A stretch of 64,000 nucleotides of DNA from Gonapodya prolifera JEL478 (Eukaryota > Monoblepharomycota > Monoblepharidomycetes > Monoblepharidales > Gonapodyaceae). Both the position numbers and the translations under genes were made by a program. Of the stretch, positions 1 through 64,000 are shown piece by piece. The stretch lies in NCBI GenBank assembly GCA_001574975.1, contig KQ965781.1, forward strand, positions 230,439-294,438. The letters are read 5' to 3'. The notes under the pieces are model-generated. The model saw nothing but the letters and a program-made list of their open reading frames with translations, was not told the origin of the DNA and made no database searches. The number at the start of each line of letters is the position of its first letter. Positions within the stretch are counted from its first letter, which is position 1.

Positions 1-42
1 TCCATCCACTCGAACCAACAACCGTTCCCATCACCATCGCCG

Positions 43-734
43 ATGCCCTCAGACGACGAAAAACGCCCGCTTCTTCAGCCAGACCCCTCCGCTGGTGGTC
101 CCGCTCCTGCTCCAGTGACAGCCGAAACAACCGGAGAAACGTCCCACTCAGAGAGCATCTACCCCGCAGTTCCCCCTTCCTACGACGCCATAGCGCCCGC
201 GCGCCCCACGCAGTCGAGCCAGAGGGGAGGACTCCCGGACCCACCTCCGGCCTACACCGCGACGTACGTCCACCCGACCCAACCTCCTCCGACGATCGTC
301 GTCGCGTCCACGGGAGTGCCCGTCGGGTACGATATCGTGTCGGGATATGTGTCGCTGGATGTTAACAGTGAGAGTTGCCTTGGTGGTAGCGGGTGGAACA
401 CCTTGGATTTGACATGTTGATGTTCGATTGTGATTGTGACAAAAGCCCCGGTCCGGATTTTCTGCCCGTATTGTCGGCAGTTCACTATCACGGAAATCGG
501 CTCTCGGCCGGGTACGACTGCGTGTGTGGGATCCGGTCTCATGTGGTGAGCTGTTTAAAATCCTCTCCTGCAACTCTCTTCAAGGCGCCATTGATTCATC
601 TTTCCCTTCCCTCCATCCCTCCCTCACGAAGCTGCTTCTGCTGGCCCCTATTCTGGATCCCGTTGGTCTTCTGCCAGGACCAAGTCCACCGCTGCACGAA
701 ATGCGAGAACGTTCTCGCCGTCATCCCCGCATAG
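43..734 (+). CDS. LITAF-domain (SIMPLE-like) membrane-associated protein
   Basis: Three exons fit cleanly: 43-367, 446-545 and 632-734, giving about 175 aa. The N-terminal ~110 residues are Pro-rich and disordered, with two PPxY-type motifs (PPSYDAI and PPPAYTA). The C-terminal part is a LITAF domain. A first zinc knuckle CPYC is followed by a hydrophobic insert (CFCWPLFWIPLVFC) and a second knuckle, HRCTKC, then a short tail. This order is diagnostic of the family. LITAF proteins sit on the cytosolic face of late endosomes and lysosomes, and their PPxY motifs recruit NEDD4-type ubiquitin ligases; that role is inferred from the family. Introns are phase 1 and phase 2 with GT-AG ends. The start is the first ATG of the open frame. 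The second intron falls between the knuckles, so an unspliced reading would miss the domain. Confidence 0.88.
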
Positions 735-2900
735 CCGAAGACGTTCCAGGGAGGACCTGTCGCCGTGCCGTTGGAGAGTTGGATAGAAAGCAGTGCGATC
801 ATTTTATGAGAGATACTTTTCAGTTTGCGTTCCTTGTACATCACCTTGAATATTCCATTGGTTTCCAGTTTTGCTATTACCTCTTTGGAGTCACTTCCTT
901 TCCTCAAACTCCGAAGAAAGGCGCACGGCGATGTATAAATGTGTACTCTCGGCTCCTGAGTACGTTATCATTAGGCTGCTTACCTGAACTGTCCGAAAAA
1001 GAAAGCATTGCCAAAGATTTGCCGGGAAGAAGCTGGACAAGTTCCGGACGAGTCGCTAGAGGATTCCGAACTCACCATCTTCATCTACGTACGAACTCAC
1101 TGTAGCATCAATGGTTTACTTCTACGACGAGGCGATCGCTCTCACGAATATTGGTCCGGGGACTTACTCGATCGTGCTCGATTCCAGCGTCTCACTGGCC
1201 GATAGTACTTCGCTCGAACGGCCTTGAAGAGAGCTCAAAGAAAAAAATTTTATCTCGTAGTTGAAGCGTTTCGGAATGCTCACAACAAGTCGATCCACGG
1301 TGGTCGTGTTCTCTCCTAAATCGGTGAATGATCGTGCTGAATTTTCGGGGTTGTTCCCTCCTCGGTAAAATCCAAAGTGCCTCTACTTTATAGGAAAGGC
1401 AATAGAGCTCGGTGCGTGCTTCCCTCCAGTATCGACTCCAAAGAATCGCGTCGACTGATAGTAACGGCCGGTCTTCAGAGCTCAGTCCTTCAACCCACAC
1501 ATTCCCGCTCTCGATCACGGCGCAATACCTCTCGCCATGCTTCGCCGATCAACTTTTATTCGTTACTGTGACTGTGACGCGCCGAGCGCGGAGGTTTACG
1601 CTTGTTAGAGCAACGGTCGAGCAAGATTCGGCAAAGGGAGGGGGGAGAGCATTGTGCGTGGATACAAATGGGTGTTATGGTGAGGAGCATCGATGTGTGC
1701 ACGGTGTGTTCACTCTGTTTCTCTAACGCTCCGCCAGGTCCACCAGAGGGAAACTCAACCGGAACTTCCCATGATTACGTCGTGCCAGAAGCGAACTCAC
1801 TTGCGATAACGCCAATGACTTCGGATCAGTAATTGTCACCATTCCTTCACTGCGTGTTGATTCCCAGTTCCTGCCGCCATCTGTCCCACCTCCAGAATCC
1901 CGTGTTGATTTCAATCATCTTCTACACCGTGCGGGAGTGTTCCCGGATACTCTCAAGGCCGCTCATGACTTTCGGAGGAAGCTCGTGGACCCAAACATTG
2001 AGGCTAGTGTTACACAGCTCGCAAAGAAGGCTGCTGGCGCATCAGCGATTGCGGTGCCGGAAGTGATGGGAATGCGATTCGGCGCATGGGTTGTAACTCG
2101 AGGTATTGCAATTTCCGTTTTGCGTTTCAAGTGAGAAAAGTCGGCCTCTAAGCGGACGATCGACCACACGACGTGCTTAGTGCCATGTACTTCGCAGGTA
2201 AGAAGCATCACATTGCTCTGGGCGATTGTTGAGTGAATGACTTATATCTATCCCAACAACTCTCAGACTTCCTGATCCCGGCAAATATCAATGTCCAACT
2301 CGCGTCCTTGGTTCCGGCGTGGAACTATTGTTGGGATTGGTCAGTTTGCCAATGTCCCAAATGGAAGCAACGGATGCCCCAATTGCGTCAAGAAAATTTA
2401 TTCAGGGTCACCCTCTCATTAACAATCAACTTCTTCAACCCCGTTCCTCCCAAGGCATTAATCGGTATTGTTTGCTTAGTAGAGTGAACTCAATCATCGG
2501 CCTCGAATGGGAAGGACAGACGAGAAGAATTGCACTGCTTACTCTGGGTGTGTTTGAGTCACGGATCCCACCGTCTTCTCTGTTTTCTTAAATTATTATT
2601 TTTGAGTTAAGGATCAGGAACGGCAAGTGGTGATCGGGGTTGCACGGCAGGGACTGTGATGGTTAATCCGTTGACCAACCATTGCAGTAGCTATCTCGCT
2701 GCCTCTATCTGTGTTATCCAGGTCGTCCTTTTATCAACTTTTGAGATGAAAGGTGCAGAGGTTCCTCGACCGAGGATACGACGATCGGCATCAAAGATAT
2801 TTAATGTTCAACTAGAAAGCCCTGGAAACAAAAACTGTCGCAATAACCGCAAAACCTGTATGCACCTTCTTTGTTAATCCTCTGCAGATAAAATAGCTTT
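735..2900. other. gene-poor stretch with unresolved coding-like fragments
   Basis: No complete gene was found. Two plus-strand stretches look coding. Around 1110-1230 an ATG-led frame reads MVYFYDEAIALTNIGPGTYS and stops soon after. Around 1806-2130 an open frame has ordinary protein composition (for example DFNHLLHRAGVFPDTLKA). They could not be joined by convincing splice sites and match no family I recognise. They may be exons of a lost or strongly diverged gene. The rest shows only short frames on both strands. Confidence 0.3.
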
Positions 2901-2949
2901 AGTACTCATATGTTGTCCGCAGCCAATTTGCAAACGTCTCGAAGACGTC

Positions 2950-3900
2950 AAGGGACGTATTTCACGCACGAATTGTGCACTTTGCATTTTGCAACGCTAC
3001 GTAGAAGTTTTGCGAACTCACAGGTGCCAAAATTTCATCGAGCAATCTTTTCTCTGTGTTCTCTGCTGGCCATGTTTAGAAAAGTTGATTTATCGCACGA
3101 CATACGCACTTGGGTCTAATTAATCAGAACCGTGCACCTACACACTGGATTCAATCATCGCAGTGACAATATAGACGACCTGCTTATACCTCCCGTCAGT
3201 GTGAAATGATGAAACCAAAAACATCAGCTCCGCTGGAAGCTGTGACGTGAAATATCCTCGACTCCAAAGCAAGTACAGTCAGTGATACGACGTCAACAAA
3301 ACTTTAATGGCATTAGATTCACTGACGGGTTTAGTCCATCGTGTGAGTTTTGTAGGACAGTTTTGTTTTCAGCGGGGTGGTTAAGAAACGGTCGGGGAAC
3401 ACTCTGTGTACATTAAAGAAAGGCAAGACACGGTGGCGTAGCCAGTCCAGTTTGATCGCACAAACAGCAAAAAGGATTTAGTGTCGTATTCCAGTAACTG
3501 CTTGGTATGGATGCTATAGATTGTGGTCTTGTGTTCAATTCTGCACGCATCAAGAAACTTTAGCCCGTGCAACTTACTCCTCCGGCGACTTGTTGAATGT
3601 TTATGACAAAATTACATGGCCGTGCAGGCCATTGTGTCGTGTCAACGGTAGCATCAGACCCCACACGTCAAGGACCCCACCACAATGCTGGGACATGACA
3701 CTGGAGATTGCGTCAGCCGCCATGTGCATGCACCAAAACGTATTTTAATCCAGGTGTTGCGGTCGCATTCTCTCGGATGATGTCAGTCGTGAAATGTCAT
3801 CTCTGCATGCCAGATTCAAAGCGGGAGTTTTCTTGCGCTTTGGTGAAAGAAGAGCCCGGTACTCTCGGGGTGCATTGGGTTCAGGTACGGTAGTTGAGCC
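2950..3900 (+). repeat. copy 1 of a diverged ~1 kb direct duplication
   Basis: This block is repeated in degenerate form at about 3970-4850, same orientation, offset 950-1025 bp. Matching landmarks, in the same order, include 'ttctctgct.gccat' near 3060 and 4050, a 'cctacacact' block with 'gattcaatca' or 'cattcaatca' near 3140 and 4130, 'gatgaaac' near 3208 and 4233, 'atggccgtgcag' near 3618 and 4566, and a 'gtgccaaaac'-like block. No long open frame is shared, so the unit is probably noncoding or fully decayed. The ends were set by eye. Confidence 0.6.
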
Positions 3901-3969
3901 AGAGTGGTACGAAAAGAGTTGTGCGGAAAAGTACATAAATGGTAGATGGCCGCAGGTGTGCACGTTGCA

Positions 3970-4850
3970 TCACGCAGCGCTAGGTGGAAGTGTTGCGAGC
4001 TTTAAGTGCCAACATACTTCAGTCATAGAATGTGTCTTTTCTGTTTTCTCTGCTCGCCATTTTCCGACAAGTGGATTTATCTCACGGCAAGTACTAGTGA
4101 CTTCAAAACTTGTGACTTCAAAACTGTGTCCCTACACACTGCATTCAATCACAAAAACTGCACACAACAGATCGACTCTTACGCAGCGAAGGAATATGTA
4201 GACAACCTGTTAGATATTCCGCGTCAGTTGGAATGATGAAACGTCAACCAATCGGTAGTCATCGCCTCAATCAGGTTATGTACTGCGACAGCAGTCATAT
4301 CCATGACTTCATAGGGAGTACGGACAGCGATATGACGTTTTATCGGGCTCATGTACTGCCTTGTTTGTGCGCTGTGAGATCTACAGTGTTGTTTACGGGT
4401 TGAAGAAACCAGAGACCATCAAGGTTGCAATTTCTGTGCAGGAAAAACTCAGGCAGGTCAGTGTAGTCAGTGCGGTTTGATTATGCAGACAGTAAAATGC
4501 ATTAAGTCTCGTATTCATCACTATCAGAAATTTGGTCATCGCTGTGCTCCGTAGCAAAAAAAAAAATGGCCGTGCAGTCCATGGCGATGTGTGCAACGGT
4601 GTAAGTGAGACTTTTAAAATTTCCTCACATATCAGATAATGTTGGGACATGCCTTTAGAGATCATGTGATCCGTTGTTTACATGTGCCAAAACATAAATT
4701 CGTGATCCTTGCGGTCGTTCTTCTTGACTGACGTCAGACGTGTCTGGCATGTTACGCCGAATTCAATTAGGCGGGTTGAGCAAGGAGGTTTCTTGGCACT
4801 CATCGATAGACGGTAACAGTCTATTGCAAATGCATCTTTTAGGGTCTAGT
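3970..4850 (+). repeat. copy 2 of a diverged ~1 kb direct duplication
   Basis: This is the second copy of the block described at about 2950-3900. Landmarks occur in the same order and orientation, with many substitutions and small indels. An 11-nt A run near 4556 lies just before the shared 'atggccgtgcag' block. No terminal inverted repeats or target-site duplications were seen, so I cannot say whether the unit is a transposon. Confidence 0.6.
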
Positions 4851-6314
4851 TAATTAATATTGCTTCGGTCTTCGATCCTTTTACACGCCCAGTTCGACTA
4901 ACAATGGACGTATACTGCAGTGGATATTTATGCCCTACCACGCATCTCCTCCTCCTTCGTTTTCGCTTATCTATATCTTCGAGTCGCCGTACCCGCTAGT
5001 GGTGTGGAAGGCATTTGTTCAGCCATGTTCGATGGAAAATGTCTTCGACGACCCAAAAAACGCGCCTGTTCTATCTCGTTCACAATTTTCCCTCGGAACT
5101 TTTGTCCCTGTCCCAACGCATCCATTTCTTGAAGCCACGTTCGGCGGGATTGAATCTCGTCCAGAACTACATCAAAACGAGGTCAATGAGCCGGTGACAC
5201 GAAACGCTACACAGCCCCCTTGCTTACTCATGTCGAACTTGTCCAGAGGTCGACCGCTCTCGGGTCCGCCCATTCCCTCGCGTTCCAACTGTCTCCCGTC
5301 GCACTTTCGAACTCTGGATCGCCGGCACTCTGCTCCCTCCTCTGCATTCCATAAGTCCGCGAGGGATCTGGGGGTAGCATTCGAATGTGTGGCCTTGTCG
5401 GTTCTACAGTACTGGCTCAGCTGCTCTGGTGAAATACTTCCATATGTACTTGAATCTCTCTCCGATCCTTTCATGAACTGACCGATGGGATCCAGATGTT
5501 GTTCGCGTTTTCGAGAAGTTGACGCCAGAGGCTATGATACCGTCATGCGATATTGCAGGAGCACTTTATCCGATGAGGATTGTCCTGTATTTCAAATTTC
5601 GCTGAAGGGTGCACAAAACTCCCCAAAAGCATTGAAAATTCAAGTGATCACCTTTCGATTGCCCCGATGGTCTATACCGCTCTCTCTCGAAAGCCTTCCC
5701 CCCATCGTGCTCTAAAATCTGATCCAGCTCACGTATGGAAGGTTTTGGAACCAGTGGAACCGTGAGCGTCCCCGAGTATTGTACTGCGCTTCCAGAACCG
5801 AACGGATTTGAAGACCGATGCGCGGGGCGAGAGTTTGATGCACTTCAGAGTGAAGAAGGAAGATGTCCCGTTTCTGCGAATGGAATTTCGATCGGTTTGA
5901 ACAGGCCAGGTGCGCATTGGACACGAAATTTTGAAAATTTCAACCGTTAATAGCACTGTCCAGCATTCTCTGCTGAAGGTGCGTCAGTCTAGCTCTCCTC
6001 ATCATTTCTTCGCATAAGAGATTGTAATTGAATCAGCTCTCTGTTGCTTCCAACGTCTCGCTTCGGTAAGAACACGTGATGGACTCGCATCGAAGGAGGT
6101 CGACATCAGCGAGTCGCGGCGCCTTCCCATCGAGAAATTGTGGTCCGTGGAACGTCCTGCTGTTCGATGTGTGCTTGCCCGCGTTAGATTGCGATTGATG
6201 AAGCATTCCGGCAAATTCCCCGCTCTGCCTGGATTTGCTGAGGCGACGAATATAATGTACGACACTTTGACAAAACATAGTAGTCACCAATCCCAGAAAG
6301 GCAAATCCAGCAAG
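4850..6314. other. stretch without a supportable gene
   Basis: A 183-codon plus-strand frame at 4930-5481 and shorter frames up to 5950 are open, but they have biased low-information composition, no recognisable domain and no clear splice partners. I do not call them genes. The last ~300 bp may be the 5' region of the coiled-coil gene that follows. Confidence 0.3.
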
Positions 6315-7209
6315 ATGCTCTCCGTCGACACCAACGCCATCTCAGCGCTCAGCTCGTTCGTCCCCGTCGGTCACGGCGATGTTCACCTTTTTGACGATTG
6401 GGATTCCCCGAACGACGACCTGGCCGAACCCACCGCCGAACACGAACACAGGGAAGCTTTGGACGACGATGTACTCGCTAGCTCGAACGGGTGGTTCACT
6501 GACCGGCGAAAAGCGAGATCCCCGCCATCGACACCGAAGGCATCGAAAATCCCTGTTCACCACACCAGACGTCAATCGTTTCCCTCGGCGACCTTTGTGG
6601 GACCGATGAACTTCATTTTCATCCGCGAACAGTTAAGCTTGGAGCGCGATGCGGTGGACTTCGGGGACCATGTGCCCAATGTAGTTGCAAAACCGTACGT
6701 GTAACTATTTCACCGCTCTCTTCGAAACGTCTCGACGAAAGGCACTCCTCGTCTTTCCGATAGTCAAAGACAGGCTCGACGGGCTCATACAGTTACCAGT
6801 CCGCAAGAGCTTCACAGCTTGGAACAAGGAGAGCGACTTGTACGGAGTGCTGAACGCCGGAAGATTCACTTCGAAGAGACACGTGAAAGAATGTTCCAGG
6901 TCACGGACGAGAAGTTGGTGTTCTTTTATGATTGCTTACTCTCTTCCATTGTGGGTAAAGTCATTCTCGTGTTTTAGGGTCGCGCAAGTTCGAGCCCACC
7001 ACGAACAGCAGGAACTCGAGAGGTCCCAGCGACAAGCCAATAGCAAGAACGCTCAACTTCGTCGAGAGAAGGACGCCCAAGAGAGGAGGAGGGAATTCCT
7101 CGAGGGTCTGAAGAACATCGCCAAGAAAGCAGCAAATCACGGTCGAAGCTCTTCAGCGGCGGGAGTGCACGTTGGATTTCTTCGTAAAACAACTACGCGT
7201 AATGCGTGA
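6315..7209 (+). CDS. hypothetical protein with a charged C-terminal coiled coil
   Basis: Likely start ATG at 6315. Exon 1 (6315-6694) encodes an acidic and Ser/Pro-rich segment with VHLFDDWDSPNDD near the N-terminus. A plausible intron (6695-6799) leads to a strongly helical, charged exon, 6800-6899 (reads PQELHSLEQGERLVRSAERR). The final exon begins near 6978 and reads VAQVRAHHEQQELERSQRQA, then a basic tail, with a stop at 7209. The phase of the last intron does not resolve to a perfect GT-AG junction in my reading, so the second junction is approximate or carries a lesion. I do not recognise the family; a structural or scaffold role would be a guess. An upstream in-frame ATG at 6138 is possible but less fungal-like in context. 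Confidence 0.5.
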
Positions 7210-7319
7210 GACTGGGGTTCGGTGAAAGGTGAGCAGAATGTCTGCCCGAACGTCGTAGTACTTGGAATTGCTGTACCAAACGAAGTGTTCCTGATCCAAG
7301 TTTGCAGGTCCAGCTTACA

Positions 7320-7500
7320 CTACGCTTCACACTGGACATTTTTATGGGCAATAGCAGGACTGAGCGCGCGAGGCAATCTTCTTTTATGCATCAACACTCT
7401 GGCATTGTCGAACGCCACCAGGTCTCCAACTTGAGCGGCACACTTCCCAATCCTTGACAGTCCCCACATTTCTTTTCTTTTGAAAGATATTGCGACCAAA
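7320..7500 (-). pseudogene. possible fragment of a TauD/BBOX-type dioxygenase C-terminus
   Basis: On the minus strand an open frame contains VGDLVAFDNARVL followed by a His. This resembles the C-terminal 'GDLVxFDNxRVLHGR' signature of gamma-butyrobetaine or trimethyllysine hydroxylases, which binds iron and 2-oxoglutarate. The usual HGR is replaced by a reading MHKR, and the frame stops about 20 codons later. No upstream dioxygenase exons were found on this strand, and the 5' region of the kinase gene lies where they should be. This is best seen as an isolated relic, or a chance match. Confidence 0.3.
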
Positions 7501-8015
7501 CCGTTTGACTTTCTTGTACTATATTTGCAGCAATTCGGGACTATCACGCCTTTATACGTTGCATAATCTAATAAGTCACCCAAATTCAATTCTCGTGGGT
7601 TGCAAAAAGCATGTCGTGGCAGTGGGAGGGGTAAAATTTGCGAATTTGTCGGCAAACTGTGGGAGGTTCCCGTCTCAAAGCGGGAGCTCCTGTTCTGGAG
7701 CGAAACTTCCCCCTCTCAATTCGAATTCCGGATTGAAGCAGCCCGTGAGTACACTCGAGCAAATACAGTAGAGGCCCGAATCCTCTGCATTCCGATTCCT
7801 GCGAACCTGCAAATGTTGCCGAGATTCATACATCCTCGGTGCCTGTCGATTTCAGGGTCCCACGAACAGAACACCACCACCCGATTCTCTCGCTGTGTCT
7901 TCGAATTCCAAGGTCCCGCGACTCTCAGATTGATTATAGTGGCTTCAACAGCGAGAGCGGTCGTTCGGAATTCGACACAACACCGGACATTTTCTCCGTC
8001 GATTGCTCCCATTCA
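7501..8015. other. 5' region of the kinase gene, no other gene seen
   Basis: Several overlapping short frames are open on both strands, but none has a domain or a convincing ATG. The kinase reading frame extends upstream without a stop to about 7839, but has no ATG before 8016. This makes the stretch most likely promoter and 5' leader. Confidence 0.3.
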
Positions 8016-10375
8016 ATGTCCTTCAAAACTCCAAACACGCTGACGAGAGTACCCTCCACACCTTCGTATCCAAAGCTGCGCTCCCACGGCGACACCCATC
8101 ATGTCGAATCCTCCGTTCCAGTTATCGTCCTGGACGTTTCGAAATCCACCGGCTCGCGGCCCAGCCCTCCCTCCTCGGTCCGAACAGCAGCAACTTCCAT
8201 CGGGGCCACATCCGTGTCTTGGGGGGGCAGTGAACTCACCGTGGTGGCTTCCAGCCAGGGCGGCTCCATTTCCAATCACACAAAGACGGTGTCATCCCGA
8301 CCGTCGGAACGGTACAGTGCGAGCATCAGCAACGATAAGGATGTTTTCAAGCAGAGGAAGCTCAAACTCCCCGCGGCGGAAGCTGCCCGTGCCAGTGCGA
8401 CTTCGACGATTGTGTCCACATCGAGTCCGAAGAAGAGGAAGCTTGATGAAGGCAACGAAGTAGCTGATGCAACCAGTCCGCGCCAACCAGTTTTGTCTGC
8501 ATCTACGAGAGATCCCCGCTCTCCACCTACATCCCCCAAATCATCGCATCATACAACCCCGCAACCTACCCGGAAGAAGACGAAACGCCACGCCTTCACA
8601 CCCCCGAGCCCCCCCGCCGCCAAACCCACTACCGCCGCCAAATCCACCCCGAGCTCCACCTCTCCACCCGTCGACCCCAAGTCCATCCTCGTCGTCAGCC
8701 CTTCGATCCTCGCCTCGACCCCTTCACCGACCTCATCAGCCGATAGGAACCACCGCAAGGCACTCAAATGCCTCGTTGGAATACTCTCCGCTAACCCGCC
8801 GTCGCCCCTGTTCCAGAAATACGAGCTCGGCGAGCTCCTCGGGTACGGATCCAACGGATGCGTCCTCGCCGGCACCGAGCGCGGGTCGGAGCGCCGCGTC
8901 GCCGTGAAGCTGATCTACCAACCGTCATCGACCGTATCTGGCTGCGACGGAGGTCAAGAGGAGGTCCGCGTCATGGAGGCGCTTCGTCGAGTGCATGGAG
9001 CTGGTGGGGGCAGCCGAAGCCGGAGTCACCAAGGTGCCGCGCCCGCTCACCACCCGAATCTAGTGTACCTCCATGAAACCTGGCTCGAATCGTCTGCGCG
9101 TGTCGTTGTCATGGAGTATGTGCAAACTGGCAACTGGGTCGCTGGAGGGAGCCCCTCGACTGGTCGCAAAGACATTTACGAGTTTAGGGTTCCTCTCGTG
9201 GAGTCTTCGGGCGCTGAGGAGCCCATAGATGTTGACGCGGAACCAGGGACGGCTGCGTCCACGAACCGTCGTGACATGGTGGCACTCCGCCTCTCATCGG
9301 CGAGTTGCAACACGGGAACTATGTTTGATCTCGTAGAGCAACGATTTTCCTCGGTACCGTCGCCTACGCCTGCTCCTGCTCCTGAGGCGCAAAATGGGAG
9401 CTCGGTGTCTGGAAAGAAGAAGTCGTCCACCACGAGATCAAGTGCACCGCCAGTTCCACCACCACCCATACTAGAGCATGAAATTGGAGTCCTTTTCTCG
9501 CAAGCAGTCGGAGCCGTGAGGGAGATGCATGGGAGAGGTGTCGCGCATGGAGACCTCAAGGTGCGTATTACTTTGTCTTTACCGTGCCGAACCGGTGTAC
9601 TCGGGTTGATTCAAAACCATCTTCGCGATTGTAGGAGGAAAACTTTCTCGTGACGTCTGATCTTCGCTTGAAGCTTGCCGATTTCGGCCACTCGCATTTT
9701 GTGTACACTTCGGCTGGCGCTAAAGATGCCGGAGAACCCAAGTCGTCTTACGAGGTCTATGGTACTCTCGAGCTGGCAGCTCCAGGTTGGTGTTTCGTTC
9801 CGTAGCTGGACTCGCACTACTTGTCTATGAACTCACCTACACCTCGACCCTTTCCTCGTTGTGCTCCGACAGAAATGCACACCGCAGTACTGTACAGACT
9901 CGGTATCCGTGAACTCGACGCTGCAGAAACCGCGGATCGATCGAAAGCCTTCCCCAGGCACACTGGGCTTCCTCAAGATGTTTGGGCCCTGGGGCTCGTC
10001 CTGTACACAATGTGGCATGGCGAGTTACCGGAGGAGCATCAGGAGTGGATGAAAGGAAAGTCGGAAATAGGCAAGGCTACGAGGGGCAGAAATGCCAAGG
10101 GGAAGTGGTACGGTTGTGATATTGGGAAACACGTTCCGACGGGTGAGTCTGCAAAACCACCACACGAGTCGTGGAGCGTACTCAGTAATTTTTTTTTCTC
10201 CCCCCCTTCCAACTTAGAATGTCGTGACCTTCTCAGGAGAATGCTCCAGATGGATCCAAACGAACGTATCACGATTGAAGAAGTCGCTGCACATCCGTGG
10301 ACGAAAAAATGGAGTGATTGGAACCAACGCAGGATGGCCTCTGGTCTCGCTACTCCTCATCACGTGGGGAGCTGA
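8016..10375 (+). CDS. Ser/Thr protein kinase with long disordered N-terminus
   Basis: Four exons: 8016-9560, 9635-9785, 9927-10141 and 10218-10375, all GT-AG. The first ~265 residues are Ser/Thr/Pro-rich with basic nuclear-localisation-like clusters (SPKKRKL, RKKTKRH). The kinase domain follows. The glycine loop is LGYGSNGCVLAG, with VAVKLI as the ATP lysine. The hinge reads VVVMEYVQTGN, and a long low-complexity insert (~100 aa) sits between the hinge and helix E. The catalytic loop is HGDLKEENFL, the Mg motif is LADFGHSH, and the APE-like end is LAAPE. The C-lobe has DVWALGLVLYTMWHGELP and the DPNERITIEEVAAHPW terminus. The catalytic loop has HGD rather than HRD, so this is a non-RD kinase. 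The catalytic Asp and Lys are kept, so activity is likely. Subfamily and substrate are unknown. Confidence 0.88.
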
Positions 10376-10729
10376 AGCACCGAAGCGCATACTATGTTTT
10401 TGGACACGTACATAGTTGGTCATTGTTTTTGAGAATCGAGTGTGATCTGGATGGTGGAAAACTGATGTGGACCATCGAAAACGAGGTTGGCTGGCATCTC
10501 AGAAAGGGGAGATTGAACGTGGGGCGGTTGACATTCTTTCCGATGTTTCGATTATACCGACCTTCAATACCCTTTTAACCGTTTAATTGTGGTGATATAT
10601 TGTACCTATACTGACTTTTGGAAGACTTGAAATTGGCCGGCTTGTTCGCTGGAAGACGATGCTACAGGTGGATAAATTGGTCGCCCGTTTGGTTCTGTCG
10701 TCGCTTCCAACAAAAATTCCACGACAATC
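10376..10729. other. intergenic region
   Basis: Sits between the kinase stop and the next ATG. Only short frames are present; no RNA gene or repeat seen. It probably holds the kinase 3' end and the promoter of the following gene. Confidence 0.4.
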
Positions 10730-11416
10730 ATGACCGAACCCAACAACGAATCCTTTGTTCCCACCAGCGACGTCGAAGACTCCGATGTCGCAATGACATC
10801 TAGCGAAAGCCCCGATTCATCGGACTTCTCGTTCCCGGTATATCAGAACCCCCTGGCAGCTGCAGCTCGTGAATCATCGGCTGTAATCGCGCGGATTGCA
10901 GCCTCTACTTCACTCATGCCGGTCGTTACGTCATCGGTACGACGGTCGCTCATGGCTGATATCAGACGCGCCGAGGAGGCTAGGGGGTCAGAGGATTCCG
11001 ATGATGAAACTTGGCTGGAGAAGGAGAAGGACGATGCCGCAAAGCCCAAGAGCGCGTTCCAGGAAGCGGAGGAGAGTCTGTTACGTGAGGGGAGGCTAAA
11101 GGGGATGGCGCCAAGGAGTAGAGAGTGGGTGGACGCTGTACGACAGGAGCTGTTGGCACGACAAACGGCGCGTAGTGAGGCCAAGCCAGCGGTAGATAAT
11201 GGTGGGGATGCGGTGAGTGGGCGGAAGCGAGGCGTCGACGGGAGTGTGAAGTTGGACTTGGACTCTTCTGGAAATGGAAGCTCGTCAGCTCCCGTTCCTG
11301 AGGGCAACGGTCAGGGTGCCGGGCGCAGAGCAGAGGGTCTGAATGAGCTCTCCAACGTTGCGAGCGACGTTGACATTGCAGAGCTTCTCCTAGGCTTGCA
11401 AAGGACGAACCAGTGA
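10730..11416 (+). CDS. hypothetical acidic protein, intronless, 228 aa
   Basis: A single uninterrupted frame from ATG to TGA. The N-terminus is acidic and Ser-rich (TSDVEDSDVAMTSSESPDSS). The middle is predicted helical and Ala/Arg/Glu-rich (for example MADIRRAEEARGSEDSDDET, then WLEKEKDD). The C-terminus has Gly/Ser linkers and ends in a short hydrophobic helix (VDIAELLLGLQ). No signal peptide or membrane segment. I do not recognise the family. Composition suggests a nuclear, partly disordered protein. A minus-strand frame of 154 codons over the same bases is a shadow. Confidence 0.6.
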   Translation: MTEPNNESFVPTSDVEDSDVAMTSSESPDSSDFSFPVYQNPLAAAARESSAVIARIAASTSLMPVVTSSVRRSLMADIRRAEEARGSEDSDDETWLEKEKDDAAKPKSAFQEAEESLLREGRLKGMAPRSREWVDAVRQELLARQTARSEAKPAVDNGGDAVSGRKRGVDGSVKLDLDSSGNGSSSAPVPEGNGQGAGRRAEGLNELSNVASDVDIAELLLGLQRTNQ

Positions 11417-11574
11417 AGTGCTCTCTACACATAAAATTAACTGCACTACAACTGATTACAACATGCGAATGCTTTAGTTTCTAAATAATGCAACCATTTT
11501 GAACAAAGAATACTTCTTCCACTGTCGCCGAAGGTACTGCTCCTGCTCCGTCTGCTAGGTTCCTCTCCTCGCAC

Positions 11575-13445
11575 TCACTTCTCGTTGCAATACGTCGCCA
11601 CCAACCCAAGAAACACCGCCACGGCTCCAATATTCTGCACACTCGTCTCGATCGGTCCGCTCGCCACCACGGGGTCCACGCCGACGTACCGGAACATAAG
11701 CGGGCCCAGGACGCCGAGCATCCCCGAGAGCGTGCACCCGATGAGGACACTCACCCCTACAACGACGGCGAAGGTGGTGTCGCGCCCCGAAGTGTAGAAG
11801 GCAACTAGCCCGAGCACGGAGCCGCAGATCGCGCCAGCGAAGATGGACGCGAGGAGTTCCCCGACGAAGAGGCGGAATGTGCGCGAGGCGAGCGTCAGTC
11901 GGTGGTCGCGCTTTTGAGTTGGCGACATGTGCCGCAGCGGCTCGAGTGTTGGCGAGGATGAGGAAGGGCCTCCAGCGCCGGCAGAGGGCCGGAACCGGGA
12001 TGGGAAAGGCATGGTGGAAAGAGTGCGGAGTGCGAGTTCTGATGATTGGACTCCCGTATTACCTGCACATGTAGTTCGAAAGTCATCAGTGACAGGTTTT
12101 ACGGAGTTCATATCAAGCTCCAAAGTTGGAACCCACCACACGCCGAAACAACCACTGGCACAAATGCCGCCACCAGCCAACTGCTCCTGACTCCCTTCTG
12201 GAACACCGCCATCAGCCGCCCAACAAAAATGTCGAGACATACCGCCATGATGATGGCGGGTAGACGCGGGAGGACGATGCGCGTCCACCAGCGGGACCAT
12301 GTTGAGGTGGGGAGGGGACTGTGGGGGCTTGAGGGGCTTGCGGTGTCGGCGTCCCAGGTGGAGGTGTGTGGTGGGGTACAGACACGATTGCGAGGTGGTG
12401 GGATGAGGTTTTCGGCGACTTGCACGCTCCGGCGGTGCTCCAAGTGGTGCAGGCGGGCTCGGATGGAATCAACAAGCGAGGGTCGGCCGTCGCCTCCGTC
12501 TCCTGTTTCCGTCCGTCTCCGTTTCGGCTTTCTTCGAGTCACTTTCACCGGTTGGGACTCCGCCATGTCAGCTCCGAGGAGTGACTCGGGTTGCATAAGG
12601 CCGTCGCTGGTGAGTTTCCGTGAAAGTGCTCGTGTACGGGACACGGCCAGCTCCTGAAGTTCGGGGTCGGAATCGTCGTCCATTGGTTCACCGCTACCGT
12701 GATGGGCACCGGCACCGGCACTAGCCCCTCGCGAGAGCTTCTTGGTCTCGATGTTGTGAAGCAGGTCCAGGAGAAAGTCGCGTTCCGATACTTCCGGCGG
12801 CGGCCTGGTCGTCACCCTCGGAGGTTGCGGTACGATGAGGCGGGGGACTGTCGGTTCACGGTCGTTGGGGGAGATCTGTCCTGGGGACATGCTGACCGGG
12901 GCGCCACCCAAAAGAGGGCTGCGCTCGTCGTAGACAGACTGGGCAGAGCTTTCCGCTACAAGCTCTGCGCTGTCGGAGGGCAGCAAGCGTCCGGTTTTGG
13001 TTTCAGAATCGTCCCAACCGCGACTCGACGATGTTGAGGATGCAGCACTGGAAACGTTTATGTTCCTCTCCGAGATTCGGAGAAACGCCGCGTCCGCTGC
13101 GTTTATTCTCTGCACCTGTCCCACGGTCACCATCTCGCTCTCCACGGCTGCAGACAGCAGCGCGGCCTTGGCAGCGCGTGTTCGAGGCCCCTGGCGGAAC
13201 CCGCGCTCCACGTCTGAGATTGTGGACATGACGATGGACCTGACCGACTGCGCGGATCTCGGGCTGGGCGGCGTGTCGGGAATGAGGTCCGGGTTGACGG
13301 AGGACGAGTACGCGGTGATTGAGCGCTGCGATGGGTTCTTTGGTGGATTCCGCTGGCCTGCGGTTCGTGCGGGGGTCGCAGCGTCTGCGGTTTGGGGGAA
13401 GACGAGTGTGGAAGACGCAGCAGCCGAGTCGCGTGCGTCTGCCAT
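11575..13445 (-). CDS. MgtE/SLC41-type magnesium transporter
   Basis: Two exons on the minus strand, 12137-13445 and 11575-12062, with a phase-1 intron. A cytosolic N-terminal region of ~370 residues is Ser/Thr/Pro- and Arg-rich and disordered. It is followed by one MgtE integral-membrane domain of about five helices. Helix 1 reads LPAIIMAVCLDIFVGRLMAV. The conserved turn SACGNTGVQSS is rebuilt across the splice junction; it matches the family 'GGNxGxQS' motif that lines the Mg2+ path. The last helix carries ETSVQNIGAVAVFLGLVATY. The family moves Mg2+ or other divalent cations. Animal SLC41 proteins carry two such domains, while this has one, as in bacterial MgtE, but without the bacterial N/CBS domains. 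The start is uncertain: the frame is open to 13574 with other ATGs at 13574 and about 13508. I prefer 13445 because the protein after it is typical. Confidence 0.82.
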
Positions 13446-13943
13446 GGAATCGCGGGGAAATGGTGAGGGAGGGGACGAGGGGCTTGGAAGGCGCCCGGAT
13501 AAATGCATATCGGCAAATATATCCCTCCCAAACACAAGCGCCCAAGTGCAAACTCTCATACAAATTTGCACCAAAAAACATTCAGCACCTGTGTTAGATT
13601 GGACGCGTTGTAGGACCTCCTCAGAATTGAGCTCTTTTTCAAGCTTTGGAATGAACTCACCATCCTTCGTTGTGGTTTTCTATCAGACTGTAACATTTCT
13701 TAGTTGTGTCACCGAGTCATTTCGCTCCACAAACGTTTTTTCATGTTTTTGTGACATGACTTTTTGACTTTGGTAGTACCTCCGAAGTCCCCTCCTTTTT
13801 GATTGCACACACCCCTCTGATCGAACCCATTTTGAACGTCTGAAATCTCGCGTTACCGTCACAGCGAAACGACAATCTTCGCCTCCACCGGGAATTCCTC
13901 CCCTCAAATCGTCTGGAGTCACCACCAGCATAGGAGGACGCAA
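13446..13943. other. divergent intergenic region
   Basis: Lies between the divergently transcribed Mg2+ transporter (minus) and CASTOR-like gene (plus), so it should contain both promoters. Only short open frames are present. No repeat or RNA gene seen. Confidence 0.4.
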
Positions 13944-16175
13944 ATGTCCGTATCCATCCTCCCGAATCGCCTGCAGATCCTGACATGCCCAAAATCATCG
14001 CTTCGCTGCATCGCACACGCGGTCATTAGGAACCTTTTGTTTCCCAGAAGGTGAGAAATGGCCCTGGTCGGGTGATTGAAAAGATGTGCGTGAGTTTGCT
14101 GGAGGACTCCTCGAGCGCCACCAAATGTCGGATGCTCGCTTATGACCGCTCGACTACAACCTCACGTGATACGCGGAGTGTATTTCCGCTCTTTTTGGTG
14201 CCCTCTAAATGAAATGGCCCAAATCCCCGTCGTGTCAACCCCCCCTCGCAGTCGGGAAAACTTCTTCTCTTACACCGAAAACGCCCTCGAGGTGTCCATC
14301 ATCGCAGATGTTTCGACAGTGAAGGAGGACTTCCCACCCAGCGGCTCACCGCTATGCCCAGGTCTGGTGATTGCAGAGGACCCCTTCAGAGCACTGGAGA
14401 TTGAATACGACTATGACGGTGAGCCTGTGCACATGACATCGCACCAGAGGCCATTTCTGACCCTTTTTTCCTGCCCCGTGGGCCTCATGTGCCTCACGAC
14501 CCAGAATCCTCCGGCCAACGCATCAACGAACTCTCCGCCCCCCTGGCGCGCGCGGGCATCTCCATCTTCTACCTCTCCACTTACCAGACCGACTTTGTCT
14601 TTGTCAAGGAACGCCGCCTTGCTTACGTCATCTCCACGTTGCAGAAGGAGGATTTTGTGTTTGTCGACCTCGACACCCTCGACGTTTCGTTACGCTTTTC
14701 ACCGCCTCAGTCGGATACGGGATCGGTTGGTGGCCAGTCAATGGGCATGTCCATGAGGGGAAGCACGGCATTCGATGACGCTGAGGTTGTGCGTAAAGTC
14801 GCTGCGATGGCCGCACAGATGTCACGTACCTCGGGGCAGCAGCTTAGTGGGACGGCGTTCAGTGAGGACACGCCAGAGTCTGGCCACCACCATATGGTGT
14901 TGCCCTCGATTGCGTCGTCGTCGGTGCCGACGTCTCCTGCGATTACGTTCTCCGAAGGTGTGCGCGAGCTTAGGTTTTTGTTTTAACCCCGGAGTGGTTG
15001 ATATTGTGGTACCTAACCTCGACGTCTAGACGCGCTCGCCTCGTCCTCATCAACCGCGACAGCACACACATCCGATCGCCTCGCCACTTCCTCGGACGGG
15101 CCCTCTTTTTCCGCTTCGAAACCAATCCCATTCACATCCGGCTCCGGCTCCCACTCCCGCCGCCACCCCGGGGACACATCCCGCCTCCGCCACCGACGCC
15201 ACCCTCGCGTGAACCGCATCACAAGCACCACGAGCAACCCTACCACCACGGACTCGGACGATGTGGACGACGTGTCGTCGGCGGTGACGGATACTTCGGG
15301 GAGTCTCCCCAGCTTTGCGTACTCGCTTTCGCCATCCTCCCCTCCCATTCCCAACGTTTCGCGAGGTTTCATGCACCCCACTTCCGGCGACCTCGCCCAA
15401 AGCCCCGCCGTCACAACCACGACGACCGCCTCTCGGCGCCACCAGCGCGCGGCGTGGGAGGCCATGCTTGCCGAAGTCCGGCGCGAGACCCACCGCCAGG
15501 TTCTCTCGCACACCCTGCGCCTCGTGGGGCTCAACCGCGACTACGCGGAGTGGTGGGGCGTCCGGCTCGTCAAGCTCATATTTTACCCAGACGACGCCGC
15601 CTCCACCTCCACCGCATCGTTCTTTTCGTACACGGCGACGTCGGACGGCGTGTCCGTCGTGGCGGAGGAAAGCGTTGTGGCGCAGTTTGGAGAGAATATG
15701 GTCCATATGCCAGGCGACGGTGGGCAGCATGAGGCGCTGAGGTGCATTCAGGTGGATTTGGAGCAGTTTGGGCTTGGTGGGTTGATTGGTGCGACGGGGG
15801 TTTGATTGGGGGCTGAGGCGGTTGTTGAAAGAAAGTTACTGATTGCGCCCGTGATATGTTGCACGCGCAGACCGCTACGGAATCGTGTTTTCCATGTCGG
15901 ACCCCTTGACGAGCGCGGCCGTCAACCTGCTCTACTTGTCCACGTTCAAGACCGCAAACATCATCGTGCACGAGTCTGATCTCGAGAATGCCGTGGGGAT
16001 CTTGGAGAACCTGTCGAAGAACAACGACACCGTGGCCCTGGGCGCTGATCAGACGCGTGGCGTCGAGCCCGGAGTCGGCACTGTCACTGGTAACGGGGAT
16101 GTTCGTGCAGATGAGGTGGAGGAGGACGAGTTCGGTTATGATACTTCAGTGACGACGGAGCAGTTGCGAGGGTGA
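13944..16175 (+). CDS. CASTOR-like ACT-domain protein
   Basis: Start at ATG 13944. Exon 1 (13944-14050) reads SILPNRLQILTCPKSSLRC, like the N-terminus of the animal cytosolic arginine sensor CASTOR. Later exons are 14252-14418 (NFFSYTENALEVSIIADV), 14505-14957 (SIFYLSTYQTDFVFVKE), 15030-15776 and 15871-16175 (YGIVFSMSDPLTSAAVNLLY then LSTFKTANIIVHE). These form the paired ACT-type units with the characteristic 'YLSTYQTDF' and 'LSTFK' strands. A Ser/Thr-rich linker of about 150 residues separates the halves, longer than in animals. One small exon between 14051 and 14251 could not be fixed (candidate coding around 14095-14200). In animals CASTOR binds arginine and relieves GATOR2 inhibition to activate mTORC1. 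Ligand and partners here are not known. The family call is strong; the function is by analogy. Confidence 0.8.
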
Positions 16176-16396
16176 CACAAGACTCTTCGATTTTCGATGC
16201 CTCAAGGGCCGGGGGAGACTACAGTACTACTGAACATTATTGGGGTCGGTTTTGCGGCATTGGAAGGCGGAAAGCAGAACTAGGGCACATTTCATCCTCA
16301 GCCTCATCCAAAATGCACATATTCACAGTGTTCACTACGCCTACTACTTCTCAATATGGATACTCTTTCACCCTACGTTACGTACAAATGTCGACG

Positions 16397-17015
16397 TCAG
16401 TCGAATGAGGGCGTGTTCTCGTGAGCCGAGGCTTCACTGGCTTCGGCGTACCACATGCGGAATAGGTCCGAGGTGGCGATTGTGTATAGGAGCAGTGTCA
16501 GGATTGCTAATGGGGCGATGTTGGTCGGTGCTGGTTCCCCGGCATAAAGTGAACGCACCTAGTATGATTGTGATCACCACTGAAACATCTGCAGCGACAT
16601 ATCTCTCGGCAGATTCATCCGTAGTCATGTCGGCCCCAGCATCCGATTTCGACTCTTTTGACACCACGTCTTTTGACAGGACCCGAGTGTTGAGCTCACT
16701 AGATGCACCATCATCGGACGAGGCAGAACGCAGAGGCCTCCTTCGTTGCTCTTTTTTCGACGTGGGTGACCGCGCAGTACGTCGCGGGCGTCCAACCGGT
16801 CTTTTCTCCCGCTGAGTTACCCGAGGCGATGAGGTGGGGGACGCAGCCGAGGTCGAGCGCGGCCGTCTTCGAGGCGAGGATGAAAATGCTTCCAGCTCCA
16901 CATACACATCATCATTTTCTTTCGTTCTTGTTCTCCGGGAGCTGGACCGGCCGCGTTTCACTGGCGCGCTGGTTTGAGGGCGAACGCGACTGTTGGTTCG
17001 GGTCGTGACTGGCAT
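16397..17015 (-). CDS. basic protein with AT-hook-like motif and C-terminal membrane anchor
   Basis: Two exons on the minus strand: 16559-17015 and 16397-16506, joined at phase 1 by a 52-bp intron. The first ~100 residues are Arg/Ser-rich and include an AT-hook-like core (RPVGRPRRTA). Splicing builds one long hydrophobic segment across the junction, from VSVVITIILG into ILTLLLYTIATSDLF, followed by a short acidic tail. The layout suggests a tail-anchored or single-pass protein, possibly of the inner nuclear or ER membrane with a DNA-binding cytosolic or nuclear part. This is inference from layout only; I do not recognise the family. Confidence 0.6.
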
Positions 17016-17609
17016 TTCGCGTCGACGATATTGTCAACCTGTGTCAACCTGGAAGCGGATGGTTGAGTAGCTGGGGGAGCTCGGATGGTGTGCCATACAA
17101 TGAATTCTGGCACATTGACTACTGAATGCCCTCTCGTGCATCAAACCCACCCCAAAATCCCGACTTCGAAACCTTTCCAGTCCACAAAGATGACGACGAC
17201 CGTATGCTCCAGGTGAATTTTTCTTTGTTCCTCTTTTGCCGCGCTATAGTCCTCGTCAACATAATAATGGAATTCCCTGGACACGACTCAGGATACGGAG
17301 CCACTTCTGATCAGCTAACGGGGCCGCTCACCTGTGTCAAAGGAGTGTACGAGGATCGAAGCATCGGAATCTTCGATAACTGCGTACGCTTTCTCTTCCA
17401 ACCACTTTTCTTTTCCTTATGCATTTGTTTGGGGCGGCGTGCGTCATGCGAATGTACGATATAAAGCTTCAGTGGGAGGGAGAGTGAAAGATCATGAAGC
17501 AGCAACGGGTTTTCTCGAAATTTATCCGATAAGTAGGTCCGCCAACGCCGCTGGAGGTTTTCTACTCTCCAGCAAAAGCTGGGCTACAAAGACAACTCTC
17601 TCTTGGACG
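17016..17609. other. intergenic region upstream of the xylanase
   Basis: Several short plus-strand frames (for example at 17126 and 17334) look mildly coding but could not be spliced into a model. It probably contains the promoter of the xylanase gene. No repeat seen. Confidence 0.3.
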
Positions 17610-19838
<2,229 letters not shown>

Positions 19839-20365
19839 TTGTCAATTTTGTGAAATACATTTCGGCGCGGGCGTCGGGATTCAGAGACTATATATGCATC
19901 AAATCTCTGTGGTGGATGAGTGGAAGGCTAACAAGCATGTCATCGCTCTTCGTCATAAATGCGCTCATTTTGACGTGTTGCTTATGTAATTTGGGTCGCA
20001 GAATCAAAATGCTCATGCCACGCGCGATAGAAGCAGTTAAATCGGTACGTATAATTCAAGTATAAGCAGCACGTGTCGAAATGGAACTGAACCAGCGAAA
20101 CGGTTCTTTACTTTTATGTTGTGGGGCTGTGGTGGATAGGGTGCTTGGAGCCTCCGACGTTCCACCACACTCTCCACCCATAGTGCCGAGCACTGTTCTC
20201 CCCCGGGGCAGGGATAATTTTCGTCGACCATCATTCTGCAAGGACAGATAGGCACTTCGGGAACCGTCCATCACCCACGGGTCACGTCCCCTCACATCCA
20301 ACCAACAGACCCGCCACTCCTCACACCCTGAGGCGATCGCTACCCCATCTCCATCGGCATAAAAA
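19839..20365. other. intergenic region
   Basis: Lies between the xylanase stop and the BTB gene ATG. A+T-richer in the first half. No open frame worth calling, no RNA gene seen. Likely holds the promoter of the BTB gene. Confidence 0.4.
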
Positions 20366-22197
20366 ATGTCATCCCCAAACGGACATGCCCCAGATATGAC
20401 CATGATGGACTCGATGGCTCCACCGCCACCCACGGCGGAAAACGCAAATGGTACCCCAGGGACCGCTCAAGCTGCTGCTCAAGGCTTTACCCCCATCTCG
20501 TTCCTTCCTTACCTCAAGTCTGCACGTTTTGCGGATGCGGTGCTTAAGATTAAGACCTCTGATGGCAAGGTTGGTGGCGACCCGGGGTGAAATACTGCCG
20601 ATGAACCGAACGTGGGGTCTGGGATCGCTCACGTCTCTCTTCTTTCTTTTAACCTACCGCGAAAGGTGAAAACACTTCCGGTACATCGGATTGTGCTCTC
20701 TTCCCGGTCCACGTTTTTCGACGAGCTCTTCAACGGGCCACAACCGACCGAACTTAACTCAAAAGGCCTCCCAGTCTACGGAGTTCCTGTTCTTCCTGTT
20801 CACAGGGCACTCCATGAAGTTCTCGGACTGAGTCTGTGGTGGGTCTGTGAGTATTTGCGGGGTTCTGGCAAATCACGGTCAAATCACGACACAGAGGAAA
20901 CCTGACCAAAACCTGGATTTCCGAAAAGGAATAGTCAGGGACGAGTGAAAAATAGGGGTTCGCTGAGAACCGTACTGTTTTCGGGAAAGTTGGCGTGACT
21001 GTTCTCTAATCGCGACGATCTCCCCTTCCTTTGTCTAGACTCGATGGACGACACAAAAGTCACCCTTCCTGACACCAAATGGGACCAAATTCTCGGCGTC
21101 CATCACGTCTCAACGGTGTTCAAGCTCCCTCGCCTGACACAGGAGTCGGAGCGCGCCATTCGAAACGCCATCGAAGGTGGAGCTGGAGCGCCCGACGAGT
21201 TGTTCAAGATCGCCGAGGAATCCAAGAAATGGTGCTTCCCCGACATTGAGAAGCGAGCTTCGACCCGTCTCCAGGAATTGCTGCTGAACACGGAATCACC
21301 TGAGACCACCCTCGCAACCACGTCTCTGGAAACCCTTTCCACGCTTGTGGAGACCATGGAACCAGCGTCTCACTTCGCACTCGTGCGGCGGTACATAGAC
21401 GTCCGCGCTGCCGCGAAGGATCCCGTACCACCCGAGGCAGTTTCGAGGCTGTGGTCTCGAGTTCCATTCACGAGTCTCTCAGTCACAGACCTTGAATCAG
21501 CCTACTCGGACGCTACCGTTCCGGTTGTCTCTGTCGTCGACGCCACCTCGCGAGCTCTCCTTCTTCAACCCTCTCAAGGCCCCACTCTCTCCTATGAGCT
21601 CTTCAACGCTGCCCTCGAGCCTTCTGCCTCAATGACCCTTGGCATGTCACAGTCCCAGGTGTACCGTCTCGTGAGGGAGTACAACGCGGCGCACCCAGAA
21701 CTCGATGAGCCTCGAAGGGACCAGCTCTGGAACAAAGTTCGGTTCGTGGAGCTCAGCGTCGAAGAGCTCGAGGACGCGTACGGGTCCACTGATGTCCCGA
21801 GAGCTCCCGTTGTTGCCGCGATGTTTTCACGGTACGCAAGAGTTGCTCACCCCGCTTCGTCATTCATCTTTGGTGTATTCACTTATGCTTTTAATTACAT
21901 AGTCTTCGCACCGGGCCAGCTCCTTCCCCGTCCCCCTCACCTCTTCCACCCAACCCTGCTCCAACCGCAGTTGCTTATGCTCCAGGTTCATACGACCCTC
22001 TCATGAAACCCGTCCCAGCAACCCCTTCGCCGCCTCCTGCGATGTCTTATGGACATCAACACACTCCTTCATACGATTTTGGCAACCCTCCAACTGGAGC
22101 GGCAGCCAAGCTGTCGTTTGATCCATACACACCTGTTCCGGTTAATGGCGACGCACCGAAAAGAGTCAGTGAAGACAAGAAGCGATTCCCGTACTGA
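20366..22197 (+). CDS. BTB/POZ-domain protein
   Basis: Exon 1 (20366-20579) carries a disordered Pro/Ala-rich N-terminus, then the BTB start FADAVLKIKTSDGK. Exon 2 starts at 20666 with VKTLPVHRIVLSSRSTFFDE, the classic BTB helix that follows the first strand. The middle of the BTB fold (20760-21040) contains one or two introns I could not fix. The long exon from about 21044 to 21831 reads DTKVTLPDTKWDQILGVHHV and a helical C-terminal region. The last exon, 21903-22197, is Pro-rich and ends with SEDKKRFPY. BTB proteins dimerise and commonly act as Cullin-3 substrate adaptors or as scaffolds. The helical region after the BTB could be a divergent BACK-like domain. No Kelch, MATH or zinc-finger domain is visible. 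Confidence 0.75.
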
Positions 22198-23292
22198 GGT
22201 GGACTTCGATAGTACGGGAGAGATGTGTTGGAGGAAAAGTTCTTCTGACTGAGATCTTAGTAGTTAGATTGGAGACTTTAATGGGAACGTGTATCTTTTG
22301 ACTATGTTTTGGTGAACGAGGGCTGTGTAGCGGAAGAAACGCTTTTCTATCTAAGTTCCCAATCAGTGTTATCGGAACGACGGAAATGTACAGCTGAATT
22401 TGTTGACCCTCAACCAAAGACTGTACCCATTCGAACCTCTTCGCTGATTTCTAATGACCGATCCGGCGTTGGTGAAGGAGAAGCCACTGAGCGCGTCGCT
22501 GACGCATCACACGCATCTTGTCCGGCCGGAGCAATGTGATACACGAGGTAAGCGACAAATGGATGCTGATCGATTGCAAGGAGATACTCGCTTGACTGCT
22601 TTACTCCAGGATTCATCACTGGCGGTGAAATCCTTTCAATGACGTTGTCCCGATAAATGCATGTGTACGGACCGCAACTGATGGCTTCTCGATATGCGGA
22701 CTCAGGAAAACTCGGCAACTTTAAGTGCTTCCCGACATGCGCGCGCCCGGGTCTTAACTGCCTCGAGTAAGGAATAGATCAGTCGGCCTGCTTGGTGCAG
22801 CCGCTGTGCACACTTTCTAACAACAATGTACCCCAGTGGACTCGGTCACCTTCCACGCACCTGCTCGGATTGGTGATCACTTGGTCATTATGTCCTTTGT
22901 GTGGGGAAGTTGAGGAGCAAGCATGGAAGTTGCAGTTCAAGTTTTTCATTCTTACGAACCGCTACGACATTGACGCAGGACTAAAACTCCTTGGCACGTT
23001 GTGAAGCATCTTTTCTTACGGAATTATTCGTACCGATCGACAATACTCTGCCAACTCCCTCCTCTTGTACCCTTTTATGACATACCGGCTCAACATACGA
23101 CTACAAGTGTCGGGATTTGTAACGTTAGTCGCAATCGACTCGTCCTTCACCCGCATCGACGTTCCCACAAACGGAAATCGAACTCGACTTCGGTAGCGAA
23201 ATGCGCCGAAAGGTTCCACTCGCAGAAAGGCGGAAAATAGCACAGGCGAAGGCGAGGCTGTAATAGTGTAGTGACGCCAAATCAAGGATTTT
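22198..23292. other. intergenic region with one coding-like minus-strand fragment
   Basis: About 1.1 kb between the BTB gene and the oligoribonuclease. On the minus strand, 22410 to about 22760, an open frame of ordinary composition includes SEYLLAIDQHPFVAYLVYHI. It has no ATG at a sensible position and no recognised domain. It may be a gene relic. The remainder shows nothing definable. Confidence 0.35.
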
Positions 23293-24406
23293 ATGATGGT
23301 CTGGTTGAACCGTCTTCATTCCTTCATTGATTTTGCAACCACCTTTGTCGAATACTCTCAGCGGATCGTCCCTGCGATGGCAGAAGCCCGTACTGACAAG
23401 GCGCCTCCGAAACAATCGATTCGTGATCCCCTCGTCTGGATTGATTGCGAGGTTTGATCGAATGCAGTTGCGATTCCATCACGTTTCTGGAGCTGATTCC
23501 GTCGTTATGGACGGACAATTCTTAGATGACTGGCCTGAATCCAGACAAAGATCATATCCTCGAAATATGGTGCGTATATTGGCAGGGGGATCGATTGGTA
23601 GCATTATCTGATAGATTTTCACAAATAATCCCAGCGTGGTCATCACAGATGCGGACCTAAACGTCGTCGCAGAAGGTCCCGAGATTATCATTCGTTACGA
23701 GAAGGAGGTTCTAGATCAGATGGGAGAGTGAGTTGACAGAGAACGATGAACTCCCTCCGGTTGCCTGCAGTGTCATCATACCTCCTTGGACGTCTTCGAA
23801 ATCCTGTCTTGATAGATGGTGCGTAAAGCATCACGGTGAAGTGAGTACAGCGTTCTCTGTCGAGGTTTCAAGGAACGTCGATTGCAGGACTGAATATCAC
23901 CAATACCATAGTCAGGGCTGACTGCACGAGTTCTCGACTCCAAGACGACACTTTCCGATGCTCAGAAGCAGATCATAGATTTTATTAAAAGTCATGTTGG
24001 GAAAGGAGAAGCGTGTCTTGGTTCGTGGCGGTTTCGTAGGACTTCCATAGCTGTTTGACTGACAAGTGAAACCTTGCAGCCGGGAATTCCGTCCATGCAG
24101 ACAAAATGTTCCTCGTCCGAGAATTTCCGGAAGTGGTCGAGTGGTTGCACGTAAGTATTGGTATCTTTCTACCTGTAACGATATGTACAACATTGTGCGT
24201 GAACCTCAACAAACCTCCTCCATGAACAGTATCGGATCGTGGACGTATCTACGCTAAAGGAACTCGTGCGACGATGGTATCCGGACGTCTTTACGCGTCT
24301 TCCCCAAAAGAAACTCTCCCATCGCGCTCGAGACGACATTTTAGAGAGTATAGAGGAACTTAAGTGGTACAGAAGAACTGTCATGAAAAAGGAAAAAGCT
24401 GCTTAA
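23293..24406 (+). CDS. REX2: oligoribonuclease (REXO2/REX2 family)
   Basis: Seven exons splice without conflict: 23293-23451, 23526-23569, 23635-23727, 23816-23840, 23912-24020, 24080-24150 and 24230-24406. The product is a DEDDh 3'-5' exonuclease that degrades very short RNA oligomers. Exo I is [20 protein letters not shown] (Asp and Glu metal ligands), then [18 protein letters not shown]. The Exo II region is [20 protein letters not shown], and Exo III is [18 protein letters not shown] with the catalytic His and Asp. The usual HRALDD is HRARDD here. In-frame ATGs exist at 23293, 23296 and 23377. The 28-residue extension before 23377 has aromatic, Arg and hydroxylated residues and could be a mitochondrial presequence, with 23377 giving a cytosolic form, as known for animal REXO2. 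That dual use is inference. Confidence 0.92.
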
Positions 24407-24609
24407 CAACAAAACTGTGGCAAGAAAGCGACCATTCCAGGGTTTGGTTCAACCAGTTCATGGTTGGAAGGCAAATCTTCCACTCACTCCATTCCATCCC
24501 ACGATCGGTCACGTCTCTTTTCCGCTCGTGCTTTGGTGGATACTGCTCCGATTACCCTCGATTCGTCCCGAAAGCCACTGTTGTGAATCTGCAACCCACC
24601 GCTCGACAA

Positions 24610-26657
24610 ATGTCGTCCACTTCATCCACCCTCGCTTCAGAGTTCATTGAATTTGTCTCGAATGTTTGTTCCTCCCCTCTGTCGGATCTCTTAATGCCCA
24701 CTCACCTGTTTCTTCCTTGGCATCAATCTTCGTTCAATTACAACCCAAACGGTTCACTCACAACCGTAGTCTCCGTCTCCGTTCCACGCAGTCGCAAATG
24801 CCAAGAGACTGCTGACCTCTTCTGGGTTCGTAGAGATTCGCGAACGTGACAGTTGGTCCGGGAAGCTTGTCGCTGGTGGCAAATACTTCTTCACTCGGTA
24901 AGCGAACCGGCATGCAGAGTCGAGCCTCCCTCATCTTTCGTCACAACACTTCCCGCTTCCGTCCTTCTACAGCAACCACTCCTCCATCCTCGCATTCACG
25001 CTTCCGCCCACCTTCACCGCCTCCCGCCCATCATTCGCCATCTACGGCGCACACACAGACTCGCCCTGCTTCAAACTCAAGCCCATATCAAAGAAGGAGA
25101 AAGTAGGGTACCTCCAGGTCGGCGTTCAGACCTACGGCGGCGGGCTGTGGAATACCTGGTTCGATAGGGATTTGGGTATCGCGGGGAGAGTTGTCGTAGA
25201 GGGGAAGGAGGGAGACATTGAACACAAACTGGTGGACATCAGGAAGTGAGTTGCCTTTTGTACCGAGCCAGTAAATGCGACGTCTTATCGGGTTGGATCC
25301 GGACAGGCCAATACTTCGGATCCCAACCCTCGCCATCCACCTCGACCGCACAGTGGATAGCGAAGGGTTCAAATTCAATAAGGAGCTCCAGCTTCTTCCA
25401 GTCCTTGGCGCGGCAGCACAGAGCCCGGCACCTGCTGGTGCTGAAGTGAAGCAAGGTGCAGATGCAGCGTCAGCGTACAACAGACACCACAAGGTTCTCG
25501 TGGACCTCGTGGCGAGCGAGTGTGGAGTTGCGGGTGTGTTTTCGACTGTTGGATTCTTTGTCGCAAGCGATGTATTCGGGAAGATTGATACTAGAACTCT
25601 GTTTCTCTCAGCAAACCAGATCCTTGATTTGGACCTCTGCCTGTACGATATCCAGCCTGCCACCAGAGGAGGACTAGACGGAAAATACGTTTTTTCGGCG
25701 AGATTGGACAATCTTTGCATGTCGTGGTGCGGGTTGAAGGTAATTTGTGCGCCGTCCAGTAGGTCAAAAGTTTATGCTCCTAAACTGAGTCGTATCGTGG
25801 TAACAATTTTATCAGGCCCTCTCTCTCGACTCCGCGGCTGATAAGGCGTCCTCTTCTTCGGCCATCCGCATAGTGTCACTGTTCGATAACGAGGAGGTCG
25901 GTTCGATGTCTGCATATGGCGCGGACAGTCACTTCTTGGAAAGCTCTCTTCGAAGAATTTTGGCGGGTGCTGGAGCTACCGCGCAGGTGAGTTTGTTGGC
26001 GACGAGGACGTGGTGTATGTTGGTCCACTGAGACTGTTATGACTCATCTAATGTAGACTGCATTCGAAGAGTCGATTCATCGCTCTTTCCTCATCAGTGC
26101 GGATATGGCTCATGCCGTGCATCCGAACTACGCGTGAGTGGATTCGGGTTACGTCGGTTCGTTTGCTCGGTCATGGCCTGAGGTATGAAACTGCGCCCGA
26201 TCACCTTTTTCTGTCGATTGTGACAATAGCGACAAGCACGAAGAGCTCCACCGCCCACAGATAAACAAGGGACCGGTGATTAAGACAAATGCAAACCAGC
26301 GGTACGCCACAACAGGTGTCACAGCGGCAGTCATCAGGAAGTTGGGAAAGAAGGTCGGAGTGCCCGTGCAGGTGAGCCTTCAAACTCATAGCTTACTTCA
26401 ACATATTATTGTAACTCTATCCATCGGACAAGGAATTCGTGGTGCGCAATGACTCGCCTTGCGGCTCTACGATCGGGCCCCTTCTTTCAGCGAAACTCGG
26501 GTTACGTACAGTCGACCTCGGAAACCCCCAACTGTCTATGCACAGTATTCGCGAGATGGGCGGCGTCGAGGATCTTTCCCACACCGTGGCATTGGTGACG
26601 GAGTATTTTGGTAGCTGGGAAGATATTGATCAGGAAGTTGCTGGTGCCGCGTTGTGA
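24610..26657 (+). CDS. aspartyl aminopeptidase (peptidase family M18)
   Basis: Nine exons: 24610-24663, 24770-24897, 24973-25245, 25307-25533, 25612-25740, 25816-25986, 26057-26133, 26230-26371 and 26433-26657. All M18 landmarks are rebuilt by splicing: SPSPFHAVANAKRLL near the N-terminus, GAHTDSPCFKLKP (first zinc ligand), YGGGLWNTWFDRDL, FDNEEVGSMSAYGADS (catalytic and bridging acids), ADMAHAVHPNYADKHEE, NDSPCGSTIGP and MHSIREMGG (last zinc His). The family removes N-terminal Asp or Glu from peptides as a large cytosolic oligomer; yeast relatives include Ape4 and the vacuolar Ape1. No vacuolar propeptide is visible, so a cytosolic DNPEP-like enzyme is more likely. The start ATG 24610 follows about 200 bp of spacer after the oligoribonuclease stop. 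Confidence 0.93.
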
Positions 26658-26698
26658 TAGCGTGTCGTGATTAGTACTTGCCGAGAAGAATGAAGTCT

Positions 26699-26704
26699 AA
26701 TAAA
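26699..26704 (+). terminator. putative poly(A) signal of the aminopeptidase gene
   Basis: An AATAAA hexamer lies 42 bp after the aminopeptidase stop codon and well before the next ATG at 26837, a typical spacing. The next gene starts only ~130 bp downstream. Confidence 0.5.
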
Positions 26705-26836
26705 GTTCACAAAGAACTTTAAGTTTCCGAAAAATGTTAGGCAAGTGTATGTAAGGCAATTGCCTGATCGGCCCGCAAAAGAGCGGAAGTGTTCCGCACT
26801 CGGATTGACTGCGCCCACTGCACTCACTCCAACACA

Positions 26837-29012
26837 ATGGCACTCTCGCGTTCGCAATCTGAGGAGACGATCAGCATCGCGGCAAACGGACATGCCAAGG
26901 CAGCCGATCCCCTCGCGAGCGTCCGATGGATTCGGATGGCGTTCTGCAACTTGAGGTTTGTTGAGAAGAGGAACACGACCCGGAAAACACAGCGATGGGA
27001 ACGGCAACTGATCGCTTATACGATTAGCAACGCAATGATGTCGGTACACTTCCCCATTCACCGTTTGGAAAAGCTGTCCAAGAGTGGAATCGGAAAACCC
27101 TATGCAGTGTTCCAAACACCGATCATGGTGAGACTTGCGGCGAGGGACTGAATTTTTCGACTGATGTGAATTACTCTGACCATTGTCTGTTGGGCAGTAC
27201 GACACGATCACGCCGGGTGCTGAACTCGGTTGTGTCGGAGAGGTCAACTGTGTGCCTCAACTTGACACAATCCGCGTGCTCCCGTGGGCGCCGAACACCG
27301 CGGTAGCTCTGGCAGAATTCTATACTCGTGATATCGAAAAGGGTAAAAAATATGGCTTTTCTCCCGCAACACGTCGCTGTGCTGACTCGGCCTTCCCTCA
27401 CAAATATGTTGTGTTTAAACCTTTTTAGATTCGATATCTGGCTCGGCAAGCCCCTACTGCTCTCGGTCGTTCCTGAAAAAGCAGCTTGCGACATTAAAGA
27501 GCGAGTTCGGATACGAGGTGGGACCGCGGAAACAGATTCGTGTCCACAGCCTTCCTATTGACCCTTCCCTCACACCAGCCGGTTGTCGGACTTGAAGTCG
27601 AATTCATCCTCTTCAAGGGATACGATCCTGTCACGAAGCTCCCCATTAAGCTTGAGTAGGTCCCAGTCACACCCCACCAATGATTACCTCGATCTAAACT
27701 TTTTTCTTCGCAGTGACTTGTGAGAACGTTTGATTGACATCGAAGATATCTCCTTGAAATTAATCCAGATCGCCTCTTCTCGTCTTTTTCTTCACTTGGC
27801 GGACTATCGTGTCATCTCAGCATGTACTGCGAAGACCAGTGCTGGAACACCATCGGCGGAAAAGTCCTCACAGAGCTTTGCGAAACACTCCAAGACGTAA
27901 GCCCCGCACACCATTCTCAAACACCCACCAATCGCGCCTCACCACCCCACCACTCACCCCTACGCCCCCTCTCCAGCTCGGTATCGAGGTCTACACCTTC
28001 CACCCCGAATCTGGCAACGGCCAGTACGAGCTCTCCCTCGGCCCGGCGCCCATGCTCCGCGCCGCCGACGACCTCCTCTTCATCCGCCAAGCACTGCGCG
28101 CCATCGCTACAAAGCACGGCCTCAACGCGACAGCGACCCCAAAGATCCTCCTCGACCAGCCCGGGAACGGGGCACATATCCACTTGTCGCTCGTAGACTC
28201 GACAGGCAAAAACATCTTCCCAGACTCCACCGCGGAGAAGAAGTTCTCAAAGCCGGCGGAACACTTCATTGCTGGCGTGTTGGACCATATGGACGCCATC
28301 CCGGCCGTGTCCATGCCGAGTATCAACTCGTACGCGCGCGTCGCGAAATCGATGTGGGCATCGTACTATGTGACTTGGGTGAGTGGCTTCACTTCTTATT
28401 TTTGTCAATTGGTCCGTTTCTTCTTGATCTCATGATCTGATATGTATTCCACTACCTTTTCTTGAACGACAGGGGTACGAGAACAGGGAGGTCACCGCAC
28501 GAATCGCGTGCCCGCCATACGGAGGTACGAGTTCCATCGTCCTGCCCAAAACGCCCCTCCTTCTAACCCCGCCCACCTCCCCTCCCGTACCATAGGCTCC
28601 TACAACAACGTCGAATTCCGCCCGCACGACGGCGCCGCCAACCCATACCTCGCCTTTGGGACCTACCTCGCCGCCGGGATGGACGGCATGCGGAGGAAGT
28701 TGGAGCTCGGCGTCGACATGAAAGATGACCCAGCCGTGCTCCCCGAGGAGGAGATTGAGAAATTGGGACTTAGGACCTTGCCAAGGTCGCTTCCAGAGGC
28801 GCTTGATAATTTGGCGAAGGATCAAGTGAGTGGCTTGGTTGAGGTCTCGACGAGAACACAGGAACTTAAACGAACGGAAATGATAGGTTCTCATCGACGC
28901 CCTCGGTCCGGACCTTTACAGAGTGTTCACCTCGGTCAAGAGGTTCGAATACGAGACCATCTCCAAGTGGTCTTTCGAGGATCAGATCAAGCTCTTCACG
29001 TCGCGGTACTAG
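26837..29012 (+). CDS. glutamine-synthetase-family enzyme (GlnA-like)
   Basis: About ten exons. The order of recognisable pieces follows. ASVRWIRMAFCNLR is the N-terminal beta-grasp start (exon 1, 26837-26955). FPIHRLEKLSKSGIGKPYAV and YDTITPGAELGCVGEV come next. Then CSRSFLKKQLATLKSEFGYE, PVVGLEVEFILFKGYDPVTK (metal-binding Glu) and LGIEVYTFHPESGNGQYELS. LGPAPMLRAADDLLFIRQAL, then NGAHIHLSL (ammonium/metal His), complete the central part. The end has YNNVEFRPHDGAANPYLAFG (substrate Arg) and ITIEE-free helices to the TAG at 29010. The catalytic domain is complete. The sequence resembles the fungal GlnA/FluG-like branch rather than the eukaryotic cytosolic GSII, so it may ligate ammonia or an amine to glutamate; substrate is unknown. 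A very short exon near 27712 (6 nt) is needed for continuity and is uncertain. Third in a tandem of clean genes. Confidence 0.85.
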
Positions 29013-29201
29013 ATCAGTGATCGGAGAGTGGAACCAGTTTTTATTTGGGTTTGCAGTCTTTATAGGGTAGACGTGTTATATTTTGTGCAGCGGTTAGACA
29101 TATTTTATTTGACGTTAACCCGTTCACGACGACGATTTGGTACCTCACACGGTTCCTAACATTAAGACCTCCCCAGCACGAACTACGCTGTAAATTCACC
29201 G

Positions 29202-29207
29202 AATAAA
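29202..29207 (+). terminator. possible poly(A) signal of the glutamine-synthetase-like gene
   Basis: AATAAA about 190 bp after the stop codon at 29012; it runs into an A tract. Farther than usual, so only suggestive. Confidence 0.3.
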
Positions 29208-29216
29208 AAACGAGCC

Positions 29217-29480
29217 TCAAAGAATACAACGAGAAGTGTTTTGCGGTGGATTTCCGTGATTTTTATCTGGTCTCTGACGGTGTTCAGGTAGTTGAGATTC
29301 GGAAGGAGCCAGATGAATCGTCTGGTGGACTGGGATGGCGCTGCCATTAATTGAATGTGTCAGCATTCGGGAGACTTGGCGCCATCGACGGTACACGAGT
29401 CCTGGTGTATTGGTGAAAAGGATGCGAGGAGGTAGGCGGGAGAACACAACGAACAGGATCTCGTCCGGGAGGGAAGTCAT
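29217..29480 (-). pseudogene. F-box motif remnant
   Basis: On the minus strand, ATG at 29480 opens MTSLPDEILFVVFSRLPPRI and YRRWRQVSRML, the core of an F-box (LPxEIL... and the W-R segment). F-box proteins bind Skp1 in SCF ubiquitin ligases. The frame stops about 88 codons in, and no LRR, WD40 or other substrate domain follows on this strand. It may be a truncated relic, or the first exon of a gene whose remaining exons I cannot see. Confidence 0.45.
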
Positions 29481-29512
29481 GCCAGAAGCTTGCAGGATTT
29501 GCACTTGGATCA

Positions 29513-29590
29513 AGATCCAATTCTCTCAAAACTTTGTAAAATCACAACATCAAGGGAACAGATTTGATGACTGCGAATGTAGCGTAGCGT
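29513..29590. repeat. direct repeat A, diverged
   Basis: Matches 29688-29765 at about three of four positions over a ~50-bp core ('ctctcaaaactttgtaaaat' region versus 'ctcccaacactttgtgaagg'), offset ~174 bp. On the minus strand both copies read Leu-rich segments (for example NLHKVLGELVLV), which could be degenerate leucine-rich units next to the F-box remnant. Confidence 0.5.
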
Positions 29591-29687
29591 TTCCTGCAGG
29601 CAAGGAGGTCGGTAGATGACTTGAAGACTTGCAATTTGAGGTGGGTGCAACTGTTGCGTGACAGGATTCTCGTTCGACGAGTTCACC

Positions 29688-29765
29688 AAAACTAATTCTC
29701 CCAACACTTTGTGAAGGTTCAACATCCAGGGCAAAGATTTGGAATGGACGTTGCATCCAGCGTTA
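29688..29765. repeat. direct repeat B, diverged
   Basis: Partner of the repeat at 29513-29590, same orientation. No inverted termini or insertion duplications seen. Confidence 0.5.
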
Positions 29766-30098
29766 CAGGCTTTGAAGACATATCACATACAGCAATGAAG
29801 AAGAAATATGCACCATCTCCAGTCTCCTTCTCATGATCTCATCAACTCAATCTCGCCTGCCATGACGCCCTCCCACCTTTGTTGGAGCAAAGCAGTCTCC
29901 AAAAGACAAGTAAGTAACTCGCTTTTCTGGCCCATTGCCGTCTTTCTACTGGAGCTTCACCGCCGCCCCGGCCTTGCTTGGCAAACACACTGGGGCCGCC
30001 TACGGTCGCCCTTTGAGCCCTTTGTCGCCCGTCAATCACGGCTTAACCTACCGATCTGCGCACTCTCGCCATCGAACTGCAATCTGCACGTGCACACA

Positions 30099-30592
30099 AT
30101 GCGACCGCGTGTTTCTCTCGCTGTGCTCGCTCTCGCAGTGGGAGCCCTTGCACTCAACGCACACGCCTGGGTGCTCTCTATCAACAGCAAAGAGGACGCC
30201 AAGGGAGACTTCAAGACCGAGGAGTTCCACTCCGCGAAGCCCGAGAATGGTTGTTTCAACCTTGCCCAGCAGATGATTGATAGGGGCGTGTTCTGTGAGT
30301 CGACTGTCAACTGCTCGCCCAGTGTACCGTAGATGGTTATGTAACTCTCCGAACAGCTTTCCAGTACTGCACTACTCCAATCTGGCGGTGCAGCCTGACA
30401 TTCCATTCCGAGAAAAATTGCGATGGGTACCTCCTTGGCGAGACAAGCGCCGGCAAGTCTTGGGACAAGTTTGGCGTGAGCGAAGCGGGAAGCAAGATGA
30501 AGTCCTTTCAGATCGTTGGTTGCATAACCATACCAATTCCAGGGAAAATAAAACTCCCTTATTTTGATGTGTATGACCTTGGGAACTGCTGA
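30099..30592 (+). CDS. small secreted cysteine-containing protein
   Basis: Two exons, 30099-30294 and 30357-30592, phase-1 intron, about 143 aa. The N-terminus RVSLAVLALAVGALALNAHA is a good signal peptide. The mature part has six or more cysteines (NGCFNL, FQYCTTPIWRCSLTF, NCDGYL, VGCITI, GNC at the end), spaced as in disulfide-stabilised secreted proteins. A Lys/Gly/Ser-rich middle includes TSAGKSWDKFGVSEAGSKMK. I do not recognise the family. It could be a wall-associated or effector-like protein; composition alone cannot tell. The cysteine pattern is intact across the splice junction, which supports the model. Confidence 0.65.
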
Positions 30593-30732
30593 ATGCTGCG
30601 AATCATGACTTTGAATTGAAGCGCAGAGATTATATTATAAGACATTTCGTTTCAGCATTACCCAATATAACGATCCACGGCCATCACCAAAAAATCCAGT
30701 GCTGTCCCGTAAGATAGTCCGGTTTCCGTCGA

Positions 30733-32968
30733 TCAGGACACCAAACTCCACACAGTCCCCAACCCGGCCATAACCACACCACCCACGACCAACACCCAAC
30801 ACAGCGCTCTCTCCCCACCACGCCGCACTGACCTCATACCCACCTCCTTTGCCATAATGCCCTCCACCGCCATGGAGTGCGAGGAAGCACGCGCAAGGGA
30901 ACACTACCGACACCGTGAATGAAAAGAGAGATCCAAGTAGGCCCATAACGCGGTGGAAGCCCGGGAAGACGATCGCGATGGTTACGGCGAGGAGGGACGT
31001 GGAGAGGCAGAGGAGTAGGCAGAGGAGGGCCCGGAGGGAGGAGGCGGGTGGGAGGGAAGGGAAGAGGAGGAGTTCGAGCGAGATGTTGACGGGGTTGAGT
31101 GTGAGGGCGTACTGGTGTTATTGTGTTGGGTGATGTGTGTTGTGGGTCGGTCAGATGGAATAGCGGTCGGGGAGAGTGCAAAAACGTACCTTTGTAAGCG
31201 GATTCAACGCAATCAGTACAACCGTCGTCCTCGTCATCGCCGGATTAAAGCTCGGCACTGTCGGCAGATTCTACGTGATCTGTTCGAAACGATTCAAACA
31301 CATGTTAGAGCGGGTTCTCCCCCACCCCAAATCCCCAATTAACATAAAAACGATGGTCGACGCACCTCCTGCATAGACGTGGCCCCGAACATGATGTAGC
31401 CTGCCAACCCTAGGATCGTGGACAGGATCGTGACGACCATGAAGGTGACGGTGACGACCGAGGGGTATTGCGTCGGGTCGACCATGTCGCGGTACTGCGG
31501 GTGTCGCGTGGTGCGTTGTTGTTGTTGTTGAGGTCGGCGGGGGTTCAATCGTGAGTCAGAACCAAAACGAATAGAAGCAAGCGCCTGACCACGAAACCAC
31601 GAAACACACGATATTCGGAAACGTCGCATGCCCGCTATACCCCGCCATGACCAGTCCCACACTCAGCGGCACGTGGAACCAGGGCCAGCCCGGTCGGTTC
31701 GTGGGCACGAGCCACCGGACTGTCGGGTGGGGGTAGAGGAGCGACCCCGGAGGAGAGGGCGTGGAGAGGCCGGAGAGGAGGACGACGGTTATGAGGAGGA
31801 GGACCGACTTTGGGTGGTGAGCGTGGAGGTGAGCGTGGGGAACGGCAACGGGGAGAGGGGAGGAGGAACCCCACAAACACACCGACCAAACTCCCATAAC
31901 TCAACCACCTCGTACCCTCCCACCGTCGTCATTGCCACCAGCACGCCCACGCCGGCCTTGATCCTCACAAGATCCCACTCCGGAAACAGGGCCTCAACAG
32001 AGTCCGCGGCAAGGATCACGAGCGCCACGGAGGCGGTGAGGAGCTCGATGATGAAGAGCAGGGAGATGAAGATACGACCGCGCGGACCGAATGAGATGTG
32101 GCCTAGGTCGGCGTAGGTCGAGACTAGGACGTGAGAGCCGGGCGGACGTTGCGGGGTGCGTTGCACCGGATCGCGCGAGGTGAAAGGAAGGTTGTTCGAG
32201 TGAGACCATGACCTTAAAAGCACGAACAGAAGACAACCATATGAAGACCCACCAGACTCGGACATATACCTAATCAACACCCTCGCCGTGAAATTCGCCA
32301 CACAGGACAACGCGAGGCATTCGGCGAGTCCGACCCGCGACCGAGGTTAGACGGAATGCGTAGGGGAGGGAGACGATTCCTATGTGGGAAGGAGGCGGTG
32401 TGAGTGCGGGCGAAAAGAGAGAACAGACGGTCAGGCAACACAGCACTCCTTGACCACATTTGGGTACTCCCCATCATCTTCCCCAAACCCGATATCCTAG
32501 ACGCCCGTTGTGGAATCCCAGCCTAACCACGCCCGCCCACGATCTTCGCTTCATATCCCCACGCGGCCGTCTTCACAGATCCTCCCACACCCGCTGACCC
32601 ACCAATCACCCCGGTGTGAAGAACTCACCGATCCCCAACAAGATATTAATCGCGTTCGCACACGTCTGTGCGAACGTGTTCTTATCCATTCCCATCCCAC
32701 CTCCATGCCCATGCCCGTGAGCGTCCAGCTTTTCGTCCTCCGCCTCACCAAGCACGTTGGACCCCTCGAGCGATACTTCCTCTTCGACGCGCGTGCCCAG
32801 TAGGGGAGTTGTCTCGCTCGCTGCACGGGAATCAGCGACGGGTCCGGAAAGGCGGACAGGTGAACGTGAATGGGAGTGTGCCCGGGAGTCCCAACATCTC
32901 CCACCAAGCGCCGCGCGGGGTGCAACGTTTGCAAACGGTGAGCTGGTGTGAGACGGGAAGTACACCAT
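30733..32968 (-). CDS. AVT-type vacuolar amino-acid transporter (AAAP family), one apparent frameshift
   Basis: Minus strand, start at 32968. The cytosolic N-terminus contains TTPLLG and a His/Gly-rich stretch (GHGHGGGMG). TM1 follows: ANAINILLGIGEFFTPG, then GIVSLPYAFRLTSV, the AAAP signature. Later segments are ECLALSCVANFTARVLI, GRIFISLLFIIELLTASVAL, PLSVGLVMAGYSGHATFPNI, YRDMVDPTQYPSVVTVTFM, LTLNPVNISLELLLF, FTVSVVFPCACFLALHGG and the final AGLGTVWSLVS at the stop. About eleven helices are accounted for. The nearest known type is fungal Avt1, which exchanges neutral amino acids for protons at the vacuole. Between AFRLTSV and ECLAL the frame shifts by one base (about 32331-32340, near a short C/G run) with no usable intron. 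It is either a recent inactivating indel or a sequence error. Confidence 0.78.
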
Positions 32969-33344
32969 TATTTATTCGTGAGGTGGAGAGGGTGGAGGTG
33001 TGGAGTTGTCTGTTTGAGTTGATTGGAGATACATATTTGACGGCGTCCCGCACCTTTTCGACGTAAAGGCCTTTCTCTTCTTTACCAGAGGATAAACTGC
33101 AGTCGTTTCACGCGGTAATACATCCATCGCTTTGCGGATTTGACACAGGGAGGGACACAATGGCGTCGGCCCCATATGACATGGTCGCGCTTTTATAATA
33201 CACGTTTGCAAAGTTTACGAATTATTTCTGGGAGACGATTTTGAAAAGTTTATCCTACATTTACCACCCCCAACACGACAGGCACATCCACGCAAAATCC
33301 ATTTCCTCGCGGCTGGCCGACCTTCTACTGCACCAGAAACGACA
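32969..33344. other. divergent intergenic region
   Basis: Lies between the AVT-like gene (minus) and a hypothetical gene (plus); expected to hold both promoters. No open frame of note, no repeat or RNA gene seen. Confidence 0.4.
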
Positions 33345-34023
33345 ATGAGCCATTCGAAAGATGACGATTTCCCCGGTCGCCGGAGGGATGACGTCGTGGA
33401 GCTTAGCAGCGACGGGTTGCTTGAAGATGCCACCACCTTGTTTGATTTCGAAGAGTGGTTGAACGCGGGGGGAGGTGAAAGGGAAAATGGCGATTTGGAC
33501 GAAGCGACGTGGCAACTGGGCGAATCTGAATCACACGTGCCTGTGCAAGACGTGGCGGCATCGTCGCAAAAGTAGGATACTCAACTTATCGCAATTCATA
33601 GGTCTAAATGGGTTCCTGTTGCAGTATCTCATACGTTCGGGAGCTCCATCGCGATGACGTGGCCATCAATCCAGCTCCGACCGGGTACAATCTTCGTTCC
33701 CTCGTTAGAATGACGGTCAATGAACACTCCCCCCATTCCCCATCACGTACAACTACGGCGGCCTACTAATGATCTCGTAGCGGACGATTTCCTCCAAAGG
33801 ACTGCGAATTGGGATAGGGAACTTGCGCACTAGCGCCGACAGTGTTCGATATGCCAGACAACAATTTGATCCGCAACCGACGGGCGAGCTGCCGGCTGAT
33901 GTTCATGCGGAAATCCACGATATGATATATTCGGTCTTCGCGATCCGGGCCCGGTCTTTGCTACTTATGATGACCAACAGCTTTACTTCCCAGCGGCCCG
34001 ATGAACGTGATGATTCGGTTTGA
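33345..34023 (+). CDS. hypothetical protein, N-terminal acidic segment
   Basis: Three exons fit. Exon 1, from ATG 33345, reads DDFPGRRRDDVVELSSDGLL and FDFEEWLNAGGGE. A second exon reads ISYVRELHRDDVAINPAPTG, and a third starts near 33781 (RTISSKGLRIGIGNLRTSAD). It ends DSV at 34023. The last exon contains FAIRARSLLLMMT, closely echoed by LAIRARILLLMIG at about 34320 inside the ankyrin relic downstream, so the 3' exon may have been captured from, or duplicated into, that neighbour. No known domain. It may itself be partly decayed. Confidence 0.4.
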
Positions 34024-34289
34024 TGCGCAGCAGGTGTGGAGTCTGGCGGTTCGGGGATCACTGGGTCGTCGTGGTGGTCAGAGATTGACAGGTCGCGTTA
34101 AGAAAACAGGCGGTGGGCGGGTGACTGGAGCTTGACAGAGGACTCATTTTAGTCACTACCCATTGTTGTCGCGATCCCCTCATTTTGTACAAGATGCCAA
34201 AAAGTGTTCTTGCGCTTTCACGTTTCCAAGTAACTAAAATTGTGTGCAGGGGAACTTGTTGAACGACATCCAAGGCACGAAGGGCTGCA

Positions 34290-34960
34290 GTGTGCGAACA
34301 TGCCAACGGACACCCGTTCCTCGCGATCCGGGCCCGGATACTCCTACTGATGATAGGCCATGGTTGGACGGAGTTGGAAGTCGTAACGTTAGGTGTGTGT
34401 GGGGGGAATCCCTATTGTGGCTTTTGTCGGGAGCTTTGTATTTATTTTATATATCTTTGCGATGTGATGAGGCTTCTTTTGGAACGTGGGGCGGTGGGTG
34501 GAGCGTATCGGGCAATGGATGCAACAATTCAGTCTGGAGTGGTGGTTCCATCTGTACGCGTACTCCTCGACCTCGGTGTGGTGCCGGACTCAATTTTACT
34601 TCGGCGTGCAAACTCGTATGGGAGACGTGATGTGATTGAGCTCCTTCTCAAGCGAGGCGCCAGAGACACCGAACAGAACCACGCACTGACCTTTGCAATA
34701 AACTCGTTTCAATTGGAAACAGTTCAACTGCTTCTGAAACATAAACCTTACGAAGTTTCTGTCAAGAACACCTTTCTGGAGTGTACTATCAGCACGGCAG
34801 AAGTGGATGTTGCGGAGGCCCTTCTGGACAGTGGGGGCAGATTTAGGTGAAGGTACCGGCATTGTGCTTCGCAGTGCCGCGAAAGAGTGATACGAGGACG
34901 TGCTTCGACTGCTTAGAAAGCGGGGAGTAGACGTTGATGGTATACTGGCGAGCGGCGGCA
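34290..34960 (+). pseudogene. decayed ankyrin-repeat gene
   Basis: The frame 34290-34850 contains several ankyrin-like units: VMRLLLERGAVGGAYRAMD, VRVLLDLGVVPDSILLRRAN, RDVIELLLKRGARDTEQNHA, LETVQLLLKHKPYE, VDVAEALLDSGG. At the G run near 34833 the ankyrin frame shifts by one base, and the pattern resumes (LGEGTGIVLRSAAKE). It is then cut by a TGA exactly where 'GYEDVxRLL' is expected, and continues as YEDVLRLLRKRGVDVDG to about 34945. Intact ankyrin proteins mediate protein contacts and are numerous in many fungi. Two independent lesions make this a probable pseudogene. Confidence 0.6.
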
Positions 34961-35654
34961 GAGGGCAATGATGTGCATAATGTGCGTCTTCAAAGGAAAG
35001 GGCACGCGTCGTCTTGAAATCGGTATTGTACTTTTTTTAAATATGTGCAAAAATTTCGGCTGGGTTCAGTGTCGTTCAGAGGTGGGTTCACCGTGGCCAG
35101 TGGGAGACGAATTTGAATCGAGCAACAAACTCCACCGCGTTTGGCACGTCCACGTAAGATTCAATTCCTCGTCACTCATTATCCATTTGTGAAGTTTGTG
35201 TTCTGGACATGTGCATCACTATAAAGCTTGACAGGTGGAGTTCATCCAACCTCGACAGAGGTCACTGAGAGGGTCTGCTACGTTAAGAAATAGTTCTTTC
35301 TCTGCAGTTTCGATTCCCCTTTGAAAATTCTCGTGTTTTTCGAATTGACACGTGTCTCCAAGAGCACCCTTCTCTCCTTGTCTGCGGTTCGACATGCGAC
35401 AGAATCTGCACCGATCGCGCTCCAACTCTCCACACCAACTCACTTCGCTTTAAAACACTGTAATGAACTCTTTTCTTGCCCGTTTCAAACAAATGTTGAT
35501 TCAGCCGCGGCGGAAGGCAACCTTGCCCGTGACCGCAGTGTGCTGTGCCACACTCAGCTGTGATAAAAGGCCAGGATTTTCTCCCACCGCGTCGGTGCAC
35601 AAGTAACACTTGGCACACACCACCCCACTCACACCACACTCTCAACTCGCATCG
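34961..35654. other. intergenic region after the ankyrin relic
   Basis: The first part may be further decayed ankyrin sequence; the rest shows short frames only. Contains the promoter side of the acidic protein gene starting at 35655. No repeat or RNA gene seen. Confidence 0.35.
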
Positions 35655-37606
35655 ATGGACTCTGCACACGCACGAGAACTGTCTTCTGCGGTCGGCGACG
35701 CGGCGCGCACTCGCCCGCTGTCTGTGGGCTCTGCTGCGGCCACTCCGTCACGGTCCACCTCGTCGTCTGCCCGTCTGTGTCCCTACGCGCGCAAGTTCAT
35801 TCGCCCGCCGTTCCGCCCGTCGCCTCTGCGCTCGGCGGTTGTATCGCGGCGGCTGTCGTCGGAGTCAGAGCCGGAGCGTGCGCATGGAGACGCTGCCACC
35901 GCTGCTGCCGCTGCTGCGAGTGGAGGTGGAGCCAGACGAGCGAGCGACGACGCGTGCAGAGTGCAAGGTGCGGTATCCGCGTGCGGGGTCTCTCGCCTAC
36001 CGTGTAGTAACTCTCTAGCCATTGCACCACGTGTAACATTGCATCGTGCATCCAATATCTGCATCTACCTCTTCTCCCTTCACTCCCCACACCCGCCCAT
36101 GCACCGCCCCAACTCTCCCATGCACCACTCTCGCTCTTACCCCTCTCTCCCACTCTCACCAGCTCTCGCCTCCTGCTGCAAGTGCACAGGAAGCCGCCAC
36201 CTGCACGCTCCCCTCCGCAAACCCTCCACCTCTCGCTCTCGTGCCCCGCGCCGCCTCCCCGCCAAACAATCTCTTGCTCCGCGCCCACTCCCCGTCCCCG
36301 CCGACGTCGCCTCCTCTATCCGCCGCGACGCCTCATCCATCTCGGACCGCCTCCGCACCTCCCGCCGTCGTCGCCGCGGGCAGGTTGCAGAACGCGGCAG
36401 GATCCGCCCCTCCTTCCCGGACGACACGCCCGACTCGCTCTTGGCCCTCCAACGGCTTCGTCGCACGCTTGCCTATCGTGGTGCCTCGGGAGTCGTTCCG
36501 AGGGTCTACCGCGTGCCCACGTCGTGGCAGGTATCGAGAGAGGAAGCGCTTGCGTTGGAGGATGTGGATGAGAGTTTGGGTGATAGGGATGACAACGATG
36601 ACTACGACTACGACGGGTCCGATGGCGATACGGGGATGGACTCGGACTCGGCAACCGAGGCAGAAGACGATGACGACGACTCTTCGCTCGAAGACGTCGA
36701 CGCAGACCTGGACGACCTCGAGTCCGAGATCGAGGCCGCAATGTCCCCCGCCTCTCTCGACTCCGACGGGTCCACTGACAGCGACACCACCGTCGTCGCG
36801 GACTCGGACGCGGACCAGTCGGAAAACGGGTGGTCGGCCCAGGACGTCCCGCACGAGGTGAGTTTGTCCCCCTCCCTTGTGAGGTTTCCAGAGTCGTTCA
36901 ACCTCACTCGTTACCCTAAGCTGGCCTCGTCCTGCGACGCATACGGGTCCGCCGACCAGGTCGAGTGGTCGTCCTCACCGCCGGACGCGTACCCCGCCGA
37001 GTCGGAGTCGTATCCGAACGAGGTTGGTATCCTTCCCCCACCCCCTTCCCCTGTGTTGGCATGGTCGGACACGCTACGGACGAGCTGGCGGGCGGGACAC
37101 ATCGTTGCATCTCCTGCCGTTTGTGACCCACACTTACCCGTGTGTCGCTCGTGCTAATGCGTTTTTTGTGCTCTTTTCCATCTCCTGATGGTGCACGCTC
37201 ATCCTTCTTTCGCTGTGGCTGCTGGCTCGTGGTGTTCCTTTCATGGCATCCTTCCTCCTGGCTTCTCTCGCTCTCTCACTTTCTCTTTTACCTCGTTTCG
37301 TCGTTAATCCTTTTGCAGATGTTCGCCTCATACCCGCCTTCACTCGACTCATCCACCTCTTCCTTCTCACACGTCCCGACCTTCTCCTCCACCGTCCCGA
37401 CATACAACCCCGACCCCGCCTTCGCCCTCGCATGGCCCGGTGCCGACCCCTCGCAACCCCCCGACTTCGTGTCCTACTTTCTCCGGATCATGGGGATTGA
37501 GACACCCGTGCTGCCCGATGGAAGGGTGAACCCGGCGGTGACGATCGAGCAGTGTGTGGGGAAGGCCCAGACGCAGGAGGGGGGGAAGGAGTGTGAGGCG
37601 TGGTGA
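35655..37606 (+). CDS. hypothetical protein with long acidic Asp/Ser tract
   Basis: Best model: exon 1 from ATG 35655, an intron from about 35970 to 36190, and a second exon with a basic segment (TSRSRAPRRLPAKQSLAPRP) and SFPDDTPDSLLALQRLRRTL. A strong acidic block follows (ATEAEDDDDDSSLEDVDADL). A further probable intron lies after VPHE (36858 on), and an intron at 37023-37318 precedes the last exon. That exon starts at 37319 (MFASYPPSLDSSTSS) and has a folded-looking end (FVSYFLRIMGIETPVLPDGR). The ORF is also open through the introns, but those stretches have different composition. A nuclear or chromatin-related role would fit the basic plus acidic layout but is only inference. Family not recognised. 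Confidence 0.55.
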
Positions 37607-38367
37607 ACGTGGTGGGCGGACTAGGCCCCGGCCTCTCGCTTCGCACCTCCCGCGGGCCTCCTCGCCTCCTCCACCTCACCCCACAACCCTGACACCCCTT
37701 CGACCCCATCACCACCACAACAACAAATACCAGTTTTGAAACCCACACGATACACCAGATACCTACATACCTTCCTGTGGACTTCCACCCCGGCGGCCAT
37801 TCAGAGCACTCCTCTTCGGGCTCTTTGGCACGCGCGGGATGGGCTTTTCGTTTCTGTACCAGTTCATGTTCATGCCATCATCATGTAGATTAGACACACG
37901 TTCCGCGCCTCGGCGACCCAACCACCCGCTTCCCTTCCCTCGTCTCTCGTTCGGCCTGGCGTTTCGCTTCGGGTGCCACGAGTCGGACGGTCGGGTGGGA
38001 CGGGTGGGACCGCCTTTGTTTAAAAGTTGATGTGGGGCGGGTCTGTCCCTGTATTATACATACTTTAGGAAAGATCTTTCTTTGAATATCGACTTTGTGC
38101 ACATATTCGGGGCTTTCCAGTTATTTTCCGTCATTCGATCTTTCTCTTTTCATAATCTTTTTACTTCTTCTACTTCTACTTGATATGTATAACGTCAACT
38201 GAACGATGGCGTGTCGTGGTCTGCATTTCATGTGTGGGGAGATAATTCAGCGTGGGATTCTTTGGCCTTTTTACGGTGTCAGGAGTTAGGTTATTTTGAT
38301 TTTGGTGGTTGTGGGGCAACTCTTGGAACTCTCTTTCAAAGATAATCTGGGGATGCTGGGGAGCTGT
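37607..38367. other. intergenic region at the left edge of the atypical island
   Basis: Composition changes here from G+C-rich to visibly A+T-rich at about 38040. No gene, no RNA gene, no inverted terminal repeat was recognised. The exact left border of the island cannot be placed by eye. Confidence 0.4.
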
Positions 38368-39975
38368 TCATGATCTCAAATGTTTTATTGAACTTTCCTT
38401 GAGGACTAGTTCAACCTTTGCCTTGATTTTAGGGTCCCAAACATAGTATGCATCTTTGAAGCAAAGAACAAAGGCATAATAGTAAGCATGATTCTGTGAC
38501 AATCCCATCCTGTGCATAAAATGTAAGGCATCTGACAGGGTAAGGCTCTTTCCATAATAAACTGGCTCTTGAATACTTTTGAAAGCACTATCCATCTGAA
38601 TATCCCCATTCTGAGAACTCTGCACCAGAATGTCATCTGAAACCAGTGGTATGTGGAAATCTACTGCCCTAACTAGTGTCCTTTTGTCTACAAGTAAGAG
38701 GAAGGGAACAACTTGATGTGATTCAAATTCACCCAGAGTAGCTGTTTTTGAGGGGATATGGAGCTTTAACACTAGTTGCAAGAACCTCATCCACTTTGAT
38801 TATAGCTCTTTGACCAGTGACATGGTACTTGGCCCTTTCTATCCATTTTGTGGGAGCTTGTTTGTCTATGGTTCTGAACCCACTTGTCACACTGACATCC
38901 ACTAACGTGGAGTATATAGTGTAGTATGAGTGTTGGGTATTAGCTGCTGTGCCACTACTGTGGCCGTGGGTTTAGATGTGCACACCTGCAGGACGTGCCC
39001 TAAGTTTGGCATCACGTTCCTGCAGGTGAGTTCTATGCACATTACGTCTTGCTATGTACATCTGATCATATATACACGTTCCTGCAGTTTACAGGCTCGT
39101 GCAGCTCACCTAGGTTGTGTAGCACCACTGTGTGTAAAGTTCCCTTGGCTGCAACAATTCTGCCAAAAGTCCCAGCACTTGTGATAAACTCCACTTTTGA
39201 TCCCACTATCATTAAATCTGGCCTCTGGTCTAAAGTTTCATGGATATTAAGTACAGGAATGTCCCAAGCAATCCTATTTACATCAAGTGATCTGGAAACA
39301 TCACAAGCCACATAATTTCTCATTTCAATTGGAAGATCTTTCAGAACTGTGCTGGACCATTGTGGATTTATCCAAAGAGTAGGGCTCTTATCCAGGTGAG
39401 CATTTAGGACACTTTTAACAAGGTCTTCTAAGCTGGCATTTGCACATTGGGAGAGACCCTTCTTGAAGCAGAAGCTACCAATATCTAACAGAGAACTTTG
39501 AGGAATTCCACACTCCAATCCTTGCTGCGCTTTTGAGCATCTCCCCCAATTTGCTTCCAACTTTCAGAACATCATTCCTCTCCAGAAATTTTTGAAGAGA
39601 TTGGCAGAACTTTTTTACTCCCCTGAGATCAAAAAGCCAAACTTCTCCATTTGGAGTTGCAATTTGTATCATGGAAACTTTTCCAATAATAGGTGGTTGA
39701 CCATAGTCTCCAAATGTAACTCCCCATTCCATGTCCAGAGCAATATAATATGAAGTAGGGATGGGATCAAGAGGTGAAGGTCCAATAACACCACCAGTGA
39801 TGATGTGAGAAATTTTTTTCAACCTCATCTGCAAAGTTCCTTTGCTCAGGAATATAATATGGCACAGAGCAATGCATCTTATAGCTTTTCTGTAAGCATG
39901 GTGGCAAAAACAGAGATCATTGATCCAGCTAATGGAGTAGTTTGAGATGAAAGGGACCCATCTAAATTCTATCAT
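38368..39975 (-). pseudogene. decayed DEDD 3'-5' exonuclease-like gene
   Basis: Minus strand. The 39475-39975 frame has the exonuclease fold start YYIALDMEWGVTFG (Exo I Asp-x-Glu) and KVSMIQIATPNGEVWLFDLR, then DVLKVGSKLGEMLK, where Exo II normally has Asp. One base later in another frame the protein resumes with LLDIGSFCFKKGLSQCANAS and SLEDLVKSVLNAHLDKS. It continues to MRNYVACDVSRSL, like the Exo III 'YAAxDVxxxL'. A further frame change near 38740 links DEVLATSVKAPYPL to a C-terminal segment (LSDALHFMHRMGLSQNHAYY) ending at 38368. The domain order resembles RNase D/EXD-type proteins with an extended C-terminus. At least two or three frame changes without good introns indicate decay or poor sequence. 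Confidence 0.6.
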
Positions 39976-40172
39976 GCAATCAAAATATTAGAAAGTCATT
40001 AATTATGATTAAAGAAAAGTGCTCTCACCCCATGCCATTTTGATTAACTTGACGCATATTGCTACTGTTAAAAATAGAGAAAAGGCTTTGCCTTTGGGAT
40101 GTTTGTTTGCTGTTAGATCCAGTTTGTAAACTTCTTTTGGCTTATCATTTTTGTTCAAGTTGGAAGGACTGG

Positions 40173-40460
40173 CTCTTAAGTTTGGTAACAAACAGCCATT
40201 TAAATTACTTTGTGCTGCAAACAGAGAGCCCTTCAAACTGCTTTGAGCTTTAGCATTTGCATTTAAATTTGGAAGAGCCAGAACTTAGATTAGGTAATGG
40301 AGAACCATTTGAATTACTTTGAGCCACAAAATAAAGAGCCATTCAGACTGCTTTGAGCTGGAGCATTTACATTCAATTTAGAAGATATAGTTCCTGAGTT
40401 CAGCAATAAAGAGCCATCTGAATTACTTTGAGCTGCTGATGAAAGGTCATCTAAACCACT
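40173..40460 (-). repeat. ~110-bp tandem repeat, about 2.5 units
   Basis: Units start near 40173, 40283 and 40394, each beginning with a form of 'tta/gtt.ggtaa' and containing two copies of a shorter 'actttgagc' block. On the minus strand each unit reads Ser/Asn/Gln-rich text such as AQSNSDGSLLLN and APAQSSLNGSLF. This suggests expansion of a low-complexity coding linker of the exonuclease-like gene. Units differ by substitutions and small indels that change frame. Confidence 0.65.
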
Positions 40461-40568
40461 TTGAGCTTCCAACTGTAGTTGCAAAGAGTAATCTGCTACC
40501 AAAATTCCAGATAAAAGGTTTTGATCATCAAAGTTTGCTTCAGAGCTGCTTATAGTTGATATGGTATT

Positions 40569-41460
40569 TCACAAAGAATCTTTAGGAGCTAAACCTGCTT
40601 GAACAGCATTTTTGGGAGCTAAGTTGGCCAATGTAGAGCTCCTTCCATTCAAGCTTGACTGTAAAGAGCTTTCCATTATGGTATCAGTGACCACAGAGGT
40701 TTCTGGAAAGGCATTCTCTCTGATTGATTGATTTTCAGTTGAGAAAAGCTGTCTTTTCAAAGTATAAACATGTTCATGTAAAATGTGAGATGGTGGTATG
40801 CCTAAAACAGGATATTGCAGACTTAAATGTATAGAATTAAGATTTAGCAATTGCTGAGATGCATTTGCCTTTGTTATCAAAGCAAGATAAATAATAATTT
40901 CTTTCAAAGCTTTCAGTGCCACTAACCTTGCAAGCACTGGGATCAATGTCTTCCATCATAATATCATCATTCTGGTGGAAGCTTGGATTAACAGTGATAT
41001 AATTGTTCTGGTGCCCATCCATTTGCACATTAGCTAGCTTTCTGCATTCTGTTATCAATAGCAACAGCTTGTGAAGAGCTCTGCAGCAAAGTATAATCTA
41101 GTAGTGGAACATCAATATCAGCCAAATCATTGTTTCTGTTGTCAATCTCCACATCAGATATGACCCCAGCCACACTGGCATCCACAATTGGTTTTGGTTG
41201 TAAGTGAGAGAGAATGGATGACTTTGCATCAATAAGTCATGCTTCTTCATTCCAATCAATTCTGCCTTCATGGCCTTTGAAAATTTATTTTTCCTTCCCT
41301 GACCATGACCAGCACCCCCCCTTTCCACTACTTGATTGATTTGTGCTTCCTTGTTTTGGTCCATGCTTCCTGTTGATGTAACGCATGCAAAATGTATTTC
41401 CAGATAATAAGTGAAGTGGTGGTGCATACATTGATAATGAGACAAGAAGCCAGGAACCAA
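40569..41460 (-). pseudogene. coding-like fragments upstream of the exonuclease relic
   Basis: Minus-strand frames read a basic segment (GQGRKNKFSKAMKAELIGMK), then DASVAGVISDVEIDNRNNDL, then FHQNDDIMMEDIDPSACK, then RQLFSTENQSIRENAFPETS. They lie in the right order and strand to be the N-terminal, low-complexity part of the exonuclease-like protein. Frames change between them; introns are possible but not convincing. No known domain. Confidence 0.4.
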
Positions 41461-41710
41461 TGAGAGATGGTCACGGATACTACTGCTGCAAGAATTTTCG
41501 CAAAATTATATGCAAATGCAAGTGCAGGCTAAGGAGTAATTGTTCAGAGAGTTGCACATCAAGAAACCACAGACTTCACTGAAAATCACTCATCCTTTGC
41601 AGTTATCACAGTAATACAATGAAAAACATTAGAATTCATGTTAGAGAGACACCATTCTTCCTTTTTGTGGTGATGTGTAGTATTGTGATGATGATTCCGT
41701 GTTTTCAATT

Positions 41711-42415
41711 TCATGAACTACAACCAAGATAAAATTCACAACGATGCAAGATAACACTGATTTGATCTTGAATGCAAAATTTCATTGGGATTAGACAGCA
41801 GGTAGATGAAAGATTGATGAAGAAGAATCGTAAGCCATTGAAACATCTTAAGGAAACAGCTGAACACGTATTACAACACTTACCAGCAATTCTCCCACAA
41901 AGTACAGTATCTACGGCTCCAGTTTTCACCAGAAAGTTGTCATCTTTTGTCTTCCACAGCAGCAAGTGGTGTTTACAGATACGCACTCCACAACTAGAAG
42001 AACCACAAGCGCACCACCAGTGCGGCTTAGGGAAATTAAAGACGGTTTTTTGAGAGTCCGTATTCCAAATTTCAGAGAGATTGGGCAAGCAGTTGCATAG
42101 AAAATAATATTTGACAGGGACAATTGACCCCACTGACTGACTGACCCCCNCCCTCCTGACATAGCCATACAGCCGATTCTTTGTATGCAGCTTTTGGGAG
42201 AGGCCTGAAGCCTGAGTAATGCCTGTATGCTTAATATGACTCTGACCCTCTGTGTGACCATCCTTGATCCCTCTTTTGTGTGTTGAACAATGCACATAGT
42301 ATGACGTTTCATGGTTTCTATTGGGTGGTGGTGCAACGCAGAGGTTTTTAAAAGATTGTTGGAAGAGCTGGCATGAATGTTGACTTTGAACATATACACC
42401 GCTTTCCACAACCAT
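41711..42415 (-). pseudogene. fragment with SWIM-like zinc finger
   Basis: A 234-codon minus-strand frame containing CACGSSSCGVRICKHH at about 41966-42013. The spacing (CxC, about nine residues, CxH) fits the SWIM zinc finger found in MULE transposases, SWI2/SNF2-related and other DNA-associated proteins. Upstream Cys/His pairs (YYVHCSTHKRGIKDGH) may be a second zinc site. The undetermined base at 42150 falls inside the frame, and an alternative frame starting at 42465 is also open. No catalytic triad of a MULE transposase was found, so its role is unknown. Confidence 0.45.
42150..42150. other. undetermined base (n)
   Basis: Single ambiguous base in a C-rich run next to a short 'ctgactga' tandem. 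The only such base in the window; it marks local sequence uncertainty. Confidence 0.99.
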
Positions 42416-42469
42416 GTTTCTTTCTGTCTCATAACCAGATACACTTCTTGCTTTTTGACAGGCAAATTT

Positions 42470-44560
42470 TTTTTAGCTGGCTCTTAAGGAGATGTCGCGC
42501 CACAAATGGGGGTCTGGGTTCTGTTGTTGCATATTTGGAGGGCAGACTTACAGTAGGATACTTTGAGTATCTACTTTCTGCACACTTGGCGCTTTCCATT
42601 TTCCCATTTCCAAAATGTTTTTCTTTGAACAGTGTCAAATATTATTCAGCTTATCATGGGATCATTTACAATAATGCACTAGGAGGGTCGGCTTTGCTCT
42701 CAAGGCTTTTTAGGAGAGTCATGTCCTTTTGTCGTCCTTTCCATATACCACAGTACTACATGCAGCTGTAATCGTTAACCTCTCCTGCGTTGATGAGCGC
42801 TTATTCTCGTTCAACATAAAATGAAGTACAGCATGTGGTCTGCAATGAATGTGGGGTGGCGGGGGGTGGGTGGTTGCGTGCAAACGTCATTTTCCTGATG
42901 TTTTTTTGTGGCAGAGGCGTGAAGATCTCATTTGTGGGCACACATGCCGTTCTCTACTTGACTTTTAGCCAATCTTTGTTATATTTATGATGCTCTTTGT
43001 GTTTGAATGTTGCTCATAGGGGGGGGGGGGGGGCGCCAACGCCAAGTAATGAATGACGTGTCCACCATTCTAGTCTGCACTTTGCGTTTTGGAACAACGC
43101 GTGGTGCAATGTTTTCCAACACATTATGAAGAGGCTTGAATTCACATTTTTCTGCTCTTGGATGTTTTTGTTTGTTTGTACTCATTGCGTATCTAATTGT
43201 TGTCCTGTGCTTATTTTTGTAGCCCAATAAAAATGGCCGCCATATTGTAGGACCTGGATTTTCAGGTGCTGTGCCATGTGTGTCTTTTTTGGAGCTTTTT
43301 GGGACAGGTCTAATTGAATATCATCTCTAAGTACTATCCAAGAATACCTGCAAGGTTTTCTGTCTGTCGTCCTGTGTTTTGGGACAAGTCTGAATATTGC
43401 CTCTATGTTGATAATTGTTTGTAGTATTTCCCCACTGATTGGTTGCGCTTCTCCAATGGGACAAAAACTTTGCATTCTGCACCAATCATTTCGTTACTGT
43501 ACCAGACATTGCTTGGCTCTGGCTTTACGTAAGCAATGGTGCGTGCACAAAAAATGGATCTCAAATTACTGTTTCAACGCTATGCCCTCCGTGCGGCAAT
43601 TCCTAGGTCAGAGAGATCTGAGATGTATCTTGCAACCGCGTTGGGGAGGTGTGCAGTTTCCAACAAGTTTAGGAGATTAGGCTTGGGCATTTACGCATTG
43701 AGAAATGTCTTCCGATCCTCAAGATCAATCTGACCTGCCATTTGCCTCCCGCCTTGCTACCCGTCTGTGTAAAGCATCAAAATTGCTTGCATGGTTTGCT
43801 TCAACGAGTTGAACTTGGGAACCATGTCAGACGTCAAGTGTTGCATAACGTATTCAGCAAATCCACATCACATGCGTTTAGATGTGGCATGGCACTGTGC
43901 AGACTGCAGACCTTTTGGTGTGTTTTTGGGGGACACTGGAATAATACGCCAGTTTATTCCTGGTCATGACTCTAAATCGACTTCCCATCTCACCTCAAAT
44001 ACTACGTTACTTCAACATAGCTGTCTCCCAGCTTGGCAGTATCCCATTCACTCAAAAACATTGGAAATGGGTGTTCTGCAGTCTTTCTTCATCTGCATCA
44101 GAAGATAAGTAGTGGAATGCAGATGACGTGGTTGCTGCCATCCGGTCTGCAAATCATGCAGTAGATTTTGGTGTACAGTGAGGTCAACTCCATATGATTT
44201 TTGGGGAGAGACCTGAGTGACACTTTTTTGCACATCTTAGTGTTTGTGTGCCATGGCTGTCCAGTGTGCTGCCCACTTCTAAAAGATATGGTACAACTAA
44301 TACCAGTGTCGGTGCCTGGAAGAAAGGCTGTGTCCACTTAGGATGGTTTGTGAGAGGGCACAATCAGAGATGGGTCTGTGTATTTTGTGTGGAACTTTCT
44401 TGGTGATCGCGCAGTCACTAAAGAATACTTTAGGAGAGGCATGTGAGCACTTCAAGTGCTATTGATCACTCTCCACGGGTTTTTTGGGGGTTTTATCTTG
44501 TACACGCAACAGTGAACTGTTCCCCGGAAAGGGGTTTATAAATCATGTGTCTTTTGAGAC
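42470..44560. other. right part of the island, no supportable gene
   Basis: Contains only short frames, a 15-nt G run (43019-43033), and two 'gggaca.gtct' boxes near 43300 and 43380. No domain, RNA gene or terminal repeat recognised. Confidence 0.4.
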
Positions 44561-44633
44561 ATTTTACTTCCCCACCAAATATTTCAAACAGATACAAAAC
44601 CAGGAATGCACAAAAGAAGACCTGACAGAAACA

Positions 44634-45392
44634 CTATTTGCTATTCGGCCCCGGCTGGTCCCACCCTCTCAACCGACAATGAACCCTCGCGAGCGCCACC
44701 ATGTAATCCTGCGACGTCTTCCCATACCCCGTATCCAAACTCTCCACCAAAAACCTCCTCGCACCCTCACTCGTCGGCCCCTCATGAGCTTCCCACCACA
44801 ACCCGACGTACAACTTGGCATAAAACGAGTCGTGCCCGTCCGTGTCCCTCGCAGCATCCAGAATCGCTTGCGGTATCGCGTCGGGGTTGTGAAAGACATC
44901 GTATACTGCTCTCATGACGGGTCGTGGGTCTTGACCAACGTGCAGCCATCGAGAGCGAGCAACGGATGGGTTGTACATGCGAGAAAGGCAGAGGAAGTGC
45001 CAGACAGATTCTTCAGTGTCATTTGGGTTGTCTGGTGGGTGTCGTCGGGTCGGCAATGCCCATCAGACCGACCGCTCGAGGCGAAATCTGAACAGAGACA
45101 CTCAACAGCTCACGTCAATGGCAAATTGCTCAGCGCCGTCTTGGAACCTGTCCGCGTAGTACAAGCTCAGGCCTCTTTGCCCTTCAAAAGATAAAGTCGA
45201 TTTGAAATTGAACTTCCATCCTACTCGACCACCACGCACGTGCTCGTTTCTCTCGGACCAATAAAACTCACACAGTCTGGGACGAATCTTCGGGTCCAGT
45301 CGCATCGCGTCGTCAAACGCGCGGATCGAGGCTGCGATGTCCCCCCCTACAAAGAGCCGCATTCCGCGGGTTACCAGTTCCGAGGCGGACAT
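44634..45392 (-). CDS. TPR-like repeat protein
   Basis: Minus strand, start ATG at 45392: ASELVTRGMRLFVGGDIAAS then FDDAMRLDPKIRPRL. An intron of about 90 bp leads to WQRGLSLYYADRFQDGAEQF (helix pair of a tetratricopeptide-type unit). A second intron leads to the last exon, DNPNDTEESVWHFLCLSRMY, QDPRPVMRAVYDVFHN, SFYAKLYVGLWWEAHEGPTS and a TPR-like end before the stop at 44634. Proteins of this layout occur in algae and other eukaryotes and bind partners through TPR helices; function unknown. The second junction is off by one base in my reading, so its exact site is uncertain. Flanks the island directly. Confidence 0.65.
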
Positions 45393-47540
45393 TGTCGAGG
45401 CTTCTTGGTGAGAAGTGGTCTCGGTGTGTCCCGATGACTGATGTAAGGCTGGTTGTGTCGATGCGATAGCAATCCTCGGCCGCTGTGGACGTTCCCTGCC
45501 TCTGATGACCATTCACTAGCACTCTGGAACGAAAATTTTTGAACACATGCTGCCAGTCGAGTCCAGCCGGAATGGCAGGCCTTCAGTCTGGACCCGCTTA
45601 CCCTGCTCTTCTGACATATGACTGGACTGAGAAATTACGCAAAACCAACGCTGTCAGTTTGCATTTGGCCTCCACCGGTGCGAACAACGACTGCGCCTTG
45701 TGGACTCCCGTGAGCAGCAGGGCCTCAGAATCATATGTGGCACCACCGCGAAAACAGGCCTTCGGTTGGAGACGGCCCAAACACGCGTGCGGCGTCCAAA
45801 AATAAAAGGAGACCAGCTCACGTCGGATTTGCCTGGAATGTGTGTCGACTGTCGACTGTCAGCAGCACCAAACGAGCGGCAGTTGACGTCAATACACAAA
45901 ACAAGCTTGACACCAGGCGCAAGTGGAGCGGCGGACAACGTCCATGTTGTATAGAGCCCCACCGACCCCAGATACCGCCGTCCGTTGACGTCAAACCCCG
46001 CGCAAAGTTCCCCCGCTGTGGAACATTCGCGGTGACGTCCAAAGAAAAGCAAGAGGAGTGCGGGTATGTGTCCCCCGGCGATGTGTGGTCGGTGGTATTG
46101 CCCGGTGGTACAGTGGTCCCCAGCATGATGACATGGTCTTTGAGACGGCCTGCGCACACTCCGGTCCAGCTCGGCAATTCAAACATCAAGAAGCAGGTGG
46201 GAAGACTTGCATTAAGTCGTTTCCGCCACGGGATGGGCGACCTGCGTCGAAAGAGGTTGACGTCACGTACGCAACGGTTATGAAAGACCTTGTGATGGCA
46301 CCCACGGTACCATTACACACAAACCCGATTAAGAACAAAATTCGCCTTTCAGCCCTACCGAGCAGCTGAAGGAAGGAAATTAGGATGCCGGCGAGATATT
46401 ATAAAAGAGAGAAACATGATGTTGAGAGGTGTGCTTTATTGTAATAGGAAAATGGGTTTGGGTGATCAAGGGAAGGTGTTTCCGTGAGGGCTTCGGCGCG
46501 ACAGTGGAGTTGGACGATAATCGATGAATCCATTACTTTATTTCCTTCTCGAGGCGCCATCCACACGCTCGCGTCTACTATGGTTTGCATCCTTGCTGCC
46601 GCGTACTGACATAACTGGCTACGGCCTCACGCTACCAAAGTTACTCTATCGTGAATTAGCAAGTTGTTCCGTCGTTCTTAATGCTGATGGACTGAAGCTG
46701 GCTTGGAGGATGGAGCAACGAGACTTTGACGTGTAGCGAAATGTTTGAAGAGTACATTGGAATCCAGCAAGCACGTTGAACATGAGTGGTTGTTACAAAA
46801 TACAATTGCTTCGGTCAAGACAATATAATTCTCACTCCCGGAAGCCCCCATCACCGCGAAGGACACACGCCACAGACTGTCGTGACTACGGAGATTTGCA
46901 TTCAAGAGGCGGGACTCCCGTCAGTGCCGCTCCGCTCGTCTTATCGAGTTATGTACGGAGCAGTAATCGGAGGAGGACAGGACAGCACTGAAGAAGCCAA
47001 TTCCCCGACGAGTGAAGATACCGAAGGCGCCGCATCGAGCGAGATGCGACATGGGCTGTCGCTCGATTCATCGTCCGTGTCCCTGGGCCGTGAATACAGC
47101 GACGGTCGTGAGATGGGCAAGATATCGACAGCAGAATCACGCGGGTCCCATCGATTGCACGTCTACGCGTCCTCTGCTGCCACTGGCGTTGTGCTGACGA
47201 ACGCGGGATGTGCGACGACTTCCATATGTGGACACAATGGGACGCCACGTTACCGGGCGATGGAGAACGCGGGCTTGCAGGCAGCGGATTCCGTGCGAAG
47301 GCATGTTCAAACGTTTTTGTTATACTGTGGGCGTCGTGTTCAGGTGGAGACAAGGTCCGATGGCGACCGGTGCGGAGACGAGGTGCCCCCACTTTGCTCG
47401 ATTGCCGGGAACCCGCCGATTTGGTCGACGAAATCCGTGCGATGGACCGTTGAAACGTCTATTTAAGCTATAGACGTTGAGTTTGCGAAGCGGGAATGTC
47501 CGATGGTGAGTTTTGGTTGACATGTGAAAATTCTATGTAT
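45393..47540. other. unresolved stretch with coding-like fragments
   Basis: No model could be built. Minus strand, about 45820-46190: frames read PQRGNFARGLTSTDGGIWGR and DVNGRRYLGSVGLYTTWTLS, beta-rich in character. Minus strand 45598-45780: SEALLLTGVHKAQSLFAPVE. Plus strand 47208-47453: LPGDGERGLAGSGFRAKACS then SCSGGDKVRWRPVRRRG. These look more protein-like than chance, but have no matching neighbours, starts or known domains. They may be relics of two or three genes. Confidence 0.35.
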
Positions 47541-47563
47541 TGTTTTTTCAACTCTCTGATCAA

Positions 47564-47645
47564 GCACAGGTGTCCGAGTGGTTTAAGGAGTTGCACTCAA
47601 GTTGCAATGGAGCAATCCGCATGAGTTCGAATCTCATCCTGTGCA
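47564..47645 (+). tRNA. tRNA-Leu(CAA), intronless
   Basis: Complete class II cloverleaf. The acceptor stem is GCACAGG pairing with CCTGTGC, discriminator A. The D arm has 'ccgagtggtttaagg'. The anticodon stem TTGCA/TGCAA has loop CTCAAGT (anticodon CAA). A long variable arm follows, then T arm ATGAG-TTCGAAT-CTCAT. Reads UUG leucine codons. There is no intron after the anticodon, unlike many fungal tRNA-Leu(CAA) genes. Confidence 0.95.
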
Positions 47646-48150
47646 TCCTTACTCTTTTGCCTCCGCGGGTCGTCAAATACACCGCCTCGAGGGGTGCCGA
47701 CCAGCTTAGCCCATCCCTTTTGCCCCTTTCCGTCCCAAAACAGACAATGGTCATGTCCGAGTGACCCTGTGTCGCTCCGGACTCCAATCGCCCGATTTTA
47801 GTCTAAGAATAGCATGAGAAATTGTTCGCTCACCGGGTTCTTCTGACCGCAGCCTGGTAGTTAACCAGGTCCAGTTATTTTTGCAACTCGAGGACACGAC
47901 AGAAAGATTCTCGTCAGGCATGGCCCGGAGGCGGCAGCCTCTTTTCACCAACATGTAGCATGTCCACATTTGAGAGGGCATGCGATGACAACGATTTTAT
48001 TCACCCACAAAGGTACCTTGTACTTCTATACATTTGTCAGACATTAGCACTACTGCTGAAAGCAAATGGTTTCCAATGGTTTCGGTAGAACTTTGCTCCA
48101 CCGCAAGTACATATGTAAAAATATTGGCTTCACTTTTCACGCCTTTCGAA
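47646..48150. other. intergenic region
   Basis: After the tRNA gene. Short frames only; nothing supportable. Confidence 0.35.
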
Positions 48151-48880
48151 GCTCTGTGCTGTAATGAATCTAAGAGTGACTTTGCTGTGAAGATACCACT
48201 AATTCCATAGGAGAGGATTTGTTTGCTGAACCGGGTCTGTACGGGATTGAGAGAGTGTGTGAACCAAAGGGAGGTTGTTGCCGTGAGAGGGTTGACAGTG
48301 AGGGACCTGCGTGGAGGTGGAGTGGAGGCGGGATGTCGCTTGCGAGAAGGGCTCCGAGGACCGAGACCAGAAGGAATATATGTACTGGTTTGGAAAACCA
48401 ACAACGGCCCGTAAAGATCAGACACAGTAAGAGAGCGAAGGCGGCAAAACACCAGAAGTCCAGGAGGGTTAGTGCGCCCTCGGTGTGGCATTGCGAGGGA
48501 CAGCGCAGGGTGGGTGTGAGACGACATTTAGGGACACATCACAACTGGAGTGGGGAGTAAACGAAACGTCTCGCGGAGGAGCTGCCAGCAGAGCCACAGG
48601 GGCCACAGATGAGGGTGAACTACGTGCAAACTCCGGGAATACTGGCACCGATGAAGAGGAGGCAGGCGTGGGGATACGTGGGGGACGAGCGGGTGGGTGG
48701 GAACGAGATACTGTAGAAAATGCCGCGGAGGCCTCGAGTCGGGTGACTGTCGCACAAAAGGAAACCGACGGTTGATTCCAGGGAGGGCTTGAGCATGTCT
48801 GGCGGGTTGTGTGCGTGGGCCGAGGTGTGAGTGTACTTTCCAGACTGCTGCCACAAGGAACCTAGCGCTCATTTCCCGCG
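48150..48880 (-). CDS. possible cell-surface protein with Ser/Pro stalk and membrane helices
   Basis: Minus strand. A long open frame of Ser/Pro-rich, stalk-like text (for example PARPPRIPTPASSSSVPVFP) runs from about 48865 to 48470, with a few cysteines. In an adjacent frame two hydrophobic segments follow: LTLLDFWCFAAFALLLCLIF and HIFLLVSVLGALLA, then a short tail ending near 48165. Joining them needs an intron or frameshift near 48480-48560 that I could not fix, and no convincing start was found upstream. The layout suits a fungal wall-anchored or membrane protein. It could also be a relic. Confidence 0.3.
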
Positions 48881-49284
48881 TCTCTTCCTCGTACCTTCTA
48901 TATTGACTGAATGTCTTTTCCTCCTTTCTCGGCATAACTCACACTGGAGGTTATTCTTTGGTGTGCAGTGGAACTTCCTGCTGACCACTGTTCCACGTCA
49001 TATACGTTCTGGAGCTTTCTGCCAAGAAGACGTCGGGCGGAGCATGAGTAAGAACTTGCAGATGAAGGTATCAGTGTTGTGAGGGCATTCATTGGTTCCA
49101 GCAAAATGCTTGTACAAGATGCCTCGTCCTAACATTTATAATGGCGAGATTGTCCCAGGATCACCGAAACTCTTTTAGCCGTCGATTGTCTGAGCCAGAG
49201 CTTCAGTAGTCAGCGGATTCTGACTCTAGTGTTCGTTGACGTGTCACCACGGCATCCATCCACCATTCCCGAGTTTTCCACCCA

Positions 49285-49464
49285 TCACAGCGCCAAGAGG
49301 TCCCCGAACTCTCTGAAGAGGTAGACCGCTCCAACGAAAACGCCGACGTGCAGACTCATTTTGAGGTTTCCGGGGTGAGCGACCTCTGCCCACACGATGT
49401 CGAGAAGCGTCGGGGGTTTGGGAGGAATCTGGGGACCGAGACCGCGGCGCAAGGCAGGGTTCAT
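49285..49464 (-). CDS. small single-span membrane protein, 59 aa
   Basis: Minus strand ATG at 49464, one exon. The N-terminus is Pro/Arg-rich (NPALRRGLGPQIPPKPPTLL), followed by DIVWAEVAHPGNLKMSLHVG and a hydrophobic segment (VGVFVGAVYLFREFGDLLAL) to the stop. Short proteins of this form, with a conserved W-A-E...HP-x-N turn before one helix, occur as mitochondrial or ER membrane subunits. I cannot name the family with certainty. An alternative longer frame from 49605 is less likely, because its extra residues are of low quality. Confidence 0.5.
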   Translation of the reverse strand: MNPALRRGLGPQIPPKPPTLLDIVWAEVAHPGNLKMSLHVGVFVGAVYLFREFGDLLAL

Positions 49465-49734
49465 GGAGATAGGGAGATGCGCGGAGACGGGGGGGAAGAG
49501 TGCGGAGGGATGTGTTCGAAAGTGACGATGTGCTTTGGTCAGCGAGGAAAAGAAATCCAGCCAGTTCGCTTGCACGGAATGGAATGGAGAACCCAAAGAT
49601 CGCATCTGTCACGAAGAAGGCAGCGGACTCCAGCACACGGCAATCGCAGGTTGGTGCAGTGACACGAGCATCGCGCTGCGTTGGTGTCCGCTCTCCTTTA
49701 AGACCGACGTTCTATTCATTCTTCGAAGTCCACG

Positions 49735-50906
49735 GTGGCGAACAAGGTAGCTTCTCAACCCGCGCAGTCGAAAAAGCGAAAGGCGGAGGACGTAGACCAC
49801 GTGTGTCCTGTGTGCCTGGAGGCAACCATACGGAAAAAACCATCAATGAAGCTCAAACTGCATGCCAACTCAATCATCGAAAGCCTTCAAAGAAATTCCG
49901 CCTGGTGGAACCCGCGGCGTCTTCTTCTCATCTATCAAATGCTCGTGTTTCGGACGAGGTGCTCTCAGACGTAGAATCCTTCCAAGGGAAGGACAAATCG
50001 AGAGGCGGACAGGAGAGATGGTCTTGGGTGTAAGTGAAACCCACACATTCCTAAAGCGAGTAATTTTTTACTTAACGTATTCGCACAGGTTTCGCCCGCC
50101 GCCCTCGTTCGTCACTCTCCCAATCGACACGGATCCAAAAACGACTCCGTTCGATGTGGCGAATTTGCGTGGTCCCGATGGAGAAGGAAAACAATTCTGG
50201 GTCTTTAGAGTTCCAGCTCACGTGAATCAAAAGTTCTGACCGCCGAATATCTGAGATAGCAAGCGCGTAATCGGATCGACTCACACCTGTAACACGTAGA
50301 TACCACTCTCGCACCTCTCCTCCAAAATGAAACTTTCCTCCCTCCTCACTCCAACTGAAGACCCCTCAGAACCTCTTTGTACCATCGAAGCCTCCGCACC
50401 GGCCGTTCCCGGTTGCCGGGACAACCGCCATCAGAAACATAGCCCTCCACGAATCACAACCAGGGGGTGCTCTTCCGCCGCTTCTTGAGCGGGTCAAGAT
50501 GCTCGTTCCGGATGGTGAGAGTGGGAAGCTTGTCCTTTGTGAGTTCTGCACGCCTGGCGGCAGGTTTCAGCCGTCTCAACATTTACCTGCCACTACCACC
50601 CTTTCAGCACCCATCCCCACCACTCGCTTCTTCGACATCGTACCGCACCACCCGACCCTCTCCACCGCCAAAGACGTCGCCAACGCTGGACGTCACGCAA
50701 AGCGGAAGGTCGTTGGCGCACGAGCGACCATCGAAGAGGCATCCAAGGAGACAAAACGTCTCCATGGGAAGCTGTACGTCGCGGGTGCACGTGGTGATGA
50801 CGCGAGAGTTCATAGATCCACCGGTGCTGGGGTTGGTGCTGCGGACGGGGAGCAAAGGCGAAGAAAAAGGACAAGGCCAAGGAGAGGGAGGGTACAGAGA
50901 AGGTGA
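49735..50906 (+). CDS. Lys-rich nuclear protein, possibly RNA polymerase I subunit A34-like
   Basis: Exons in order: an N-terminal Lys-rich segment near 49735 (SQPAQSKKRKAED, start codon not settled because no ATG is in frame there), then a frame to 50029 (HRKPSKKFRLVEPAASSSHL). Exon 50089-50221 encodes FRPPPSFVTLPIDTDPKTTP, DVANLRGPDGEGKQFWVFRV and PAH. A further exon from 50370 encodes NLFVPSKPPHRPFPVAG and ERVKMLVPDGESGKLVLCE. The C-terminus is basic. The FRPPPSF... and QFWVFRVPA pattern resembles the dimerisation region of A34.5/PAF49, which pairs with A49 in RNA polymerase I. That is a tentative match; a plain 'hypothetical' label is the safe reading. Confidence 0.4.
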
Positions 50907-51470
50907 AAGATAAAAGTTAATCGTAAATGCGTTGTTTGGGAGCGGGAGAAGTGAGAATATGAATGTGTGCTGAGAGATTACAAAAATTGGACGCATCTTC
51001 CCCGTCTTCAATCGCTCTTAGATTTGCACCGAATCAGCTCATATTCGTCAAGGGGACCGCTCCAAAGGAAACATGGCGTCGTACTATGGTTCGCATCACT
51101 GCTTCGCGTGGAGAATCGCACCGTCTCGTTCACGATCGACCCACTCTTCCAACCCTTCTGACTCGAACAGAGGACCTCAACCTCCAGGACCCCGCTCTCA
51201 CACCAAAACTTCCACGCCCATCATCATCCGAATCGTCACCGGGGTCACGATGGCCTGGTCACGGAGGGTCCAACAACCCCCACCGAGCGATGGTGTGAGG
51301 GATTTCATGGACTCGACCAGAGAAGGATTCGCGGGTGGTGATAAGGACAGGGCGGAGAGAGCGGCACGGCTTGTGAAGTGGGTTTATGATGGGGGCATGA
51401 TATATAGACCTTCCCAATCGCCCAAATGACTTATTAGTTGCACTGGTTCTGGAAGCACCGTTACAACAGC
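50907..51470. other. stretch upstream of the RING relic
   Basis: Overlapping plus-strand frames (from 50963 and 51073) are open for ~110 codons each, but lack domains. They may be the untranslated or lost N-terminal part of the RING gene. No repeat seen. Confidence 0.3.
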
Positions 51471-52340
51471 ATGTTTGGAGGACTGCGAGACCGACTTAAC
51501 GGAATGGAACCGAGTCAACAGATGCTTGATGCACTTTTCCAGCAGTTGCTCACCGAAGGAGGTGGAGGGTGAGTGCGACGACTAGTGTATTTGAGCATGT
51601 TGCCTCAAGGTCTCTGTTGTCAACGTGCTTTCATAAACTTTCGTTGTTTCTGAATGAATCCATGTCCAGTCCTCGAGGAACGCCACCCGCGAGTAAAAAT
51701 TTCGTTGCGAACCATCCCACAGTTGGTATCTGAGGGAAGCATCGAGGAGAGCTCTCTTACCTCACTACGAATGTAATTCTGGCCGTCGTGGCTGGATACG
51801 CTGGGAGGAATGCCGATTCCCGATGACTATCGACCAAAGAACACGTGTTTGACAAATGTTTGGACACCACGCAGATAAAGCGTGTTCAGTATGCGTGGAA
51901 GATTTTCGAAAGGAAAGTGTCGCAAGGAACTGCCGTTTGGACATATCTTTCACGCCGGATGGAGTGTGTAGTACTTACTGGGGGAGATTGAACCAGATCC
52001 TTACCGCAACCACCGCAGTCTCTTTCCATGGCTTGAGCTACGCAACACTTGGTAAGTTTTTACCCATCGAATTCGGTATTCGGCGAAGTAGAATGATACC
52101 ACGACACAACCTTCCTTTTCATCCACGTTATAAGCCCCGTCTGCAGACGTGAATACCCAACCGACGATGTCGAATACGAGGAACAAAAGCGTGCACGGGA
52201 GCGACAGGCACGGGGTGCAGCGACAGCGAGCAGTGGGAATCTCGCACACAGGCAACTCGGACGGTTGCAGAAGACGAGGATGATCGAGATTGGACGTATG
52301 GTTAAAGAGTATTTAAGTGTAAATGAGAGTTGGGAACGAT
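51471..52340 (+). pseudogene. decayed RNF115/126-type RING-H2 ubiquitin ligase gene
   Basis: The exon at about 51471-51568 reads FGGLRDRLNGMEPSQQMLDA. After an intron comes PRGTPPASKNFVANHPTVG, then a one-base shift to VSEGSIEESSLTSLRM. The RING begins KACSVCVEDFRKE. A one-base shift follows, then LPFGHIFHAG, where Cys is expected at the Phe. The expected 5' splice site after GGATG reads GA instead of GT. Later exons restore the end of the domain: LFPWLELRNT, then CPVCRREYPTDDVEYEEQ, and a helical tail. The order matches BCA2/RNF126-type E3 ligases, which ubiquitinate endosomal and mislocalised membrane proteins. Two frameshifts, a lost zinc ligand and a damaged splice site argue for a pseudogene, although basecalling errors could contribute. 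Confidence 0.65.
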
Positions 52341-52790
52341 AGGTTGACCTTGCGTTTTGAACCCACCCACAAGACAACCCAAAAATCAATCGCAAAAGGA
52401 CAATTGTCAATCGCAACCCAGCCATCTTCCACAAAAATTTCGAATCACGACATAAAACCCGAATGTGAGTCGAAGACGGGAGTGATCCACTCGAATTTCG
52501 CGGGAAATAGCGAAATCAGGGCCTGGTCGAGTTGACCTTGAGAACCTCGCTGGACGATTGATTCGAGCAATTCGAGGCGACAGACTCTGCTGTAAAACTT
52601 TTCGTAATTGATTTCTACATTTCAATCGCGCCTACAGTGCCCTCGTGCCTTGGATTATTGGATCAGATGTCAAACGTCCTTGGCGTCAGGAACACCAATT
52701 CGCTACCCACCAAAAGCAACAGGAGCGGTGGGCACGGTGGGCACCAGAAAAACGTACAGTTCGGTACTGCTGGCTATAAGGTATGGTCAT

Positions 52791-55534
52791 ATGATGGTTT
52801 CATTTCCTCGAATCAATCGTCCGCCAGGGTTCGATGACACATTCGATTGCCAGACTCCCTACATTACGGACCCAGAGAATCTCACTACGAAGTCAAGCAA
52901 CTTGCGGAGAAATGTGGACAAGAGTTCTGGTAACCCAATTTGGGCGACAGAAACGTTCGAACCGGAACTTTCGGAGGTGTCAATGCTAGAGCGTTTCCGT
53001 TCCCAGAAAACGAAAGACAACGACAACTACGACCGCACAGTGAGTAAGCCCCAGCGAATAAAGGTTTGCATGTTAATACTCAACCGTTTAATTGCTTGCA
53101 GGATGTCCTCTATACAACCCCATGCAAACCAGTACAATTGACGACAAACACCACGAAGGGCACAGAAACTGGTCACTGCAACAAGTATCACATTTCTGCG
53201 AGCTCAAAATGCACCGAGTACACCAACCAACTCTCCGAAGTCGCCGAAGCCGAGAGTAAACATCCTTCAGACCCTGCAGTCAGTCCACGAGCTCCTAATA
53301 TGGGTTTTCATCAAGAGGGTCCTCTCTCCGATAACAAAGAGAATATTCCTCCCCTGTGGTCCTTCGATGAATTGCACTCCACTGAGGGAGACGCGACACT
53401 CCAACCCAATGGCGAGACGGGTAACGTTGCGGAACAGAAATCCAAAACGTCGCCGATCGAAAAGCCGGAGACCGAAGACAACGTTTGCCGAGTCAAAAGA
53501 TATGATGAGTTGCCGACTAGCCCCTCGCTTGCGGAACCTCAGACTTCTTCATGGCTATCTTTCCTGTCCACACCATCTCGCATGAAAGAAACAGTAACGC
53601 AAGCTCCCGAGGACGCGACAACCACACCCGCCTCTACCGTGGGAGGCGGTGGCTCTAGCTCGAGTGGTGGTGGTGGGAGGCGTGGAGAAGGTCGAAGCAG
53701 CGGAAACGGTGCTGCTGGAAATGGAGAGGGATCAGGGTCGAACAATGGTGCCTTATCTGGTAACTACGGACCCAGTGGTTCTGGTGATGGTGGCCGAGAT
53801 GAAGGAAATGGAAATGGTCACGATGGGCATCGAAGGTCTGCTCGCCTCTTTTCGAGGTCCGGGAACGAGACAACGGATGATGATGAAGAGGAGGAAGATG
53901 AAGAACGCGAGACTTCGACAGGATATGATACGCCAGAGATATCGGCCTCAACTCCTACCGCTATTCATCGCCCGCATGCCAGGCGATATCCGAACCGCAG
54001 ATCTCAACCTGTACTCTCTGCTACCCCACCACCCGGGGATGCACCCCCAACGGACCTGCCGAACGACCTGCCTGACAATTCCCAAGAGTCTACAACTGTA
54101 GCCTTTGCCGCCGTTGAGCTCACCGAAAACGTCCGTAATGGATCTCCACCGCCATCTCCTGATACGAACCCTCCTCGGCGACCTTCTGGTGTCGTGGCGC
54201 TCGCAGCGTCGCGAAGAACGAATCGATCCACTGGAAATGGTACACGTGACAGACGTGCCCCCGTGCTTTCAAATCTCACAGTGGTCGCTGGCAACGCCGG
54301 GGCACAGCTGCACACGGCAACCGATCCACCCACACGGCCCAACGGAGAAGCAGGCAGAAGACGGGGTACTGGAACTGTACAGCCTCTTGGTCGCATGGCG
54401 CCACCATCGCCCGTCGACATTCAGGCCCGACAAGTGAGAAACACCTCTCAGAGGGGACGTAACACCGTTCGTACCATCCCACCGGTAACGCATCGAGGCT
54501 CTCCAAGGCGATCTCAGCGACCCACTAGTGCCAACGAACCACGCGGTGGCAGCGCTATCCCACGATCTCCTCAAAGGCCTAGCACTCGACTCACGAATTC
54601 ACTTCTCTTGTCCGTTGATTCGCCCGACCAGAGAGAATCCCACACCGCTCTCTATTCGCCCGAGCCGAATATGAATGGTTCTACTTTGATGAAATCGCCA
54701 CTGAGATTGAGGTCGGGGAAAAATCTAGCCTTCGAGGCTCCCGATCCAGAAGAAAAAGAGCGACAAAAGCGCGAAAGGATGAGACGAATCGCTTCCGTGA
54801 AAGAGGATAATCGATTAGCGGAACGACGTCTGTCGACGTCCACGGTTGCTTCGGATGCATCTAACCAGTGGGGCGACGCCCCGAGGAGGACACCAAGTTC
54901 CAGCCGACCTGCAACCCCGTTCGGGTTCCAAATTTGGACCAGCTCGCGACCAAGTTCTACAGCTTCGAATTCGACGGCACCGGCACAATTCACTGCTCCA
55001 GTGTCGCAATCAGATAATTCAGATCTTGACTCGGCGTTCAACGCTGGGGCGAAGCTGGGACTTGTAGGTATCACCGCTCCCATCACCCGGCCAGCACCTC
55101 CGACAGAAGAGTTGATTGCGAGAAACCTTCGCTCACGAAGTATCATTTACGATCCCCCAGCCACACCACCCAGAGGCGGGCGACGCGACACGGACAGTGA
55201 GATGAACAGTAGAGACCCTACGGGAAAAGCACCCACAGCACTTCCAACCTTCGACGAGTACCTTACCGGCAATGGCACTGCATCCGCCGCGGAACCTTCA
55301 GCGCCTCATACACCAAAACGTAACCTTAGAAGTACATGCCACCCGAGAACACCCACGGCCCCACGGACCCCGAGTGCAAACGACAACACAAACGAGCACG
55401 GCGTAATGGGCGGAATTGTGGGGCTCCCGGAGTTGCTCCTTCAGACGTCGCGTAAGAAGGGCCACGAGAGGTTCTCGTCGACGGAGGATTCAGACCGCGA
55501 GGGACCGCTCAGGAAGAAGAAGAGGGCACCGTAA
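52791..55534 (+). CDS. long disordered protein with KEN-box and cyclin-docking-like motifs
   Basis: Two exons, 52791-53039 and 53102-55534, phase 0, about 894 aa. An alternative ATG lies at 52794. Almost the whole protein is low complexity: a Gly/Ser/Asn tract (GGGGSSSSGGGGRRGEGRSS), an acidic block (TTDDDEEEEDEERE), and many Ser/Thr-Pro sites. One helical, charged segment reads EEKERQKRERMRRIASVKED. The C-terminus is basic (GPLRKKKRAP). Short motifs stand out: LSDNKENIPP (KEN box, an APC/C degron) and HRRSARLFSR (RxL-like cyclin-docking form), with repeated (S/T)P-R/K sites typical of CDK substrates. This suggests a cell-cycle-regulated nuclear protein; short motifs alone do not prove it. 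Family not recognised. Confidence 0.75.
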
Positions 55535-55914
55535 CTTGCTCAGTCACAAATGAAAGGAGGATAAGAACGAAGAGGGGGATATTTGGGAACAGAAATGGGG
55601 ATACCGATCAACTGTGAGGGCTTTTCTTTCCGACATATGGATATTTTTAATGGGTTTATGACGCGGAAAATAACCAAAAAAAATTATGATCTGCAGAAAT
55701 ATTTCTTCAAATCGACAATAAATTCTCTCTTTTCTAATTGAACACCCCAGTTTTCACAGTTTGAAACCGATAGCTCAAGGCAAAGCCTAACCCTGGGCGG
55801 ACCCAACGGCAATGCAGGATGAGGCTCAGGAAGTTTATCCACGGTTTACCCGGTCTTTGGCCAAGTTCATCTCAGTTTTTTTGTACGCAAAGAAATTGGA
55901 ATTCTCCCTATCGA
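55535..55914. other. intergenic region
   Basis: A+T-rich first half with A runs near 55676-55684 and an AATAAA-like site near 55720. Likely the 3' end of the disordered-protein gene and the promoter of the transporter gene. No gene seen. Confidence 0.4.
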
Positions 55915-58582
55915 ATGGCAGAAGCGTCGACGGAAACGCTGGCGCAGGAGAAAGTGGCGCTGACGGAGGCCAAGGAGGACGTGGCGCTGCCCGTGGACGC
56001 GAAGAAAAACGGCGATGGGAATGCGACGACAACGACAGTGGCGGACAAGACGGGAGACGTCGAGAAGGGCGACACGTCGGAGCCGGACGTCGATGTCATT
56101 GAACGCGGACCGGGTGCCCAGACGTACTCGAAGCTGGAGTTCTTTCTGCTGTTCCTCGGGCTCTGTGGGTGCCGGATGTTGGGGGGGGACACTCCGATCT
56201 GTATCCGCGACATGGACTTACAACTCGAAACTTCAATCCAATTTATTGAAACTCTACTCAACGCATTCAGCTCTAGCACTCTTTGTTGCCTGTCTGGATC
56301 AGACCATCGTCAGGTGAATGTCCTTTCGCTTCCTAAAGGCTACATAGTCTATATCGGTCTTACTCTGGCTCCCACCCCACGCAGTGTCACTGTACCAAAA
56401 CTCGTGACAGAGTTCCAGACTCTCAGCGGTCTCTCGTGGATTTTCACGTACGTTCTGTCACTCCCTCGAATTCACTCGCCAACCGATGTGACAGTTTATG
56501 CACCCATTCTTCCCCTCCACCACCGCAGCGCATACCTCCTCACAGCCACGTAAGTCTCCCACTCTCACCGTTTTACATTTACGCTCACTCTCACCGCCAC
56601 CCTCTCCATGAAACTTCAGTCCTTTCATCCCCTCTTATGGAAAACTCTCTGATATTCTCGGTCGCAAACCAGTCTTCCTCTTCGCGGTCACCGTATTTGA
56701 AGTTGGTAGTGCTATTTGCGGTGCCGCGTGAGTTGTATTCTCTGGCTTGCTCCGTCACCTTGCGATGCAGTGGTTGATTACTTATTAAAATTGCCACGAC
56801 TCTCCTGCACATGCAGCAACAACATGACGACACTCATCATCGGTCGTGCGTAAGTCTCTTCTCGAATCGTATACACCTGTTCCGAGCCCGTCATTAACGT
56901 CCAACTGTAAACAAGTGTCGCTGGTCTCGGCGGAGGAGGCATCTTCTCCCTCGTGATGATCATCATCGCCGACGTCGTCCCTCTGGCCGACAGACCCAAA
57001 TACCAAGGGTGAGTCTTTTCCGACTTCTTCCGTTCTTACCTCCCCAGCTCATCTTCGGTGTTCCGTTCTTCCAATCTTCGCCTTTACCTCGTTTTCAACA
57101 GAATTCTCGGGGCCGTGTTCGGTCTCTCCTCCGTCATGGGTCCACTTCTCGGTGGCACATTCACAGACCACCTCTCGTGGCGGTGGTGTTTGTACGTCTC
57201 CCATTCTACACCCAGTTCCGATATTACTCTCCTCATCGCCACCTGTCCCCTCACACTCCTCCTTCCTGACCCCACCCCCCACTCAACACCAGCTACATCA
57301 ACCTCCCCCTCGGCATCTTCACCATCTTCGTCACCGTCTTCTTCCTCAAACTGCCCCTCGGCTCCGGCGACATCCGTAACAAGCTCAAGCAAATCGACTA
57401 CCTCGGAACGTTCCTCCTTGTCGCCGGTGTGATTCTGTTGCTGGTGCCCCTGTCCTTGGCGGGGACCGAGTATGAGTGGAAGAGCGGGTTTGTGATTGGG
57501 ATGTTGTGCGCGTGCGGTATGTTTTGCTGTTGCGGTTTTACTTTCACTGGGACGTACACCACTCACACATATCTCATCCTCGCCTCACCCTTCCACACCT
57601 GATGCACCGGCCTCACAATCCCACCTCACCAGTCATCTCCCTCTCCCTCTTCCTCCTCGTGGAATCCCGTTTCGCCGTCGACCCCACCGTCCCCCTTCGC
57701 CTGTTCCGCGACCGCTACATCGCCGCCGTGCTCGCGTGCGGGTTCTTTGTCGGGATGGCAATCATCAGCGCCACCGTGTACGCGCCCATCTTCCTCCAGG
57801 TCGTGAATGGAGAGACAGCAGTGGATGCGGGGATTGGAACGATTCCGTTGATTATGTCGTTGGTGGTGTTTTCGCTCGTTAGTGGGGCGTTCATGACCTG
57901 TGAGTCGGAGCGAAGTCCCCTCACCACTGCTACTGATCCAACCCTACATCCTCCCCCACCTGCATTCACAGTCACCTCGCGATACCAACCCCTCCTCCCA
58001 CTTGGCGCCATTCTCATCGCGGTCGGCGGCTACCTGATGTCCACGCTCAACGAGTCCAGCTCTCGCGGCGCCCAAATCGCATACTTTATCATCATCGGTG
58101 CCGGGTTCGGCTTCGAAGTACAGACTGTCATCGTCGCTGCCCAGGCGACGGCGAAGCCCGAGGATGTGGCCATTGTCACGGCTAATACGACCTTCTGGCA
58201 GCAGATCGGATCGCTCATCGGTACGTACTCCAGGCATAAACTATGTCGCTGTGCGACGTCGCCTAATCCTCTACCATTTCCAGGCGTCCAAATCGGCTCC
58301 TCCCTCTTCACCAACAAGCTCACATCCGGCATCCTCGAATTCGCACCCAACGCCAACCTCATCTGGGTTCAAAACAACCCTTCGTACATCCGCGTCGCGC
58401 CGCCCGAGCTCGTCCCGCCCAGCGATGTCGCAGGTGTCATCACCGCGTACGTTAAGGCCCTCGACACTGTGTTCATCCTGGCGATTCCATTCGCCGCAGC
58501 GCTGTTTTTGGTCAGTTGGGGCGTCAAGATGCAGAAGCTGCCCAAGGGCGCGTTGTCGCAGGGTGCTGCACATGGTATTTGA
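55915..58582 (+). CDS. MFS transporter, fungal drug:H+ antiporter-like (14-TM type)
   Basis: Multi-exon gene, ATG 55915. The cytosolic N-terminus is acidic (~75 aa). Recognisable segments in order: [12 protein letters not shown] (motif D1-like), [40 protein letters not shown] (motif A), [40 protein letters not shown] (motif C) and [20 protein letters not shown]. After these come [60 protein letters not shown] and a last helix near [20 protein letters not shown]. About fourteen helices fit. Introns are short, with several small exons (56.2-57.1 kb). Motif C is typical of antiporters that export toxic compounds or siderophores with H+; substrate unknown. No lesion seen, though exon borders in 56.2-56.6 kb are approximate. 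Confidence 0.88.
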
Positions 58583-58910
58583 GGGTTGCGGCGTTACTGT
58601 TGAAACCCACCAGCATGGGAGTACGTGACGACTTTAACAATGGCACTTGCACTATAGAGCTGTACTTGTTTAGAGTTTTATTTTAATCTCTGTTGCCTAC
58701 GAGTGATACAATTCGACCTTACGTCAGTAGGTTTGAGTAGTCGAGATCGTTGGTGTTTGGAGGCAGGTTGATGCGATCATAGCCAGACCAAGAATTCGAT
58801 CACACTCCTTTCACAACGATTAGCCCGCTTTAAAGAATCGGAACAACGAAAGTGAGCTAAGGGAATCAACCATCAAGACGCCGCAATCCATAAAACACTC
58901 CGTCTGCAGG
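58583..58910. other. intergenic region
   Basis: Between the transporter stop and the debranching-enzyme relic. No open frame of note. No ATG suitable for the relic was found here. Confidence 0.35.
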
Positions 58911-59345
58911 TCGCTGCAACCGGCTGTGTCCATGGGAATCTTGACACGATATACGAGGCGATTTCGGCCAGCGAGGCGGAGGTAGATCTCTTAGTAGTGT
59001 GCGGAGACTTTGAGGCTCGTCCTGCTCGTCCCCAGACGATGGGCGCGTTGATCGTAGAGAGCAATTGATATCTCGTCCGCCACAGACTCTACGGAACCTT
59101 TCGGATCTCCATGCTATGGCTGTTCCCGACAAGTATCGTGATATGGGAAACTTTTACGCCGATTACACAGGAACGAAAACGGCGACTGTCCCAACTGTCT
59201 TCGTCGGTGGGAATCACGAAGCTTTTAACTACCTCTCGGAGCTCTTTCATGGGGGCTGGGTAGCACCCAACATTTACTATCTTGGAGCTGCCGGTATCAT
59301 TAATTTTGGTGGCTTGCGTATTCGCTTCATTCAAGTCAAATACAG
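58911..59345 (+). pseudogene. DBR1: truncated lariat-debranching-enzyme (DBR1) copy
   Basis: An exon starting after an AG at 58910 reads VAATGCVHGNLDTIYEAISA and VDLLVVCGDFEA, the first metallophosphoesterase motifs of DBR1. After a ~70-bp intron-like stretch the frame (one base off) reads LRNLSDLHAMAVPDKYRDMG and VPTVFVGGNHEAFNYLSELF, then HGGWVAPNIYYLGAAGIINF (GNHE metal motif). After GGLRI the homology stops, and unrelated sequence follows into the 3' end of the thioredoxin gene on the other strand. Missing are the initiator ATG, the later metal-binding His motifs and the C-terminal domain. DBR1 hydrolyses the 2'-5' bond of intron lariats. This is a 5' fragment, not a working gene. Confidence 0.72.
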
Positions 59346-59517
59346 TCAACTGCTGACAACTTCAATGTACCAAAAGTTGCGCGCCGTACGAAATGCTTCA
59401 GCTGTAGAGACGTGGGAGGATCATACAAATTCTCAAATCAATTGTGCGGTCGCCCACTACAGAGGAGGCAGTACATGCAACCATAAACTATTCGCTACGT
59501 TTATTGCCGGTGAATGT

Positions 59518-60312
59518 CTACTCGTGACTGTGGAGAGAATCAACCAAGTCCTTCAACTTGTCCTTACTGGCACCGACGAGCTCCGAAACCTGCTTCTTCT
59601 TACTGTTGGAGGAGAAATGACACAAAACGTATAGGCAAAAGTCAGTAATTACTTCAAACCACGAATTCGAAGAAGAAAAAACGCACTGAAAGACCTTGAA
59701 TGTGGGCATAGCGGAGATTCCGAGCTCCTCGGCGACCGGGCCAAGCTCATCGCTGTCCACGTCGATCTTCACGAACGTGATGTCGGGGTACTTCTCCGAA
59801 AGCTCGGCGAAGTAGGGCGAGATGAATTTACAGGGGCCGCACCTAAAGAAACGCGGTCCAGTCAAAGGTTGTCAGTTGATACGACTTTGGTAGTGCCAAT
59901 GTTCGAATGAGCATCCTAAGTACTAATGGTTTCTTCGTTCCCGTGAGCGGTCCCGCACAGTAGAGACGAAATACGATTCGCTCTGTGGAGTATCCAGGAG
60001 TACATTCATCCTGGTCCCATGGACTAAAGACCACGCGATTTCACCGGTTTGAGGGGATGGCCACGGTTTCTTCCCCAACATTCCACCCCAAGTGAGCCGT
60101 GAACTCACCACTCAGCGAAGAAGTCGACGGCTACCGGTCGTTACCAAAGTTGAAAAGAGTCGGAATGTCGAGGATTGATTGATGATAGATGATTGATTCA
60201 GTCATAGTGTTTGCCAGCGGTCGGAGGACGGCACTCAGGGAAACATACCGATTTTCGCGCCGGAGTCGTAGAGCTCATCCCATTCCTTCTTTGTAGAGAG
60301 AACTTTCACCAT
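59518..60312 (-). CDS. thioredoxin
   Basis: Four exons on the minus strand: 60249-60312, 60109-60130, 59687-59842 and 59518-59602, all phases matching, 108 aa. The active site is rebuilt across a splice junction: VDFFAEW then CGPCKFISPYFAELSEKYPD. The cis-Pro is in ISAMPTFKVF, and the C-terminal helix is VSELVGASKDKLKDLVD. Length and motifs are those of a cytosolic thioredoxin, a disulfide reductase for ribonucleotide reductase, peroxiredoxins and others. There is no targeting peptide. The second exon is only 22 nt. The stop lies about 170 bp from the end of the DBR1 homology on the opposite strand. Confidence 0.95.
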
Positions 60313-60568
60313 GATTGATGTGTAACGAGGGAAGCGGAATGGGATGGGTGTGTTATGTATTTGTGCTTTGTAAGCCTTTCGAGATCACTGGGTGGCGCAG
60401 CAACAACAAAACAAGACAAATCACTTAAAATTGAAAATCCAATTTTTCTAACATATATTAGTAGCACTACATTGGTGTCCACATCCAAAAAGGCGAAACA
60501 TGGCTCCAGATTCCATCGACATAAAGTAAATAAAAATTAGATATCCAAAATCTGCAATCCTGAAACAT

Positions 60569-63500
60569 CTAAGTCAAAGTGAGAGCCCAGTTGTTGACAG
60601 ACGTATACTCGGATTGGAATGCTGGAAAATTGCAAGAGAAAATTCTTCAGCGTGAAGAAAATAGAGGGCGATAATATAACAAACTCACCTCGTCCCATGC
60701 GATTGTACTGTGCCAAACCGCTCGACCAAACATACTTTGATCGATCAACTTCGGCAGGGAGAGCTCGACGGGTCAATAAATATTTGATCGTCTGCACAGG
60801 GTCCGAATTTAGGTCAGATCAATTAATCCTTCGGGATCCAACGAAATTCAACGAAGAAAGCATACCTTTGCCCATAGATCGTGAGTCTCCTTGGTATCTG
60901 CACGAAGCCGAAGTCCTCCGCGACCCGCCTCGATGGGGTGATCCACGGTCGAAAGAACGAGGATGGGGACTGAAGTCGAGGTTCCCGCATCGTCACCGCG
61001 AACCTTCTGATTCGGGGGCATTTCCGAGTAGACAGCGAGTATTGTTTCTGTTAGGTTTTCACATACATCAATGATTGGAAGATAACGTCATACAAAATGA
61101 TAAACCTCGACGTACCAGCTTTGATTTCGTCTTCCGTCAATTCCGACTTGGACTTTGACTTTCCCTTACTGTCCTTCCCTCGGTTGAACATGAGTGTCAT
61201 TGTGGCGATATCCACCCACACGAATCGACGCTTGCCGCTGGACCGAAGTGCACTGAACAAGCCAGTCGAAGAAGGAAGGAACTCCATGTACTCTCCCGCG
61301 GCAAGCATGTCGATGGCCTCCGCCAAGTTAGACCTGGCCGGTGCTGGTGCCGGTGGGACGGGGAGCTCCCTCCGGAAAGAACCTGAGCTACCAGAGTGGA
61401 CTGACATAACTTCGGGTGACGGTACGCGAGCTCGGTGAATGGTAGGGTCTGTCAAGCCGATGTCGCCTCGAAGAGAACCTTCGCGTGTTGCAGGAGAGAC
61501 AACGGTTGCGTCCCGTTTCTCGAAGGTCCTTGAACCCGTAGGAGGAAGAACGTCCGGGATCCCTTCGACAGACGAGTACCGACTACGAACGACCAAGCTC
61601 TCAAGCGACTGTTGGCGGCGGATCGGGAGATCTTCGAGGGAGCGGCGTACAATCCCCGAGTTGCGGCTCGCGCTTCGAGGTGGTGGCGTTGATGTCGGAG
61701 GGGGTAGTTGGGGTTGCGCTGGTTGGGATCTGACCTCAATGATAGAACGAAGTAGTTCCGAGCCAGAGGAGAGAATGGGAGATTCATCGACAGATCTGGA
61801 GTCTTCGGATTCGTGAAGAGTCTGTGCGGATCGCATCTTCGTGACGATGCTCTCCGGTGCTCGCTGTTGAGGAGCCACATCGCGCTTGAATTGGGATCCT
61901 ATTAGTGCCGAAGAACGACGGGATTATCAAAGTGATGGCACATACCAAAACTCGTTCCGTCAGTTGCGGGGAAGACGCTTCCGTCACCTCCTCAGGTGAA
62001 GTGTGCTTTACTCTCTCGCTCTCCAATTCCTTGATAAGGCGCTCCTTCTCAGCGATTTCGGACTCCAAAAGTGCTAGTCTCGAAAGGTGAGCGGCTTGCT
62101 GAAGTTCAAAATCTGCTAACAGATCATCGGTGGAAAGAGCTGCGGCAACAGCACTGTCCGGCTCGGTCCCCACGTCAACGCTTTCGACCATCGCTTGCGC
62201 ACTGAACGATACCATCTCGGGTTTGGGGTCTCGGAGATCGTCCTGCGTTGACTGATCTGATTGCTCAAAGAGGACAGTCGAGACGTCCGTCTGTGCACCC
62301 ATATCCGCGTTTGCGGCCATCCTGAAAGATCCTGGGGAGGACGATCGCGATTTGGAGTCGAAATCATCCGCTCCTGCAGTGCGCAATCGCTGATGAAGAG
62401 CCTTCTGCCGGCGACCCTCACGAAGATTCTCAACCTCCTGTCGTAATTTCTCGTTCTCTCTATGCGCTTCGTCCAGTTCTCTCCACTTGCTTCCCTCTCC
62501 TCCACCACGAGACACCTCAGCAAGGCGACGAAGTCGCTCTTTCTCCTTTACGGCTTCGTCGAGCTGTCCCTGGAGTTTCTGGATCTGCTCCTGGAGGTGG
62601 GCGGATCGGGCTGTCGCTGGAGGACTCGCTGGAATGTTACGAAGTTCCTGCTGCGCGGCCGCATTCTTCTCAAGCTGTGATACTTTGCCTTGGAGTTCTT
62701 GAAGACGGAGCTCGTAGTCTGCAGCTTGCGACGCGTACGCCTGTGCCTGCTCGGTGAGACTCCGGTCCCTAGCAGATAACGAAGCTTGCAGTTCCGAAAC
62801 GGTGGCCTTAGCGGCCTCCAGCTGCAACCCCAACTCTCGGGCCTCAGTCTCTCTCTTGGTTCTCTCCGCTGATATTTCGGCAACCTGATCCTCGTGTGCC
62901 GCAATTTCGTTCTGCCGTGATTCCGCAGCCGACTTCAAGTCCTCAAGTTGCCGAGCGAGGTCTTCATGTCGGGCTTGGGTACGCTCGAGCTCCGCACGGG
63001 CTTCTTCGGCAGCCTTCCATCCATCCCGCGCTGACTCAAGGTCGACAAGGAGATTCTCTATACGACTGGAGTACTCGGCAACTTGCGAATCCGCACCGCG
63101 ACGTTGCAAATCCAGTGATGCAATGGCAGCCTCCAACGAAACCTTCTCGTTCTCCAACGCTTCCACACGTGCTTGTTTATCACGGACATCCTTGGTGAGA
63201 GCATCACGCTCCACCTTGAGTATGGAAAGCTGAATTTCGAGTACCGACTGCTTTGACTGAAGTTGTTCGAGATCGTTCATATTGTCTTTGAGTTTATCCT
63301 CCAACTCTGATACCTTGTCCGATTGCTCAGCCAAGGAATCTTGGAGCACGGCGATCTCTGATTGTGCTGCTGCCTTGGTCCGAGTATTTTCATCGGTTGC
63401 GGCAGACAGTGACGCCTTGACAGTCGCAAGCTCTGCTTCGGTGGCACTGTACTTGTCTTTGGCTGCATCGAACTGAGCCAAAATACTTTCCCAGTTTGCA

Positions 63501-64000
63501 CGCTCCTCCAACGTGGCTGCCAGCTTTGCTTTGGCTTCGATCGCGGATCGCTCTGCATCTTGCTTTGCCTGATCGGCAGAAGCAATGCGCTGTTCCAGAA
63601 CCTCTCGCTGAGCGTTGAGTTCCAATAGTTGTTGGTCCTTGCCATTACTGCTTGCCAACAGGGCATCCCTCTCCGACACGAGCCCCTCGTTGGTAGACTG
63701 AAGCTCGCTGAACGAGGATCGCAGGGCTGCAATTTGATCTTGTGCATCCCTTAGCTTGACACCCAGCTCTAATGCTCCGGCCTTCTCTTCGGCTAAGGCC
63801 GCAGAAAGTTCCTGGACCTCCACTTTAGCATCTTCCAGTGACCTGGACCGCTCAACATAGTCCTTCTCCAATGAAGAAACGAGCCGCTCCTTCTCTGCAA
63901 CGGCGTTCCCCAGCATGGCCATACGCACAAGGTCCCCGGCCTGAAGCTCGATTGTCTGGGCTTGCTCCCGGTTCAACTTCTCGAACTTCTCCCTTCGTCC
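60569..64000 (-). CDS. coiled-coil plus PH-domain protein, Num1/Mcp5-like (5' end missing)
   Basis: Minus strand; the gene runs off the right edge, so the N-terminus is absent. The first visible ~560 residues are continuous coiled coil (LEDKLKDNMNDLEQLQSKQS and many heptads). A Ser/Pro-rich linker follows (RSSSPGSFRMAANADMGAQT). An intron of about 50 bp near 61900 precedes a Pro/Ser region, and then a PH-like domain: AAGEYMEFLPSS, KRRFVWVDIATMTLMFNRGK, and the later exon with GGLRLRADTKETHDLWAK. The end reads TIKYLLTRRALPAEVD and AFQSEYTSVNNWALTLT to a TAG at 60569. A C-terminal PH domain behind a long coiled coil is the plan of fungal Num1/Mcp5/ApsA, which anchor dynein or mitochondria at the cell cortex through membrane lipids. 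The assignment rests on this plan and the PH segment. Confidence 0.7.

What the first reader, a model, noticed from the sequence alone, without database searches (positions are those of the whole stretch)
38300..44560. Compositionally foreign island with a SWIM-like zinc finger and a DEDD exonuclease relic on one strand
About 6 kb is clearly A+T-rich compared with both flanks, uses different codons, and is the only part holding an undetermined base. All its protein-like text between 38.37 and 42.47 kb lies on the minus strand in the order SWIM-like finger, basic/low-complexity linker, tandem repeat, 3'-5' exonuclease, extended C-terminus. If one gene, a SWIM plus DEDD exonuclease protein would be an unusual architecture. 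Horizontal transfer, an old mobile element or contamination all remain possible.
Basis: partly seen in the sequence, partly recalled or inferred. Interest (0 to 1): 0.75.

Follow-up and report, generated by a model that had tools for sequence, protein, structure and literature searches.

The report
Decayed exonuclease-bearing Dada-like jumping gene
The odd A+T-rich patch in this fungal genome is mostly a broken DNA transposon of a known but little-studied kind (Dada-like, with a built-in DNA-trimming enzyme), and its strange composition looks like the decay of methylated repeats inside this genome rather than DNA from elsewhere.

Summary
The composition anomaly is real: GC 0.40 in the element against 0.53 in the flanks, and CpG observed/expected 0.0-0.4 outside the inserted LTR against about 1.05. 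Window 38264-42174 is one insertion, bounded by an exact 8-bp target duplication (GATTCTTT) and a 9-bp sub-terminal inverted repeat (TGTCAGGAG) 13 nt in from each end. It has two incomplete relatives in the same genome (contigs C7, C100) and two distant exonuclease paralogs (C117, C102). The exonuclease is real: a WRN-like domain, frame-broken here. It sits in a transposase-like frame (D1, D2 region, exonuclease, DxxH; the third acidic residue only in C7; partly read by eye), the layout Kojima and Jurka (2013) describe for Dada transposons of Laccaria and Ectocarpus. The window copy lost 2.2 kb of its 3' part and carries a solo LTR. The 'SWIM finger' is not supported. The composition need not be foreign: flanks of another repeat family here are equally CpG-poor (63 of 88 bins below 0.5), gene-found loci are not (0 of 70), a DNMT1 is encoded, and CpG decay is visible between copies. 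Insertion into an RNA gene, typical of Dada, was not found. New member of a known kind.

The parts
38256..38263 (.). left target-site duplication GATTCTTT
   Evidence: identical to 42175-42182; the only other copy on the + strand of the 64-kb window is at 25552; such a match at two random points of the island (offsets of 1 allowed) in 45 of 200000 draws, draws closer than 500 bp skipped but counted
38264..42174 (-). Dada-like DNA transposon relic, 3911 bp, gene on the minus strand
   Evidence: ends shared with the C7 copy (left and right) and the C100 copy (right); right-end motif found at three places, all with 0 mismatches: here, C7, C100 (the reversed control pattern also gave 3 matches at up to 3 mismatches)
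38277..38285 (+). left sub-terminal inverted repeat TGTCAGGAG, 13 nt from the end
   Evidence: sequence
42153..42161 (-). right sub-terminal inverted repeat (CTCCTGACA on +), 13 nt from the end
   Evidence: sequence
42175..42182 (.). right target-site duplication GATTCTTT
38302..38302 (.). internal-deletion junction: joins sequence equivalent to L022:1662 and L022:3846 (about 2.2 kb of the 3' coding part missing)
   Evidence: BLASTN against the C7 copy: 30 bp at 97% on the left side, 111 bp at 82% on the right
40099..40128 (-). candidate first catalytic Asp region (YKLDLTANKH)
   Evidence: read by eye from the translation; paralog C117 has MAMDHTYK at the equivalent place (sequence printed, translated by eye); inference
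39484..39771 (-). N-terminal half of the WRN-like exonuclease (ALDMEWG, Asp and Glu of the first motif)
39125..39545 (-). C-terminal half of the exonuclease after a frame break (GGDAQKRSKDW; Tyr-x3-Asp candidate NYVACD)
38371..38799 (-). domain after the exonuclease with the DxxH motif (LSDALHFMHR, 38509-38538)
   Evidence: aligned with C117, C102 and C7
38885..39124 (+). solo LTR (TGTCAC...TAGCA) inserted in the gene, flanked by CCACT on both sides
   Evidence: 49 of the 60 rows are matches to this repeat (lower bound, 40 of 377 candidates scored); alignment of 15 copies
40190..40433 (-). 109-bp tandem repeat in the linker of the gene
41515..42174 (-). 5' end of the element (the supposed SWIM stretch): CpG-bearing in C7 and C100, CpG-decayed here
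42150..42150 (.). undetermined base in a C tract; the C7 copy also has its only N beside a C tract near this place
42183..44560 (.). rest of the island: no second copy in the genome, GC 0.44, CpG o/e 0.47, no recognised domain in the frames tested

Best explanation
Window 38264-42174 is a dead, internally deleted copy of a low-copy DNA transposon of the Dada type. When alive it would have cut itself out and pasted in by a DDE transposase (D, D, DxxH, E), with a WRN-like DEDDy 3'-5' exonuclease inserted in the transposase between the second Asp and the DxxH motif, presumably trimming cleaved 3' ends, and would have left an 8-bp target duplication. After insertion the copy lost about 2.2 kb, gained frame breaks and a solo LTR, and its 5' part lost CpGs, most likely by deamination of methylated cytosine; the coding body had lost them earlier. 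Shown: insertion borders, target duplication, sub-terminal repeats, copies, exonuclease homology, DxxH, CpG decay in the 5' part, a DNMT1-like gene. Inferred: that the protein is the transposase, that it moved by cut-and-paste, the role of the exonuclease, and that methylation is the cause of CpG loss.
For: Target duplication and sub-terminal repeats. Relatives C7 (76-97% in pieces) and C100 (84%). The same left end in C7 and the same right end in C7 and C100. Exonuclease. Layout in the C117 paralog: D1 MAMDHTYK, D2 VVAYTDIPVSDRSLLENKFPTL, exonuclease, DxxH VLADTFHxFHK; C7 adds QGTNAAEGWH and a Cys/His-rich tail. [quoted passage not shown] CpG: gene-found loci 0 of 70 bins below 0.5, LTR flanks 63 of 88; in the 5' part the window lost 11 of 15 CpGs shared by both other copies against 17 of 212 other C/G sites changed by the same transitions. 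DNMT1-like gene: RFD over cut-off, methylase over cut-off, two BAH matches below cut-off.
Against: No RNA gene at the insertion: no tRNA, no Rfam match at E<=1, no second copy of the empty site. DUF6729 found only in C117 and, below cut-off, in C102, not in the window/C7/C100 family. D1, D2 and E were recognised by eye, not by a profile; in the C117 stretch from D2 to DxxH Pfam finds only the exonuclease. The D2 position is not Asp in the window copy by my reading. The C7 target duplication is degenerate (CCATTTAC/CCATTCTG). Borders of C117 and C102 were not found. The Tyr-x3-Asp candidate of the window has no Tyr counterpart in C117. The structure model failed (mean pLDDT 39.6). No protein relative was found outside this genome. 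The coding body was CpG-free before the window and C7 copies parted, so decay after insertion explains only part of the composition.
Confidence: 0.78

Rival explanations
1. A DNA transposon of another or undescribed superfamily that also carries a WRN-like exonuclease, so only its mobility, not the Dada name, is right.
For: Target duplication is 8-9 bp rather than 6-7, no RNA-gene target, CCCC finger not seen in this family, DDE residues read by eye only.
Against: The exonuclease position between D2 and DxxH and the 9-bp sub-terminal repeats agree with the published Dada description; apparent 8-bp duplications are reported there too.
Confidence: 0.14
2. Foreign DNA: a horizontally acquired stretch or contaminant from a CpG-poor organism.
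For: GC and CpG differ sharply from the flanks; the coding body was CpG-free already in the common ancestor of the window and C7 copies (no CpG in either copy over four aligned blocks).
Against: Copies on three contigs, a solo LTR of the genome's own family inside with its own duplication, CpG poverty of other repeat-rich DNA here, visible CpG decay between copies.
Confidence: 0.07
3. A broken ordinary host gene with SWIM finger plus exonuclease.
For: PF01612 also matches on contigs C34, C79, C8, C39 and C60, which I take for host genes.
Against: Flanking duplication and shared ends, several partial copies, no SWIM match.
Confidence: 0.02

Closest known systems
Dada DNA transposons with DEDDy exonuclease (Dada of Laccaria bicolor and of Ectocarpus siliculosus), Kojima and Jurka 2013, PMC3706591 (parts 1-3 of 4 read)
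   Same: WRN-like exonuclease before DxxH, short sub-terminal inverted repeats, short target duplication, C-terminal Cys/His-rich tail (in C7), length about 5 kb in C7 without its LTRs.
   Different: Apparent 8-bp duplication, no RNA-gene target found, N-terminal CCCC finger not found in this family, three copies found and none complete; no direct sequence comparison with Repbase was possible.
PF20499 (DUF6729) plus PF02338 (OTU) protein of the distant paralog on C117
   Same: Exonuclease 45% identical (41% for C102), same domain after it with DxxH.
   Different: Carries an OTU protease-like domain and DUF6729 in front, neither found in the window copy.
WRN exonuclease domain (PDB 2fbt, 2e6l)
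   Same: Sequence match over the exonuclease.
   Different: No helicase found beside it; embedded in a transposase-like frame.

Membership tests
Dada DNA transposons | DDE transposase with D, D, DxxH, E | tested here: inconclusive
   DxxH aligned across window, C7, C117, C102; D1 and D2 seen by eye in C117; E only in C7; no profile match
Dada DNA transposons | in exonuclease-bearing members, DEDDy exonuclease between second D and DxxH | tested here: met
   order D2 (by eye), exonuclease, DxxH in C117; exonuclease then DxxH in the window
Dada DNA transposons | 6-7 bp target duplication (apparent 8 bp reported) | tested here: inconclusive
   8 bp exact (9 if the next G is counted) in the window; degenerate in C7
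Dada DNA transposons | no terminal inverted repeats, short sub-terminal inverted repeats | tested here: met
   TGTCAGGAG 13 nt from both ends; of the outer 13 nt, 6 match between the two ends, GGC at the very end among them (compared by eye)
Dada DNA transposons | insertion at a fixed site in tRNA or snRNA genes (members with definable ends) | tested here: not met
   no tRNA, no Rfam match, no second empty site
Dada DNA transposons | N-terminal CCCC zinc finger | tested here: inconclusive
   DUF6729 with Cys pairs in C117 and (below cut-off) C102, none found in the window family; that DUF6729 is the Dada finger is my inference
Dada DNA transposons | C-terminal CCHC zinc finger | tested here: inconclusive
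   Cys/His-rich tail in C7 (L022 about 2250-2400, by eye), deleted in the window
SWIM zinc finger (PF04434) | profile match with conserved CxCx(n)CxH | tested here: not met
   no match at E<=1; cysteine not conserved in C7 and C100
DEDDy exonuclease (PF01612, WRN type) | sequence match to the domain | tested here: met
   WRN E=0.009 for the window piece; PF01612 below cut-off for the joined window pieces, above it for C117
DEDDy exonuclease (PF01612, WRN type) | motifs D-x-E, D, Y-x3-D | tested here: inconclusive
   ALDMEWG, GGDAQK, NYVACD in the window pieces by eye; the third motif does not align with that of C117, which has no Tyr there

The most novel reading that the evidence does not exclude
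A fungal Dada lineage lived long as an active transposon inside a CpG-methylating genome: its coding body became CpG-free before its copies spread while its 5' 0.66 kb stayed CpG-bearing, as if the transposon kept an unmethylated, CpG-island-like promoter over a methylated body; and its OTU/DUF6729 sister line would make DUF6729 a signature of Dada transposases.
Probability: 0.2. Interest if true: 0.5.

Novelty: new member of a known kind. Interest (0 to 1): 0.33.

Why it matters
It turns a puzzling 'foreign' island into a readable case: a transposon relic with an exonuclease built into its transposase, a design that the 2013 Dada paper reports for Laccaria and Ectocarpus, here in another genome with borders defined. 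It also shows that an A+T-rich, CpG-less island need not be foreign, a trap for composition-based calls of horizontal transfer, and it suggests what DUF6729 proteins may be.

Tried and rejected
Rejected: SWIM finger. Rejected: foreign origin from composition alone. Led nowhere: protein search of a 674-aa joined C117 protein, no hit at E<=0.001 among the 7992 candidates scored; PDB search of the C7 E-motif piece and of the supposed SWIM stretch, 0 hits each at E<=10; Pfam on 10 frames of 42.4-45.2 kb, only one match, E=0.059 and below its cut-off; DNA search for a second copy of 42175-44650, only itself. Literature: DUF6729, 0 papers; OTU/exonuclease/transposon/Agaricomycetes and others, 5 of 6 terms, 0 papers; CpG depletion in fungi, 16 listed, of which I opened only passages of PMC7862722; new superfamilies with exonuclease domain, 3 listed, the Dada paper opened; KDZ/OTU/exonuclease, 5 listed, passages of PMC5718144 and PMC6431247 seen; Dada with OTU, an any-term search whose 5 listed of 96,498 were off topic; Dada in fungal genomes, 4 listed, none opened. 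So I do not claim that an OTU-bearing Dada is unpublished. The AlphaFold model of the C117 piece (6-row alignment) had mean pLDDT 39.6 and was not used. A scan for ends and target duplications around C117 and C102 gave no convincing pair; no control was run for it. Of six stops of C102 inspected against C117, one is a CpG-type change, four are not, and one faces an undetermined base, so CpG decay is not shown to be the main source of its stops. The codon-position test of the SWIM stretch proved weak: the exonuclease and DxxH pieces, taken as coding controls, are hardly more skewed (6/6/10 and 9/4/3).

The loci are samples fetched for other reasons, not a random draw: 10 gene-found and 18 LTR-found loci. 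Left out before that count were loci overlapping these, the exonuclease and DUF6729 loci on C117 and C102 (the element's own paralogs, which are CpG-poor), the C7 and C100 copies, and the LTR itself; L013 and L014 share about 0.3 kb. Copies C7 and C100 were compared with each other and with the window in aligned pieces over 100 bases only.
Full report
What is there. The window is C51:230439-294438 of an unnamed 47.56-Mb assembly in 207 contigs. Chitin synthase PF01644 gives 9 matches on five contigs and none in the 14 control genomes, so I take it as a fungus. GC falls to 0.36-0.49 per kb between 38 and 45 kb. From 38264 to 41514, leaving out the LTR, only 6 CpGs remain in 3011 bases; the flanks have 7.5 per 100 bases. 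If every CpG became TpG or CpA, GC would fall by about 7.5 points, somewhat more than half of the gap between 0.535 and 0.398; the rest must have another cause.

Borders. A DNA search of the island against its own genome found relatives on C7 and C100. Aligned in pieces, C7 is 76-97% and C100 84% identical outside the LTR; both end at window 42174 on the right, and C7 shares a short left end near 38264. Outside these ends lies GATTCTTT on both sides, at 38256-38263 and 42175-42182; two random points of the island gave such a match in 45 of 200000 draws. Thirteen bases in from each end is TGTCAGGAG in inverted orientation. The right-end motif occurs three times in the genome without mismatch: here, C7 and C100; the reversed control pattern also gave 3 matches at up to 3 mismatches, so it is the perfect matches at known copies that count. 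So 38264-42174 is one insertion of a low-copy element. Compared with C7, the window copy has joined the left end directly to the middle, losing about 2.2 kb at 38302, while C7 lacks the first half of the exonuclease (window 39499-40231 has no counterpart) and carries two LTR copies.

The gene. On the minus strand the exonuclease is read in two frames. The first part matches WRN exonuclease (2fbt, E=0.009); joined pieces reach PF01612 at E=0.0011, under the family cut-off. Own-genome paralogs on C117 (45%) and C102 (41%, with stops) make it firm: the C117 piece matches WRN at E=5.5e-9 and PF01612 at 2.5e-7. After the exonuclease, window, C7, C117 and C102 share a stretch that ends in D-x-x-H (SDALHFMH in the window, ADTFHxFH in C117). 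In front of the exonuclease C117 reads MAMDHTYK, an apparent intron, and VVAYTDIPVSDRSLLENKFPTL, which I read by eye as the first and second catalytic Asp of a DDE transposase. In C7 the gene goes on to QGTNAAEGWH and a Cys/His-rich tail; that this stretch holds the catalytic Glu rests on my memory of MULE-like transposases, not on a call. C117 also has an OTU domain (E=5.6e-6) and DUF6729 (E=1.7e-20) in front; neither is found in the window family.

The supposed SWIM finger. It lies in the 5'-terminal 0.66 kb of the element. No Pfam match at E<=1 and no PDB match at E<=10. Aligned with C7 and C100, a motif cysteine is arginine in both and there are 1-nt indels. Non-CpG substitutions by codon position are 19/19/27 (window-C7), 20/26/28 (window-C100) and 12/10/12 (C7-C100); but the exonuclease and DxxH pieces, window against C7, give 6/6/10 and 9/4/3, so this count alone cannot tell coding from non-coding here. 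The lone N sits in a C tract, and C7 has its only N beside a C tract at the same end, so it looks like a homopolymer problem rather than a seam.

Why it looks foreign. Around 18 places of the inserted LTR family, 63 of 88 bins of 500 bp have CpG o/e below 0.5 (median 0.23, GC 0.43); around ten loci found by gene families, 0 of 70 (median 0.95, GC 0.51). The genome encodes a DNMT1-like gene on C14 (RFD and methylase over cut-off, two BAH matches below it) and a second methylase piece, which I take for DNMT2, on C12; a review of fungal methyltransferases links DNMT1 with RFD to CG methylation and places methylation mainly in transposable elements (PMC7862722, passages seen). Between copies the change can be seen: in the 5' part, of 15 CpGs shared by C7 and C100 the window lost 11 to TpG or CpA and kept 4, against 17 of 212 other C/G sites (Fisher 1.3e-8); C7 lost 1 of 5 and C100 3 of 7. 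To be told beside this: C7 has CG at 6 places where both others have TG or CA, and the window also has more C-to-T type changes outside CpG (17 of 212) than C7 (4 of 197) or C100 (3 of 191). Against a purely recent decay: in four blocks of the body the window and C7 copies are 93-97% identical and both have no CpG, so the body was already CpG-free in their ancestor. This can mean long methylation of an active lineage, or arrival from a CpG-poor genome; I cannot separate them without relatives. The LTR at 38885-39124 looks like a later arrival: it holds 7 CpGs and has its own duplication CCACT (sequence).

What it is. Kojima and Jurka 2013 (PMC3706591; passages, parts 1-3 of 4) describe Dada transposons: DDE with DxxH, introns, N-terminal CCCC and C-terminal CCHC fingers, 6-7 bp duplications (some apparently 8), no terminal but short sub-terminal inverted repeats (9 bp in the U6 families), and, in Laccaria and Ectocarpus, a DEDDy exonuclease between the second Asp and DxxH. 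The element here agrees in exonuclease position and sub-terminal repeats, is open on the duplication length, the triad and the fingers, and fails on the RNA-gene target: no tRNA in five loci or at the joined site, no Rfam match at E<=1 in the same loci, no second copy of the empty site within 3 mismatches. I therefore call it Dada-like with confidence 0.78, and would drop the name, but not the transposon reading, if a tree disagreed.

What remains. 42183-44560 is CpG-poor (o/e 0.47) but without another copy in the genome, and with no recognised domain in the frames tested (10 frames from 42.4 to 45.2 kb). It may be an older decayed insertion or a methylated spacer. The left neighbour 38050-38255 is A+T-rich but not CpG-poor (o/e 1.25 in 206 bases), so on the left the CpG drop begins at the element's end.

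Noticed in passing
window 38885-39124: A 240-bp solo LTR family (TG...CA ends, 5-bp duplication in the copies checked by eye); 49 of the 60 rows match it, many at 97-100%, and its flanks are mostly CpG-poor.
   Followed up: partly
L038 5058-8877 (C117:135057-138876): Exonuclease gene with OTU and DUF6729 domains, CpG-poor yet with long open frames, followed by an N stretch of about 2.2 kb; may be the best-kept relative.
   Followed up: partly
L038 1348-2388: Copia-like retrotransposon polyprotein piece next to the C117 paralog (recognised by eye, no profile run).
   Followed up: no
window 42183-44560: CpG-poor stretch without another copy or recognised domains, with a run of about 15 G near 43020.
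   Followed up: partly
L022 6401-7095 and L023 774-1435: The 5' 0.66 kb of the C7 and C100 copies keeps CpGs (o/e 0.9 and 0.61) while parts of the coding body have none, a CpG-island-like pattern.
   Followed up: partly
L055 (C14:449500-455500): DNMT1-like gene with RFD and methylase domains and two BAH matches below cut-off.
   Followed up: partly
window 45102-45512: Minus-strand reading frame with a weak TPR match (E=0.0047, below cut-off), next to the right edge of the island.
   Followed up: no
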